In this document: positions 1 to 64,000 of the stretch, one piece after another | Layout of the letters: every line of letters begins with the position of its first letter | Numbering within the stretch: the stretch's first letter is position 1 | Assembly (NCBI GenBank): GCA_902728285.1 | Contig: CACVBU010000351.1 | Coordinates: forward strand, 682,001-746,000 | Source of the DNA: Clytia hemisphaerica | Taxonomy: Eukaryota; Cnidaria; Hydrozoa; Leptothecata; Clytiidae | Length of the DNA: 64,000 bases | Direction: 5' to 3' | Notes under the pieces: generated by a model | The model's input: only the letters and a program-made list of their open reading frames with translations | What the model was told of the DNA's origin: nothing | Databases searched by the model: none | Program-made: the position numbers and the translations under genes

Positions 1-15
1 CATCATATTCCTCTC

Positions 16-1248
16 ATTCCTCATCACATTCCAGAAAGGTTTCTAGGAAAATCAAATATGGTACTCTTCGAAAGCTTATAGAGGCTGAATTTTCACTCAA
101 GGCGGCTTCAAATTCCCCTGACCCCCTTTTCCCCTGACCTTATTTTGTAAATTGAGTTAAAAGTACATTTTTTGGCTGAAATTTTTGCCCAAAATGAGTA
201 CCCATTGCTACTTGATTCTTGATTTTGTGAAAGCATCCTAGACAGTTTCAAGAATTTATCAAAAGTTGGAACCTTTTCTTTTCTTTTAAAGATTAGGGCT
301 AGCTCAAAGTCAGTTTTAACTCTAGAATCCTAAAAATCTTGACAATGTTGCTCAAAACAACAATTTTTGCTCAAGATTGAACAGAAAATGAGCCCACTCA
401 GATAATAAAATCATGGTTTTTGGAAAGTTTCATGGGGATAGTACAAACATTCATCGAGATCTTTACCTCCTGATCTACCATTTAAGGATCAAGTCTGTCA
501 AAATGTTCTTCTAACCTAAACTCTCAAATCTTTAAAGGTGGACTTTAACCAACCCCATAACACAACACAATTTTGCTATCAGCCTGTTTTGCTCTTAAAT
601 GCAGTTAATGAGCCCAAAGTTCAAATTATCCAAAGAGAAGGAAAGGTTTAGGAATATTTTGGACTTTTGGACTTATCTCTAAGTATTTGAGGGCAGAGAG
701 GTTGATGGCAAAATTGTTTTATGGGGTTGGTAAAGTTCACCTTTTAAGATTTGAGAGTTTAGAAGCACATTTTGACAGACTTGATCCTTAAATGGTAGAT
801 CAGGAGGTAAAGATCTTGATGAATGTTTGTACTATCCCCATGAAACTTTCCAAAAACCAAGATTTTATTATCTGAGTGGGCTCATTTTCTGTTCAATCTT
901 GAGCAAAAATTGTTGTTTTGAGCAACATTGTCAAGATTTTTAGGATTTCAGAGTTAAAACTGACTTTGAGCTAGCCCTAATCTTTAAAAGAAAAGAAAAG
1001 GTTCCAACTTTTGATAAATTCTTGAACTATCTATAGGATGCTTTCACAAATCAAGAATCAAGTAGCAATGGGTACCTTTTTTGGGCAAAAAATTTCAGGC
1101 CAAAAATGTACTTTTAACTCAATTTTACAAAATTAAGGGGGTCAGGGGAGTTTGAAGCCGCCTTTGAGTGAAAATTCAGCCTCTATAAGCTTTCGAAGAG
1201 TACCATATTTGATTTTCCTAGAAACCTTTCTGGAATGTGATGAGGAAT
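16..1248. mobile_element. 1.23-kb foldback (long inverted repeat) element
   Basis: The left arm (about 16-585) reappears reverse-complemented at about 700-1248, with only scattered substitutions and small indels, around a central spacer of about 115 bp. Landmarks: ATTCCTCATCACATTCC at 16 is mirrored by GGAATGTGATGAGGAAT ending at 1248, and GATCTACCATTTAAGGATC near 472 is mirrored near 780. Similarity stops sharply outside these limits. No reading frame of note lies inside. This looks like a non-autonomous foldback DNA transposon. A transcript across it would fold into a hairpin of more than 500 bp. Clear target-site duplications were not found. Confidence 0.85.
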
Positions 1249-2540
1249 CATGATTTTCAGATAAAATTTACTTTTTAACTGCCAATTACTGGCTGCAATA
1301 GAATGACCTCAGCTCTAGTCAAAAAATTGAAAAAAAAACCTTTTTTGGCCCAAAAATCACATTTGACAACTTTTTTTTCACCTAGTTTCATTGTTTTTAT
1401 ATAAAATATTCATCATAGCCCTTATATTATAACAAATTCAGTGACCTAGACCCCTTTGAAGTTTGCCAATGTGCCAAAATAACCCGAATTTTAGTCATTT
1501 TTCGAGCGATGTTAAGAAAATTTTTAAATCAAGATAAAAAATTAATGGTAGGAGGTCACATAGGTTTCTCTTTTGATCCTAAGAGACCAGGCGGTTGTCT
1601 TTCAGGAACAGAAGAGTTGGAGGTCAGACAATGTTGGGATTTCTAGGAAAATTGGGCTAAAGTTGTTACTTTTTTGAGACCTTATTGGCTTTTCGGGCCT
1701 CTAGGGGCCAGTAGGGCCGGAATTTTTTATTGCAATCACTTCAAATGGATAGACCAGGGACTAAACTACCAGAAAATATTATTTTGAGCAGTAAGAAACT
1801 CCCCTGGGACAGGTCAGATGGCTCTTAAAATACCCCTAAAATCAAATTTGTAGTGTTTTTTGTGACGTCAGAACTCCAGCTACCATTTTGAAATTTTGAT
1901 TTTTTTTGGAAAATTGTATAGTTTACTGGCCATAGTTTCAGAATCACCCAAAATCAATTCCTCATTTTGATTTGAGAAAGCATGGTTCTATATCAAAAAA
2001 CTTTTTAAAGTGCAATGCCCAAAAATGTCAAAAACTTCAAATTGGCATAAATCCACCATTATGGATTTTCAGACCAAAATATTTTGGAATTTTACTCAGT
2101 TCATTGTACTTAACAACATATCAAAAAATGAAAAAAATCTAAGTTTCAAACTATTGGAACTGCCCCAAACTGTCCCATTCTTAAAAAAACTGGCTCTTAA
2201 TAAGGAAAACACAAGACTTGTTTAAAATCTGTCATAGTCATTGACCTTTTTAAACCCTGGATTATAAATCGCTATCTTTGATCGGAGTTTTTTTTTTAAA
2301 TCGTGCCCGAGAAGAAACCATTGCAGTGATAAACTTTCCCTAACAGCCCAACAAGTATTCGAGAAAAAATAGATCTAGCGTCCCCATTCATTACACTGCT
2401 ATTGAATAGTGCTACCAACATAACGCTTAGAAGCACATAAAAGCTCAGATTTTCAGATTTCCTTAGCACAACATACACATACGCTATAATCTCGGTCTCG
2501 GTCATTTTGAGAATCTTTGCTAATTCTTCGTTTTTAGCAA
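1249..2540. other. AT-rich intergenic stretch, no gene recognised
   Basis: I see no coding signal, splice structure or RNA gene here, only short frames with stop-rich AT composition. Around 2270-2410 the sequence (TCTTTGATCGGAGTTTTTTT and what follows) resembles 45960-46150, so part of it is a dispersed repeat. Confidence 0.4.
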
Positions 2541-2544
2541 TTTG

Positions 2545-2830
2545 AAGTTCAGACGAGAAAGTCACTTTTGGGCTAGTTGATATTTCAATTCGGGAAGGGT
2601 TTTTAAACTTCCAGGCTATCTTCTGAGCCCTATTGGACCATACTTTTGGATCCTCAGATCCTAAGTCTTATGTCTACCGTTAAAACTAGAAAACTACCCT
2701 TCTATCGTAATTCAAAGCTCTTCCAATTCGTTTGTGGTTGTAAGATTCCGTGGAAATTTCTCTTTTTTCTCAAATAAATACTATGACTATGATTGCAGCC
2801 CGAAACTTTTTTACAAAGTCGTCAAATCTT
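2545..2830. repeat. Dispersed repeat, copy 1 (second copy at 13045-13330)
   Basis: About 285 bp matches 13045-13330 in the same orientation. Shared blocks in the same order include CGAGAAAGTC, TTTTGGGCTA, AATTCGG, TTTTGGATCCT, CTACCCTTC and TTTTTTCTCAAATA. The copies differ by many substitutions and small indels, so the family is old. No terminal inverted repeats were identified. Confidence 0.65.
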
Positions 2831-3060
2831 TCTGTTCTGACACACAACAGTAACCTTCTTTTATTTTTGATCTCTTTTCTTTCTCATCTCATTCAGTTCG
2901 AGTGTTTCAATGGAAGAACAAGAAGTCACTTTGACCAACGATCGATCCGTCCTCAAATCACATAAAGAGAAATTCAAGAACACAAAACCCAACCAAGGTA
3001 AGCTTAGAACCCAGTCTCCTAGTTAGTTGTTAGTACCCAGCCCCTTGATCCGTTATTTAC

Positions 3061-3280
3061 CGAGTTTATGTATCGGAGGATATCGAGGGCGACGGTAAGT
3101 GAAATGATACAAAACCAAGTCGATAGTTGATGTACGGCTCTATATCGCCTTTGCTCACCTAAACAGACGACAGTATCTTGGTGTTTTTACCGTCGCCGAG
3201 CAAAGTGGACGGCGATTTCGGTCCTATGTCAGCTTTGCTTTATACCGTCCCACTCGATTTATCTCAAATACATAAACTCG
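3061..3280. mobile_element. Small inverted-repeat element (MITE-like)
   Basis: It begins CGAGTTTATGTAT and ends with the reverse complement ATACATAAACTCG. The interior is rich in CGTCGCC/GGCGACGG segments in both orientations, including GAGGGCGACGGTAA near 3086 and TACCGTCGCCGAG near 3189. It has no coding potential. Confidence 0.55.
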
Positions 3281-3407
3281 CTTTTATGACTCTGACGGCG
3301 CTCGTAGGTGACGTTGCTTAAACGTCCATCAGATATAATAAAAAAATTGCGGAGTGACTGTGGCTAAGAGATTGAACTCCTGGATGCGAAATGAAACCAC
3401 TTATTAC

Positions 3408-3584
3408 CACTTATTTCCCATCCAGAACGCCCGCGCATGGTTTTTACGCAAACGCCGAATTGAAACTAAAATCTATTGCTAGATTTAAATTAATGCAGTC
3501 TTTAAAAACAAAGGAACCCCTAGATACAATCCGTCGTTATGATTACGGCGAGTTCTAGGCGCATTTTGGATGGGAAGTAAGTGG
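3408..3584. mobile_element. Small foldback element, about 177 bp
   Basis: The left end CCACTTATTTCCCATCCAGA pairs with a right end reading TTTTGGATGGGAAGTAAGTGG. The interior also has opposed GCGCC/GGCGC segments. This is typical of a non-autonomous DNA transposon remnant. Confidence 0.55.
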
Positions 3585-4729
3585 CTCACTTTTTCTTGTC
3601 TGGGAAAGGTAAGACATTCTACTCAATGGTAATAAAGTAGCCTTTGTTTTATCGATAGAGATTCAATTCCTTAGGTAAATTAAACAGGTTTTTAAAAATA
3701 CTGATTTGTCATTTTTGAACGATTTCTAGAACTGCGTCCAATGACCTCAGTGACGTCACGAAGATGAGAAGAGCAAAAACGATTTCGAAAAGGAGATTAG
3801 GAAAGAAAGTGGAAAGTGGTTTTTATACATATATTTATTGAACCTCTCCCACTTCGTCCCTCAATCGGCAAATTGTTATGACACACTTCACCTGACGTGA
3901 AATTACAAGCATCTTTACAGAAAATGGAGGACGATCAAAATGAAAAAAACCAAAATGTAAAAATGATATCTTCTATCTAAGGATGTTAGCTACAGGCTGC
4001 AGTTTGTTGTACTTGAAAAAAGTGACGATTCCTCATAAATGAAATTTAGTTGGAACAAACTTTCACCCAAAAAGTAAATTCTTTTCGCAGCTTATTTCGC
4101 TGTTATATTCGACAAAATTTCAAAGAAGAAAATATTTGAATGAAGTTTCCAGGGGGTAGTGGGATCGGTATAAATATCAACATTTTAGATGTTTTTTTAA
4201 AAATAACTAAATTAACTCGCACCTAAATGCATAGTTCTCATTTTGGTAAAAATATGAGAAAGCTTTTTGTTGATCCCGACTACAGTCAAATCCGTGAATT
4301 TATTATCGGGTTACCTTTTGTTGACACCCTCCTGATGAAGGAGGGAGTAAAAGTTCGTCCCATGTGGAGAGCAGTTCGTATAAATTCTACGAAAGTCTTA
4401 CGAAAGCTTTTCAGTTTTGCCTGCAAAGGATTTCAATTTTCACAACTTTTGATAGGAATATTTTCAAGGCATGTTTTACTTTAGGCGTACACACTTTCGC
4501 TTTTCAGTTTTGACTGCAAATGAGATGAGCTGGAGTTTATATAAAATGTTTTATTCATTGGTTATTTGAAATAAAAGAGATGACGCGTTCTTTAGAAAAA
4601 GCAATAAAATCATTTGTCTCAAGGTTCAACAACCAACCGAATCATCGAAAACCGTCGAAAACCTTGTAAAAACTCCAACTTGACCCCAATCTTCACAAAG
4701 TTGGATAGAAATATTTTCAAGGCATGTTT

Positions 4730-5153
4730 TACTTTAGGCGTACAAACTTTCGCGAACAGAAACTTTCGCGATTTTCGCGAAGGCCCTTTTTGCGAAAGTA
4801 TATGTCTTTAAAAATTCTAGGAAGGGCCATTCGCGAAATTTTATGCTCGCGAAAAATTCTTGACTAAATAGAAAATCTGTAAAACTTTGAATAAAATGTA
4901 ACTTTTATGGTACTTTTTAGCCTGCTAAAAGACTAATAAGTCAAAGAACAAAAGTTTCGAGCCAATCCAAGAAATATCTGTCCCTCTAAGCCATTTTTCA
5001 TGTGAAAATTCTCAATTTGCCGTCTTGATTCGCGAAAGTTTGTGCTTGCGAAATATATTTTTCCGTTAAATTCGCGAAAGTAAATGTTGTGAATTTCGCG
5101 ATTTTTCATTCACGCGAAAGTTTCTGCTCGCGAAAGTTTGTACGCCTAAAGTA
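4730..5153. mobile_element. TACTTTA-ended MITE with CGCGAAA motifs
   Basis: The left end reads TACTTTAGGCGTACAAACTT. The right end at 5153 is its reverse complement, CGCCTAAAGTA, preceded by GCGAAAGTTTGTA. The interior is filled with TTCGCG/CGCGAA motifs in both orientations. A truncated copy of the left end together with its flank (ATATTTTCAAGGCATGTTTT) lies about 250 bp upstream at 4450-4500, so the insertion site itself is locally duplicated. Compare the elements at 48477, 58621 and 61585, which also start TACTTTA. Confidence 0.7.
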
Positions 5154-5511
5154 TACCTCAATTTCATCTGAATTCCGCTGGTACCATTAGCTTTTGAGGC
5201 TTGAGGCTATAAAATTCCAAAGTTTTGCTCAAAAAAATGCTAGATAGTCAAACCTGAGGGAGTTCGTTTGCAGCCTCTGTAATCAAAAACTTATTGAACG
5301 ATATTTTAAAATAGGGTAAAATTTTTAATACGACCATTGTAAGATAATTTTTTCATGTATGTTTCATGTTCGAGAAAATTTCGTAGAGTAGAATTTATTG
5401 ATTTGTAGAAATTTTTATCTGTTTGAAATATATATAAGAAGTAAGTTACTAATCCAGTAGTTAGTTGATCTATTTAAAAAGCTCCCCAAAGTGTCATTGT
5501 ATCGAGGGGAT

Positions 5512-5925
5512 CCCTTATCGGGGAAAAAAATGTCGGGGGAAAGTGACGAAAATTTTGAGGGGGTGACGAAATTTTTCCCCGACATTTTATCACCCGACCA
5601 AAACTTGTACCCGATTTTGTTATCCCCGACCAAAACATTTACCCAAAATTTTTTACCACAACCAGAATTTAAATCTAATTTTTTCACACTTTTATTTACC
5701 GAAATTAGTGCTTTGAACGTCGAATTACAAGATCCATTTTCGAGCTAGTGAAGGAAACCATTTCTTTTGGACAATTTAGTCGGGCGAAAGTGACGAATTT
5801 GAAAATTTGGTCGGGGAAAAGTGACGAATTTAAAATTTTGTTCGGGGAAAATTGACGAAAATGCCTCTAGGTGTCGAAATTTTTTCCCGACGAAATAAAA
5901 CTCCGACATTTTCTTCCCCGATAGG
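5512..5925. mobile_element. Inverted-repeat element with GACGAA/TCGGGG subterminal motifs
   Basis: The left end CCCTTATCGGGGAAAAAAAT followed by GTCGG is mirrored at 5903-5925 as CCGACATTTTCTTCCCCGAT followed by AGGG. Inside, AGTGACGAA and CCCCGAC recur many times in both orientations. This kind of internal repetition is common in subterminal regions of non-autonomous DNA transposons. Short frames across it in both strands are repeat artefacts. Confidence 0.6.
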
Positions 5926-6359
5926 GTAGGCCTTTTTCAAATTTTGACGATAATCTTGACTTTTATTTTACCAGCCCTTAAATCTTATGAAATTAATCTA
6001 ATCCACTTGACTTTATGATTTTACTGATGGACATGAAGTTTCCGCCGAACGAAGTATTTTGCTGGCTTTCGGAAAACGGTAGCTCAAAGGTTCTCCCTGT
6101 CAAAATACTCATACTCGGTACTTCCATAGTTCGGGAGGAGACTGAGGGTTCAGTCTATGAGTGGATTCGGGTCTATAGCTTCGAGACCCTTATCCGATAG
6201 TTAGTCTGGATGCAACTTTGAATAAATAAAAATTGTCATGCTTAAAAATGAGGAGAGCGGGAGAAACCGGTGGTAACTTGCCGACCAAAATGTTTCTAAG
6301 TAAGGAATAAAGGAAATTGAAACATTAAAACAGTAAATCTATTGCTCAAACTTTTCATT

Positions 6360-7367
6360 TTATTGATTTTTCAACGATTTCAACAAGAACACAAGATCAT
6401 TCGCAAAATGTGATTGGTCAATATCTTTATAAGATGGAAACTGGTTAATGTCAATCAATGCGTAATTATTAGTCTCTCGCTCAACCAAAATATCAAATCC
6501 GTATAAATAAAGACCCGAAATATTATGCATGCGAGTTATAATTTCTTCAATAATTTCGGAATCAAGTAAATCCGATTTTTCATCCGAAGTCATCCAGCAT
6601 CTTTGATTCGGGTTAACTCCGTGTAACTCTTCATGGAATTGTTGACCCGTTTTGGAGACTTGAAACGAATTAAACACGATATTTGAGTTCGTTCGTAACT
6701 CGCTCATTTTCTCGTTCAAATTTTGAATGGAAGGACGTTCGCAAATATGATAGCGTGTGCCGATAACAAAAACTTTATAACACTTTCCACTGTGATTACA
6801 AAACTCTTGAATTAAACAAGGTTTCTTTATCTTTTTCAGTCCATCCATATTGAACACAAGACTCATCAAATGAGCGCCATTATCAAAATAAGCCGAGTAC
6901 GGTTTCACGACAACCGGGAATTGAAAATATCGTTCGTTCATCTCCGCCTTGATATTCGTGAACGAGTATTTCTCGGCAACATCCAAAGTTTTCGGTAAAA
7001 ACACATTGATATCTTTCAAAGTAAAAGTACATTTCCGTATCAAATCAATCATCAGTTTTCGATTGGTTAAGCGCCAACAAAACTCTAGATTATCCACGAC
7101 GATAATTTCAGGGTGATTCTTTGTGTATTCCACAAAATCGTCAATCTTTTGTTCAGCTTTCTCGACACCAACCTCTTTATCGTTATAATGATCCAAAATT
7201 TTATGCAAAATAAAATCAAAAGGTCCTTGAGCTTCAATACATTTTTCTACATCGATATTAACAACTTTTATGTTCGCTTTCTTGCAAGCTTCCAAGATTC
7301 GATCGGGTAGATTCATCCGTGTGGCTTTTCCTTTCGGGACACATAAGCCCAATCTCAAAGGCAACAT
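6360..7367 (-). CDS. Inositol-tetrakisphosphate 1-kinase (ITPK1)-like, intronless, copy 1
   Basis: The 335-residue uninterrupted frame belongs to the inositol 1,3,4-trisphosphate 5/6-kinase family. These cytosolic ATP-grasp enzymes phosphorylate inositol phosphates on the route to InsP5 and InsP6. Visible signatures: QGPFDFILHK near residue 48 in the N-terminal inositol-phosphate-binding half; FPVVVKP and the ATP-grasp strand PCLIQEF in the middle; YKVFVIG; ICERPSIQNL; and the metal-binding motif ALIDINQFPSY near the C terminus, equivalent to VIDINAFPGY in animal ITPK1. Length fits the catalytic core. The start is the first methionine of the family-like frame (MLPLRLGLCVP), directly after an AT-rich leader. 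AATAAA (6359-6364) overlaps the stop codon TAA (6360-6362), so the 3' UTR may be extremely short. The lack of introns contrasts with the spliced neighbours and suggests a retrocopy origin or an intronless lineage. The copy at 62837-63832 is the paralogue. Confidence 0.9.
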   Translation of the reverse strand: MLPLRLGLCVPKGKATRMNLPDRILEACKKANIKVVNIDVEKCIEAQGPFDFILHKILDHYNDKEVGVEKAEQKIDDFVEYTKNHPEIIVVDNLEFCWRLTNRKLMIDLIRKCTFTLKDINVFLPKTLDVAEKYSFTNIKAEMNERYFQFPVVVKPYSAYFDNGAHLMSLVFNMDGLKKIKKPCLIQEFCNHSGKCYKVFVIGTRYHICERPSIQNLNEKMSELRTNSNIVFNSFQVSKTGQQFHEELHGVNPNQRCWMTSDEKSDLLDSEIIEEIITRMHNISGLYLYGFDILVERETNNYALIDINQFPSYKDIDQSHFANDLVFLLKSLKNQ

Positions 7368-7447
7368 TTTATGCTTGATTTTTTTTCGTTTTTATTTTCT
7401 CTTTTTTTCTATAGAATAAAAGAAACGGTTGATTAGTCAGTTTGGAA

Positions 7448-8058
7448 GAACGAACGAACGAACGAACGAACGAACGAACGAACGAACGAACGAACGAACG
7501 AACGAACGAACGAACGAAACGAACGAAGAACGAAACGAACGAACGAACGAACGAACGAACGAACGAACGAACGAACGAACGAACGAACGAACGAACGAAA
7601 CGAACGAACGAACGAACGAACGAACGAACGAACGAACGAACGAACGAACGAACGAACGAACGAACGAACGAACGACGACGAACGAACGAACGAAACGAAC
7701 GACGAACGACGACGAACGAACGAACGAACGAACGAACGAACGAACGAACGAACGAACGAACGAACGAACGAACGAACGAACGAACGAACGAACGAACGAA
7801 CGAACGAACGAACGAACGAAAACGAACGAACGAACGAACGACGAACGAACAACGAACGAACGAACGAACGAACGAACGAACGAACGAACGAACGAACGAA
7901 CGAACGAACGAACGAACGAACGAACGACGAACGAACGAACGAACGAACGAACGAACGAACGAACGAACGAACGAACGAACGAACGACGAACGAACGAACG
8001 AACGAACGAACGAACGAACGAACGAACGAACGAACGAACGAACGAACGAACGAACGAA
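7448..8058. repeat. (AACG)n tetranucleotide microsatellite, about 610 bp
   Basis: Near-continuous AACG/CGTT repeats, interrupted by occasional one-base slips such as AACGAAACG, CGACGAACG and GAACAACG. The array lies 81 bp upstream of the ITPK1-like start at 7367, in the presumed promoter or 5' UTR. Because the unit has no stop codon in any frame, it makes long spurious frames encoding RTNE or SFVR repeats. These are not genes. The unit carries a CpG. Confidence 0.97.
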
Positions 8059-8583
8059 AATAATACTCATGTTGAAAATAAGAACATATTAAAACTTGTC
8101 TCCTCTAAATAAACTCTGAGACTACCGCCAATTCCTGGAAAAGTCAAATTTAGTATAGAAAGAAGAAACAGTTTTCAGAAGTCTAATTTAGACCCGGCGA
8201 ACGGCGAATTTCAACGGTCCTACGCACGAAAAAAAATTACAATTCGCCATTCGAAAAGTTCGGTTCACCGCCTCAAGTACATATTTACGCTAATCAATAC
8301 ATTGCGCTTGCTAAGAATTCACCGGCCTAGACTCTAGAAATAGCCAGAATTATTTTTCATTCGCCAACCGATTAAAAACAAAGCAAAACCCCTGTGAGTT
8401 TTAATTTATATAATATAATTTAAAAATTTGCATATAACATGAACATAAATATGTGCATATAAAAAATGTACAGTTAGTTACAATGCATAAATAAAAATCG
8501 TTTCGATAATCCAAATACCTATCCTATTTTACCCTCTTACATCAGTGGATGTCTGGTCTAGATCGGCATGTCCATTAAATTTC
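8059..8583. other. Non-coding stretch
   Basis: No gene, RNA or well-defined element recognised. It contains TTCGCC-type fragments near 8240-8360, similar in flavour to the TTCGCG foldback families, then plain AT-rich sequence. Confidence 0.35.
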
Positions 8584-8831
8584 CATACAGGGGGGTGTTG
8601 GGTGGACGAACCTTTCAAGTCAAAAAACAATTTTTGAAAATGATACCCCCTGGAAAATGGCAAAACTCACAAAAAGACCCTTGGAAAATTTCTATTCGTA
8701 CCTTAAAGTGATACTGGACGAACTAAAATCAGTTTTTTACCCCCTAAGAAAATAAAAAACACTCTTTTAGACCCCCTGGACATTCTGATCGAATCACCAC
8801 TGGAAATGTTCGTCACCCTCCCCCTGTATTG
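8584..8831. mobile_element. MITE with CATACAGGGGG ends
   Basis: The left end CATACAGGGGGGTGTTGGGT, continuing GGACGAAC, is mirrored at the right end as GTTCGTCACCCTCCCCCTGT. The interior contains opposed CCCCCTGGA segments. About 250 bp, non-coding. Confidence 0.6.
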
Positions 8832-9230
8832 ATATAAAATGGGATCGACCATTGAAGCCGGACATTAACTAAAAGGAAGTCACGTGACATTATGTAATTT
8901 CACCGGACTGAGAGAATGGGAATTTATAATCTGTCGCCATGAAACCTTAAAAATGACTCTGTTATGACAAATGAAACTTAATCCAGGCATATAGCTATCA
9001 TAAAAAGCATTTAAAAAATTAAAATCAAAGTTGTCAACAGTGATTATATCCCAAAGGTATTGAAATCCTCAGTTCTAAATTCAAATCTTTAAATACTTTC
9101 CATGATAACCATGCCCTGATTAAGTTTCATTTTTCATTCTGGGATCCCATGAAAGTTCAAATTGTAATTTTACGTTTTTCCTCGCTCGGTAAATCCTTGA
9201 ATCACAGATCTATCTCTTCGATTCGAGCCC

Positions 9231-9919
9231 TTATTAAAGTCTATTCACGATAAGTGTGCACTCTTTTTTCTTTTACCTATAACTTTTAAAGGAATTCTTC
9301 AATCTTTATAAATTTGGTATCATTGGAAAGATATTAGTGAGTGGAACAATTTGAAATAAAAAAATCTTTAAAAGAATTCTAAAAATGAAGATGAAAATGA
9401 AGAAGAAAAAAATGAAGATCTTGTAGAAAAGTGCTATATTTGTCATTTTCACAGGAGAGATTCTTTGATCTTAGAAGATCATCACTGTGAAGAAATTTCA
9501 TTAAAATATTTATTAAATATAAAGTTATTATACAAAGTTAATAAGTGATTGACCACAAAAAACAGCAAAAAACTGCAGAAAACAGCGTTTTTAGACGTCA
9601 ATCAGCTTATAACTTTGTTTGATATCTTTTGACTGGATGATTATTTTTGAGAATTTTTTTCACAGTGATGACGTTCGATGATCAAGGATTCACCTCAGTG
9701 AAAATGATTGTTATAGCACTTTTCTACAAGATCTTCATTTTTTTCTTCTTCATTTTCATCTTCATTTTTAGAATTTTTTCAAAAATTTTTTTATTTCAAT
9801 ATTTTCCACTCACTAATATCTTTAAAATGATACCAAATTTATAAAGATTGAAGAATTCCTTCAAAAGTTATAGGTAAAAGAAAAAAGAGTGCACACTTAT
9901 CGTGAATAGACTTTAATAA
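9231..9919. mobile_element. 0.69-kb foldback element
   Basis: The left arm (about 9231-9500) and right arm (about 9650-9919) are reverse complements with few differences. The outermost bases, TTATTAAAGTCTATTCACGA, have their complement at 9900-9919. The arms include purine-rich and pyrimidine-rich strings (GAAGATGAAAATGAAGAAG and its complement). The loop itself contains a further opposed pair, AAAGTTAATAAGTG and CTTATAACTTTG. It lies only 59 bp beyond the stop codon of the Josephin gene, so read-through from that gene would transcribe the hairpin. No protein is encoded. Confidence 0.85.
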
Positions 9920-9977
9920 ATAGCCTTCCCCAGGCTGAATAACACCGTCCCTTCTACTTGTGTGCTCGTGAAACGCA

Positions 9978-11496
9978 TCAACCAGCATCTTTGTTGATAT
10001 AAACATCTTCACCGCTCCGTCCAGTTTTAACGACTAGTAATAACTGACATTCTTTCTGTATGAGCCGTGTATTTAAATATTCTATAAGCAGCTTATCATC
10101 ACCTATCTCCAGCGGCTTTTGAAGCTTAGAGTCCAAATTAAAATAACAATCATTGTTGAATTCTCGTATAATATACCAGTGTTTGAATGACGAACTTAAA
10201 GAGAATGTTTTCCCAAATAAACTTTGTTTTGAAATATCATTCAATAGAAACCCAAATACCTCTTCTAGTTTGATATCTTCAGCAGGTCTATTGTGAAAAA
10301 TTGAACAGAATTATTTTCTGATCAAAAGTGATTACGAGGCCCTAAATGCATGAAAAGAAGCAAAAAAGGGGTCTAAAAAGTTCCTAACGTCCGAAATTAA
10401 CCCTTTTTAAGCATCAAAATTTTTCAATTTAGGGACCATTAAAAGTCATGTATACACCGAGCCTTTCATAAATTATTTTGAGTGCAACGACAACCTCGTT
10501 TTGAAACAATTCACCAAGCTAATTTAAATCCCTTCAGTCTTCAAGTGTTACTTTTATAAACAGAGTAAACTTCTTCCGAACCCCTCAATCACACCCATTC
10601 TCACAGACTCGTTAGGATTTCTCAGCCATTGGGGGTAAAAATAACGGATTGAAACTCGATGGGAATTAATACATCCATACCTAATGACTTTAATTGCATT
10701 GTTTTCAAGTCAGAAAATTCAGTGGGAATGAGAAAAATAGCATAATATTTTGCAGTGCGAATTGGTTCATTTTATTCTTTTCAGAGGGGAAAAAAGTTGG
10801 AATATAACTTTCCACTGGGGAAGATATTTGACAGATTTTTCGAGTGGTAAGGGGTCCCGGTGGGTCTGTGAAAAAGGGGTGTTCAATCAATTACACCGCC
10901 CAGCTGGCACACAACGTTGTTTCAACGTTTATCTAATGTTCACAACGTCCATATAACGTTAGATGAACGTTGAAACAACGTTGTGTGCCGGCTGGGCGAG
11001 AAAAGAAAGAACTACCAACTTTCAAAGCTGAATCTTTAAGATTCAGGTACCTAATTCATAATATACATACAATACAACTTGAATTTTTCATCTAGTAGTG
11101 CATTGTATGGCGAAAGTCCTACCAACTTGGCTACTAGTCACGAAAATGAATGAGAATATTGTAATTCTTTAACCCTCCAACATTATTTTCTAAGACCCAA
11201 ATATTAAAATCAACCAAAAGACTTAATCCTTACCTCCTTTTATCAAACCATACAACTTCATGTTCTCGAGATTGTAAAAACATTGTAATAACATTAATAT
11301 CATAATTTCCCAATCCAAGCATGCTTCGGTGAGGATTTAACCATCTACTCGGGTTCAAATTATAACAGATTTCATCCAGTGTTGCTTTACTACATGCATC
11401 AGCGTTTTGGAATAAATTGTTGATAGCGTGAACTGCACAATATTGTAGCCTTTGTTTCTCATGATATAATTCTGTTTTATTCACTTTTTCTTCCAT
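9978..11496 (-). CDS. Josephin-domain deubiquitinase (Josephin-1/2 type), two exons
   Basis: The coding exons are 11234-11496 and 9978-10287 on the minus strand. The donor GTAAGG and an AATAG acceptor join in phase 2, giving 190 residues, close to the usual length of Josephin-1 and -2. These small cysteine proteases cleave ubiquitin. The Cys box QRLQYCAVHAINNLFQ puts the catalytic cysteine at residue 20. Residue 124 is the catalytic histidine (KHWYIIRE) and residue 138 the catalytic asparagine (YFNLDSKL). VVWFDKRR at the splice junction and CQLLLVV near the C terminus are also typical. There is no polyglutamine or UIM tail, so it is not ataxin-3. The start is at MEEKVNK. The frame stays open upstream, but a good acceptor (TTTTCTATTTCAG, exon from 11533) lies just before it, implying an intron in the 5' UTR. 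The single coding intron is about 946 bp and contains two small foldback elements. Confidence 0.9.
10591..10882. mobile_element. MITE with CTCACAGACCC-type ends
   Basis: The left end ACACCCATTCTCACAGACTC is mirrored at the right by a sequence reading GGTGGGTCTGTGAAAAAGGG followed by GTGT. Related ends occur at 14793-15058 and 60215-60507. It lies inside the Josephin intron. Confidence 0.6.
10897..10998. mobile_element. 102-bp palindromic element
   Basis: Almost the whole element is one palindrome. CGCCCAGCTGGCACACAACG begins it, with the near-exact complement ending at 10998, and AACGTT recurs throughout. A single strand would form a hairpin with very little loop. It sits in the Josephin intron next to the 10591-10882 element. 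Confidence 0.75.
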
Positions 11497-11722
11497 GATT
11501 TGTATTTTTATTTCATTATTTTTTAGGTCTACTCTGAAATAGAAAATTGTTTCTAAAATCTTGCAAGAATTTTCTTTGCCATGTTTGCAGAACATAAAAG
11601 GCATCGTTCACTTTTTGTGCAAGCAAAGTTTTGGCTCTCAAACAGAATTTGGGAAAATAGCAAATTCAGACTCATCTCTAACTCTGACGTTTAGATGGCC
11701 AAATTTTCGTTCTGCTTATACA

Positions 11723-12056
11723 TTTTTTTTATAAGCAACCGAGTTGCTAAGTGTCCAGTCCTGAGAATGACCAAAAATTAAGCAACTTGTCCTTAGCAAC
11801 CTAGCCCTGAAACTGAGCATGTAACGGGGAGGAAACCAAAAATATCTAAAAAAGAAGCATTTTTGGTATTATTTAGCATTAATATGTGTACTGATGGTAT
11901 TTGAACACCAAATTTGAGGTATTTTGGACATAAAATGAGATAAAAAGCCAAAATTTTTAAGGTTGTAAGGCATTTTTGGCTACTTTTCGGCTGAAATCTG
12001 AAAATTCCTTAGCGACTCCAGTCCTGAGCTGAAAATCGGGGTTGCTTATAAAAAAT
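11723..12056. mobile_element. MITE with TTTTTTATAAGCAACC ends
   Basis: The left end TTTTTTATAAGCAACC is mirrored by GGTTGCTTATAAAAAA at the right. Inside, GCTAAG and CAGTCCTGAG recur near both ends. A related, more diverged copy is at 31289-31490. Confidence 0.65.
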
Positions 12057-13044
12057 GCATATTCTAATTGTGAATTAAAGTGGGCTTATGCGTTATGGTC
12101 AAAACATTTCCCCTCTTTTGACGTCAATGCAATGACTTCATTCAATTTCAAGCAAAGATTTTGACTGCCATCTTTCTACCCACTTTACAGCACTACAACA
12201 GCTTAAGATGAAATACCAAAGGAGAAATGAAAAATAACAATCGCAAAAACAATTTTTTGATGTGAAAATATTGCGTTTTTTTTTCTCTCGTACACTTGTG
12301 TACGCTTTTGAGAGTACCCCCCCTTAACCCACTCTGGAGCGTACATACTTTTTGAATGGTCCCAATTATGCAATCAATAATTTCAAGATGGTGGGAATTC
12401 AGACGTTGGCTGTTGGACCTGGACATCACTTATGATCAGGAGATAGCTATACATTTTAACACCTGCAAATTTTGTAAATCAGGTTTGTTTTGATTATTTG
12501 ACTTTTTGTATTTTAATGACCAGCCAGATCATTATTTTTTGATTTGAAATTTTTTTTAATTAAGAAATTTTTTTTTATTATTTTGAGAAATTTTTTGATT
12601 TTTCTGAAGACAAATCTTCTGAAATGGTGAAGAAGTGTGTTATTAAAATCAAAGGACAAAAGCCTTTTCCATTTCAAGTCCATTTCTTTTGGTCTAATCT
12701 GTAAAATATAAGATTTTAGGGGGTTGTGTCTCTATTTTTTACAGCAAAAATGAAGTAGTACCCGGTACATGGGTGGGTGGTACTAAAAAGAAATTGAGTG
12801 AAAAATCAAGTTAGTACCCTATGGGTTAGTACCCTGCCTCTGTACCCCCCCCCCTGAACTGACTCTAAGCAGCAGTTCAGCTCAAAGAAATACACAATTT
12901 AGTAACTTAAAATAAGATAAAATAAGATAAGTCTCTTATCGTTTTTAAAAATTATGTACAGTGACAATAAAAACCTAAGAACGATTATACAATAAAGGTC
13001 ATAATATTTTGATAATTTTGGTTATTTTAACGTTTTTCATAATT
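12057..13044. other. Non-coding stretch
   Basis: AT-rich, with a fragment of the G-run/TAGTACCC element family near 12760-12855 (GTAGTACCCGG, TAGTACCCTATGGG, then a C run). No gene recognised. Confidence 0.4.
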
Positions 13045-13330
13045 TTAAGTTCCGGCGAGAAAGTCGATTTTGGGCTATCTCTTTAATTTAATCGAATATA
13101 TTTTAATTCGGAAGGGGTTGGCAGACTTACAGGCTATATTCTGAGACTTATTGGACTATTTTTGAACTTTTGGATCCTGAGTCTTAAGTCTCATGTTAAA
13201 ACTCAGAGTTAAAACTCTACCCTTCCAACCTACTTTAGAGCACTTACAAATCGCTTGTGGTTAAAAAACTTCTCGGTGTATTTCCCTTTTTTCTCAAATA
13301 TTATGACCTTGATTGTAGCTCATAAATATT
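13045..13330. repeat. Dispersed repeat, copy 2 (first copy at 2545-2830)
   Basis: Same orientation and block order as 2545-2830, including CGAGAAAGTCGATTTTGGGC and TTTTTTCTCAAATA. The two copies are diverged by substitutions and indels. Confidence 0.65.
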
Positions 13331-14792
13331 AAGCTTTCATAGCTGTTCATTATAAGGTTTTTGTATAAAATATACAAAATGTGGACAAAGTTAAAGTTAA
13401 AGTTTCTTTTTTTGTGTAATAGAAAAACTTACAATGAATAAAACAAGACACTACCTTAAAGGAAGAAATTTTGGCGGGAATTTAATTTGGCGGATGGCCA
13501 AAAAAGTTTTTTCAGAGGGAATTTAATTTGGCGGATGGACAGTGTAGACCTAAAGCTCTAAAACAGCATCTAATAACATGAAAACCAGAATATGATTCTT
13601 CAATGGGAATCAAAACTATAAAGTGCACTTACAAACATCAATTTGTCAGATCTCACAAAATTAATAACCACACTGTCTGACACTGTCATCATTGACAATA
13701 AAACAAACGATTTTCTGTCAAGAGCCTTGTAAACATTCCAACAACTTCCATCGAAATGATCAATCACAGCTCAGTTTACCATTTTAACGCGGTCTGAGGA
13801 TTGAGCCGAGAACTCTCGCATACCGTAAACCCAGATGACTTCGGCCACTTTTGACCATTTTTATTTTCGTTTGCAATAAATATTGATCGTACGAGTATGA
13901 AACTTCTTATACATCATCTTGAAGTCCCTCAAATTAATGTGTTAAAATTTCACAACATAAAAGTATTTCCTTCGAAAGTAATGACCCGAAGAAGCCCAAA
14001 AAGTAGCAAAAGATGACTTCGGCCAGCCTCAAAATCAAATATATGAAAATATATCTGTTTGTTAGTAATTACGGCTCGTTAATTGTTCATGTATATTTTT
14101 TACGATTACTAGGCAGTAAACCGGTTCGGTGGGATCGTGTTAAGTAACAACGTGCTTTTTAATTAATCGTTTTTCCGATTTCATTTTTAGGCCCTGTCCT
14201 CTTGGAATCAGGATGGATCAAGAAACGAAGTTTAAAGAACAAACAAATTCTGCAAGCATTTGCTTTGCGTTTTTGTTTTACCGAAGCTGTAACGATTACA
14301 TTCAAAAGGAAAAGCGAGCAACAGAAGAAATAATAATCTGCCCTACACACTTGTATCACAGAACCCGAGGGACCTAACACGGGAAATAGCAGTAGTAAAT
14401 TTCTGTTGCAAAATATCTTATAGCGGAAGAAGATTTGGGGTTTAATTAAGTCGGGGAAAAATTGTGACGGGGATAAACTTTTGTTAACTTTTCATAATTT
14501 CCCCCCGAATCGTTCAAGTTTATCTCCTTTTGGAAGTTCCGAATTACTCAATGGATCTTTCTCTTTCCCCAATTGGAATTTTTATCTTCTCTCCATTGGG
14601 TGCAATTCACCAATAGCTGCGACATGACCTCTCCGATTTCACTAAACTGGAAATCAAACGCAAGTGTAAATTTGATGATACTCTGTGGTTTGTAAAGCCG
14701 CTCGTATATTTGGACATAAACGGATGATATACACTGTCTCGGACATTTACTGACACACATAGACGTACATTTTTTATATTTCATATATAATA

Positions 14793-15058
14793 GAACACCC
14801 CTTTCTCAGTGACCCAGTGAAGTTTTGAAACCCACCGGGTCTGACTATAGGATCTCCAAAACTCACTAAGTGATAACTTTTAACTTCGTCGAGTAGGAAA
14901 AAAGTAATTTCAAGTAATATTCCAAGAATCCTTAAAAAACTAACGATTGTTGGCCGGGGTAAGACCATAAATAAGATCTTTGATTTGGGTTCTATGTAAT
15001 TTTTTTCACCGGGTTATCTATCAAGTGGAGCTGACCGGGTCACTGATATAGGGGTATA
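14793..15058. mobile_element. MITE with ACCCCT...CAGTGACCC ends
   Basis: The left end AACACCCCTTTCTCAGTGAC pairs with a right end that reads GGGTCACTGATATAGGGGT. It is related to the elements at 10591 and 60215. It is nested inside the 13821-17240 element. Confidence 0.55.
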
Positions 15059-15822
15059 ATAAAAATATTTGCATATAAAATATCCGTGGATACAGTCGGG
15101 TGCATAATTCTTAGCGCTTCGATGTTGAATAAATGATTTTCCTGTCGTGTTTTAGTCAAGTTGACAATTAAGGGTCATGTCTACCTGAGAACGATCTCGA
15201 TAATCGGTTTATCCAGTGGTTCCTATAAAAGACAACGAATGAATAAAAATAGGTATATTCAGGGCTTCATTACGTTAGCTCTTTAGATAGAAAGCACAAC
15301 CAAACCCATCGAATATTTATTAGACATATAAAGAAATTTACAGTTAACGTTATCTCAAAACTTAATAAGCGGGATGGGGGGGCTATAAAATTGTCCTAAG
15401 TGGAAAATTAATTAGCGGCCCCAGCCATTAGGTACCCGAGAGTACTTACTTGTACACTATTCTGCACTTTCACGGTATCCCTCCTTTTTATGTCATTATA
15501 TTCCGCTACTCGTCATTGATACCACCTAGAACGCAAATGTTATGTCGAAATCCTGTAAATTAGAAGATGTAACTTTACTTTATCTATGTTGGGATAAATT
15601 TTTGTCATTTAGTAGTCAACGACCTAAAATAGGGGTGCATGACAAAATTATTTTACTAGACGAAAGATACATATTAAAATGGTATAAAGGATGACGATAA
15701 AACCAGGTGAAAACATTCGAGAACGAAATACCTTTTCCTAATTGTATGCCGTCCAATATGACGATGCGTTGACTTCTTAATCCGGGATACTTGATAGCTG
15801 TACCATTATTCGACGTGTCGAT

Positions 15823-16092
15823 TTGGAATATCTTGAAAGAAAAGCAAGATATTCAAATTATTTTAATCTTCAACCGGAACCGGCAAAACCACATTTAATA
15901 CCGATCAAATATGAAACGGTTGGCACACAACAGCGTTTAAAAACCTTTTCTAACATTTTTAAATGTCCATCATGTGGCGTTAGAAGATCTTTACAATCCC
16001 TAAACCGGCGAAATTCTGGATTCATTGACTTAAATCAAATCAAAATACCTTACGTGTCCGCCGCCTTAGGTGGATTAAACTCCGTGGAGTAA
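15823..16092 (+). CDS. Unrecognised short frame with CPSCG motif
   Basis: The frame gives about 89 residues (LEYLERKARYSNYF at the start, ending LGGLNSVE). A CPSC pair near residue 48 could be half of a zinc-binding site, but no second pair follows. Residue composition is more protein-like than in surrounding random frames. It lies within the 3.4-kb inner element, so it may be a remnant of a transposon protein or of captured sequence. No function can be given. The initiating codon is not an ATG in the strict frame (TTG). Confidence 0.2.
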   Translation: MEYLERKARYSNYFNLQPEPAKPHLIPIKYETVGTQQRLKTFSNIFKCPSCGVRRSLQSLNRRNSGFIDLNQIKIPYVSAALGGLNSVE

Positions 16093-16188
16093 TTAAAAAC
16101 GGTAAATTCGTGATTTTCATGAATTTTGGCCCTTTTCGCGAAACTTATTTCTTGCTAAATTGAAAATCCGTAATAACTAAAAAAATTG

Positions 16189-16425
16189 GTGCGTATTTCC
16201 TTCGTTGTGAGAAAGGGGTGTAATGTGTATTCCCTTCGTTGTGAGAAAGGGGTGTAACGTGTATTCCTTTCGTTGCGAGAAAGGGGTGTAATGCGTATTC
16301 CCTTCGTTGTGAGAAAGGGGTGTAATGTGTATTCCTTTCGTTGTGAGAAAGGGGTGTAACGTGTATTCCTTTCGTTGCGAGAAAGGGGTGTAATGCGTAT
16401 TCTCTTCGTTGTGAGACAGGGAAAT
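16189..16425. repeat. 34-bp minisatellite with 102-bp higher-order period
   Basis: About seven tandem copies of a 34-bp unit containing TTCGTTGTGAGAAAGGGGTG. Variants repeat every third unit: GTAAC followed by a unit with GTTGCGAG, then one with AATGCG. This gives a 102-bp higher-order repeat. Because 102 is divisible by three, a spurious open frame runs through the minus strand. Confidence 0.85.
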
Positions 16426-17238
16426 AGGAAAGCTCACATACACACTCGCACGAGACAGGGATGTAATATGGTATTTCCTTCGTTGGAACCAGAGAGGCGG
16501 GGAGAGCTAAAATGCTATTTGCATGAGGCAGGGATATACGTATCTGATAAAATGATACTTGTTCGGGAAATTCTCGTATCTTTCCTTCCCCTTTTTACGT
16601 TGCCTTAATATACATCTTGAATTAATGCTTGTGAAAGAACATGAAAGAGCAAGCTTTTAAACTTTTATCCCGCTCACTTTTATCGATCGTGATATAAAGA
16701 GGCCCTTAAAAATATCTTTGAACTCATTTGCATGTCAATGAACTTCATGAAGTAACTCTCGCAGGAAATCTACAAAATGTGACGTCATTCTAATTAGATC
16801 GTGCAACAGTTTAACAACTTAATCGATTGACATGAATATTTCAAGTTGTCAACATAGACTTATTATCCAAAATAAGCTAAAAAATAGGTTCAACTTTAAG
16901 GGGTTATAGCTCGTCAAAGATTCATCATTTTTCAAAAAGATTTCGTACACTTTACAATTGGTCTATATGCAGCACTGCTGTGTAAAATTTTTACAGATAT
17001 CTTTCGGCAATCTTTTATAATCACGGTTTCAAAAAAGACGGTCAAAGATTTCCGTTTTTTGCCCCATTTTCGTGAGGAATAAATATTCTTGTTTTTTTCT
17101 TTGTACCATCCGAAAGACCTTTATTGTGGCCAAACGTGTAGAAAAAATGAATGTGATTCATTCATTCTATAAAAAGTTACAGCCCTTCAAAGTCGGCCGA
17201 AGTTAACAGAGGGTGGCCGAAGTCATCTGGGTTTACGG

Positions 17239-17272
17239 TAGCGCCCGAGCTCCCGCGCGGCGCGCGCCGCGG
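17239..17272. other. Very short GC/CpG-rich patch
   Basis: About 34 bp of GCGC/CCGCGG-rich sequence (CCGCGCGGCGCGCGCCGCGG) stands out in an AT-rich background. It abuts the right end of the 3.4-kb inner element and belongs to the 4.1-kb element that hosts it. It is too short to be called a CpG island. Confidence 0.5.
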
Positions 17273-18001
17273 GGATGAAAAACTTCAATCTGTCAATCAT
17301 TTTCTTAAGCGAAGTGTACGCGAAGTGATTCCAGCTTTACGATAGTGCCGCGGATCATCAATGGATAGTATTCAATTATCATTATCCCTTTATTTTCATT
17401 CCTAGAACTTTTGCAAAAAAAAGGAAAAATAGAAAAGTTGTATTTTTTACTGCCCTATTCACATACTGAATTTGAAAGATCTTCTATGTGGCGTTTTTTT
17501 GCAAACTTCGAAAAACTGATTTTTGTCCCGCCTTTGCGGGATTTTGGCTCAAGTGCTTGAGTGCAGCATAGGGTACAAAGTCCAAATATGCGTTTCCCGT
17601 AATTTTTGTATGAAGAGTTAGGTCTATACTGATGGACGAAAAAACTAAATTTGGCGGGAATTTAATTTGGCGGTCGCTTAAAAATTTAACCTTAAGATGA
17701 CGTCAAAACAGCGGAAAAATAGCAAAAAACACCTTAAAAGAGATCATATTTTCAAAATGTTTAATTTGGCGGGAATTTAATTTGGCGGATGGCGGAAACT
17801 TAATTTGGCGGATTTCAGTCAAATCCGCCAAATCCGCCAAATTTTCTTTCCACCAAAATTTCTTCCTTTAATTAAAGGTACAAGATGTAAAATAGCACAA
17901 ATTCTATGTGACAAATTCTATGTGACAAAATAGGTAAGAAAAATAAGAAACTTAAGTATAGCTACCCGCTGTACATCTGCAGATCTGTATATCTGTCAAT
18001 C

Positions 18002-18388
18002 GTGATTCTGATTCATAATTTACAACGTTTTTTAAGTAAAAAATCATTCACAAAACCAAAACCAGTACTATCCATCCAGACTGTCGGGTCCAACCAACAT
18101 TTATTCTCCGATGACGTTATTCGGCTCCATTTCCCGCTCGATTTTTACTTTGTGCATCCTCTGAAATTTTTTCACAACAGTTTGTGGCCCATCAATATTT
18201 TTTCACTGCACCTTGTGACCCCACATTTTTGGTTGAAACCACCCAAATCTCATCTACCTCATCGTACATCGATCTCTCCTCGTGGTGGTGGTCCATTTGT
18301 CCATTGGTTTGGTGAAATTGTTATCGGCTGGAATTATGACACAGGTAATACTTTTATAAGAGACACTGTCAGACTGTCTAATGGGTGA
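18002..18388 (+). CDS. Unrecognised 128-codon frame
   Basis: The frame is rich in Trp, Pro, His and Phe (for example FYFVHPLKFFHNSLWPIN and GGGPFVHWFGEIVIGWNY), which is less random-looking than most frames here. A possible splice donor, ACACAG followed by GTAATA, occurs near 18342. I do not recognise the family and see no partner exons, so it could equally be chance or transposon-derived. Confidence 0.2.
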   Translation: MILIHNLQRFLSKKSFTKPKPVLSIQTVGSNQHLFSDDVIRLHFPLDFYFVHPLKFFHNSLWPINIFSLHLVTPHFWLKPPKSHLPHRTSISPRGGGPFVHWFGEIVIGWNYDTGNTFIRDTVRLSNG

Positions 18389-18472
18389 ATTGCACCAAAT
18401 CTGTACTATGGGTTTGTAAACATGACAAACTGTCCTTCAAATTGCCATAGCTAGAACGATAGAAAGTAGTCC

Positions 18473-18908
18473 CGGGGTAACTTGCATCAGCAGTGAAGGT
18501 AAACATGCATAGCCCTCATGCAAACTTATATCAAAACAAAAATGGTAGAGTAGAGCTGCGAGCGGAGCTGCGTAGTTCATTTGTTTTGAAATTTTGCCAG
18601 TTTTCAGAGTATGATGGCAGAAATCATCAAAATCTTGAGGGCAGAGATTACTCACTTTTTAAGGGCAGGGGCAAAATTTTGATATTATCTACAGTTCAGG
18701 GACAAAATCCTTGAAAACTGGCTATATTTACCTGCCTCTTTTTTTGTGGTGGGAAACAAATCGGATCTTAGCAGGGGCAGAGTTTTTATGTTGGAAATTT
18801 TCCTTGGGAGCAACCATGACATGCTCTGAAAACAGGAAATTTTGCTGCTTTGATTGGTCAGTCATTTGATGGCTATGCATGTTTGCCTCCACTGATGCAA
18901 GTTACCCG
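18473..18908. mobile_element. MITE with GGGTAACTTGCATCAG ends
   Basis: The left end CGGGGTAACTTGCATCAGCA and the following AAACATGCATAGCC are mirrored at 18869-18908 (GGCTATGCATGTTTGCC, CTGATGCAAGTTACCCG). About 436 bp, non-coding. Confidence 0.65.
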
Positions 18909-18925
18909 ACTTTACGGCAGTGCAC

Positions 18926-19373
18926 TCCAGACGTCCGCGCTCGATAGGATCGATCATCGGAACGGCTCGATGACGGATCGATATGTGATCGATGGATTAC
19001 TTAACGATCCGGATAGGAGATCGATAGAGGATCGATACTCAGGATTTTTTTAAGCTTATAATGCGATTAGTTATCGATTATTTATCGATCTATCATCAAT
19101 CTTTTATCGATCTTATCGACCCTATCGACTCATACTCGATTTATGATCGATAACAAATCGATTAACGATCGATGACAAATCGATTAACGATCGATGATGA
19201 ACTAGCTCGATAATGGATCAACGTGGATCAACGAAGGATCGATACTCAAGACTTTTTAATGGCTGAATCTTCCATCAATCTCCTATCCGGATCGTTAAGT
19301 AATCCATCGATCACATATCGATCCGTCATCGAGCCGTTCTGATGATCGATCCTATCGAGCGCGGACGCCTGGA
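18926..19373. mobile_element. GATCGAT-rich foldback element, about 450 bp
   Basis: The left arm starts TCCAGACGTCCGCGCTCGAT, and the right arm ends with its near-complement ATCGAGCGCGGACGCCTGGA. The arms continue inward for more than 100 bp (GGATTACTTAACGATCCGGA and its complement). Arms and loop are packed with ATCGAT/GATCGAT, itself a palindrome. The element therefore has dozens of identical 6-bp palindromes on top of one large one. Confidence 0.8.
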
Positions 19374-20100
19374 CTCTTAAGTTCTGCAACGTCTTCATTC
19401 ATTTCCTGTGATAAACAATGATGAATCGATAGGGGTGATTAAGTCACTTTCGGTCAGGGTTGTGGACGCTGGTGGACGGCCAAATGTCAACTTTTTCGAT
19501 TCCTTTTTGACTTTTTCGATTTTTTTGATTTTTGATTATTCTGTACCACATAATAATTTCAGACATTTATAATGTAGGACATTATAATTATTAAAAACCA
19601 ACATATAATGTCATAACAACATTATTTTCCGTGGTGTTTTAGGACTGAAAATATGTTTCTCTCAAATCAGGCTCCAGGGATCAAATTAGCGTATCGCATT
19701 TCGCAATTCGCGATGCGTTTTTGGATTACTTACAAGCTAAAAATTGAAAATTGATCCATTTTAGGATGCAAAATCATGCTTATCAAAAAATTGCGATGCA
19801 CTTTCACCCTTATTTTGATGCCTGGGCTCCGACCCCTAAGGGTCGGAAAAATCAGAAAATCAAATTTCACTCCCACTAAGGGTTGAAGAAATTGAAAAAT
19901 TTGAACTTTTCCCCCCGAAAAGATCAAAATTTGATCAAAATTGGTAAAATTTGTCCCAGTAAGGGTCATAAAATTTGCAAAATTTTCTGTTGTTTTCTCC
20001 TTTTTAGTCCCGGTAAGGCTAAGGGTCCAAGGGTCAAAAGTCGGGCAGTACCCCCGGTCAGCTCTCAACCCTACCCTAGTACCCCCCCCCGTCCTTCTGG
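19374..20100. other. Non-coding stretch with repeat fragments
   Basis: No gene recognised. 19800-20090 carries fragments of the TAAGGGTC/TACCCC family also seen at 45052-45395 (GTAAGGGTC, ACCCCCGG, a C run). Confidence 0.4.
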
Positions 20101-20104
20101 CCTG

Positions 20105-20190
20105 AATCTGTGGGGCAGTGGTTAGGGCATTGGGTTTCTGATTGGTGGAACTTTGCATTTAGTGGGTTAGAATCCCACCCATGCAATCAT
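20105..20190 (+). repeat. tRNA-derived SINE-like sequence
   Basis: An A-box-like GGGGCAGTGGTTAGGGC is followed by a T-arm with a perfect 5-bp stem (GTGGG TTAGAAT CCCAC) containing a B-box-like GGTTAGAATCC. The acceptor stem does not pair, so it is not a working tRNA gene. The internal RNA polymerase III promoter layout suggests a SINE head or a tRNA pseudogene. Confidence 0.5.
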
Positions 20191-20649
20191 CCGGTAAGTT
20201 ATTCACATTTGAAAAACATACAAACTAACTCACATAGCCCCAGAAAGTCAAAAAAACTACAAACTAGAGACTGGAATGTACAAAATCAGTTCAGATGTGT
20301 TTTTCGCTTTTATAAAGAAGCCACAACCTCCCAACCTTCCTATCATTCCTATCCCTAAAGAAGGGTGTCAGAATTTTGAAGAGGGATGTTGACATTAGAC
20401 CAACTTACAGTAGGTCCAAAAAAAGAAATAAATTGCTTCTTCTGGTACACAAACTCCAACAATTATATCATCTTTTAAAAATTCTTTAATCCTGTCAAGA
20501 CAGAAATCTGTCTGTCAAGGGATTTCGCACTCTGACTTACAAAACCTTGATAATCTGGCATGAAAATTCAATAGTATTTCTTAGGGCATTTAACTAATAA
20601 GCTAAACTAACTGTTCTTGTGTTTGTTAAATTATTTGAAAAAGATATCA

Positions 20650-21599
20650 GGCGAACCCTAAAAATATTTTTGTTTCCGGTCCACCGGGTGATGAAAAAAA
20701 CACTCACCCGGCCGGCCGCAAAAAAATTTTTTTTGCTAAATTTCGATCCCAAAACTCGATTTTTTAAAGCACTCTTAAAAGTTAAAATAATGGTCTTCTT
20801 TACCTTAAATAAATCTGTAGTAAAACTTGACACCGCTACAGGCTTCGGCATAAGAAAAATTCACGTGTGATCATCGCACGCCTAGATTTTGATTTATAGT
20901 GGTCTAGGCGTGCGATTATTCAAATACTTAATTTTCATCGTTTATACTTTTCAATTGTGTTACAATATATCTAAGAACTGGACACTCTCTTTCATTTTGA
21001 ATATTTATCTTCAATTGCTAAAGGCTCCAAACTGTGATTACGAAGTGAACTTTTTTGAGAAAAAAGGAGAGTGAGAGAAACATTTCCCCAATTTTTTAAA
21101 TCCTCACTTTATGAATGTTTCTTTTTATTTTACTCGCAAATCAGCATGATTCCTTTTATAAAAACAAAGCTGTTTACTTACTGAAAAGTCCCCACTTTGT
21201 GAATGTTTCTATTTATTTTACTCACAAATCAGCATGGTTCTTTTATAAAAACCAAGTTGTATACAAAAAAAAACATTCTTAAAAGTTGAGTTGCAAGCAA
21301 GAATTAACAAAAACAATGCAGGGTTTAGTTTGAGATGAATAAAATTTCATTTCTATAACAATGATCAGGATAAAACCTTCATTCCAAGTGATTTCTAGGC
21401 GTGCATTTTACAGTAGAATATAAAATATCACTTGCGATAAATCACACGCCTCAAAAACTGATTCACGAAAGTTTTCCAAACAAGCAAACTAACCCTAACC
21501 CTAACGATGATGTACGGAAAAAAAATGCGACCGGGTGACGACGAAATAAATTTTCACCCAGCCGGTGGACCGGAAACAAACAATTTTTTCGGGTTCGCC
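20650..21599. mobile_element. 950-bp DNA transposon with TCA target duplication
   Basis: The ends are GGCGAACCCTAAAAA and its near-complement TTTTTTCGGGTTCGCC, flanked on both sides by TCA (20647-20649 and 21600-21602). The inverted repeats go on inward for about 45 bp (TTGTTTCCGGTCCACCGG and complement). Inside are a hairpin around GCACGCCTAG...CTAGGCGTGC (20876-20914), a second TAGGCGTGC site near 21397, and a tandem duplication at 21102-21260. No transposase was recognised. Confidence 0.7.
21102..21260. repeat. Two-copy tandem duplication, about 87-bp period
   Basis: CACTTTATGAATGTTTCTTT and what follows (TTTATTTTACTCGCAAATCA) repeat at about 21193 with few changes. It lies inside the 950-bp element. 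Confidence 0.75.
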
Positions 21600-21602
21600 T
21601 CA

Positions 21603-23125
21603 TGAAACACAAAAGAAAATTTTTGATATGTCATTGTGACACTTCAAAACTAAAAAGACTAAGTCACATTTTTAAACAAAAATGAACTGCTGGTAGATTC
21701 ATATTCAAGGGGTCATTCTTCAGGTCTAGAAAGCCTCACCTACCAAAATTTGACCTCTTATACCTTGTCTTATAACATTTTTTTAAATTGGGTTTTATTT
21801 GTGAGACTTGACCCTCTGGAAAGTTTTCAATTCTATAAAGCCTTAAAAATACATATTTCAGAACTAAAAAGCCTTAAAAGGTGCAAGTCACATGAAAAAT
21901 TGAGAAAGTTGGTTTTTTACATTTTCCTGTATAACTTTTGAACTTGAAGAGATTTTTAAATGAAATTTTCTACAGAGGTAGTTTAACAAAAGATGATTTC
22001 AAAAATGTAAAAAAAACCTAAAAATAGCCAAGACTGAAGTAAAATTAGCCAGGGGGTAATGTATTATACTGTGAAAATATTGTGTCGACGTTTTAGAAAA
22101 ATCTACAAAACCTATCACAATTAAGTTTTTTTTGCAACTTGTTAGTATTTGGATAAGGAGTGTTATGAATGGAATTTTTTTTTGAAATTTCATTCCAGGG
22201 GGTCTGGAAACTAAAAATGCACTTTTTGAATTTAGAAATCAAAAAAGTATTTTTTTTAAATGTAATCCATTCATAACACTCTCTAGACCATAAATTGAAT
22301 CTCTCCTGAAAATTTCAAGTTCCTAGCACTTGTCAATCCTGAGAAAACGTTGCCGAGGTGTGATTTGATTTAAGTCAATTTAAATGTGTTTTCACATCAA
22401 AAACCATATTTTCAATGTAATAGATCATCCTAGTATATTTTCCTCACTGATTCTTTCAGTTAAGTTAATTTAAAGTTGATCTGTTCTGATACAAGAATCC
22501 ACTTGGACATCAGCTGTGCACGATTTCTTTGTGAATGTAAATAATCCAGCCAGAGGGCGGAGGGAGCGTCCCAGACTTTCAATAATTCATCACACACAAT
22601 TGTAAAACCAGCCTCAAGGCTTTCAATTCCTTTACCACTTAGATCTTTAAATAGATACATCATTGAATATGCCTTTGGTCTTGGTCCTTCAATAACTTTT
22701 TTTGGTGTCGTCACAAACTAAGTTCATATCGGAAACGTTGAGTTTGAGAATCAAGTCTTTGGTTTCACCTAGCTCAAGCTTTCTTAGTTGAGAAGAATGA
22801 CATTAAAGAGCTAAAAATGTCATCAGTCAATCCAACATTTCCAAATTAAAGCAGTTTTCATAGTCAAAAATACTGCTGACTGGCTGACAGCCTCCAAAAT
22901 TTGTATGTTTTTAAAAATATCACTTCTTTTTTAAAAATCTCAAAGCTTCATGTATCTACCACCTTAAAATTATCCATCATTTTTAGCATTTTACTTCTCA
23001 AAGTTAAAAAGGTTTAAATCCAATTTTGTTGTTTTAAGACTTTTAGCTCTGGAAATCTTTATTTGCGTGTTTCTCAAGATGGAAAAATGTGACTTAAGTC
23101 TTTTTAGTTTTGATGCAACGATTTG
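21603..23125. other. Non-coding stretch
   Basis: No gene or clear element recognised. A minus-strand frame of 84 codons at 22460-22714 (containing LSGKGIESLEAGFTIVCDEL) has a protein-like look but no family I know and no supporting exons. Confidence 0.35.
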
Positions 23126-23133
23126 GCTTGGGA

Positions 23134-23808
23134 CCCGGGGGGGGTACTACCCTTGTCGACCGACGGGGGTGCTCCGCTGAGGTTCGAAAAATGGACCCTA
23201 CGTGGGACTCGAAATTTGCGAAAAAAGTGACCCAGAATGGGACTGAAATTCCAAAATTTTCTACTTTTTCCCCAAATTTTCCAGAAATAGGCACCCTACG
23301 ACATAGTTCGGAAGGGGGTCACTACCCTCCTACCCTAGAGCTACCCCCCCTACCCTAGGTTCTTCCCCCTTTTAAAATTTGATGCTACCCCCTCAAAATT
23401 TTAAAATCCTACCATAATTCTACCGGTTTTGAATTGAATGTTTCAAACATACTAAACAATCAATAAAGAAGACGTTGCATTGTAAATTAAAAATAAAACT
23501 TCTAATTTGGGAAAACACAAAAAAAACATACCACTGACATCTTACCCCCCCTTTCTAGATGAACCCCCCCTTTCTGAAAACTTCCCCCTTTCTAGAAAAA
23601 ATTCTCTTACCCCCCCTTTCTGAGATTTTCTGAACATCGCTACCCCCCCCCCCCCTTTATAAAGGGGGGGGTGCGAACCATGTACGAGGGACTGATTTTT
23701 CTATTTTGGTGTTTTTGCGACCCTACCTGGGACTCGTGGAGGTTAAAAAAGGTACCCTGACCAGTGGAGCATCCCCGTAACCCATTTTGCCCTAGTACCC
23801 CCCCCGGG
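23134..23808. mobile_element. G-run-ended element with CTTGGGA target duplication
   Basis: It is flanked by CTTGGGA direct repeats (23127-23133 and 23809-23815). The left end is CCCGGGGGGGGTACTA and the right end TAGTACCCCCCCCGGG, exact complements. The 675-bp interior has many C runs and the pairs CACTGG/CCAGTG and GGTGCTCCGCTGA/CAGTGGAGCATCC near the ends. The element at 45052-45395 has the same kind of termini. Confidence 0.8.
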
Positions 23809-23829
23809 CTTGGGAATCATCTGAATTCT

Positions 23830-23851
23830 TAGATAGATAGATAGATAGATA
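23830..23851. repeat. Short (GATA)n microsatellite
   Basis: Five tandem TAGA/GATA units just downstream of the G-run-ended element. Confidence 0.9.
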
Positions 23852-24077
23852 AATATATTTACCGGGACGATCGTAAAAATATATACATGTTCGTAAGAGC
23901 ATATAAAATGTACATTTGCTCTAGTTTTATGGTAATAAATGTATCTAGAATCAACAGATGATCGGGGTACCTAAACCTGCTGCCAATAAGCAAAGGGCAC
24001 TAAATTCACTCGAAAGATGTTCACAATTTGAGCACTGTTTCATTAATTAAATCTTTTTCTTTGCAGTAAAACATAAC

Positions 24078-25254
24078 ATGAGCACACCAAATGGTATTGT
24101 CAAACAAAATGCTGAATATTGGATCAAATTGAATCTTGCTTTAGAAATCCATCTGAAAGCTGTGTTATTTGAACTCCTTTTCAACAAACATGGAAATTCA
24201 ATTTATGTTGGACTACCCACAAATCAAGATCTCCTTCAACAATATCTTATACAATTTCGTAGAACAAAAGAATCTTATTTGAAGGATTTTATTGATTGGG
24301 ATATTTTGTGCCCTAAAGAGGGTTTTACGAACCTTGAACAATGGAATATAGCCCTTGTTATTGATGTTATTATTCATATTTTGTCAATTCCTACTCCATT
24401 AGAAGGATGGGATCAACAAAAGCCTTTGCCTGATGACGATTCTTTATCTGGTATGGTCCTTTGGTCTCGTTGGATACATGAGAAAATCAAAGTGTTGAAA
24501 GTTGAAGAAGCAGGAGATCATTATCATGATATGCTCACAACTTTGAGATACATTTTAAAGACCTTGAACTATAGTGATCTTCAGAAATTCGACGAAAGTA
24601 TCCAAAATGATTTGAAAAGTCAATCAATTGACATGGTGAAACTTTTCCATGGTCAGGAAAGAACTGAACCTTCAGCCAGTCCTTGCAAAGTTGATTTTGT
24701 ACAAAAATTTGAAATTTGTTCGGAGATTCTAGAACTGACTGTTTGTAATGGTCTTTCTTCAACCAGTCCATTTTTGACAAATGGGTCGATTTCTCCTACA
24801 CAATCAGCCTCTGAACACAAGAAACAACCTATAGAATCATCAGAGGAACCATCAAACACAAATACAAGTGAAAATTCACCGAATATGTTAGTAAACCATA
24901 GTGAACCACAACCCTCATCGTCAAAACAACCTACAGAGAGCACTGATGATTTCAATTTTAATAACACTTCTTCAATTGACAGTAAACCACTAAACCGTTC
25001 ACCACTAAGCAACCCAGAGCCTCAAACTACAGCACAGTCAATCACAACAAAACCAAATAATGAACGCACTAGGGTTCCACCTCCAGTTGCAACAAAACCA
25101 AAACGTAGAACTTCACAGCAAAACCAGGAGCGCAAGTTGTCGAATGTTGTATCTTCACAACAAGTGGACAATCAAACACATGATTCCAGTGATCGGAGAA
25201 TGTCAAATGGTTTGCTTGGACAGCATCGAAGTGAAACAGAATTTGACCTTAAAG
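24078..25254 (+). CDS. NLR gene exon 1: HEPN-like domain and low-complexity linker
   Basis: It encodes residues 1-392 plus one base. Family-like stretches are EQWNIALVIDVIIHILSIP, followed by the PxxGW-type element LEGWDQQKPLPDDDSLSG, as in DZIP3-type HEPN domains (a leucine-rich helix, then P..GW, then D.S). The usual HEPN R-N-x4-H catalytic signature is not visible where expected; the segment reads SRWIHEKIKVLK. The domain is therefore probably a binding or oligomerisation module rather than an RNase. The rest is disordered, rich in Ser, Thr, Asn and Gln, with a basic patch PVATKPKRRTS. The exon ends CTTAAAG|GTTTGT. Confidence 0.75.
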
Positions 25255-28200
25255 GTTTGTTCACTTCTGTAATAATCATTCTCTGGAAGGCTCACTAATC
25301 ATGTCAAAAGATTAAAATTTTAGCAGCTGATTTTCTTAAATTTTTTCTTTATCCTTTCATCCTATCTTCATTTTCATTTTATAGCAATATATTTCGCAGG
25401 TCTATTGACCTCTATGAAACATTATTATAGAGAATTACAGTTCAGGCACAAGAGCCTCCAAACCGTTCTTATACAAAAAATCCTTTTAAAATATAGTTTT
25501 TCACGAGGGCTTCCTGTTACCCTCCATTTAAAACCGTCATTCGATCTGGCTTTATTCACCTCGTCTGCTCTCTTTTTCCACTCTTTGATTTGTTCCCTCT
25601 CCATTTTTGATTTTGATATTGATGAAATTGTTTATTGGTTTATTGGTTTGAATTTATTACTAAAATATTTAACAGATAATAAAAATACAATCAGTCATTT
25701 CTTTATACAAATAGAAATCGACCTTATTTTTTATTACTGTTTTAACACCTTTGCTTTTAAGGTACCATTTTGGATGAAGTGTACCAGATAATTGCAGACA
25801 TGTTAACACGAGGTGAATGGGAAAGTATGTTGAACACATTACAACTTTCATTCAAAGAGAAATTCAATATCTTCTTATCCAGTCGATCAATAGACGTCTT
25901 CAAAAGGAGGCATTTATCATGGTTTGATATTCGGAATCGATTGTTACAATTAGATAGAAGTGACGTCATCAAAGCAATCAAAACAAAAACATACATTACC
26001 GAAGGTTAGCATTTTGTTTTCTTGTATTTTCAATTTGTGTTATATTTGTTAGATATGTAGAATGTATATATGCACGTATCCCCTCTGAGATCTTTTGATA
26101 TAGGGGCTGCGTATCGTGTATAAAATTCTCGTCCGAGAGCTAAGGCCGGCGCAAATGAATCCAACATTCAATCCAACATTTCCAATTCATTGTTGGACGA
26201 AATGTTGGACGAAAAGTCACGTGGAAAAATTCGAAAAGTTGCATGAAAAGTCATTTGGGCAAAATGTCAAACATTTTCATCCAACATGATTACGCAAATG
26301 CATCCATCCAACATTGAAACCAACATAAAAGTGACGTCAATCTCGTTAAAAAGTGTTGGGTGAAAAGTTTGACGGCGATCAAACTTCATCCAACATGATT
26401 TCCAACAATTTTCTTAAAAAGTTGCAATTTAATGACTTTCGCAAACGAACCCAACATTTGATCCAACAATAATGTTGGATCAAATGTTGGATTCATTTGC
26501 GCCGGCCTTTACCCCCGTCTTTGTGTTTTTAAGTTTTTAAAAACTTGACTAGCTTGATTAGTAAGTTTTATATGAGAGATCTTTAAATTTCATTAAACTT
26601 TAAATAGTGCAGTCTAAGTGTGCCAAAAGTCATGAACATTGTGCACAAAGGCGTACAAGCACGAGACTTTGCACAAGTGTAGTTTAGGGGTCAAAAATGG
26701 ATTTGAATCTTAGACCCACACAATTGGCACCTGTTTGTGTATTTTACAGACTAAAACAGGTTCCCAAGCTAAAATGGGTTTTTTTTTCTCCAAAGTATGT
26801 CATGTTACATACCGTTGGAATGCATTTTTCATGCTCGTTTAGAAAAACATTACGATATCTGGATATCTGAAAATGAAGCCAAAAAAAGATATTGCGGAAC
26901 GTTGTTTGAAAAATGGCATAATTGCTGACGTCAGCAAAAACTCCAGGAACATGTTACCCAAAAATTATGGTGACTCTCGGACGGGAAATCATAAATAATA
27001 CGCATCCCCTATACCATGTTAATTCTGGGGAAGCACGCAGCCTATTAGATATCATGTGTTTAGATTTTGTCAAAAAATACAAAATAAAAACTCAACAGGG
27101 GTATAGATTATCAGTATTTTAAGATATCAAAAGGAGGATTTTCAGGGAATATCAGATTCTGCCATTAAATTAACTCCCCAATCTCCGTCATTTGCCAAAT
27201 TGACAGCCAAATTCTGCAATCAAAAATTCCTTTGTAGTTTTTTGTGAAAAATACCAGAAATTTAGTACCAGTTCCAGAATTTTTTCTATTTCTAAATTTT
27301 TTCTATTTCTAAATTCTGCAATAGCGTCTAAATTAAAAATTGTTAAAATGTTTTTTTCAAGTTCTTTGTGTCTCACCTAGTTTTAGCAAAGTTTCCTTTA
27401 TCGCGTCTGTTCTAAACCCAAACGATTCTTATTGATTATATCACACTTTTTCACTTCCTTTTTTATAGAGTTTCAGTCAATACTAGAGTTCTATTCATGA
27501 TTTGCACCACTGCAATGACTTCACGAAATTATGCAACTTTACTGTTTTTATTCCACCCAATACGTCACTTTTTCTATTGTTTAAGTGACGTATTAGCTGG
27601 AAAATTTTCAAAGTTCTCAGAAGACTCTCCAGTGCTGCATATATCATGAATTTTTACGGACAAAAAGAGCCCAATTTTCGTCTCCAACCACCTAAATTCA
27701 ACCTAAGTTCTTTGTGTCTCGCCTGGTTTTAGCAAATTTTCTTGTAATAAACATTCTTAGTGATTGATTATATCACACTTTTTCACTTCTTTTTTTATAG
27801 AGTTTCAGTCAACATTAGAGTACCACAAGGAGACGTTACGACAAAACCATATGACCAAAAGATTCGTCAAACCTTTCTTGGGAGCTTCAGGTGAAAAAGA
27901 ATTAGATGACCAGAACCTCGAGGATGCTTTCGTTGAACTAGCAATCATCAAGGGGAAAAATGTCGACGAAAAATTTCTCAATTCTAATCGTGATTATCAT
28001 TTACAGCAAGTTCTACTGGACAAGCAGATGATATCTTTGGATCAACTTATTACCAAGGATGAACGATTTGTGATGATCAGTGGTATCCCAGGAATTGGGA
28101 AATCAACCTTAGTCAAGAAAGTGATTCTAGATTGGGATAAAAGACTATTGTTATCTGGTAAAGGGCCATCGCCTAACATTCAGATTCTATTTCCGATTCT

Positions 28201-30466
28201 ATGTCGAGAATTAAACACAATAGATTTTACTGAAACTTCATCTCATCCGTTAGACATATTGGAAAGATTGTTTCCAGATTTTTTACCACACTGGAGATTG
28301 ATTAAAGACGTGAGTGAGCATGTTTTATTTCTTGTTGACGGTATCGATGAGCTTAAGGGGATTGAACATATTCAGATAGCTTCCAAACGATCGCCAGCCG
28401 TGAATCTCCTGTATCATTTAATGAATCCACAGTTCCTTCTCAACCATAAATGTATATTTGTTGGTCGTCCAAGAACCATCCGTATGGTCAACTCTTTCTT
28501 CAATCTAACCTTCCAATATGAAGTCAAGAAAGTGGAAGTATGTGGATTTAGCAGAGAAAATGTCAAGAACTACGTTCTAAAGCAATTCAAAGAATGTCCA
28601 CAAACAGGACATGATATTCTTCTTAAAATTCAATCATCTCCGATCACAGACGGTTTATCAAGAATCCCCTTCCATGCTTGGGTGTTGACCAGTATCTTCA
28701 AAGATAATCCGTTCATGAAGATACCAAAAACAGCTACTGAATTATTGCTGTACAGTTTCCTAGTCTACATCCGTCGACAGCGAGAGAAAGATATCGAACT
28801 ACAATCTGAAGCTGGTGGAATCAATCTCAAAACGCTTGCCAACGATCAATCAATCCAACAGTACATTCTCTCCATCGCGCATTATTCATTCCAAACTTTG
28901 AAGCACAGTGAAATCGTATTCGAAGCTGGTCCCACCGAATCCTTCTTAGAGATTGAGAAAATTGGATTATTGGTCAAATCAACAAGACGTGAAACAGGAG
29001 TCGTTCTCTACCAGTTTCAGCATCTCATTTTCCAGGAACTCTTCGCCGCTATCCATATTCTCCGAATGAGAGAAAACGCAGATCCTAAAACCCTCAATTG
29101 TTCTATCCTACAATCCTGTCTGACCATCGTTGCTGGCTTGGAAGGGATTCTCTCAACACAGGAAGAGCCGAATCAGATATTACAAGGACTGCTTGCACAG
29201 TTAACTAATTGTGATGCCGAAGCATCAAATGACCATCATGATACACAGATCCTTAGTCTCTTACAAGCTAATTGGATGAGTCATTGGATAAACCAACCAC
29301 CTTCTAGAATTGATATTGACATCAGTGATCTTTTCATCGAAGCATTCTTTGAAAGCCAATGCACCACATTCCCACTACGCATCACTATACCAACCAACAT
29401 TGTGGTCAACTTCACGAAAGAGTCCGATGCTTCACCGCTGACTAAGTATCCATTATACCGATTCTACAATCTACTGGCAATTTTCCTTTATCAATACCAA
29501 GACATCATTGTCCAGTTCTTTCCATTGTTTAGTTTCGCTTGTGGAATTAAAAAGATTGAAAAAATGATATCTCGCACCCAGTCTCTGTACGTCAATACTA
29601 AACATCTCGTCCAAGAAGAAATAATCCACATCTTAACCTACATTTTCGATCAGTTATACAAACTAGAACATTTTAAATCACTGATTATTAATTTCGAATT
29701 TTCGAACCTTGATCGTTTTATTCTTGATTGCATTGCTTCAATTTTCCGTTTCAAAAATTTGGAATCACTTCATCTATGTTGTCTGGATATCACCGAGAAG
29801 CCCCGATTACGTTGGTCCAAGAACCTAGCACTCCTTCAACAAAGTATAAAGCAAAACACCTCTCTCAAGAAACTGACCTTATTCAAGTGTGCTTTAACAG
29901 ATGAAATTATTCTCGATTTGATTCGAGATTTCAGATCATTAACACATCTCGATATTTCGTATAATGGTTTATCACAGATCACTTTGAATCGAATCTTGGT
30001 GAAATTAGATCCTGATTTAACAGTCCAAGTCATCAACTTCAGTTGTAATCATTTCAACCAACAATCTACTAAAGAATTCAAACTAGTTCAACCGGATGTT
30101 GAAGGCAAGTTTCCTACAGTGGAGATCCTAGACATAACTCAATGCCAAATGGACTTGAACTCCACACTAGAGACTGAAATACTTCAAAACATAATCAAGA
30201 TAGTTCGGCACCTTCGAGTTGATAGGTTTACATCGCTGCACCCTTTTCTTGATGTTCTCGGTAAAATGCCCGATTCAGATCGAAAGTTATTGAGCATTTA
30301 CATATCGGGTTTGAACGAGGAAGATGAACAATTTATCGATCATTTTCATAATATTCGAGAAAAATTCGATCGGTTCGATATTCAAATCGAAATACTCGAT
30401 AATCACCCTGTTCGATTTTTGGAACTGCCCGATTGGTTTGAAATGAGATTGAATGCCAATGAATGA
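24078..30466 (+). CDS. NLR-type immune receptor: HEPN(DZIP3-like)-Death-NACHT-LRR, three exons
   Basis: The exons 24078-25254, 25762-26004 and 27801-30466 join in matching phase (1 and 1) into 1361 residues. Domains in order: an alpha-helical N-terminal region (about 12-165) resembling the DZIP3-type HEPN domain; a Ser/Thr/Pro/Gln-rich linker (about 200-390); a Death-fold domain (about 394-473); a NACHT ATPase (from about 560) with Walker A GIPGIGKST at 568-576 and Walker B LFLVDGIDEL at 649-658; winged-helix/NACHT-associated helices; and LRR-like segments (about 1115-1235, for example LTHLDISYNGL). By family knowledge such proteins sense microbial or danger signals in the cytosol and oligomerise to recruit Death-domain adaptors. 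The start is the first ATG (ACATAACATGAG) after an acceptor TTTCTTTGCAG at 24065, implying a 5' UTR intron. Donors GTTTGT and GTTAGC are weak, so exon 2 may be alternatively spliced. No transmembrane segment or signal peptide is seen. Confidence 0.85.
25762..26004 (+). CDS. NLR gene exon 2: Death-fold domain
   Basis: Exactly one domain per exon: 81 codons, phase 1 at both ends, between the acceptor TTGCTTTTAAG and the donor GTTAGC. The pattern EVYQIIADML-x3-EWESMLNTLQLS, a middle RHLSWFDI and a final LDRSDVIKAIK fit a Death domain (six helices, with the conserved W in helix 2 and L/R-D-V near the end). The phase-symmetric exon can be skipped without breaking the frame. Between exons 1 and 2, a CAG acceptor at 25399 opens another phase-compatible frame (MKHYYRELQFRHKSLQ) that could be an optional cassette exon, but its donor is weak. 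Confidence 0.75.
26144..26509. mobile_element. Foldback element in NLR intron 2
   Basis: The left end AAGGCCGGCGCAAATGAATC and the following CCAACATT are mirrored by GGATTCATTTGCGCCGGCCT at the right. The interior is packed with CCAACATT/AATGTTGG motifs in both orientations (CCAACA, TGTTGGA). About 366 bp, non-coding. The right flank of the element (TTACCCCC) gives no clear target duplication. Confidence 0.75.
27368..27830 (+). repeat. Duplicated intron-end/exon-start segment before the NACHT exon
   Basis: A segment of roughly 120 bp (27368-27490: TTCTTTGTGTCTC, TAGTTTTAGCAAA, GATTATATCACACTTTTTCA, TTTTTTATAG|AGTTTCAGTCAA) recurs at about 27708-27830. The second copy is the real acceptor and start of exon 3. 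The first copy keeps the acceptor and the first codons (GAG TTT CAG TCA), then runs into a different sequence. Confidence 0.8.
27801..30466 (+). CDS. NLR gene exon 3: NACHT and LRR-like region
   Basis: A single large exon of 888 codons after the acceptor TTTTTTTATAG. It starts EFQSTLEYHKETLRQN, a short helical lead into NACHT. P-loop, Walker B with the DGIDEL acid pair, a sensor-like FVGRPRT segment and FQHLIFQELFAA (typical of the end of the NACHT-associated helical region) are all present and intact. The C-terminal third has degenerate leucine-rich repeats and a tail without a recognised domain. A large NACHT-LRR exon preceded by small Death-fold exons is the usual organisation of invertebrate NLR genes. 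No obvious AATAAA follows the stop closely. Confidence 0.9.
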
Positions 30467-30630
30467 ACAATTTGTAAAGCGCTTCAAAGATGATTTTCCG
30501 GCGCTCTTAACACGAGATTTCTTTCGAGTTTTGGATTTTAATATCTTTATATCGTTTTCAGCAGTCATCTTCTTTGCTTATCAAAACGAAATCTGAAACT
30601 TTTCTTGAGAAGAGATTTATTTTGGTAATA

Positions 30631-30954
30631 CATTAAAGGAAGAAATTTTGGCGGAAGTTTAACTTGGCGGATGGCCGAAAAAGTTTTTTCAGAGGGAAGT
30701 TAATTTGCTGGTTAACTTGAAAAATTAAATTTGGCGGGAATTCAACTTGGCGGATGAAGGACGTTTTGGTCCAAAAAACGCCATTATAAGCCTGAAATAG
30801 CACACATTTGGGGGAATACATAGAGCAATTTAAATTTGGCGAGAATTTAATTTGACGGATGATGGAAAAAATTAAATTTGGCGGGAACTTAATTTGGCGG
30901 ATTTTGTCCAAATCCGCCAAATTTTCTTCCCGCCAAAATTTCTTCCTTTTAATG
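30631..30954. mobile_element. Intact TTGGCGG-type MITE
   Basis: The ends CATTAAAGGAAGAAATTTTG and the complement AAAATTTCTTCCTTTTAATG are flanked by TA. The interior repeats AATTTGGCGG(G/A) many times. It lies about 165 bp beyond the NLR stop codon and may fall in its 3' UTR. The halves at 13452-13541 and 17631-17880 belong to the same family. Confidence 0.8.
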
Positions 30955-31288
30955 TAATTTGAGTCGCTAATGAACCTAAACAAATCTCTTCTAGGGGCTC
31001 TCAAGGCAACGGGCCAAAATATGAATTAGAAAAAAAATCTAGAAACAGCTCTTGTTTCTGCTTTACAGTGGGTTCTAGTGAGCGAGAATTGAAGTTCGTC
31101 TAGAAGTATAGGGGTTCATTTATAAATACAGTATGCCTTGAGTCATCTTAACTGCAATTCGTTTAATTAAAATCCTCGCTGATCAAATTGTACTAGTGGA
31201 CTTGGAAAGCTTTGGACGTTTGAGGCTCACAATTAAATTGTTTAAGAAAGTCAATAACACATTTTCTTTAGGGAGAAAGCACACATTT

Positions 31289-31490
31289 TTTTTATAAGCG
31301 ACCAGGTTGCTAAGGCTCCAGCCCTGAAATTTGTCTCGTTAAGTAAAAGCTTTTTAGATAATCTAAGCAAGTCAAACGATAGCCTCCGACCCAATAAGCA
31401 TAAATATGATATCAGGGGTGGTCAAGAAATAAGCTAGTATGCTAAGCAACCCCAGCCCTAACCCGAAAATTGGAGTTGCTTGTAAAAAAT
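31289..31490. mobile_element. MITE related to 11723-12056
   Basis: The ends TTTTTTATAAGCGACCAGGT and, at the right, GGAGTTGCTTGTAAAAAAT share the GTTGCTAAG and CAGCCCTGA segments with the 11723 element. Confidence 0.55.
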
Positions 31491-31928
31491 AGTTTTAAGA
31501 TTTGGCACTGTTTTCAAAATTTTATGAAATCTTTTAAAAATTTGGATTTTATCCAAAACTGATTGTTTCTTTTTTAAATTTAAATTCCTCAGACATTGTT
31601 CAGTGTCTCAGGCAAGATGTCCAAATTATTTTTGAGTCCCTAAAATTTATACTTGAAGGTAGTTATCTGTCGAATTTCATTTCTTAATATTTTTAGAGTT
31701 TTGTAAAAAATTCTTCTTTTTTCAATACTTTGATATTTTGTAGCTAAACTAAAATTTTCAAATTAGAATTTATTTATTTTTTGATAATCACTTGTTTTAT
31801 CTGGTTTTATAAAGAATCTTAATTTTAAACTCGTACATTTATGTAACAAAGCTTTTCTTTATAAATTGGACTTTTTTTTTAAATGTTATGAAAATTCTAA
31901 TTTCATAAATCTCGATAAGACTTAGGAG
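31491..31928. other. Non-coding AT-rich stretch
   Basis: Nothing recognised. Confidence 0.35.
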
Positions 31929-32280
31929 AAGCGTTTATTCGAAGGGCGTTTAAAAGAAGGGGGCGTTTATTAAATTATTTTAGTCTAAATTCGAATATTT
32001 AGAACAAATATACCCTTTGTTTTAGTTCTTTATCAGGATTTTAGTGCAAAATTTCTTTGGTTCAACGACTTTGCATCGAAAACTGCTCTGTTTACAAGAA
32101 ATTACTAAAATCTTCCTTTTCAAACCCAATCAACACTGGTATTGAAATATTAAAGTCACAGTTTCTAATAAACGCCCCTCCCCTAGAGGGGGCGTTCATT
32201 CGAACGAGGCGTTCATTCGAAGGGGGCGTTTATTGAATAATTTTCCTTTCAGGAGGGGCGTTTATTCGAAGTAATACGGT
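31929..32280. repeat. GGGGCGTTTATTCGAA repeat element
   Basis: GCGTTTATTCGAAGGGCG opens the segment and GGGCGTTTATTCGAAGTAAT closes it in the same orientation. In the middle, AATAAACGCCCCTCCCC is in the opposite orientation. TTCGAATAAACGCC motifs recur at least six times. It is probably a degraded compound of an inverted-repeat element. Confidence 0.5.
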
Positions 32281-33050
32281 ACTTGTAATCATCGCCCATG
32301 AAAAGCATTCAAATAAGAATATATTTAAAAAAAAAGAAATTGTAAACAAACTGTTAATTTTGAAATCTTTTGGTCAAATTTGTTTGTTTTATAGCTCACA
32401 AGCTTACCCTTTTTGCCCGAATTGTTCACCTTTTTTGAGATAGGTTGAATAAATATTGTGGTACTTTGCAAACTGGATAAGGACGTGGATATAAGGATCT
32501 TAAAAGTCACTGCACACTTGCAATAAAAAAATTAGTGCCGAGGTCGCCACTTTTTTCACAATCAATATATTTCGAGAAAAGATAATAATCGTCTATTAAA
32601 AAACTAATATAATAACAATAGGCAGACACTGTCCTGATATGAAATATGTGTCTGATATGAAACGGAAACTCTTATGTGAAAATAAAACCTTTTAAATAAC
32701 TTTGTTGGGCATATCCTTCTGACTTATTTTGTAGTTTTGGAGAAATTAAATTCATGGATAATTTTGAAGGAATTTACATTTAATTCGAATATTTCGAGCA
32801 GAAACTAATTTCTCCATGATTTAAAATGTTTTTCCTTTTTTTTGATTTCTTTATAGCATTTAAACATAACAAAAATTTAACGATGTCAAAATGAAGTGAT
32901 TGAAGAGCAGACATCAAGAGGTGGATTTGAATATTGTTTGGTTGTGACTGTGACGACAAACATCAGGTACTTATCATACATCTCATGCTCCTCTTGAGTA
33001 TTGAATTCCTATTCCCACAAAGAAGTACGTTATAACAGCGGTTACAGAGG
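32281..33050. other. Non-coding stretch
   Basis: No gene, RNA or element recognised; AT-rich. Confidence 0.35.
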
Positions 33051-33443
33051 TACCTTAATTCCATTAATTTTCGCGCCCCTTTTATTTTCGCGCAGAATAC
33101 GTGCCCGAAAATAAAAGGCGTGCGAAATAGGCCTATTTTCGCGCACTTGGCCGAACGAAAATTAAATAGTGCGCGAACTAGTAATCGTTCTGAACGTGTA
33201 GGAATCTCATCTTAGGACTATTTTAATAAAATGGGACCTCGATTCATGGTAAAGATGCCTCTGGGATGTAAAATCTAGCTTGAATATACACTTGAAGTGA
33301 GTAAAACTCGCATTAAAATCGTCAAAAACACTCAGACAATATCCCAGAAATTGCAAGATGCGCGAAAATTAAAGGATGCGCGAATGTTCTATTTTACGAG
33401 CTGCGCGAAAATAAAAGGCGCAAAAATTAAGGGAATCAAGGTA
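33051..33443. mobile_element. MITE with TACCTTAATTCC ends and TTTTCGCGC motifs
   Basis: The left end TACCTTAATTCCATTAATTT is mirrored by TAAGGGAATCAAGGTA at the right. AAAATAAAAGGCG(C/T)GCGAA motifs recur inside in both orientations. About 393 bp. Confidence 0.7.
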
Positions 33444-33810
33444 TTCAAAATGGCGGAGATTGTTTCTTTTGTTTTTATTTCTTTTATTTGCTCTCCACAA
33501 ACGATTTCGATCACCTTTAGACTTTGCAACCACTGTTGACTCACCTTCATTGTATTTATCTACCAGCAGCATACTTGTCAACCATAATTACATTTGGTTT
33601 TAAAAACTACTTAAATGTCTGAAAATTTCGCGAGTCCCGACCATTCGCAAAAATTTTCAAATCATGAGAATAGAGTAAAAAGTTATCTTCCATTTAAAAA
33701 ACTAAGTGAAGAATCATGAGAATAGAGTAAAAAACTTTTGACATTTAACTATATTCCAAAAAGAAATTATCTTAATAACTAAAAATTGTCACAAAGGTGG
33801 CATGAAACTG

Positions 33811-34158
33811 TAGTTTAGGTATAAACTTATTTCTTTCTTTATGATTTTTGTTCTTATTTTACGTGTGTTTATTTGTTAAAGTTTCTTTTTTGTTGTTGAA
33901 ATTGATACCAGTTAGAAAAAAATCTGTCTTCAAATTACCCCCGCCTCTTATTCAATCCCCCTGTTTATTACAATTTAGAAAATTTTCCTACCCCCCTGCT
34001 TATTCGGACCCCCCCCGTCTATTCGGGAGACAAGAGTACAGATTTACTTCGAATTGAGGTATTTTTTTTACAATCGAATATTACTAATTTATGTATAAAC
34101 TTATTTCGAAAACACCAACAAAAATCATAAAAAAAGAAATAAGTTTATACCTAAACTA
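33811..34158. mobile_element. 348-bp element with exact 9-bp target duplication
   Basis: It is flanked by ATGAAACTG on both sides (33802-33810 and 34159-34167). The terminal repeats start TAGTTTAGGTATAAACTTAT and run for more than 40 bp with one mismatch. The interior is C-rich (CCCCCCTGCTTATTCGGACC). A 9-bp duplication with long terminal inverted repeats is the hallmark of Mutator-like (MULE) elements. No transposase, so it is non-autonomous. Confidence 0.85.
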
Positions 34159-34257
34159 ATGAAACTGCCAGTAGCAGAATAAAAAAGTGTCTTTTCTTCC
34201 TGACTATTAATAAGTAAAGAAATATTCATCTTTTCCACATTCTACAGAACGTTCTGA

Positions 34258-34474
34258 TCACATATTACAACAATCAGCATCTTCACCGTCGCCTCCAGGG
34301 ACCATCGGTGTCCACCAAGCGAACACCAGATATCCGAAACCATACCCCAGGAGAATGGACACACATACTAAAGAATTGTACGTCATGAAGGCCAACATGA
34401 GAAGATAACCAAGGAACACTTGAATGATGTGTAACACAGTCTGGATCAGGTGGACGATGAGTCGTTGCTGTAAA
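34258..34474 (-). CDS. CTR-type last exon (gene A): membrane segments 2 and 3
   Basis: It encodes QQRLIVHLIQTVLHIIQVFL, then MLAFMTYN, then GYGFGYLVFAW and a short tail with CC near the end. The central 50 or so residues are almost identical to the gene B exon. The tails diverge (TPMVPGGDGED versus DLTIANGVAVK). The end CCN plus a hydrophobic residue replaces the HCH of vertebrate CTR1 but could still bind copper. Confidence 0.88.
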
Positions 34475-37400
34475 CTATTATAAAATAAACAGAGAAAGGT
34501 ATGCAAGTTTCTAATTTAAAGGCCGGTCTCCAATTGCGCACGCTGCGATCGCAACTTTGGCTTCAATCATTTTTGCTTTGAGAAAAGATTACGTCATAAA
34601 AACGCAGCGCGTGCTTGGAAAAAAAGTTGAATGTATTTCAACTTTTTTTTCAAGCGCGCGATCGTTACGTCATATCACTCCAATGGAATTACTTCATTTT
34701 TCTTTTGACCAATAGCGTGGAAGCTTTGTTCGAAGAAGAGCGATCGCAGCGCAAGTGAAGACCGGCCTTAAAGGTCTAATTCTTAGACTCTTCTCAAAAC
34801 TCTGATTTCGAAGTAGGGGTACGCTCTTGTGAATGAAAACTCACGACTTTGACTTTATTTAACTTTAAAGCGTTCCATTATCTGTTTTTTAAAAGCACAT
34901 TAAATTCCTAGTCTTTCTGGGGGTTTCTTATATATCCTATTTAACGTTAATAAGGAGAACTGAAAACTCTTCTGAACCATGAATTCTTCTTGTTACCTTA
35001 AGGAAACTTATTTTCACGGTAGCTAATTTTTGCGGAACTACTTGTCGTGTTTTTGCGTGTCTATCGCGAATATTAGTTCTGCGAAATGCAACTTTTTATC
35101 ATCTATAAATCCTCGAAAACTCCTAGGAACGGAACATGAAGAATGTAGTAGATAAAAAGTGGGCGTCAACCGCGAAAATTTGTTCCATAAAACAAAGAAA
35201 AAATTTGGTTTGTTGGAACACACTGGCTACGCGAATATGAGTTCCGCGAATAAGTTAGTTATCGCGAAATTTAGTTCCCTTAAGGTCGGGGTTGACAGAC
35301 CTAAGTTTTTGACAAAATTTTGAAAAAATGATGTCAAACAAATATGCTTACGTTGGTGGCCCATTGTTGTTTGAGGTGAAATTTGCAGATCTGTAAAAAA
35401 TATCAAAAAGTTCAAGATTTGATTGAGATTTTAAAGCAATGGCTTTATGGGTTTCAATTTTGGAGCGTCAAAATCAGTATATTTTAACAATATAGCTTTT
35501 TTGGGTCATTTCATTGTTGGTCGCCCTATGGAGACCCTTAAGTTCGGTCATTAGCAATGTTCAAAATGTGGCCGAGTCTGATTTTTCAGAAAAAAAATTT
35601 TCCAGCCGAAAATGCCGGAAATCGCCGTTTTTCAAGATTTTCATTGGACTTTTTCGTTTTACATCTTTGTTTTTTCAAACAAGAATATCATTTATAAGAT
35701 TAAGTTATTAAGCATGGTTAAATTTTCAATAAAACTGATTTTGGTAGCCGGAGCTTTCTAAGAATCGCCAAATTGCATTTTCGCTAACGCTATATTTTCT
35801 GACTGATTATTGTTATTTTTCGCCTTACGACTCCGGTACGGTATAATTTTAATAGCGATGCTGTTTCTGATAGTTTTTGACTTAAACAAAAAATTAATAC
35901 ACAGGGGGAGGGCTAGAGTCAAACTTTGAAGAGATTTTTAATTTCGCCTTAGCGAAAGTATTGTGATAGACTTTCTGTGGTGAAGTTGGAGAAAAATGTA
36001 GAAAACGAAAGTAGTCGGGTGGATAGACTCACTAAATTTAACTATCACTTATGTATAACAAATTTTTACAAGCTAGTTTAACCACGGAATCTTTTCGCGC
36101 GTTTTCTAAAAATTACGTCATGAATACTTTACTGGCCTAGTACTGTGGAGAATGAATGCCAACGGCTGTGAACTGCCTAATTAGCTCCACAGTTTAGAGC
36201 GTACGGCTGTCCTCCAAAGTAATTCAAGCTTGAACATTGAAACATTTTTGGAAATTTTCTGGAACTCAAAATATTACAAATCAGGAAGAAATAGTAAGTA
36301 TAAACTTTCAATTTGCTTTTCCAGTTCCATATAGAGTTATTTATCTGGTGGATCTGTTTCAAGCACCTTTTTTGCCCTTTCACATAGTGAGGCTGAGGCA
36401 CTTTTTTTTGCCCTTCAGATTTATCTGCACCGCTTCCGGCTGCTGCTGAATTTGATTGAGGTATTTTTTTTTTGTCCTTCAGATTTAAGCATTGTATTGG
36501 CCACTGAATCTGACTGAGGCACCCCGTGGCCAGGGCAAGTTATATCTTGTGCCTGCGACCGAACAAGCTGTACGATATCAACAGCTCTAAATAAATATAT
36601 AACAACAACAACTAACATAGTATAGATATACTTAAATTGTCGGTTCACTTTTCACAGTTCACAGCTGTTTTTTTATAAATCTTTATTATTATAGATTGAA
36701 TTTTTTAAGAGATACTTTACACCATCAGACTTGTAAAAAATATTTTAGTCAGAGAAGAGACAAAGGTTTTATTTTTATTTTGCAGCGTTTCTGTGTGATA
36801 TAAAAAATGATATCAATTGTATTGTACCGTGCACGTATAGGAAGCTTTGCTTTCACAGCTCAAAGAAACATGAAATGTATCACTAAATCTATTGTTCTTG
36901 GTTCTGAACTTTCCAATGATGCTCTCTCAAAACTATTGAGACCTGTTCGTTTCGTAGCACTTTTAACCCTCCTATGTTTTGCGATCCCAAAATCATTTGA
37001 ACCAACAGAGGTTTTCACACCTTTAGATTTAATTGGTTTTCAAGAAATGGAATTTTTGTTGAGTATCCCAATGCAAATCAGGAGATGAAAGCCTTATTTT
37101 TCTCAAAGTGAATAACACACTTCTACTATCAGGTGATGTAGAACTTAACCCTGGTCCTAGTGTTCAAGGTTCTTTTCATCAGGGTAACCGTAAATTCGGT
37201 GAGACAGCAGGTATTCAATGCTCGTCAAATTGTTTTTTTTGCTATTTGCTATGCCCAATTTAGAAAATTATCATTGTGGAAGACTCATGATTTGGATTAC
37301 GTTTTAGACCAAGGCGATCTGAATTTCAAAAAGCTGGGTATCGTTGGTAACTCCCCATATATTGAAGAGTTTTCAAGATCTATTGATATAGGAGGAAGTA

Positions 37401-40400
37401 TGTGTGCACTAAATTTCAATATTTTTAAGAGAGAAAGATGCATTTAAAAGATGTTATAAGGTCAAACTCGACTTTGAATATTTGTTTGCTGAATACAAGA
37501 TCCTTGAGACTGCATACCATTGATATTCAGAAAGATAAGTTTTTGTACAAAAATGATCTGCTTTGTTTGACTGAAACACAAATGAGTTATGAGAATTCTG
37601 ACGAAGATACCCAAAATATAAGAGAACAGCTCTCAAATTATATTCTTAGTCACAATATTGATCAGCATAAGTTCAACAGCATTACAGTTTGTCATCCTCC
37701 CCTTTTTTTTCTTGACATAACTGAATATGATCATTCTTCATGTTTTTCTCTTGTAAAATTTAGAAAAAAGGAGTTTTCTGACAAGGAATTTTCTGTTTTA
37801 GTTCTTTACAATAGCTCAAAAATTCACCGGGAGGTTTTTGCTTATACTCTTGCTCAATTTATTGAAAGACACGTTATTGATATCATTTTAGGTGACTTCA
37901 ACACGGATGGATTTGAATTGGACAAACGTGAACAATTACTGGTTGAAGTTTTGTCGAATTACACTTTGATGACACGCTTCCCGACACACGTGGATGGGAA
38001 AATGCTGGATCATGTATGGGTACAAAAGGAGTTGTCAATCCATTATGATATTCAAGTGATACGAAAATGTGTGAATTTGTCGGACCATGATGCTGTGAAG
38101 ATATCTTTATCGAAAAAATAATTTGTAAGAATGCCAGGCGAGAACACTGCTGGTTAGAATACCCGCCAGAGAGAACACTGCTGGTAAGAATACCCGCCAG
38201 AGGCAAGGCCCGGCGGGGATTTGGGGGGTTTAGTGTAGGGGGATTTAGTGTAGGAGTGGGATGACCTTATTAACTACTCTGTGCTTAATTTTAGAGGAAG
38301 CTGATAAGCTAACATAGTTCGAACTCCCCCCTTATTTTTCTAAATGGGGGGGGGTAGAGACCTTTCAAAATTTGCAAAAAGGGAGGGACAGTAAAAAAGG
38401 AAAAAGGGAGGGGTTGGATAGATGTTTTTAAATATTTTACCAACTAATTCAAAGGTTTTACAAGATTAGCAAGATATTCAAAAAGTATTTTTGAAAGTCC
38501 ACCACTTAATATGAACTTTTTTCTACCACACACAGGTTAGGAACTTTAAATTTAATTATTCACTGTCCTGTACTGTCTATTAAAAAAAAAACCCTTAGAA
38601 AAAAATTGCCCAAAGGCTGGTGGTAAGTAGGGGTATTTTTCAAAAAGGAAGATCTTCAATGAGGGAGGGGTACAGACCCATCTGCGAACTATGAGCTATT
38701 AAGTAGATGCTTATAATAGAGGTAAGCTCTCTAAATATCGCAAAAATATGCGTCGAAGATATTTCATAAAGAAAGGGAAAAATTTTCAGATAGATAGGAA
38801 TACAAGAAGGAAATCTCATATATTTTGACAAATAATTAGATCCTTGCCAGTCTAACAAATTTCTTGGACCGATAATTTTCTGTTTCTAAGGTCAACAGGC
38901 AAAATTCTTAGATACTCGCGACACCCTTTTGAAAATAGAAAGTGTATAATGTATTAAATTTAGGCTACTCATGGACGGTGATTTAAAAGTCATTTTATTT
39001 ATAAAGAAGTAAAGGGACAAAAGCAATGCAAATTAAAAAAAAATTGGACTTGTGGGAGGGTTGGTGGAGGCTGAAAGATGCCTTTAAAGGATGTAAAATT
39101 TGATAACTTCCAGACTAAAATTAAGCACACTCGAGTATTATGATAAATTTAGTCTATTTTTGATCATTTCAAACATGTTGTTTTACCTTAAATATTCTTT
39201 TTTGACAAAAATTCTATCTATCAGGACCACATTTCACCAATAGCTTGTATTAAAGACGTAAGAGCTTGTAAAGAGGAAAGAAAATGTGAAAATGTTTTCT
39301 CTAAGGAATTTGAATTTCTACTTAAAGGTCATCCCTTCCGATCACGTTTTCTATTTACTTTTTGCTGATATCTTTTGTTTGCAATTGTTAATTATTTTGT
39401 TCATGATTTTTCTAGTTTTTTTTTTTTAAGTCATATAGTTTGTTTATATTTATTTTCTTGTTATGTTATTTATTATCTTATGTCAATGTTCGATTCCGTA
39501 CTATAAATACATCACCACCAAAATTAATTTAAACTCTCTAACATCAATATGAATTTATCTGGTACAGAACATTTGTGGGAATTGAAGCATTGTGCATCAA
39601 ACTTCCAGTCGATTACAACGTTACAATTACAGATGTACTTTGATGTTATTTACGATTACTACCATACAGTTACATACCATACTGATTTATACCCGATTTT
39701 AAAGAAAAGTCAAACAAAGCCACCAAAAGAAAGTGTCAGAAAATGGCTCTCTATTTGTATTCATCATTATCTCAACCTGCATTCATTCAAATATTTTTAA
39801 CCAACAATGGAATCGTCATTGGTAATATTAATTAAAACTCTTTCGTATAATCTGTATTCGTTGATTATCGACTCATGTCATTGATATTTATTTACTGTTT
39901 ACTGCTTCATCTACTTGGTTATCCTTCGACCGTTTATTTGATCTCGCAATGCATCCTTCTCTCTTGAAAATTATGATTGTCCTGATGATCTTGAAAGTTG
40001 ATGAAAAGACGTGTGCATATTACACTCATGGTCATAATAATTTGGCATTTACAATAAAGACATTGAAATATATTTTACAATAACTAAAGACAATTATTAT
40101 TTAAATTTTACTGGAAGCCGGGGAACCACCGGATGTGAAAAAAAGCCAAATTTGCAACTATTCTTTTAATTTTGTGCTAGTTTTTATTTTTTTGTTTACT
40201 GTATTGAAGATTAGTTACGAATATTTCATTTATAAAGTAGAAGAAAAACTATTATACTCCTATCCGAAAATGTCTCTAATCATCTTTTATTTGGGCTAAT
40301 TAAAATTTTCTTTTATAAATCTCAAGTTTCTAAAAAGTTATTTTGCTTTTTTTCTCAAAATTTTAGAACTACTAGGAGTAAAATAAATATTTTTCGAATT

Positions 40401-43400
40401 CAATTATTAAAAGATTGCTGATCCTTATCCGTTCGAGTTCAATTCAGTTATTATTGTTCTTTTTCCTCTTCTAAGTCACGTGGATTCTATCTTTAAAAAG
40501 GGTGGCTGTAAATGGTTTTCTAGATGACACAGAAATTANGTGCGACGCCGGGTACCGGCTAGTTCTTATTTATATCACCTAAAGAAAGATTTGACTAATT
40601 CACCGTTCAAAGATGAAAAACGTTGTGTATCCTTTGCGAGTATTAACTTCAATCTCTTGAAAAAACATGAAATTGTCCGCTGGCAACCGTTACCAGTTAT
40701 GTCTTCACTTCAGTGGGCTCACTATTTGAGCCATTCCAAGATCGAGTCGTCCAGTTGTATACCCAACTGAACTGTCTTTATGTAGGTCCCTCCTGGCAGT
40801 ATCTAGTCAAAAATGAGAGTGACCTAATATACTCTTTCTCTGGAATAGACTTTTTGATTATTGTTGCAGTTGTTCCAGTCTTAATCATGCGTAGACATTC
40901 AAGCTCAAAGACCAGGTTCAATGTTACACCAAAAAAATATCCGGCGTACAAATTACCTTCTTTCCGCACTGGTTGTTGTTTCTCTTGTATCCATAAACGT
41001 GGAGTAATCGCGATTTTTAATTGACATCGCCGGCGGGAGCCTAGCAAAAGTTTGTGACAAAGATTTTTTTTTTAGATCAAAACTTGAGTTATCTGGTAGT
41101 GCATATGATTTAAAGCGAAAAAAAAAACAATACTAGTTATAATGTGCTTTTGATTGTCCTTTCATGATTGATGAAGATTTTACCGTAATTCCAATGGCAG
41201 CAGAAAATTGATTTTAGTATCTGAACATGAAAGTTATGTTTTAGATTCTTTAACACTTTTAACAAAGAATTGCCTTTATAAATTGCTTTTTAATCAAATC
41301 CCTTAAGAGTAATTAAGAACTTAATTGCAAAAATGACGTTATGAACTTTAAAAAGACGTTAATAATATGTTACATTACCTTCTTTTATAAAAAGTGCTAA
41401 GTTTTAATGGGTAATTAACCTTTTTGTTTCGAAGTTTTTTCAAACTGTCCGCAAAGAATTGAACTATTTTAAATTTTGCGGAAAAATTTTTCTAAAAAGA
41501 TGTGTCAAAAGTTATGACTGTTTTTTTAAGTGAAATCCAGATGAAAAATTGATGAAAAACCACTATTTTAAAGATTTCGAGACAAAGAAGCATTTACAAA
41601 AATTTTCTACAAAAAATTTTATTATTCGGTAAAAGATAAAATTTAAAGTAAAAGTAAAAGTAAATTTTTTCAAAATGTTTTTTCTTCGCCGAAACTAAGC
41701 TCTTCAAAATTGAAATACTCTTCCTCGCAAAAGTCTTCATTTTCTTCTTCATCAAATTTTTTCAATGCAATTTTTGAATTTTCAGATTCAGGAATATTTT
41801 GTCTAACAGAAAATGTATAATATGTATAATATTGTAATACAATAAAGATTTAATAGATTTTATTGCCTTAGGGGAATTTGTAGTGGAATTCACTTTTGAT
41901 TTAGTGAATTTTGATTTTGATTTTTTAGTTACATTAGTTCTTTGATTAGTATGCGTGTTATGGAAAATATATATTTTTACTATTTTATATTTTAGAACCT
42001 GAAGATGAATCACAAGTATTCGAAATATATTGTTTAAAATATTGTGTAAAATAAAATAAAATTGCTGGTCCAATTTCATTGATAGAAAATGTATAACATG
42101 CCATAGTTTTGTTCTCAACTTCAGTTGAGTTAGAATCTGAGAATGTCTGTGTGTGTGTCTGTGTGTGTGTGTGTGTGTCTGTGTGTCTGTCACCAAAACT
42201 TTGGGGCAGCCTGGAGACTTCAAAAATGGTCCGATTTGGCTGAAATTTTGCACACTTGATCCTTAGGCAAATCCCTGGGGGTGTTTTTTTCATTTTTTCA
42301 AAATTTTAATTTTTGGGGCCTGGGGACGAGTTTTTCGCCAAAACGAGGCTAAAACTTTGGGGCAGGCTGGAGACTTCAAAAATGGTCCGATTGGGCTGAA
42401 ATTTTGCACACTTGATCCTTGGTTAAATCCCTGGGGGTGTTTTTTTCATTTTTTCAAAATTTTAATTTTTGGGGCCTGGGGACGAGTTTTTCGTCAAAAC
42501 GAGGCTAAAACTTTGGGGCAGGCTGGAGACTTCAAAAATGGTCCGATTGGGCTGAAATTTTGCACACTTGATCCTTGGGCAAATCCCTGGGGGTGTTTTT
42601 TTCATTGTTTCAAAATTTTAATTTTTGGGGCCTGAGGACGAGTTTTTCGCCAAAACGAGGCTAAAACTTTGGGCAGGCTGGAGACTTCAAAAATGGTCCC
42701 GATTGGGCTGAAATTTTGCAAACTTGATCCTTGGGCAAATCCCTGGGGGGTTTTTTTTTCATGTTTCAAAAATTTTAATTTTTGGGGGCCTGAGGACGAG
42801 TTTTTCGCCAAAACGAGGCTAAAACTTTGGGGCAGGCTGGAGACTTCAAAAATGATCCGATTGGGCTGAAATTTTGCACACTTGATCCTTGGGCAAATCC
42901 CTGGGAGTGTTTTTTTTATTTTTTCAAAATTTTAATTTTTGGGGCCTGGGGACGAGTTTTTCGCCAAAACGAGGCTAAAACTTTGGGGCAGGTTGGAGAC
43001 TTCAAAATTGGTCCATACCAATTGGGTTGAAATTTTGCACACTTGATCCTTGTGCAAATCCCTGGGGGCGTTGTTTTCATTTTTTCAAGATTTTGATTTT
43101 TGGAGCCTGGGGACGAGTTTTTAGCCTAAACGAGGCTAAAACCCAAAATGCTATAATTTTTCTTAAGCCATTAAGTTTACAATTGGGCCTACGAATGATT
43201 TCAAAGATACTGAAGTTGAGCCAGTGCGGTTAGCACGTTCGACAGTTGGTTACATCAGTCAGAAAACACATTTTAAACACGGAAATTATGAAAAATTCAC
43301 TACGGTCAGAGCCCTTAAGTTCTTGTAAAACATATTTATGATGTCCAGTTCGGAAAAATGTCCCAATTGGCAAAGTGAATATTCGTTTAGGAGAACGCTA

Positions 43401-46400
43401 CGACCTATTGCATAACAAATTATTCCACTAACATTACTTCCCCTCGACGAATACAAACGAGATAAATTATCTTGTCCCTAGGTATCTGCTGTGTTGTAAA
43501 TGAGAAAACAATATGATGACGTTATCATTAAAAATAGTCCTGCTGGAGTAATTAGTTATTCAAAAGACCGTAGCGTTCTCCAAAACGACTAATTTGCTGA
43601 CTTTTATGACTTGAGTCCATCAAACTTATTGGCGTATTTAGTTTTTGTTTTTGTTTGACTGGATTCTATCAGTTAAAATTAATGGTTTTACTCTAGTGCA
43701 ACATACCTTGGGTGGATTAATTTTGACCGCGATTAGATCTGGCAAAAATTGCCAAATTAAATTCACTCTAAAGTAATACATTTATGCTATCTTTTGTGTC
43801 TTGCTAAAAGTTTCTTTTGTTTTAATCTTTTTTTTAAAGGTGTCTTGTTTTGTTTTATGTTTAGTTTAATGTTGTGGTTGACCAAGAATCTTACCTGAGC
43901 ATTTTGCTCGAACACCTACACAAGTAACACAACCTTTTGGCGGGAATTAAATTTGGCTGATTGGGCCAAAATAAGCCAAAATTTAATTTTTCCTGACTTG
44001 CCAAATTCAAATTATTGTTTTCTTTCACCAAATGTTGTACGTATATTTCTGGGCAAATCATGTGATGAAGAGAATCGATACATGTTTACTCATTTGATTT
44101 ATTAGTCAGCCCCGGTGACTCTTCAAATCGGTTCGACGATTTTTTTCCCGCTCGTCGTTAAGACTTTCATTTTAATTCCGATTTCGGATTATTTTCGGGA
44201 AACAGGATTTCGGGATTATTTAGCGCGCGAAAATAATTTTTTCTTAGCAAGATAAAATAAGAAAAGAAAAAAAACACATAACATAAAAAGAAGCCTTATA
44301 ATTAATAATAAGAAAAAAAGAAGAGAAAAAAGATTCTTTATTTGTGTCATATTCCATAGTTAATAAAAGATGCTTTTGCATTGTAAATAAAGAGAGCTAA
44401 TTATAGAGAAAGTGAGTATATCAAAGAAATTTTTTTTCTTCGAATAATGTTAAAAGTTATATACGACTTGTAGACTATTTCTTCTATCTGGGTCTTTTAT
44501 TATTCTCATGGAAAGAGTATAACAACAACGGAATGAATCTTTTTCACCGACTTCTGCTTTGGATACGGATTCCACTATGCACTGCTCTGTTTTCTTCTGA
44601 ACGTTTCGAGCAAATAGATACGTTCTTTCAAACTGCTCAGATTTTAATCATTATCATTAATCATTCTAAGCCTTCTAAGCATTTTGGGCTGACTTTCCAG
44701 CGCAGCTGGTTTATTTTTGTTAAAATTACTTCAGCTGCATTGTTAGATTATGAGATAGTTTGAAATTTCAGAGCATACTTTATTGAAACTTTCTAACAGC
44801 AATTTTTCATTGTACAAGCAAACAACATTCATTGATATATACGCTTTTTTTATAAGAATACACTTTATAAGAATGTCCATGATATAAATGGCCAAAAATT
44901 AAGAATAATGCTAAGAATATCACCATCACGGAATTTTGCTACTCAAGCTAAGAATACCATTTTTAGAGCATTTTTAATTATAAATTGTCAATTACCCCTA
45001 AGTAAGGCTCACTCCTTTAACAAAAATGCCATTTTATGCTTGAGACGTATGCCCGGGGGGGGCAGCTGGGCAAAAAGACCGACGGGTATGTGCGGGTCCT
45101 AAGGGTACCTTTTCCAGTTTGTTTAAAATGCGCTGTAAGGGTCGGAAAAACTAGAGATGCACTGTAAGGGTAGAAATTTCCGAAATTTTTTGAAAAATCT
45201 AGATATTTTGACCAAAAATGCTAGAATTTTGACCATTTTTTGCACGAAAAGGATAGAAAATTTTGGGGAAAATGCACTCTAAGGGTATGATTTTCACTGA
45301 TTTTTGATGCACTGTAAGGGTGCAATTTTAAAAGCCAATTTTTGGCCCGCACATACCGTCAGTCCGCAAACCCAGTGCCCCCCCCCCCCCCCGGGGACGT
45401 ATGTACTAAATGTTTAATCTAGTCTGAATTAGGATCCTAACCTAAGAATGCTGTAAGAAGATTTTCGGATGATTTTCCCAAAAAAGTTAAGAATATCCAT
45501 GATGAAATGGATTTACACCATCTTTATAAAAAAAGCGTGTATTACAAAGTCAAACATGTTATAATTGAGTGACTGTTTCTCAAACTCGAACCCTATACCT
45601 TGAACGATTTTCTGATCCCTTCGGAACAAATTTAAGCTTTGGGGTCACTTTGCAATTTTTCGGAAAAAAATCACCCCATATTGAGTTCGAGATGTTAAAA
45701 TATTTCCTTACTGTGCACTACATTGGATTCTTTTCCCAGGGACGATCAACTTTCGCAATACTTTCAATCCCTCATACAGAGCTGATACCAAAAACAACGC
45801 CACGCATGCTCCATTGAATTCTGTAAGTTAAGTATAGTATTTGTAAATAAAAGTTTTTGATAAAACAATTGGTTTTGTCAGGATGCTTTGTCTGTCTTTG
45901 AACATTTCATTAGGCTGTATCACTGACCTTTATATATCCCTGGACCAAGCTATATCTGCCATCTTTGATCGGAGTTTTTTTGGAAGAAGTGAAGAAGTCA
46001 CTGCAATGTTAAAAATTAACGTCTAACGGCGCTACATCATTAAAAGTATTCAAGGAAAAGTACATCTAGCGCTCTTGATGCATTTTCACCGCTAGTGAGT
46101 AGTGCCGTCATTAGGGTACCACTTTTCAAAAAACTCCGATCATAGATTTTGCTTGGCCGGGATTGAGTAACTTGTCCAGAGATATATAAAGGCCAGTGGG
46201 CTGTATGCTGGAGATTTCTTTTTCAGCTTGTTACTGTAGAATATAATCATTTATTTAGATTTAGAACGCAAGAATATAAGCCATTGCATCAGCATGAAAA
46301 ACTTCATATGTGCTCTATGATCCAGGACAAAAGTTTACTGTTGATGGCAAAATTTCAACTGAAATGATTTTCGGGGAAATGGAAAGGGAATTTGACATTG

Positions 46401-49067
46401 AAAAAAGGCTATCGTAGGCATTAAAATTCCTGTCCGAGAGTTATTGGGGTAGCCTGTTTCAATTTTCTTTAAAATCTTCAGAAATCCAATGATAGTATTA
46501 ACTTCTAGCCGCCCAAATTTTTGATTAAAATTTAATGAAACTAGAAGATCTCTCATGTTAAACTTCAAATCAAGTTTCTAAAACTCAAAAACAGAAAGAC
46601 TGGGGTAGCTCTGGGACGGCAATTTTATACACGATACGCATCCCCATAACAAAACATATCAGAGTGGATGCGTGCAGCCTAGTACTGACCTCCATTGCTA
46701 TTTTGTTGCCATGTTGTTTTGAGTATTGAAGGAGCTTTCTTCTGAAGGTTGAATGAGTTGAATGAATTTTTATTTGGTCAAATTCTCAGTAAATAAAGTT
46801 ACCTTTTTGGCTCATCGTCATCCAATCTTTGAAGAATAAAGTTACCATCGTCCCTCCATGGAAATACATCGGCATCTGTATAAATGTGAATTATTTTGAA
46901 AAAATATGACTTAGTCAAATGGAAGTTGCCTTCATTTTCCATTTAAATCAATCCTAATCGTGAATCAATGTTTTCTGTGCTTCAAACCACTGTTGAATCT
47001 CCTCAGAAGAGGATTTTTCATATGCGAGTTATGAGTTCCATTTAGAACCACGAGTTGTGAGTTACTTTTTACGAGCTACAAGTTACGAGTTGCATTTTAA
47101 CAAAATTAAGTCACGAGTTGCGAGTTACGAGTTGTATTTTCATACACAAAATTCGCGAGTTGCAAATTAAAAGTGCGAGTTGCAAATCGAAAAGTCAGTA
47201 AGTGTGAAAAACATTTCTATTGATAAAAGAATTAAGTTATTTCTTAAATGATTATTAAATTATTATTGCTGCTCACCATGCAACCACCAGTTTTTCCTCA
47301 TTCTCATTTGTTTCAATTCCGGAAATGTTTAATCATACTATTAAGTAACCATGGTGATATGAATAAAGTAGAGCTAAAGTGTATAGTTTGATTTGAACTT
47401 GTTTATACACCTTCCCCGAGATTATTATTTTCAACATGAAAACGAGGCCGAGTAGGATAAACAAAATTCAAAATGGCCAATCAAGTGAGTGAAGTGCAGC
47501 AAGCTGCTAATGTTTACGTCTCTCCGCTTCGATTTTTCAATGTTTACATTTTCGTCCTACCTGGCCTCGTTTCCATGTGATAAAAAATAAACTCGGGAAA
47601 GGTGTATTGGCTGGGTTTTCCATGCTTTGCATTGGGTTTTAAGCTTTTTTTGTGCTGTTATCTAAGATAACAGGCTGAGACTTGTTTTTAATTTGCAACT
47701 CGCACTTTTCGATTTGCAACTCGCACTTTCAATTTGCAACTCGTTAATTTTGTGTGTTAAAATGCAACTCGTAACTCACAACTCGCGATTTTATTTTGTT
47801 AAAATGCAGCTCGTAACTCGTAACTCGCAACTTTCATCTTATCATATCACCCTCAAAATGACTAAATGATTCTGTAAATGGTTGTGGCTAGTGAATAAAA
47901 TAAAATATTACAGCCCTGTCTCACTGACGCGATGAGATTTTTATGCAAATCTCAATTGCATTTGGAGATTCACTCATCCTTAGCTTACGTCATATCTTCC
48001 TTTGTTTTGAGCGTAAAACTCCTACTAGTTAGGCCTAAAAATCCTGGAGCTGTCTATATTGTAGACTACTCATCCTAAGTAGTGGTTGAATTCCCACCTT
48101 CGGAGATTGAAATCACAGAAGGTATTACTTTCACTCTGAACAGTTTTAGGCCTAAACTTTACTTAAGTTCACTTGTATTTTTATTCAAAATTTGAAATCT
48201 TTACAACCGCTTTCTTGGAACCCTTTTTCATAACTTATTATTGGCTCTCCTGGATAGCTGGTGAAACGATAGTGAAAGTTTTGAGAAGGCTGTGTTAAAA
48301 GAGGCCCCCAGCGGACCCTCAATTCACGCAATCACGCAATTTTTTTTCGAAATTCACGCATTCACGCAAATTTTCTTCGAATTTCACGCAATAATCCGAT
48401 TTTTCAGGAAATCGGAAAATTTTCGGGAAAATCGGGAAAACTGCTCATGATCGGTGGAAAAAAGGGAAAATTCACGTACTTTAATCGTAGAAATTTTAGC
48501 GAGACTAATTTTAGCGTATATTAGCGAGTCAGGAAAATCTTGATTTTTTTTTGGATTTATATTTTAGCGAATCACGATTTCAAAAAATTTCGCGTGGATA
48601 AATTTTAACGAATACTCGTATTACATTATTGATTTAATTCTTTCTCTAGCATTTCTTTGCACTGAAACCCTTCCTATTGATAAAAATGTATCAAGGCAAT
48701 ATAACCAGAAATTTCGCGTGGATAAATTTTAGCGATCTGTCGATTTGGCGTGTTTTAGCGAGATTTATTTTAGCGAAAATAGGGAAAACTCGCCATAACG
48801 CTAAAATTAGTCTCGCTAAAATTTCTACGATTAAAGTATTCACGCACAAAATAGCCCAGGTTCACGCATTCACAAAGTGAATTTTCACGTTCACGCAAAT
48901 TTTTTCAATTCACGCATTCAGGCATTTTTTTTTCAATTTTCACGCATTCACGCAAACAACTGGGGGGCCATAAAATGGGATTGAAAGTTTGGATAACTTA
49001 CATCCATGTCCATTCCCATATCCATTCCTGTTTTGTTGTTCTCGTGTGTCATGTGTTTCATATCCAT
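34258..49067 (-). CDS. Copper transporter CTR1/SLC31-type gene A (exons dispersed)
   Basis: Four exons are visible on the minus strand: 49002-49067 (Met-rich extracellular start MDMKHMTHENN...GMDMGMDMD), 46803-46875 (MPMYFHGGTMVTLFFKDW), 45712-45820 (EFNGACVALFLVSALYEGLK, membrane segment 1) and 34258-34474 (membrane segments 2 and 3 with the copper-relay motif MLAFM and the packing motif GYGFG, ending DADCCNM). CTR1 proteins form trimers that import Cu(I) across the plasma membrane. Exons 1-3 match gene B in phase. Exon 5 starts at TTTACAG after TATAATAG, in phase 2, exactly as in B. The small linker exon 4 of gene B was not found. Joining exons 3 and 5 directly still keeps the frame and gives 154 residues. 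The intron between them (about 11 kb) is filled with transposons and tandem repeats. The long gap leaves some chance that 34258-34474 belongs to a separate broken copy. Confidence 0.75.
34520..34768. mobile_element. 249-bp foldback with TAA target duplication
   Basis: The ends AGGCCGGTCTCCAATTGCGC and, at the right, GCGCAAGTGAAGACCGGCCT are flanked by TAA (34517-34519 and 34769-34771). GCGATCGCA pairs recur in both arms. A 3-bp TAA/TTA duplication suggests a PIF/Harbinger-type MITE. It starts 46 bp upstream (gene sense) of the last CTR-A exon, inside the intron. Confidence 0.75.
34995..35286. mobile_element. MITE with CCTTAAGG ends and TTCCGCGA motifs
   Basis: The ends ACCTTAAGGAAACTTATTTT and AAATTTAGTTCCCTTAAGGT are opposed. 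The interior has TAGTTC(C/T)GCGAA motifs in both orientations. A relative is at 60876-61150. Confidence 0.65.
35287..36800. other. Non-coding part of CTR-A long intron
   Basis: No exon recognised. Around 36370-36530 a segment is locally duplicated (TTTTTGCCCTTCAGATTTA, TGAGGCACC occurring twice). Opposed CAGTTCACAGC/GCTGTGAACTG sites near 36165 and 36655 suggest one more decayed element of about 490 bp. Confidence 0.4.
37132..37158 (+). other. 2A ribosome-skipping peptide motif
   Basis: It encodes GDVELNPGP after a hydrophobic run (LLLS). The D-V/I-E-x-N-P-G-P signature makes ribosomes skip a peptide bond between the final Gly and Pro (here between 37155 and 37156). Such motifs occur in many invertebrate retroelements and other mobile elements and in some invertebrate NLR genes. 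The frame is open on both sides for tens of codons, but the element downstream is frameshifted. Confidence 0.85.
37160..37447 (+). pseudogene. Cysteine-peptidase-like fragment, frameshifted
   Basis: The first part (FHQGNRKFGETAGIQCSSN) is in the 2A frame. The second part (IVFFAICYAQF...WKTHDLDYVLDQGDLNFKK) is in the next frame, after the T8 run. A GxQC box followed by a D-L-D-x-V-L-x-x-G-D box is reminiscent of papain-like deubiquitinase folds found in mobile elements. The assignment rests on pattern memory only. Confidence 0.45.
37438..38121 (+). pseudogene. Endonuclease/exonuclease/phosphatase (EEP) domain of a transposon
   Basis: A 227-codon frame with the EEP motifs in order: ICLLNTRSL, LCLTETQ (catalytic Glu), IILGDFNTD (catalytic Asp/Asn), MLDHVWV and, at the end, LSDHDAV (catalytic Asp-His). 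All catalytic positions are present, so this domain alone is intact. It ends soon after SDHDAV, with no reverse transcriptase following, which is unlike a LINE. The upstream frame is disrupted. Confidence 0.8.
38122..38220. repeat. Two-copy direct repeat, about 33-bp period
   Basis: AGAACACTGCTGGTTAGAAT and the following ACCCGCCAGAG repeat immediately with one base missing. It directly follows the endonuclease stop codon and could be part of the element's 3' terminus. Confidence 0.6.
38225..42148. other. Non-coding part of CTR-A long intron
   Basis: No exon or element convincingly recognised. Short plus-strand frames at 39549-39800, 40540-40770 and 40713-41024 are unrecognised. One ambiguous base (N) is present at 40539. 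Confidence 0.35.
42149..42190. repeat. (GT)n microsatellite leading into a 156-bp array
   Basis: GT/TG dinucleotides with interspersed CTGT, immediately before the first 156-bp unit. The complementary reading gives a spurious Thr-His-rich frame. Confidence 0.85.
42195..43137. repeat. 156-bp tandem satellite, six copies
   Basis: Units start AAAACTTTGGGGCAGGCTGG at 42195, 42351, 42507, 42663, 42821 and 42977. All spacings are 156 except one of 158. The array ends near 43137 in GAGGCTAAAACCC. Each unit has GGTCCGATTGGGCTGAAATT, CACACTTGATCCTTGGGCAA and GGGGACGAGTTTTTCGCC. As 156 is 52 codons and the plus frame has no stop, open frames run across adjacent copies. Copies 4 and 5 carry indels that break them, which argues against coding. 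Confidence 0.92.
43383..43588. mobile_element. Small foldback with GGAGAACGCTACG ends
   Basis: The left end TCGTTTAGGAGAACGCTACG is mirrored by CGTAGCGTTCTCCAAAACGA at the right, about 206 bp in all. Confidence 0.65.
43589..44837. other. Non-coding part of CTR-A long intron
   Basis: AT-rich. One TTTTGGCGGGAATTAAATTT fragment near 43936 relates to the TTGGCGG MITE family. No exon recognised. Confidence 0.4.
44840..45541. mobile_element. MITE with ACGCTTTTTTTATAA ends, itself interrupted
   Basis: The left end ATACGCTTTTTTTATAAGAA is mirrored by TTTATAAAAAAAGCGTGTAT at the right. The inner segments TAAGAATGTCCATGAT and TAAGAATATCCATGATG recur near both ends. A G-run-ended element (45052-45395) is inserted in the middle, with a target duplication. 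Confidence 0.65.
45052..45395. mobile_element. G-run-ended element with GACGTATG target duplication
   Basis: It is flanked by GACGTATG (45044-45051 and 45396-45403). The ends are CCCGGGGGGGGCAG and a C run finishing CCGGG. The interior has four CACTGTAAGGGT-type motifs (ACTGTAAGGGT, ACTCTAAGGGT), so it carries its own tandem repetition. Fragments of the same interior appear at 51690-51860. It shares terminal type with 23134-23808. Confidence 0.75.
47012..47845. mobile_element. ACGAGTTGC-rich foldback with a second foldback nested inside
   Basis: The arms at about 47012-47200 and 47690-47845 are inverted copies made of short tandem motifs (GAGTTGCAAAT, CGAGTTACGAGTTGCATTTT). Inside, 47406-47606 is an independent inverted-repeat element (TACACCTTCCCCGAGATTAT and near-complement, and ACGAGGCC..GTAGGA and complement). 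Confidence 0.7.
48310..48955. repeat. ATTCACGCA-motif cluster interrupted by a MITE
   Basis: ATTCACGCA/TTCACGCAA motifs recur from 48318 to 48375 and again from 48838 to 48955, spaced by T-rich spacers. The element at 48477-48838 splits the cluster. It lies in CTR-A intron 1, no: just downstream of exon 1 in gene sense, and is non-coding. Confidence 0.65.
48477..48838. mobile_element. TACTTTAATCG-ended MITE
   Basis: The left end TACTTTAATCGTAGAAATTT (then TAGCGAGACTAATTTTAGCG) is repeated as a perfect inverted copy of about 40 bp ending at 48838. The interior has TTTAGCGA motifs in both orientations. Same end motif as 58621 and 61585. Confidence 0.8.
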
Positions 49068-52000
49068 AATGGTAGCAAAGTGGTGTACAGAAGATTCCTT
49101 TGTATATCTGTAATGGAGTAAATTTACTGTTCACGTGACTTTTTTCCCATGTTACTTGGTTTACAACTTACAGCTATAATAATTTTAATAGTGTTAATAA
49201 ATTTCAGCAAATCAGAAATAAAGGTCATGTAACAAGCACATAAAATTTCGAGTAAAAACGTGATTTGACTTCAGATTTTAATTTTGCAACCTGTGTATTG
49301 AAAGTGAAAGTAAGTTTGCGACTGCAGTCGAGGACAACCCCAAGGCTCCCTTTTCTTTAGCTGTTTATTTGAAAGCAGTGGAGGAGGTCACTCCATTCCT
49401 TGTGTTTTCTCTAATGAACCTAAGGACCGAGCCTCTGAAAAACGAAGCATCTAAAGTCTAGCCTGATCACATCAAAGAATCTATCCCAATCGATTTTTTC
49501 TATTCCACAAAATTAGTTTTTAGATGATCATCCTCTCAAGCAAACCTCTTGAGCGGTGACAGATACTAAATGATCGAATTTGATAAAATCTCCTGTGAGA
49601 AATATTTTTTCTAAGCGAATTAATATCACATTCAAAAATATATATCAAACAAAAATACCTTTTCAAAAAATCTTGTCTTGTCTTGTGCTTTGTATGTGTA
49701 AAGAAAATTGTTCTATTTTTCTTAGAACAATCTTTATGATCCGATGACTTGATGATCTCGTGATTACAACTTAATCACTGCGAAGAAGTGTAAAAATCCC
49801 ACAAACTTGTATCATTTATATGGATTTCGCTCTCCCTCGGACGTGCTCTGTCATGAAATTTGAAACCTGTCATCTTTCTCTGATACTGTAAAAGTGTTAA
49901 AATAATGTTTATGTTGATAACCTGTAAAATATATCACGTTTTGTTTAGGCCACAGTACAAATTATTTTTTTGAACTTCGACCCATACATTTTCTTAATAT
50001 TGTCATTTCTCTCCTTTGAAACGTTAGAAAAAGGGAAAAATTGGGGTACTTACCACAAACATTTTGCAGTTTTACAATTGCATTGCCGTAGATGCCTAGA
50101 GACTACAGTAAACGAGAATATTTATCTATTTATAATATCTTCTATAAGAATATCAGGGTGAAAATTGGCCAAATCGTAAAAATACCTTAAGAATACCCTC
50201 TAGGGCGAGCATGAGACGGTCGTTTTGTATTTGGTTCACAGAAAAAACTGCTTCTTTTGTTAGACTTAAATTGAAACTTTGAGGCAGAAATATAATTATA
50301 GCTCCAAATGTGCACTCAAAAGTCCCAAACTCTCAAATTGATCATTTCTCATGTTTGTATTAAAGTCAAGTCTAAAAAAGTTAAAAATATTTCACCCTCA
50401 AATTTTGGCAATTTCTTAAGAATACTTGACCCTCATCCAAAGTACACTATTCTTATAAAAAAGGGGTAAATTTTGTTCCTTGTTTCCTTGTGTTTGGTTG
50501 AAAATCATTAAATGGCGCTGATAAGTTGTCCGGTGTAATATGGCAGACTTCATTTTGTAGCTTTGCTTCATCAAAAAGCAACGTTCAGTCAAAAGTAGAC
50601 TCTAGTCTAGGTCAGATGGTCAAACTTGAAAAATCAGTCATTTTTGTGACGTCATAGGTAGAAAAACTTCCCCAACGGTCATCGAGTTAGCAACAGGACA
50701 CTTTTTTCAAAAAGGAACATGCTATACAATGGGGAAGTGACCCGATTATCTGAAGGAGAAATTCGATCTGCGTTTGTATTTTTATATGTTCGCACTCGTC
50801 CAGAAATCTTTTTTCACTCATTTCGATGTTTCATCTTTACTTGGGGAAACCTGAAAAAGGTATCCTTAAAGGCCATACCTACAATTGGTTGCTTACCTTG
50901 ATGACCTTGAGCGCCCCCTCCCCTGTGCTTTTGTCCTGTTATCTTAACCCTATTAGGGGCTTGTGTAATTTTAGAAAAGGAACGTTTATGGACAACCCTT
51001 ACACCTACGTTTCTTGTATTAATTATTCAAATAAACAAACAACTTCAAGACAGGCTCTCAACAGGCTCTCAACAGGAAAATGCTTTCAACCACTTTGCCA
51101 GCCAAGTCTGTAGGCGTTTGTATCACATGAACGTCATATATTGACGTTAAACAAACAAGGCCTTCATTTTATAAGAGCGTTTATTTAGATGTGTTCTTAG
51201 AAATTCTTTGTGTCAATAAGAGGTGTGAGTGAGACCAGTCAAAACCTTCTAAAAAGTTCAAATGAAATGTTTTTGATTCCCCACATAATTTGATGCGATT
51301 ATTTTGCTTTAGCTCATTTTAAATAATTACTCAGGTAAGTTATGGCATGTCTCAAAAACTTGAAAATTACCATAATTTTTGAAGATCATTAGCCGGCGGA
51401 AAATGAGCAAACCAATGATTTACTACGAAGGATAAACGATTGTTACCTAATTCGCGAAAAACCGCTAAAACCAAAAAGTGCTGACGTCAGCAAAAGTTGT
51501 TTTTTAAATAACTTCAGTTTGGCTAATGGTAGAAATATGAAATTTGGACCAAAGTGGACCCATCATTAAGAGGATCGTTTTTTCTTCCTAGGTGAAGTTT
51601 ACGGAAATAGGGTAAAAGGCTACGAATGCATTTGCTGGTCTTAAACTAAGAACAGGATAAGAACGAGTTGAAGCTTAAAGTGTTAAAATTTCAGAAAATT
51701 CTTGAAAAATATAGATATTTTGTCCAAAAATGCTAGAATTTTGACCATTTTTTGCACGCGAAAAGGATTGAAAATTTTTGGGGAAATGCACTCCTCTGAG
51801 GGGCCTCTGAGTGTATGATTTTCACCGATTTTTGCTGCACTGTAAGGGCGTGCAATTAAAAGGCTGAGAAATGATTGGTAGTACACATATTTTTACTAAA
51901 AACACAATTTGCATGGTTTGTAGATTTAATCCACGACAAAAAATAAACTATTTACATGAAAATCCTGATGATAATATTAATCCAAAAAATCCATTTAAAA

Positions 52001-52300
52001 CCCTTTGATCTAGTGACGCATGACTTTGACTTACTGACAGTTTCTGTCGAAACAAAAGTCGTTGCTTGATAAAACCATAAGCTTATCTTTGACCGCATCG
52101 CCAAACAGATTTTTATCACAAAATTACTCTATTTCTTTCTTTCAAAAACCATTTAAACTACCTTGGGAATTTGATATCTGATTCATCAAACTAATTTCAT
52201 TTTTTCCGCCCTAGTCTATTGAAAAAGGTTAGCTTAAAACTGCAAGTTAATGAAAGAATAGAGAATTCGCTCAATAAATCTGTGATTTTTCCAATGTATT
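49068..52300. other. Intergenic region between CTR-A and CTR-B
   Basis: No gene recognised. It contains fragments of known repeat families: TATAAGAATATC...TTCTTATAAAAAAGGGG at about 50140-50465 (cf. 44840), and 51690-51860 (cf. 45052-45395). It should contain the CTR-A promoter (upstream of 49067) and the 3' end of CTR-B. No TATA box or poly(A) signal can be assigned with confidence. Confidence 0.4.
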
Positions 52301-52305
52301 TCCTG

Positions 52306-55179
52306 TTATAAATTACAACAATCGCTATCATTCGTCTTCACAGCTACACCATTGGCGATCGTCAGATCATACCAAGCGAACACCAGATATCCGAAACCAT
52401 ACCCCAGGAGAATGGACACACATACTAAAGAATTGTACGTCATGAAAGCCAACATGAGCAGATAACCAAGGAACACTTGAATGACATGCAAAACAGTCTG
52501 GATCAGGTGGACAATGACCCGTATTTTGAACCTGCAATATAGAACAAGTACTGACCTGCAGAAATCGAATCTGTGCTTTCCTGAGGATCAATGAACAATG
52601 TAAGACATTTTCCTTCGCCATATTTAACATAGAGCTAAATACAAGGCCAAGCTTACGTAAATTGACGTCAAAATCTATAAATTTTTTTATTGCTGTATTG
52701 ACGTCACTTAATATGTAAAATCCAAAACTAAAACGCCACCATTTTTGACGTTGCGTTGAGCAAGAAATAATTTTAAAATGGGAAAGAGTGCTGGGTTTAG
52801 AACCCCTATTATATTGTTAGATTAATAATGATTACTCAATTTACGTGAACTTACATTTGTTTATTGTGAATAGTGATTGCATCGTCTTTTTGCTGTGAAG
52901 ATTTTGAGCTGAAACAAAGATTGCATTTGTTGGGTGGCTGTTTTGATCTTTTAATATGATGAGAGACCAAAGGTATTAACATGACTTGACTGAAATATAT
53001 TTACATTGTAAGACATTTGTCCTGAATAAATCCTAATACATAACCTAGGATCCTCATGTTAATATATCAATATCAAAGTACCTTATCTTGTCGATGGTCA
53101 GGCTTCAACTCATCCTTGCTGGAGAGAGCAGGCTCTTATAAAACCACATGACAAGGAGGAGAGCTCACTCAGGCCCATTCTTCCAGAAAGGAAACAAAGG
53201 AGGAGTGCACTGGGGACAATGGAGATCAAGACTCTTCAACATGCAAACATGAGATCTCCATTGTAGAGGGTAACATAATACCATAATATAAAATATATAA
53301 TACATGTAACAAGCATATTATGTACATATAACATCTTCATATTACATAAATAACATTAAATCATAATATATATACAAAGGCTAAAAGTAACAAATCTATA
53401 TCCAACACATTCAGTAGCAATATTTTGCCTAAGCTGTAGGGTGAGTTTGTTTGATTTAAAAAACCAGTATACAGAAATGATGGTGTTGTAAATCGTACTT
53501 TATAATCGAATTTCGTACCCAGAACCCATTGCGCCACTTTTTAGATTTTACTGATAGGCTATCAGAATCATAAAAAAGCGAACTAATAGACTGGGTTCGA
53601 CAGTTTGCTTATAATCAACAATAAAGTATAAGGCCAAAGGGTTAGAATCGAAACTTTAACCTTTCTCAGGCAAGGAAAAGTGAAGCCTTAAAATATGCGC
53701 CGTAATTTTGACGACAGATTGAATCTAAATTTAGCTGTAAATTTTAGTTTCAATCTGTCATTTTTGTAAAAACCAGGCGGACCGCGCTAGGCCGCGCAAC
53801 TTTGGTAGGATTTGGCAGGCTTCAAATCTTACCAAGAAGATTCGATTCTAGCCCTTCGGGCTTATACTTCATTGCTCATAATCATACTTACATTGAGGGG
53901 TTGACGTCCCGCACTTTCTTATCATTCAGCATTTTAACCAACAAAAACTTTCGCAATATTTTCAATCCCTCATACAAAGTTGCCAACACGAACAAAGCAA
54001 CACATGCTCCATCAAACTCTGAAAATGAAAGTGAATTTTTTTTTCGTTGTTTATTATTTCAGGTTAACTGACTTTTCAACTCCTGAATTGTTATTTGATT
54101 TCATACACAACACTAATGCATAGAGGCGGTATCTTACTATACACAGACTGCACAGATATCCCAGTAATATAGGATTGTTAGCGTTAGACAGTCGGCTAAG
54201 TCGTATATATGTGTTCTGAAACTGCCGTTATTTTTCACGCCATTCTGAAGTGTCGATATGTATAAAGGATTTTTAGTTTATTACATTATGCCGACTACGT
54301 AAAAAATAACATCATCAGTCTTCCGATTGTTTTCACAGAGTCCACGACCAGCCGGTCCGGTTACTGTTCAAGAACTACCAGAACGTTTGAAGAAAGGATT
54401 CGAACCGCGAACTCCCTGTTCAACACGTTGACGCCTTAACCACGCGGCCATCTTACTCTATGTCAAGTCCTCGATAATGATAGATATCCTTTATTTATTG
54501 GAGGCTTGAAAATCTGAGCTGACCTGATTGGTTCATCGTCATCCAATCTTTGAAGAACAAAGTTACCATCGTTCCTCCATGGAAATACATCGGCATCTGA
54601 AAATGTGAATTATTGACAGAAACAGTAAATCTTATCTGGAAAATTGAAACGTCATGATCCTTTAGATAGAAAGAGTACTTCATCGGTAAAATGTCGAGAA
54701 GAAATGAACAATAAAATCACCGTTAAAGACAATCAATCACCTAATAACGACCTTATTTACTGAAAAATGTTTATTCGATAGTGCGATTCTGTACAGAGTA
54801 GAGATAGAAAGACCATCTTTGAGGTGAAAAAAATTAGAAGAAAATCAAATTATACATCTTTGTACAAAAAGGAATAGAGTTGACTTTCTCTACTTTGATT
54901 TTCAATGGGAATTGGATTTTTCATCGAATAAGAAAGCGTATAGATATGGTAGAGGGGCGTTTATGAAAATTTCTTGTTGACAGTGACTTTCAATATTATG
55001 GAATAATGGAGCGTATCTTGCGTATGGAATAGTAGAATATCGAATTAGAGAGAGTGTCCATTATTATATTGTACCTGATGTCCCATCATATGGTTTCCAG
55101 TGTTGTTCATTTGATGATGGTTGTGGTGATTTGTACCATTTATCTCTGGCATGGTGTGGTTCATATTTGAATGGTCCAT
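52306..55179 (-). CDS. Copper transporter CTR1/SLC31-type gene B, five exons
   Basis: Exons on the minus strand are 55075-55179, 54524-54596, 53892-54018, 52855-52908 and 52306-52531. All have GT donors, AG acceptors and matching phases (0, 1, 2, 2), giving 194 residues. Residues 1-35 form a Met/His-rich extracellular copper-gathering segment (MDHSNMNHTMPEINGTNHHN, then MMGHQ). MPMYFHGGTMVTLFFKDW precedes membrane segment 1 (about 62-82, CVALFVLATLYEGLK). A cytosolic loop of about 40 residues follows. Membrane segment 2 carries MLAFM (146-150), the Met-x3-Met copper gate of the family, and segment 3 GYGFG (163-167), the trimer-packing motif. The C terminus has Cys191-Cys192, a likely copper hand-off site. 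CTR1 trimers import Cu(I). The start is supported by an in-frame stop a few codons upstream. It is the tandem paralogue of gene A. Confidence 0.9.
54385..54465 (-). repeat. Degenerate tRNA-derived sequence (SINE-like)
   Basis: On the minus strand, TGGCCGCGTGGTTAAGGC matches a class II tRNA A box and GGTTCGAATCC a perfect B box. The stems of the acceptor and T arms do not pair, so it is not a functional tRNA. It lies in the intron between CTR-B exons 2 and 3 and could drive RNA polymerase III transcription in the same direction as the gene. Confidence 0.55.
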
Positions 55180-55338
55180 ATTCAACTCTTTTTACGGTTA
55201 ACCTTCACTAATTCAAACTCGAACGGGGAATATCTATTTGTTCGTATAACAGAGAGATTCGAATTATAGAAGTTCGAATAAGCGAGAGTCGATTGTATCT
55301 GTATTTTATAAGGCAGTCTTTATAAGAATACCAGAGTA

Positions 55339-56072
55339 TACATTTTTTTATGAGAACAAACTATATAAGAATATAAGGCTTCGACTTCGATGGCTAAGAT
55401 ATTAAAAACAAGTTAAGAACATTTTAAGGCTATTTTCTTAGGAAAATGGACAAAAATAGTCGCTAAATAGTGAAAATAAGAACATGTTAAGAACATTTTT
55501 AGTCTTAAAACATAGAAAGTTAAGAACATCCGAAGGCTTCAAAAATGTTGGATGTTCTTATAAAAAACTTGTAAGCGATAGTCTACTGTATGTGTATTTC
55601 ATAAGAAAGTCTTTATAAGGATACCAGAGTAAAAACCAACCAAATTGTAAGAATACCATAAAAAACATCTCCAAAGAAAGATTTTTCAAATTAATGAGAA
55701 TACAAAATGTATTACGCTGGTCTTGTTTTGAAACTGTACCTTTACGTGAGAACCAAAAATACACTCTTTTATTCAATAACACTTTTAAAAGTTTTATACG
55801 TAGCTACATGGATACACGTTTTTTATATAAGAACATCCAAAAATTTTGAAGCCTCAGGATGTTATTAACTTTTTGAATGTTAAGTAAAAATGTCCGTAAC
55901 ATTTTCTTATTTTCACCATTTTGTGAGCATTTTTGTCCATTTTCTTAAGAAATATAGCCATTTTAGAGTCTGCAAAGCCTTAAAATGTTCTTAACTTGTT
56001 CTTAAAATTTTGGCCATCGAAGCCTTATGTTCTTATATAGTTTGTTCTTATATTAAAAAAACGTGTACTGCC
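55339..56072. repeat. Inverted pair of a 240-bp repeat family
   Basis: Copy one (about 55339-55568) and copy two (about 55817-56072) are in opposite orientation. Shared segments include TATATAAGAA(C/T)ATAAGGCTTCGA, AACAAGTTAAGAACATTTTA and GGATGTTCTTATA. A third copy is at 59299-59564. The pair starts only 160 bp upstream of the CTR-B start codon, so it may lie in the CTR-B promoter. Confidence 0.7.
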
Positions 56073-56561
56073 AAACCAAATATTGATTAAATAAAAATTG
56101 TTCTGATTTCTCTTTGTTCAATATTTATTTGTGTTTTTGTTTACTCACTTGTGTAAATAGGCTACATTTTACGAGGCCCGGAATTCCCGAGTTATTTTTT
56201 CCGAGTTAAAAAAACCGAGTTAAAAAAAAACCGAGTTATCCCGAGTTATGACGCCATTTTTGGAATTTAGTGACGTCATTTTTCATTTTTTAACTCGGGA
56301 ATTTTTGCTTCCTTTAACTTTCCGAGTTATTTTAAATTTTTTAACTCGGGAATTTTTGCTTCCTTTAACTTTCCGAGTTATTTTCCATTTTTTAACTCGG
56401 GAATTTTTGCTTCCTTTAACATTCCGAGTTATTTTCCATTTTTTAACTCGGGAATTTTTGCTTCCTTTAACTTTCCGAGTTATTTTTCATTTTTTAACTC
56501 GGGAATTTTTGCTTCCTTTAGCTTTCCGAGTTATTTTTCATCTCTCTTTAAATTTCTTTTC

Positions 56562-56769
56562 AATCGACATGGCAAACTTTATGGCGCAATGGCGACAAAC
56601 TTTATGTCAAGATTATGAAAAGAACACAACACGTTTTCTCTTCTTATTTTTGCATCGCACGTTTTTCAGTTTCGAACAAGTGTCCAGTATCTTTCACTTC
56701 ACATTGCGCAGAATGGGGTTTGACGTTCGAATTGTTTTTATAAAAAGACGGGTGCAAACATTCGAATAA
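56562..56769 (+). CDS. Unrecognised frame inside the MULE-like element
   Basis: Immediately after the left terminal repeats, an ATG starts MANFMAQWRQTLCQDYEKNT and the frame runs to FIKRRVQTFE. It is about 68 residues from this ATG, and the frame is also open upstream through the 51-bp repeats. Trp, Gln and charged residues make it look more protein-like than its surroundings. MULEs are known to pick up host gene fragments, so it may be captured sequence. No function is proposed. Confidence 0.25.
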
Positions 56770-57154
56770 CAATATACCCTCAGGTCAACATTTAAAGACT
56801 TCCCACTTTGAAAAAGTAGCGTATTTGACCCCCGGAACGTTTTTTAACCGCAAGTCTAATTAGAGCCTTATGACACAAAAAGATTCGATTCATAATTCGA
56901 ATGTTTTGCAAAGGTCACACGCGCGCGGGAAACTTTCGAATGTTCTTCTGTAAGTTGATTTGGTGAGTGTGTGCACTCTGGACAGTTTTATTCTCATTTT
57001 CTTTAAGTGCGTGTTGTCACGCCTCAGTAACTTTTTACTTTGCAAGAAGATGTTTCTCGAAATTGTATATTGGAAGTTCTCTTTTTGTTTACTAGAGATG
57101 TTTACTACTAAATGTGTTAAACTTAAACAAGTCTTTTGTATTAAATTCAATTAG

Positions 57155-58180
57155 TGCTGCATACTGTAAAGAGAAAATCACAAAACGTATTTTCAAACAT
57201 GGAAAGGGAGATTATATGAAATGACCACTCAAAAAGGTGGTACATTGGCTCTCCGGCAGTCTAATTTTTAGAGTTTCCAAATTTTCTTTATAGATTATGA
57301 TAGCTAAAAGATTGATCTTTTTGGAACCATCGAGCCATATATAAAAAAAAAATTCAAGGAACAATAAATTACATTTGAAGGGAGAAATATCGCACATTTG
57401 TGTCCTTTAACCCGTCATATCTTCCTGGAATCTAATATTTCTTAATTTGGCTCGATGGATTTAAGATCGGGACCACTTAGATGTGGTGTGCTCGAAATTT
57501 CAATACAACTTGACTATTTTTAGATAGCCGGAAGGAGCTATATATAGAAAAAGCACCCATTTTCTTGGATTTTTTGTCATTAATCATGCCAATTTAATGA
57601 ACTAATGATTTTTTTTTAATTATTAATAATTTTTATCTTTAATCTTTCTAACCAAAAAAAATTTTCATTGAAATTATAACTAGAAGGAAATTTATACTCG
57701 TTTGAACTAAGATGATAAAACGCCATTCTGAAGAAGATGAAAAAGCACTTAAAGCAACTGAGTTTATTTATTTTTTAACATCTCTCATAAAAATCTACGA
57801 ATAGTCTGTGAAATAATTGATTCAATAATCGTTGTTGATGATTCAATCAAAATTTTTACAGCGAAGGGGGAAGGACTCACTGAATTTTTCTGAGAATCTT
57901 GTCATGTCACTTACAGTATTCTTTAATGAAATAGGGAGGAAATATAAATTTTGAAATAGCTTTATCTCATCACTTACCTGCTGTTTTTTTTGAGATTTAC
58001 ACAGTATTTATGCTGTAATATTTTTGAAAGGCTTACACTTTGTTTATCCATCTAGCAGGTTTTAACTTCAGTTCTTGCTTTTCAATTATTCACTTGTTTG
58101 TTGATTTTTCATTTTATTAAGCAGGTTAAGGTTTTTCTAGTTGGTAATGGATGGTTATGTCTTTGATTTAGGTTGGTATG
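57155..58180. other. Unique interior of the MULE-like element
   Basis: AT-rich, no transposase or other protein recognised on either strand. Confidence 0.4.
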
Positions 58181-58620
58181 GGATCAATAGATTAAAACTG
58201 GTGTTTTTTTATGAAGAAAAATAACTCGGAAAGTTAAAGGAAGAAAAAATTCCCGAGTTAAAAAATGAAAAATAACTCGGAAAGTTAAAGGAAGTAAAAA
58301 TTCCCGAGTTAAAAAATGGAAAATAACTCGGAATGTTAAAGGAAGCAAAAATTCCCGAGTTAAAAAATGGAAAATAACTCGGAAAGTTAAAGGAAGCAAA
58401 AATTCCCGAGTTAAAAAATGAAAAATGACGTCACTAAATTCCAAAAATGACGTCATAACTCGGGATAACTCGGTTTTTTTTTAACTCGGTTTTTTTAACT
58501 CGGAAAAAATAACTCGGGAATTCCGGGCCTCACATTTTACTTACAAATATTTAAAAAAATCGTATTGCGATTAAATAAAGTTTCAATGATCACAAATCTC
58601 AATCATGACATACGTAGAAT

Positions 58621-59046
58621 TACTTTAATGTCGGAAATTTTCGCGATTTTGCTAAAATTCGCGATATTAAATTCCTTCGCCAAAATCATCAAAAGAACTT
58701 CAAATTTGGCATTTCTTTCTTTTTCTTCAATCTCACTTATCAAAAATGTTAAAAAAGTCTTCTCTTTCTTAAACTAAACAAAAGTTTACCACTGGTAAAA
58801 ACCGGGGTCTTTCCGAGAACATTACGTCATGAATATCATGAGTAGCAAAGGACATTAACAATCATCAAAACAATTTCTTTTACATACTCTCCACAAAAAA
58901 AAGCAGAAAAGCAGGAAAGATATCATCTATCATCATGCTTTGCGAAAATAAATTTTTCAGTAATTCATATTCGCGAAAGTAAATTGCCGCGAAAATGAAA
59001 ACAATCACGAATGGCCTAAATCGTGAAATTTTCTGACATTAAAGTA
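58621..59046. mobile_element. TACTTTAATGTC-ended MITE
   Basis: The ends TACTTTAATGTCGGAAATTT and AAATTTTCTGACATTAAAGTA are opposed. TTTCGCGA/TCGCGAAA motifs lie inside. Belongs with 48477 and 61585. Confidence 0.75.
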
Positions 59047-59298
59047 AGCCATAATTTAACGCACAAAAAGTGGTTCAACTCGATATTTTGAACATTGGCC
59101 TCAAGCCATTTTTCCAAGTTCTAAAGTCTGCAGATTGATTGACGCTTTCAGACATCGCGATGTTGTGGGTTGACAGCGGAAAGTCTTATTTTAATTCCTT
59201 CATTTATTTACGATGGAAACTTTAAACTTCCTTCTAACACCAAAAACAGTCAGTGTTCCCATCTGATTCCTGTCAAAATGAAATGAATTGTTTGTATA

Positions 59299-59564
59299 TA
59301 CACCTTTTCTTTTATGAGTACATCCAAAATTTTTAAAGCCTTCGGATGTTCTTAACTTTTTAAGTTTTAAGCCTAAAAATGTTCATAACATGTTCTTATT
59401 TTCACTATTTTGCGACTATTTTTGTCCATTTTCCTAAGAAGAAAATTGCTGTTTTAGGGTCCGCAAAGCTTTAAAATGTTCTTAACTTGTTTTTAATATT
59501 TTAGCCATCGAAGCCTTATGTTCTTATATAGTTTGTTTTCTTATAAAAAACCGTATAATAGTGA
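59299..59564. repeat. Third copy of the 240-bp repeat family (cf. 55339-56072)
   Basis: Same orientation as the 55817-56072 copy. GTACATCCAAAATTTTTAAA opens it, and CATCGAAGCCTTATGTTCTT followed by ATATAGTTTG closes it. Confidence 0.7.
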
Positions 59565-60214
59565 CACGTGCAGATTGGGCTCATCAACATTTCATGGGAT
59601 TAAGAAGTTAGACGATGTTTTACTTAGACTATGTTTTACTAAAATTTCTCCGCCATGGGCGGTATCTCCGTTAAAAGATTATTCCGCCTTTTAAGATTAT
59701 TCAAATTTATTCTAGTGATCCTCTGGACGATATGATCGTCTAGTCAATAATTTGATACAGGACCCCTTACCACTAACCTATCGGGAAGACCTGCCCGTGG
59801 TGAAACTCGAGATGCAGAATCCTTCAAAAGGGCAATGCATTCTACTGTAAAGAGCCACACAAAAAAATATGGCTTAAACAAGTGCCCTACCCCGGGCAAA
59901 GCTACTAGTAAAAGCGTCACCAGGTGCCCTCAAGACACCCCCTCTGGAATGTTCGTGATAGAGGGTTAGACCTTGTTCACCGGCAAGGTGGGGGTAAGTG
60001 CCCCATATTGCCTGGACTATCTAAATGACCTTAGTTAGGTCTTACCTTTTACTATTTATCTATTGGTAGCTGAGGATTGGTGATTGTAGGATTGGGACTT
60101 GAGTGAGACATTTAGTACTGATTGGCTCCAAAAAATGTCACTTTCATGGCTATTTGGTCTTTTGCCAATTTCAGATGCTGTGAATTCTAAGCTAGCAAAC
60201 TGAGGTAGATTTTG
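59565..60214. other. Non-coding, less AT-rich stretch
   Basis: 59700-60010 has a noticeably higher GC content (for example AGGTGCCCTCAAGACACCCC and GTGCCCTACCCCGGGCAAAG) than its neighbours but no reading frame or RNA fold that I recognise. It could be part of an unidentified repeat. Confidence 0.35.
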
Positions 60215-60507
60215 TACAGACGCCCCCTTCTCACAGACCCACTGGGACCCTTCCCACAGGAAAAATTGGCAGAAATATCGTCTCCGGTGGAAAATTATCT
60301 TCTCATTTTAGTCCTGAAGAAAGCAAATCCTCACTGCAAAATATTGTGCTACTTTTTCTTCTATCCCCACTGGCTTGAAAACAAAAGAATTTAAATCCCC
60401 AGCCATAAAAAAATATGGGAATATCAATCCCCATCAAGTCTCAGTCCGTTATTTTTATCCCCGCTGGTAAAAATAAATCGTACCGGGTCTGTGTGAAGGG
60501 GTGTGTA
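60215..60507. mobile_element. MITE with CTCACAGACCC-type ends
   Basis: The left end TACAGACGCCCCCTTCTCAC (then AGACCCACTGGGA) is mirrored by TACCGGGTCTGTGTGAAGGG at the right. Related to 10591 and 14793. Confidence 0.6.
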
Positions 60508-60555
60508 TTAAGCTATAAACTATTTTTTATTTCAATGGTCCTGTTTATCATCCTC

Positions 60556-60810
60556 TACAAGGTGTCCCTAATTAAAGTATCGAGTTTGAACATGCGATTG
60601 AGTAGAAAAGTTTGTGTGTGCTATCGCTAAAATATAAGAACATTCTCCATCACACAGGCTTATTACAAAAGGTAGTTACAACGTATAAATTAATCGTAAT
60701 CACAAAGAAAAAAGAGGGAGAGCTTAAAATACAATTTTGTGAACACGCAGATAAAACTTTCTACTCATAGTTGTGTTTCGACTCGATACTTTAATTAGGG
60801 ACACCCTGTA
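60556..60810. mobile_element. Mariner-like MITE with TACARGGTGTCCC ends
   Basis: The left end TACAAGGTGTCCCTAATTAA (then AGTATCGAGT) is the complement of the right end ACTTTAATTAGGGACACCCTGTA. TA at both boundaries and a GGGTGTCCC terminus are typical of Tc1/mariner-derived elements. No transposase, about 255 bp. Confidence 0.75.
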
Positions 60811-60875
60811 TATATAACTATTTGCATTTCAATATCAAAAGACAACAAATGTATTCAATGATTTGGCGTTAACTA

Positions 60876-61150
60876 CCTTAAGGGAACTTATCTTGGCGAG
60901 AACTTATTTTGGCGAAATTGGCGAGCGAACTCAAAATTCGCCAAATTTAGTTCTCTAAAATTAATTTTTTAGGTCATTCGGTATTTTGCCTAAATAACTT
61001 CTTGAGTTCACAAAAGAAGCTTCAAATAAGGCAAAATAGAACAGATTTACGCTGCCATTCGCCAAAATAAGTTCTCGCCAAAATTAAAAAGAATTTTCAA
61101 ATCAACCGTTCGTCAAAATTAGTTCTCACCAAAAAGAAGTTCCCTTAAAC
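60876..61150. mobile_element. MITE with CCTTAAGGGAA ends and TTGGCGAGAAC motifs
   Basis: CCTTAAGGGAACTTATCTTG opens it, and ACCAAAAAGAAGTTCCCTTAA closes it in the opposite sense. TTCTCGCCAAAATTA and TTTGGCGAA recur in both orientations. Relative of 34995-35286. Confidence 0.65.
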
Positions 61151-61584
61151 TAAGAATTCGTTTATCTTATTTTTTTTAATAAATTTGGTTTACCAAGAAA
61201 TCAACAGCAGAAGCATAAAAAAGATTCACATCTTGGATATCAAAAAAAAGAATTGAAAAGATACAATTTTAATTAGATTCGGAAAAAATGTTCGTATTCA
61301 TAATTATTAGAGACACCTTGTTCAAAAAAACTCGAAAAAGAAATATTCAAATTTGCTTATGTCCAAAAAAATTTTGTGTCGGTTTTAAAATACATATAAT
61401 ATAAATTATAAAATTTTGTCAGCATATTATAATATATAAGTCCAAAATTTTGTATGATCATTTAGCAGTAAACCCTAAAATTCTACCTTAAAAAAATATT
61501 TGATATTTTTAAATTAGTTCAGTATTAAGTGTTCCATGTGGCTTTAAAAGTCAAAAAGAAAATTTTTCTGAAACCCCTAGCTTC

Positions 61585-61738
61585 TACTTTAATCGGATTA
61601 AATCTCGCAAAAAATTTCTGGATTCAAGTTCGCGAGTCAGCAATCTCACGCGTTTTTGCGAGACTTAATTTCGCGAAAATGGCAAAAACTCGCAAAGTCG
61701 CGAAATTAATTCTCGCAAAAATTTATCCGATTAAAGTA
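61585..61738. mobile_element. Short TACTTTAATCGG-ended MITE
   Basis: TACTTTAATCGGATTAAATC opens it and TTTATCCGATTAAAGTA closes it. The interior has TCTCGCAAAAA and TCGCGAAATTAA in both orientations. Only 154 bp, nearly all palindrome. Confidence 0.75.
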
Positions 61739-62836
61739 GCAGTCCCCCCCCCTCGGTGGAAAACATGATCTCTAAACTAGACAAAATATTTTCAAAAATA
61801 CCATGGGGTGTTAAGATAAGGACAATTTTGCAAAGATGAATGGTGTTTTCCATAGTTAGACTATGTCACAGAAGAAGTAGGTACGTTGGTCATCTCCGCC
61901 TTAAACTGATAAAACTGATAAAAAAAACTCAAAATTTTACATCCTGGAAAATTAAGGTGAGAATTGGATCGGATTAATTTTCGCGAGTTTTTGCCATTTT
62001 CGCGATTCGCAATTCGCAAAATTAAACAGATGCGAAAGTTTCAAAATAAACAGTATATTTGCTTTTCGGGCGCTTTTAGGACCTCGTTAAACTAATTTTT
62101 GCCTGATGTCCATTCATATTCAGAAATTTCGCGATTTTTTCCATTACCAAATTAAATCTAAAAATAAAGAATGTCTAATAATGACCATGGTTTTTTTAAA
62201 CCAAAATTCTTTTATCTAATCCCCAATTTTCCGGTTTAAAATATGTCTAAAACCCCATCTAATTTATATGATTCAAAAATATACATCCTATTTAAGTGAT
62301 CAAGAAAAAAAACCATCAAATCCTTTATACATCCTGCTCTCTGTTGCCTAGTGTACGCCCATTTGTACGCCCCTTGTTCATTTTAACTCTTCGGGACTTA
62401 TATGGACCAAACCCCCTAGCTCTTTAGTTTTCTAAATACTTTTAACCTATCAAAAAAAGTCTAAATACCCTTATTCCAACTTCAGTTTACCCCTTCTCGC
62501 TGCTGTTATTTAGTTTAAAATCGATTTGTACGTCAGAATCGCTATGAGCCTCCACCAGAGTTTTCTTTGGCTTCACCCTACTCAAACTTTTGAAAGTTTT
62601 TACCGTTCATTTGGTACCTGAGAGAAGACAAATAATATTTCCCCTATGACAATTTCCAGACCAGAAGAAAGATTATTCAAAAAAAAAAAGTTAAGCTATT
62701 TACATTTGTTATCCCATTATAAATGTCTTTCTAAGACCCCATCTACATGCTACATATATAATCTCTCCATGTTTGGGAACCAAATAACGTGTAAACATAA
62801 CCATAAAAATGTACCAAAGACTCTACTTGCATCACA
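61739..62836. other. Region downstream of ITPK1-like copy 2
   Basis: No gene recognised. A TTTTCGCGAGTTTTTGCCAT fragment near 61985 belongs to the TACTTTA/TTTCGCG family. The 3' UTR of the minus-strand gene should lie here, but no AATAAA close to the stop was found. Confidence 0.35.
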
Positions 62837-63832
62837 TCATTTTGCCATGATTCGAGCAGAGTCAATTTCTTTTAATTTGTCAAACAAGTCTTTAGCGAAA
62901 AGATCTAAAGCACCATTATAACTAGGCATATAATTCAGATCTATGATTCCGTAATTCCCAGTCTCTTGATCAATAATAATGTCCACACCGAAAAAATACA
63001 GACCAGAATATTTGACAATACGTCTCAACAGTTCACTTATAATTTGCTGATCCAAGACACACTGCGATTGGTCCTCAATATAAGTCCTGAATTTCTGGCG
63101 ATTCGGGTCAATGTCATGCAAATCTTTGTTATGGATATTAACTTTCGAGACGGTCATCGAATCAAAATAAACAGTCTGTTCACATCCGGCTTCAAGATTT
63201 TTGACGGACGGCCGCTCGCAGATGTAGTGCGACCGATCGGCATTGGCGATTTTGTATAATTTTGAACCATGGTTGATAAATTCTTGAATGACACATGGAC
63301 TCATGACGTCACCAATGGAATGCTCGGAAAAAATGATTGACATGTCATGTGCTTCGGCATCGAAACGTGTCAGTGGCGGTTTCGTGATCAACGGGAAAGA
63401 AAGCGAGTGTTTATTCACGATTGCCATCACGTTTTCTGAATCGGTTTTCTCGACAAATGCGAATCGGGGAACAAAAACCTCAACTCCGTTCAATGAAAAT
63501 TCACATTGTTTCAAAATCTCCATGCTGTGTAGACGGTCAGCCAACTCATAAGTCTTTTGTACAGAGTCTAATAAAACAAGTTTCGGATTAGCCTGTGCGT
63601 GCATCAATAATTTCTTCAATTTAGCTTCACCAACATCCTCACCCTGATTATACCATTCCAAAACTTTATGAATAATAACGTCAAAAGGACCTTGCTCATC
63701 CAAACTCTTATTCATATCAATCACAACAAATTCAATGGAATGATCGAGACAAAGTTCTTGTAAGGACTCTGGTAGCCGTAACTTTCGACGGGTTAATTCA
63801 ATGAAACAAACACCAACTCGTAACGGAATCAT
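62837..63832 (-). CDS. Inositol-tetrakisphosphate 1-kinase (ITPK1)-like, intronless, copy 2
   Basis: A 331-residue uninterrupted frame, paralogous to 6360-7367 along its whole length (start MIPLRVGVCF versus MLPLRLGLCV). Family motifs: QGPFDVIIHKV near residue 48; FPLITKPPLTRFDAEAHDMS, the central ATP-grasp/substrate loop; SPCVIQEFINHGSKLYKI, close to the animal ITPK1 CVVQNFINHNAVLYKV type; HYICERPSVKNL; and IIDLNYMPSYNG at the metal site, with Leu replacing the usual Ile (IDIN to IDLN) while Asp and Asn are kept. The reaction would be ATP-dependent phosphorylation of inositol tris/tetrakisphosphates in the cytosol. No introns. The frame and motifs are intact in both copies, which suggests that both are functional rather than one being a dead retrocopy. 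Confidence 0.9.
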   Translation of the reverse strand: MIPLRVGVCFIELTRRKLRLPESLQELCLDHSIEFVVIDMNKSLDEQGPFDVIIHKVLEWYNQGEDVGEAKLKKLLMHAQANPKLVLLDSVQKTYELADRLHSMEILKQCEFSLNGVEVFVPRFAFVEKTDSENVMAIVNKHSLSFPLITKPPLTRFDAEAHDMSIIFSEHSIGDVMSPCVIQEFINHGSKLYKIANADRSHYICERPSVKNLEAGCEQTVYFDSMTVSKVNIHNKDLHDIDPNRQKFRTYIEDQSQCVLDQQIISELLRRIVKYSGLYFFGVDIIIDQETGNYGIIDLNYMPSYNGALDLFAKDLFDKLKEIDSARIMAK

Positions 63833-64000
63833 TTTGTCTCGTAAATATAGTCTTCTCCGACGAAACTCGTCTTTTTTTCTCTTTTACGTATACTTCTGGT
63901 TACCTAAAACGATAAGAAAAGTTTTTGAGTTTCAGAGGATATGTATTGTGAGGCATCATTTTGGGATCTTATATTAGGGAACAAACTTTTGCAGTGCATG
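63833..64000. other. 5' flank of ITPK1-like copy 2
   Basis: AT-rich leader upstream of the start codon. No core promoter motif can be assigned, and the tetranucleotide array seen before copy 1 is absent. Confidence 0.35.

Follow-up and report, generated by a model that had tools for sequence, protein, structure and literature searches.

A probable NLR gene of Clytia hemisphaerica with a HEPN domain that lacks its catalytic motif

The stretch of 64,000 nucleotides analysed here (the window) probably contains an intact NLR gene of the HEPN, death-fold, NACHT kind, coding for an intracellular immune receptor of animal type in which the HEPN domain has lost the R-N-x-x-x-H motif. The layout was already known; what distinguishes this copy from the relatives examined, judging from sequence, is the loss of the RNA-cutting active site.

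Exon structure and domains

Joining of the exons confirmed the three phase-matched exons and the protein of 1361 residues of the initial annotation. The exons, all on the forward strand, are 1177, 243 and 2666 nt long (24,078-25,254, 25,762-26,004 and 27,801-30,466) and together give 4086 nt, read as 1361 amino acids and a TGA, with running remainders of 1, 1 and 0. Both introns (25,255-25,761 and 26,005-27,800) are GT-AG introns, the successive borders being AAAG/GTTTG, TTTTAAG/GTACC, GAAG/GTTAG and TTATAG/AGTTT. Exon 1 ends in a phase-1 donor and encodes the HEPN_DZIP3-like domain and a Ser/Thr-rich linker. Exon 2 is symmetric (1-1) and encodes a six-helix domain of 81 aa, a probable death fold, and exon 3 encodes the NACHT domain, a winged helix, a helical region, two LRR-like repeats and the stop codon.

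The chance of such open frames, calculated from base composition, was 8e-13 for exon 1, 1.6e-3 for exon 2 and 6e-26 for exon 3. For exons 1 and 3, open frames of this length can hardly be due to chance, whereas exon 2 alone is weak; it was accepted because 15 paralogous exons (alignment A2) support it. In all 15 the acceptor is a phase-1 AG and the donor a phase-1 AAG/GT, the exon ends having been set by eye and some of the exons being near-identical copies. One of the 14 exon-2 match rows (L034, on C854), which has two stops, was removed from this alignment. A clean CAG acceptor (AG at 24,065-24,066) is located just 5' of the ATG at 24,078, so that a spliced 5' UTR is likely; acceptor and putative short 5' UTR occupy 24,065-24,077. 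The ATTAAA at 30,632-30,637 is a weak candidate for the poly(A) signal, since such words are also present seven times in the introns.

Residues 1-190 (24,078-24,647) form the HEPN_DZIP3-like domain. A Pfam scan of the whole 1361-aa protein gave no HEPN or Death match at E ≤ 5, and the window copy is absent among the 128 HEPN_DZIP3 match rows of the genome at E ≤ 1. Scanned alone, the first 200 residues matched HEPN_DZIP3 (PF18738) with an E-value of 0.0045 and 17.2 bits, against a cut-off of 27. PF18738 was matched at E ≤ 1 by each of the 18 sequences in the alignment, including the window copy (best E-value 1.6e-24), and the window HEPN scored 96 bits against a model of 17 paralogues that was built without it. 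The HEPN-like region of the initial annotation is therefore sub-threshold by profile, without a Pfam match at the curated cut-off, yet its identity is secured at the sequence level via the paralogues. With a pLDDT of 88, the AF2 model of this domain is a confident one; structure comparison gave no clear solved relative for it.

The R-N-x-x-x-H motif is kept in 38 of the 39 HEPN copies that cover the motif site, the window being the sole exception, with H134, E135 and V139 where the relatives have R, N and H. These copies belong to a non-random family sample of 40 distinct ones, drawn mainly from the sequences that best match the window exon and from the extracted gene regions; one of the 40 (C735) does not cover the site. 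Five further positions are invariant in 17 A1 relatives (H35, D90, T92, A125 and F149) and changed in the window (F35, N90, A92, G125 and Y149). With R, N and H replaced, the window copy lacks the Rx4-6H catalytic motif of active HEPN RNases. Judged by the motif, the HEPN domain is likely to be an RNase in most of the relatives.

This loss weakens the RNA-linked recognition that had been suggested for the receptor, although non-catalytic RNA binding is possible; the accessible text of PMC3710099 interprets HEPN domains without the motif as probably binding RNA or nucleic acids without catalysis. For the ubiquitin-linked recognition proposed alongside it no evidence was found: scanning the protein against Pfam at E ≤ 5 gave no RING or other ubiquitin module.

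The linker between the HEPN and death-fold domains (residues 196-392; 24,663-25,253) consists for 43% of Ser, Thr, Asn and Gln, in agreement with its earlier description as Ser/Thr-rich. In contrast, the paralogue linkers of L045, L046, L050 and L055 resemble heptad repeats by eye.

No match to the Death profile (PF00531) was obtained for exon 2 of the window. This profile was matched by 1 of the 16 members of the exon-2 family (E 0.017), and the 23 Death match rows of the genome all lie on contigs other than the window's. The predicted model of exon 2 has six helices and resembles solved death-fold domains. Taken with the family of paralogous exons, the model makes a fold of the death-fold superfamily (DD, DED, CARD, PYD) probable; the Death-fold domain on its own exon is supported by fold and exon family and not by Pfam. 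Thus, of the two profile matches by which the initial annotation was to be judged, the one to Death is missing. Recruitment of Death-domain adaptors is plausible.

NACHT (28,064-28,594; E 7.4e-19) is the sole confident Pfam domain of the protein. Walker A (at 28,082), Walker B (at 28,325) and the winged-helix histidine motif FQHLIFQE (29,015-29,038) are all intact; the His of the latter we take to be the winged-helix histidine with a functional role. The claim of an intact NACHT ATPase was borne out, and on the count of an NTPase domain of this type carrying both Walker motifs the protein ranks with the NLRs (NACHT-type STAND receptors). For the NACHT plus winged-helix region the nearest solved chain was NLRP3 (E 1.6e-12). 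The chains 5irl and 5irm, also listed as matches under the name 'uncharacterized protein', are presumably NOD2.

Two LRR-like repeats are located at 29,858-29,983. They correspond to matches to LRR_6 (E 0.0023 in exon 3 and 0.0056 in the whole protein) and LRR_4 (0.0079 and 0.041), all below the curated cut-offs. The LRR motif count was 2 (shuffle p = 0.02), so the degenerate LRRs described earlier persist as two motifs with weak profile matches. Exon 3 gave 41 further match rows in the genome at E ≤ 0.001. All of them end at or before residue 523 of 887, and the last ~360 residues, LRR-like repeats included, are therefore without detected kin in the genome. No Pfam LRR was found at E ≤ 0.05 in eight paralogue NACHT exons (seven of the 11 three-part genes described below and L053), in a scan in which some stretches end at the locus edge and later exons fall outside.

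Elsewhere in the window, long open frames on the reverse strand (6,360-7,391 and 62,837-63,883) match inositol 1,3,4-trisphosphate 5/6-kinase; they lie ~17 and 32 kb away from the receptor gene. A GAAC tandem repeat of ~155 copies at 7,448-8,058 is open in several frames, and an Endonuclease/exonuclease/phosphatase match at 37,429-38,121 on the forward strand is perhaps a retroelement remnant.

The layout in the genome and the history of the gene

At least 45 NACHT match rows are present in the 417 Mb genome. A same-strand HEPN was found at most 20 kb upstream of 36 of the 45 listed NACHT matches, the window's included, in a count based on 72 of the 128 HEPN rows, to which the window was added manually; by our own reading, the remaining HEPN rows either sit on contigs for which no NACHT is listed or are over 20 kb from it. 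Eleven paralogues (on C170, C300, C9, C883, C404, C339, C940, C346, C577, C791 and C49) have a death-fold exon between HEPN and NACHT, with order and strand as in the window, which supports the presence of all three in this order in one gene. All ten of them that cover the motif site (all but the one on C339) keep R-N-x-x-x-H. The layout is therefore usual in this genome. This contradicts its earlier description as uncommon: it is the main layout among the listed NACHT matches, and the domain set also appears in the accessible text of PMC9334734 and PMC3710099.

Both HEPN and NACHT are in place in 11 of the 15 A2 paralogues. Among the other four, no HEPN was found for L032 and L033, the NACHT match closest to L035 is 24 kb away, and L038 has none downstream. 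Counted by gene region, an exon-2 relative was found in 9 of the 11 regions L045-L055 (in L046 only via the overlapping L041) and none was found in L053 and L054.

Other arrangements of HEPN were also observed. In L022 (1-2,088, reverse strand) HEPN_DZIP3 is fused in one frame to an NB-ARC ATPase, a second HEPN-STAND layout in the genome. On C793 and C913 (L002-L018 except L010) HEPN exons stand in tandem clusters, and the matches listed for these contigs include no NACHT; in L002, L003, L008 and L013 the HEPN exons are followed by short repeated coiled-coil-like frames, and one HEPN, at C913:94899, has a Pfam match to Death close by. On C834, C335, C815 and C84 the HEPN_DZIP3 matches appear as two separated halves or one half, in open frames of 727-1703 aa.

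Trees were made of 13 NACHT and 18 HEPN rows. The window is on very long branches in both, its NACHT forming a long lone branch, and long-branch effects are possible. The window HEPN groups with L022, L002, L013, L019 and L027 in a set of six rows (100/99), separate from a second set of twelve rows, most of them NACHT-linked HEPNs. It is nearest to the HEPNs of the tandem clusters without listed NACHT and to the NB-ARC-linked one. Its tree position could reflect an early split or a swapped-in domain.

Proposed mechanism and alternative explanations

The explanation we favour, and consider fairly probable, is that the gene encodes a functional NLR whose HEPN is non-catalytic and whose output is the death fold. 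At rest the protein would be autoinhibited. A signal at the C-terminal helical/LRR part would free the NACHT ATPase, which may then oligomerise and cluster the death-fold domains, and a Death-type adaptor or caspase would join these. The non-catalytic HEPN might act as a scaffold, dimerisation or RNA-binding module.

We advance a more far-reaching version only tentatively, with perhaps one chance in a few of being right: a receptor of old origin, kept singly, whose HEPN RNase has been switched off and now serves as scaffold or RNA-binding sensor, with the death fold as the sole output and a duplicate splice site that may provide a short HEPN-death-fold regulator. If true, the gene would encode a pseudo-nuclease NLR distinct from the genome's other HEPN NLRs, which are of RNase type.

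The segment that runs from the last part of intron 2 into the start of exon 3 (27,705-27,821) is partially duplicated 332 bases upstream (27,359-27,489), acceptor included (38 nt, 97% identical). Translation of exon 2 spliced to the duplicate (AG at 27,467-27,468) stays in phase and gives ten residues and then a stop, and a short form is therefore possible. Even so, we consider it improbable that a short HEPN-death-fold protein is produced alongside the full-length receptor to act as its decoy or inhibitor, as the duplicate may be inert or cause mRNA decay.

We give the same low probability to a decaying or silent gene, in which the lost HEPN motif would be the first visible damage. The long branches, the sub-threshold HEPN and LRR scores and a mobile-element-like insertion in intron 2, a MITE-like element with 39-nt terminal inverted repeats of 95% identity (26,142-26,509, forward strand), would fit such decay. 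However, 1361 codons are free of stops despite great divergence from all compared paralogues, and the NACHT motifs and splice sites are intact.

Slightly less probable still is that the HEPN remains an active RNase effector, receptor activation pairing the HEPN domains so that RNA is cut. Family kinship is retained, and according to the accessible text of PMC3710099 some HEPN proteins without the motif are still effective toxins, an alternative active site being one possibility. Yet all three motif residues have been replaced in the window, together with H35, D90 and T92, which are polar and invariant in 17 aligned relatives. That exons 1 and 3 belong to two adjacent genes, as might be suspected from the 1.8 kb between exons 2 and 3 and from the occurrence of poly(A)-like words in each intron, is very unlikely in view of the matching phase-1 sites and the 11 paralogues with identical three-part order and strand.

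Comparison with known systems

An NLR-like protein of Aplysia californica combines NACHT, LRR, Death-like and DZIP3-like HEPN domains according to the accessible text of PMC9334734; this set is like the one proposed for the window protein, the comparison being by description. Fusions of DZIP3-type HEPN to NACHT, DEATH and LRR in animals are described in the available text of Anantharaman et al. 2013 (PMC3710099), and the parts available of PMC8260672 and PMC10236652 report many HEPN-NACHT proteins in anthozoans, corals included. For the pearl oyster, the accessible text of PMC9646362 gives more than 50 tripartite NLRs with DZIP3-like HEPN and 19 of the Death-NACHT-LRR type. These are tripartite as in the window, but the N-terminus is Death or HEPN, and that text does not mention both together. 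The Rx4-6H motif is kept there in 194 of 202 HEPN proteins, so its loss is not unheard of. A literature search, within the text accessible to it, found no report of a HEPN-dead NLR with this layout.

HEPN NLRs are numerous in invertebrates, and the question at issue is whether HEPN serves as weapon or scaffold. A natural dead-HEPN copy beside dozens with the motif provides a built-in comparison, which would make this question directly testable. By sequence, the window has NACHT and winged helix in common with vertebrate NLRP3 and related NLRs. Vertebrate NLRs of the NLRP3 type carry a PYD or CARD at the N-terminus, whereas the window has HEPN plus a probable death fold in that position.
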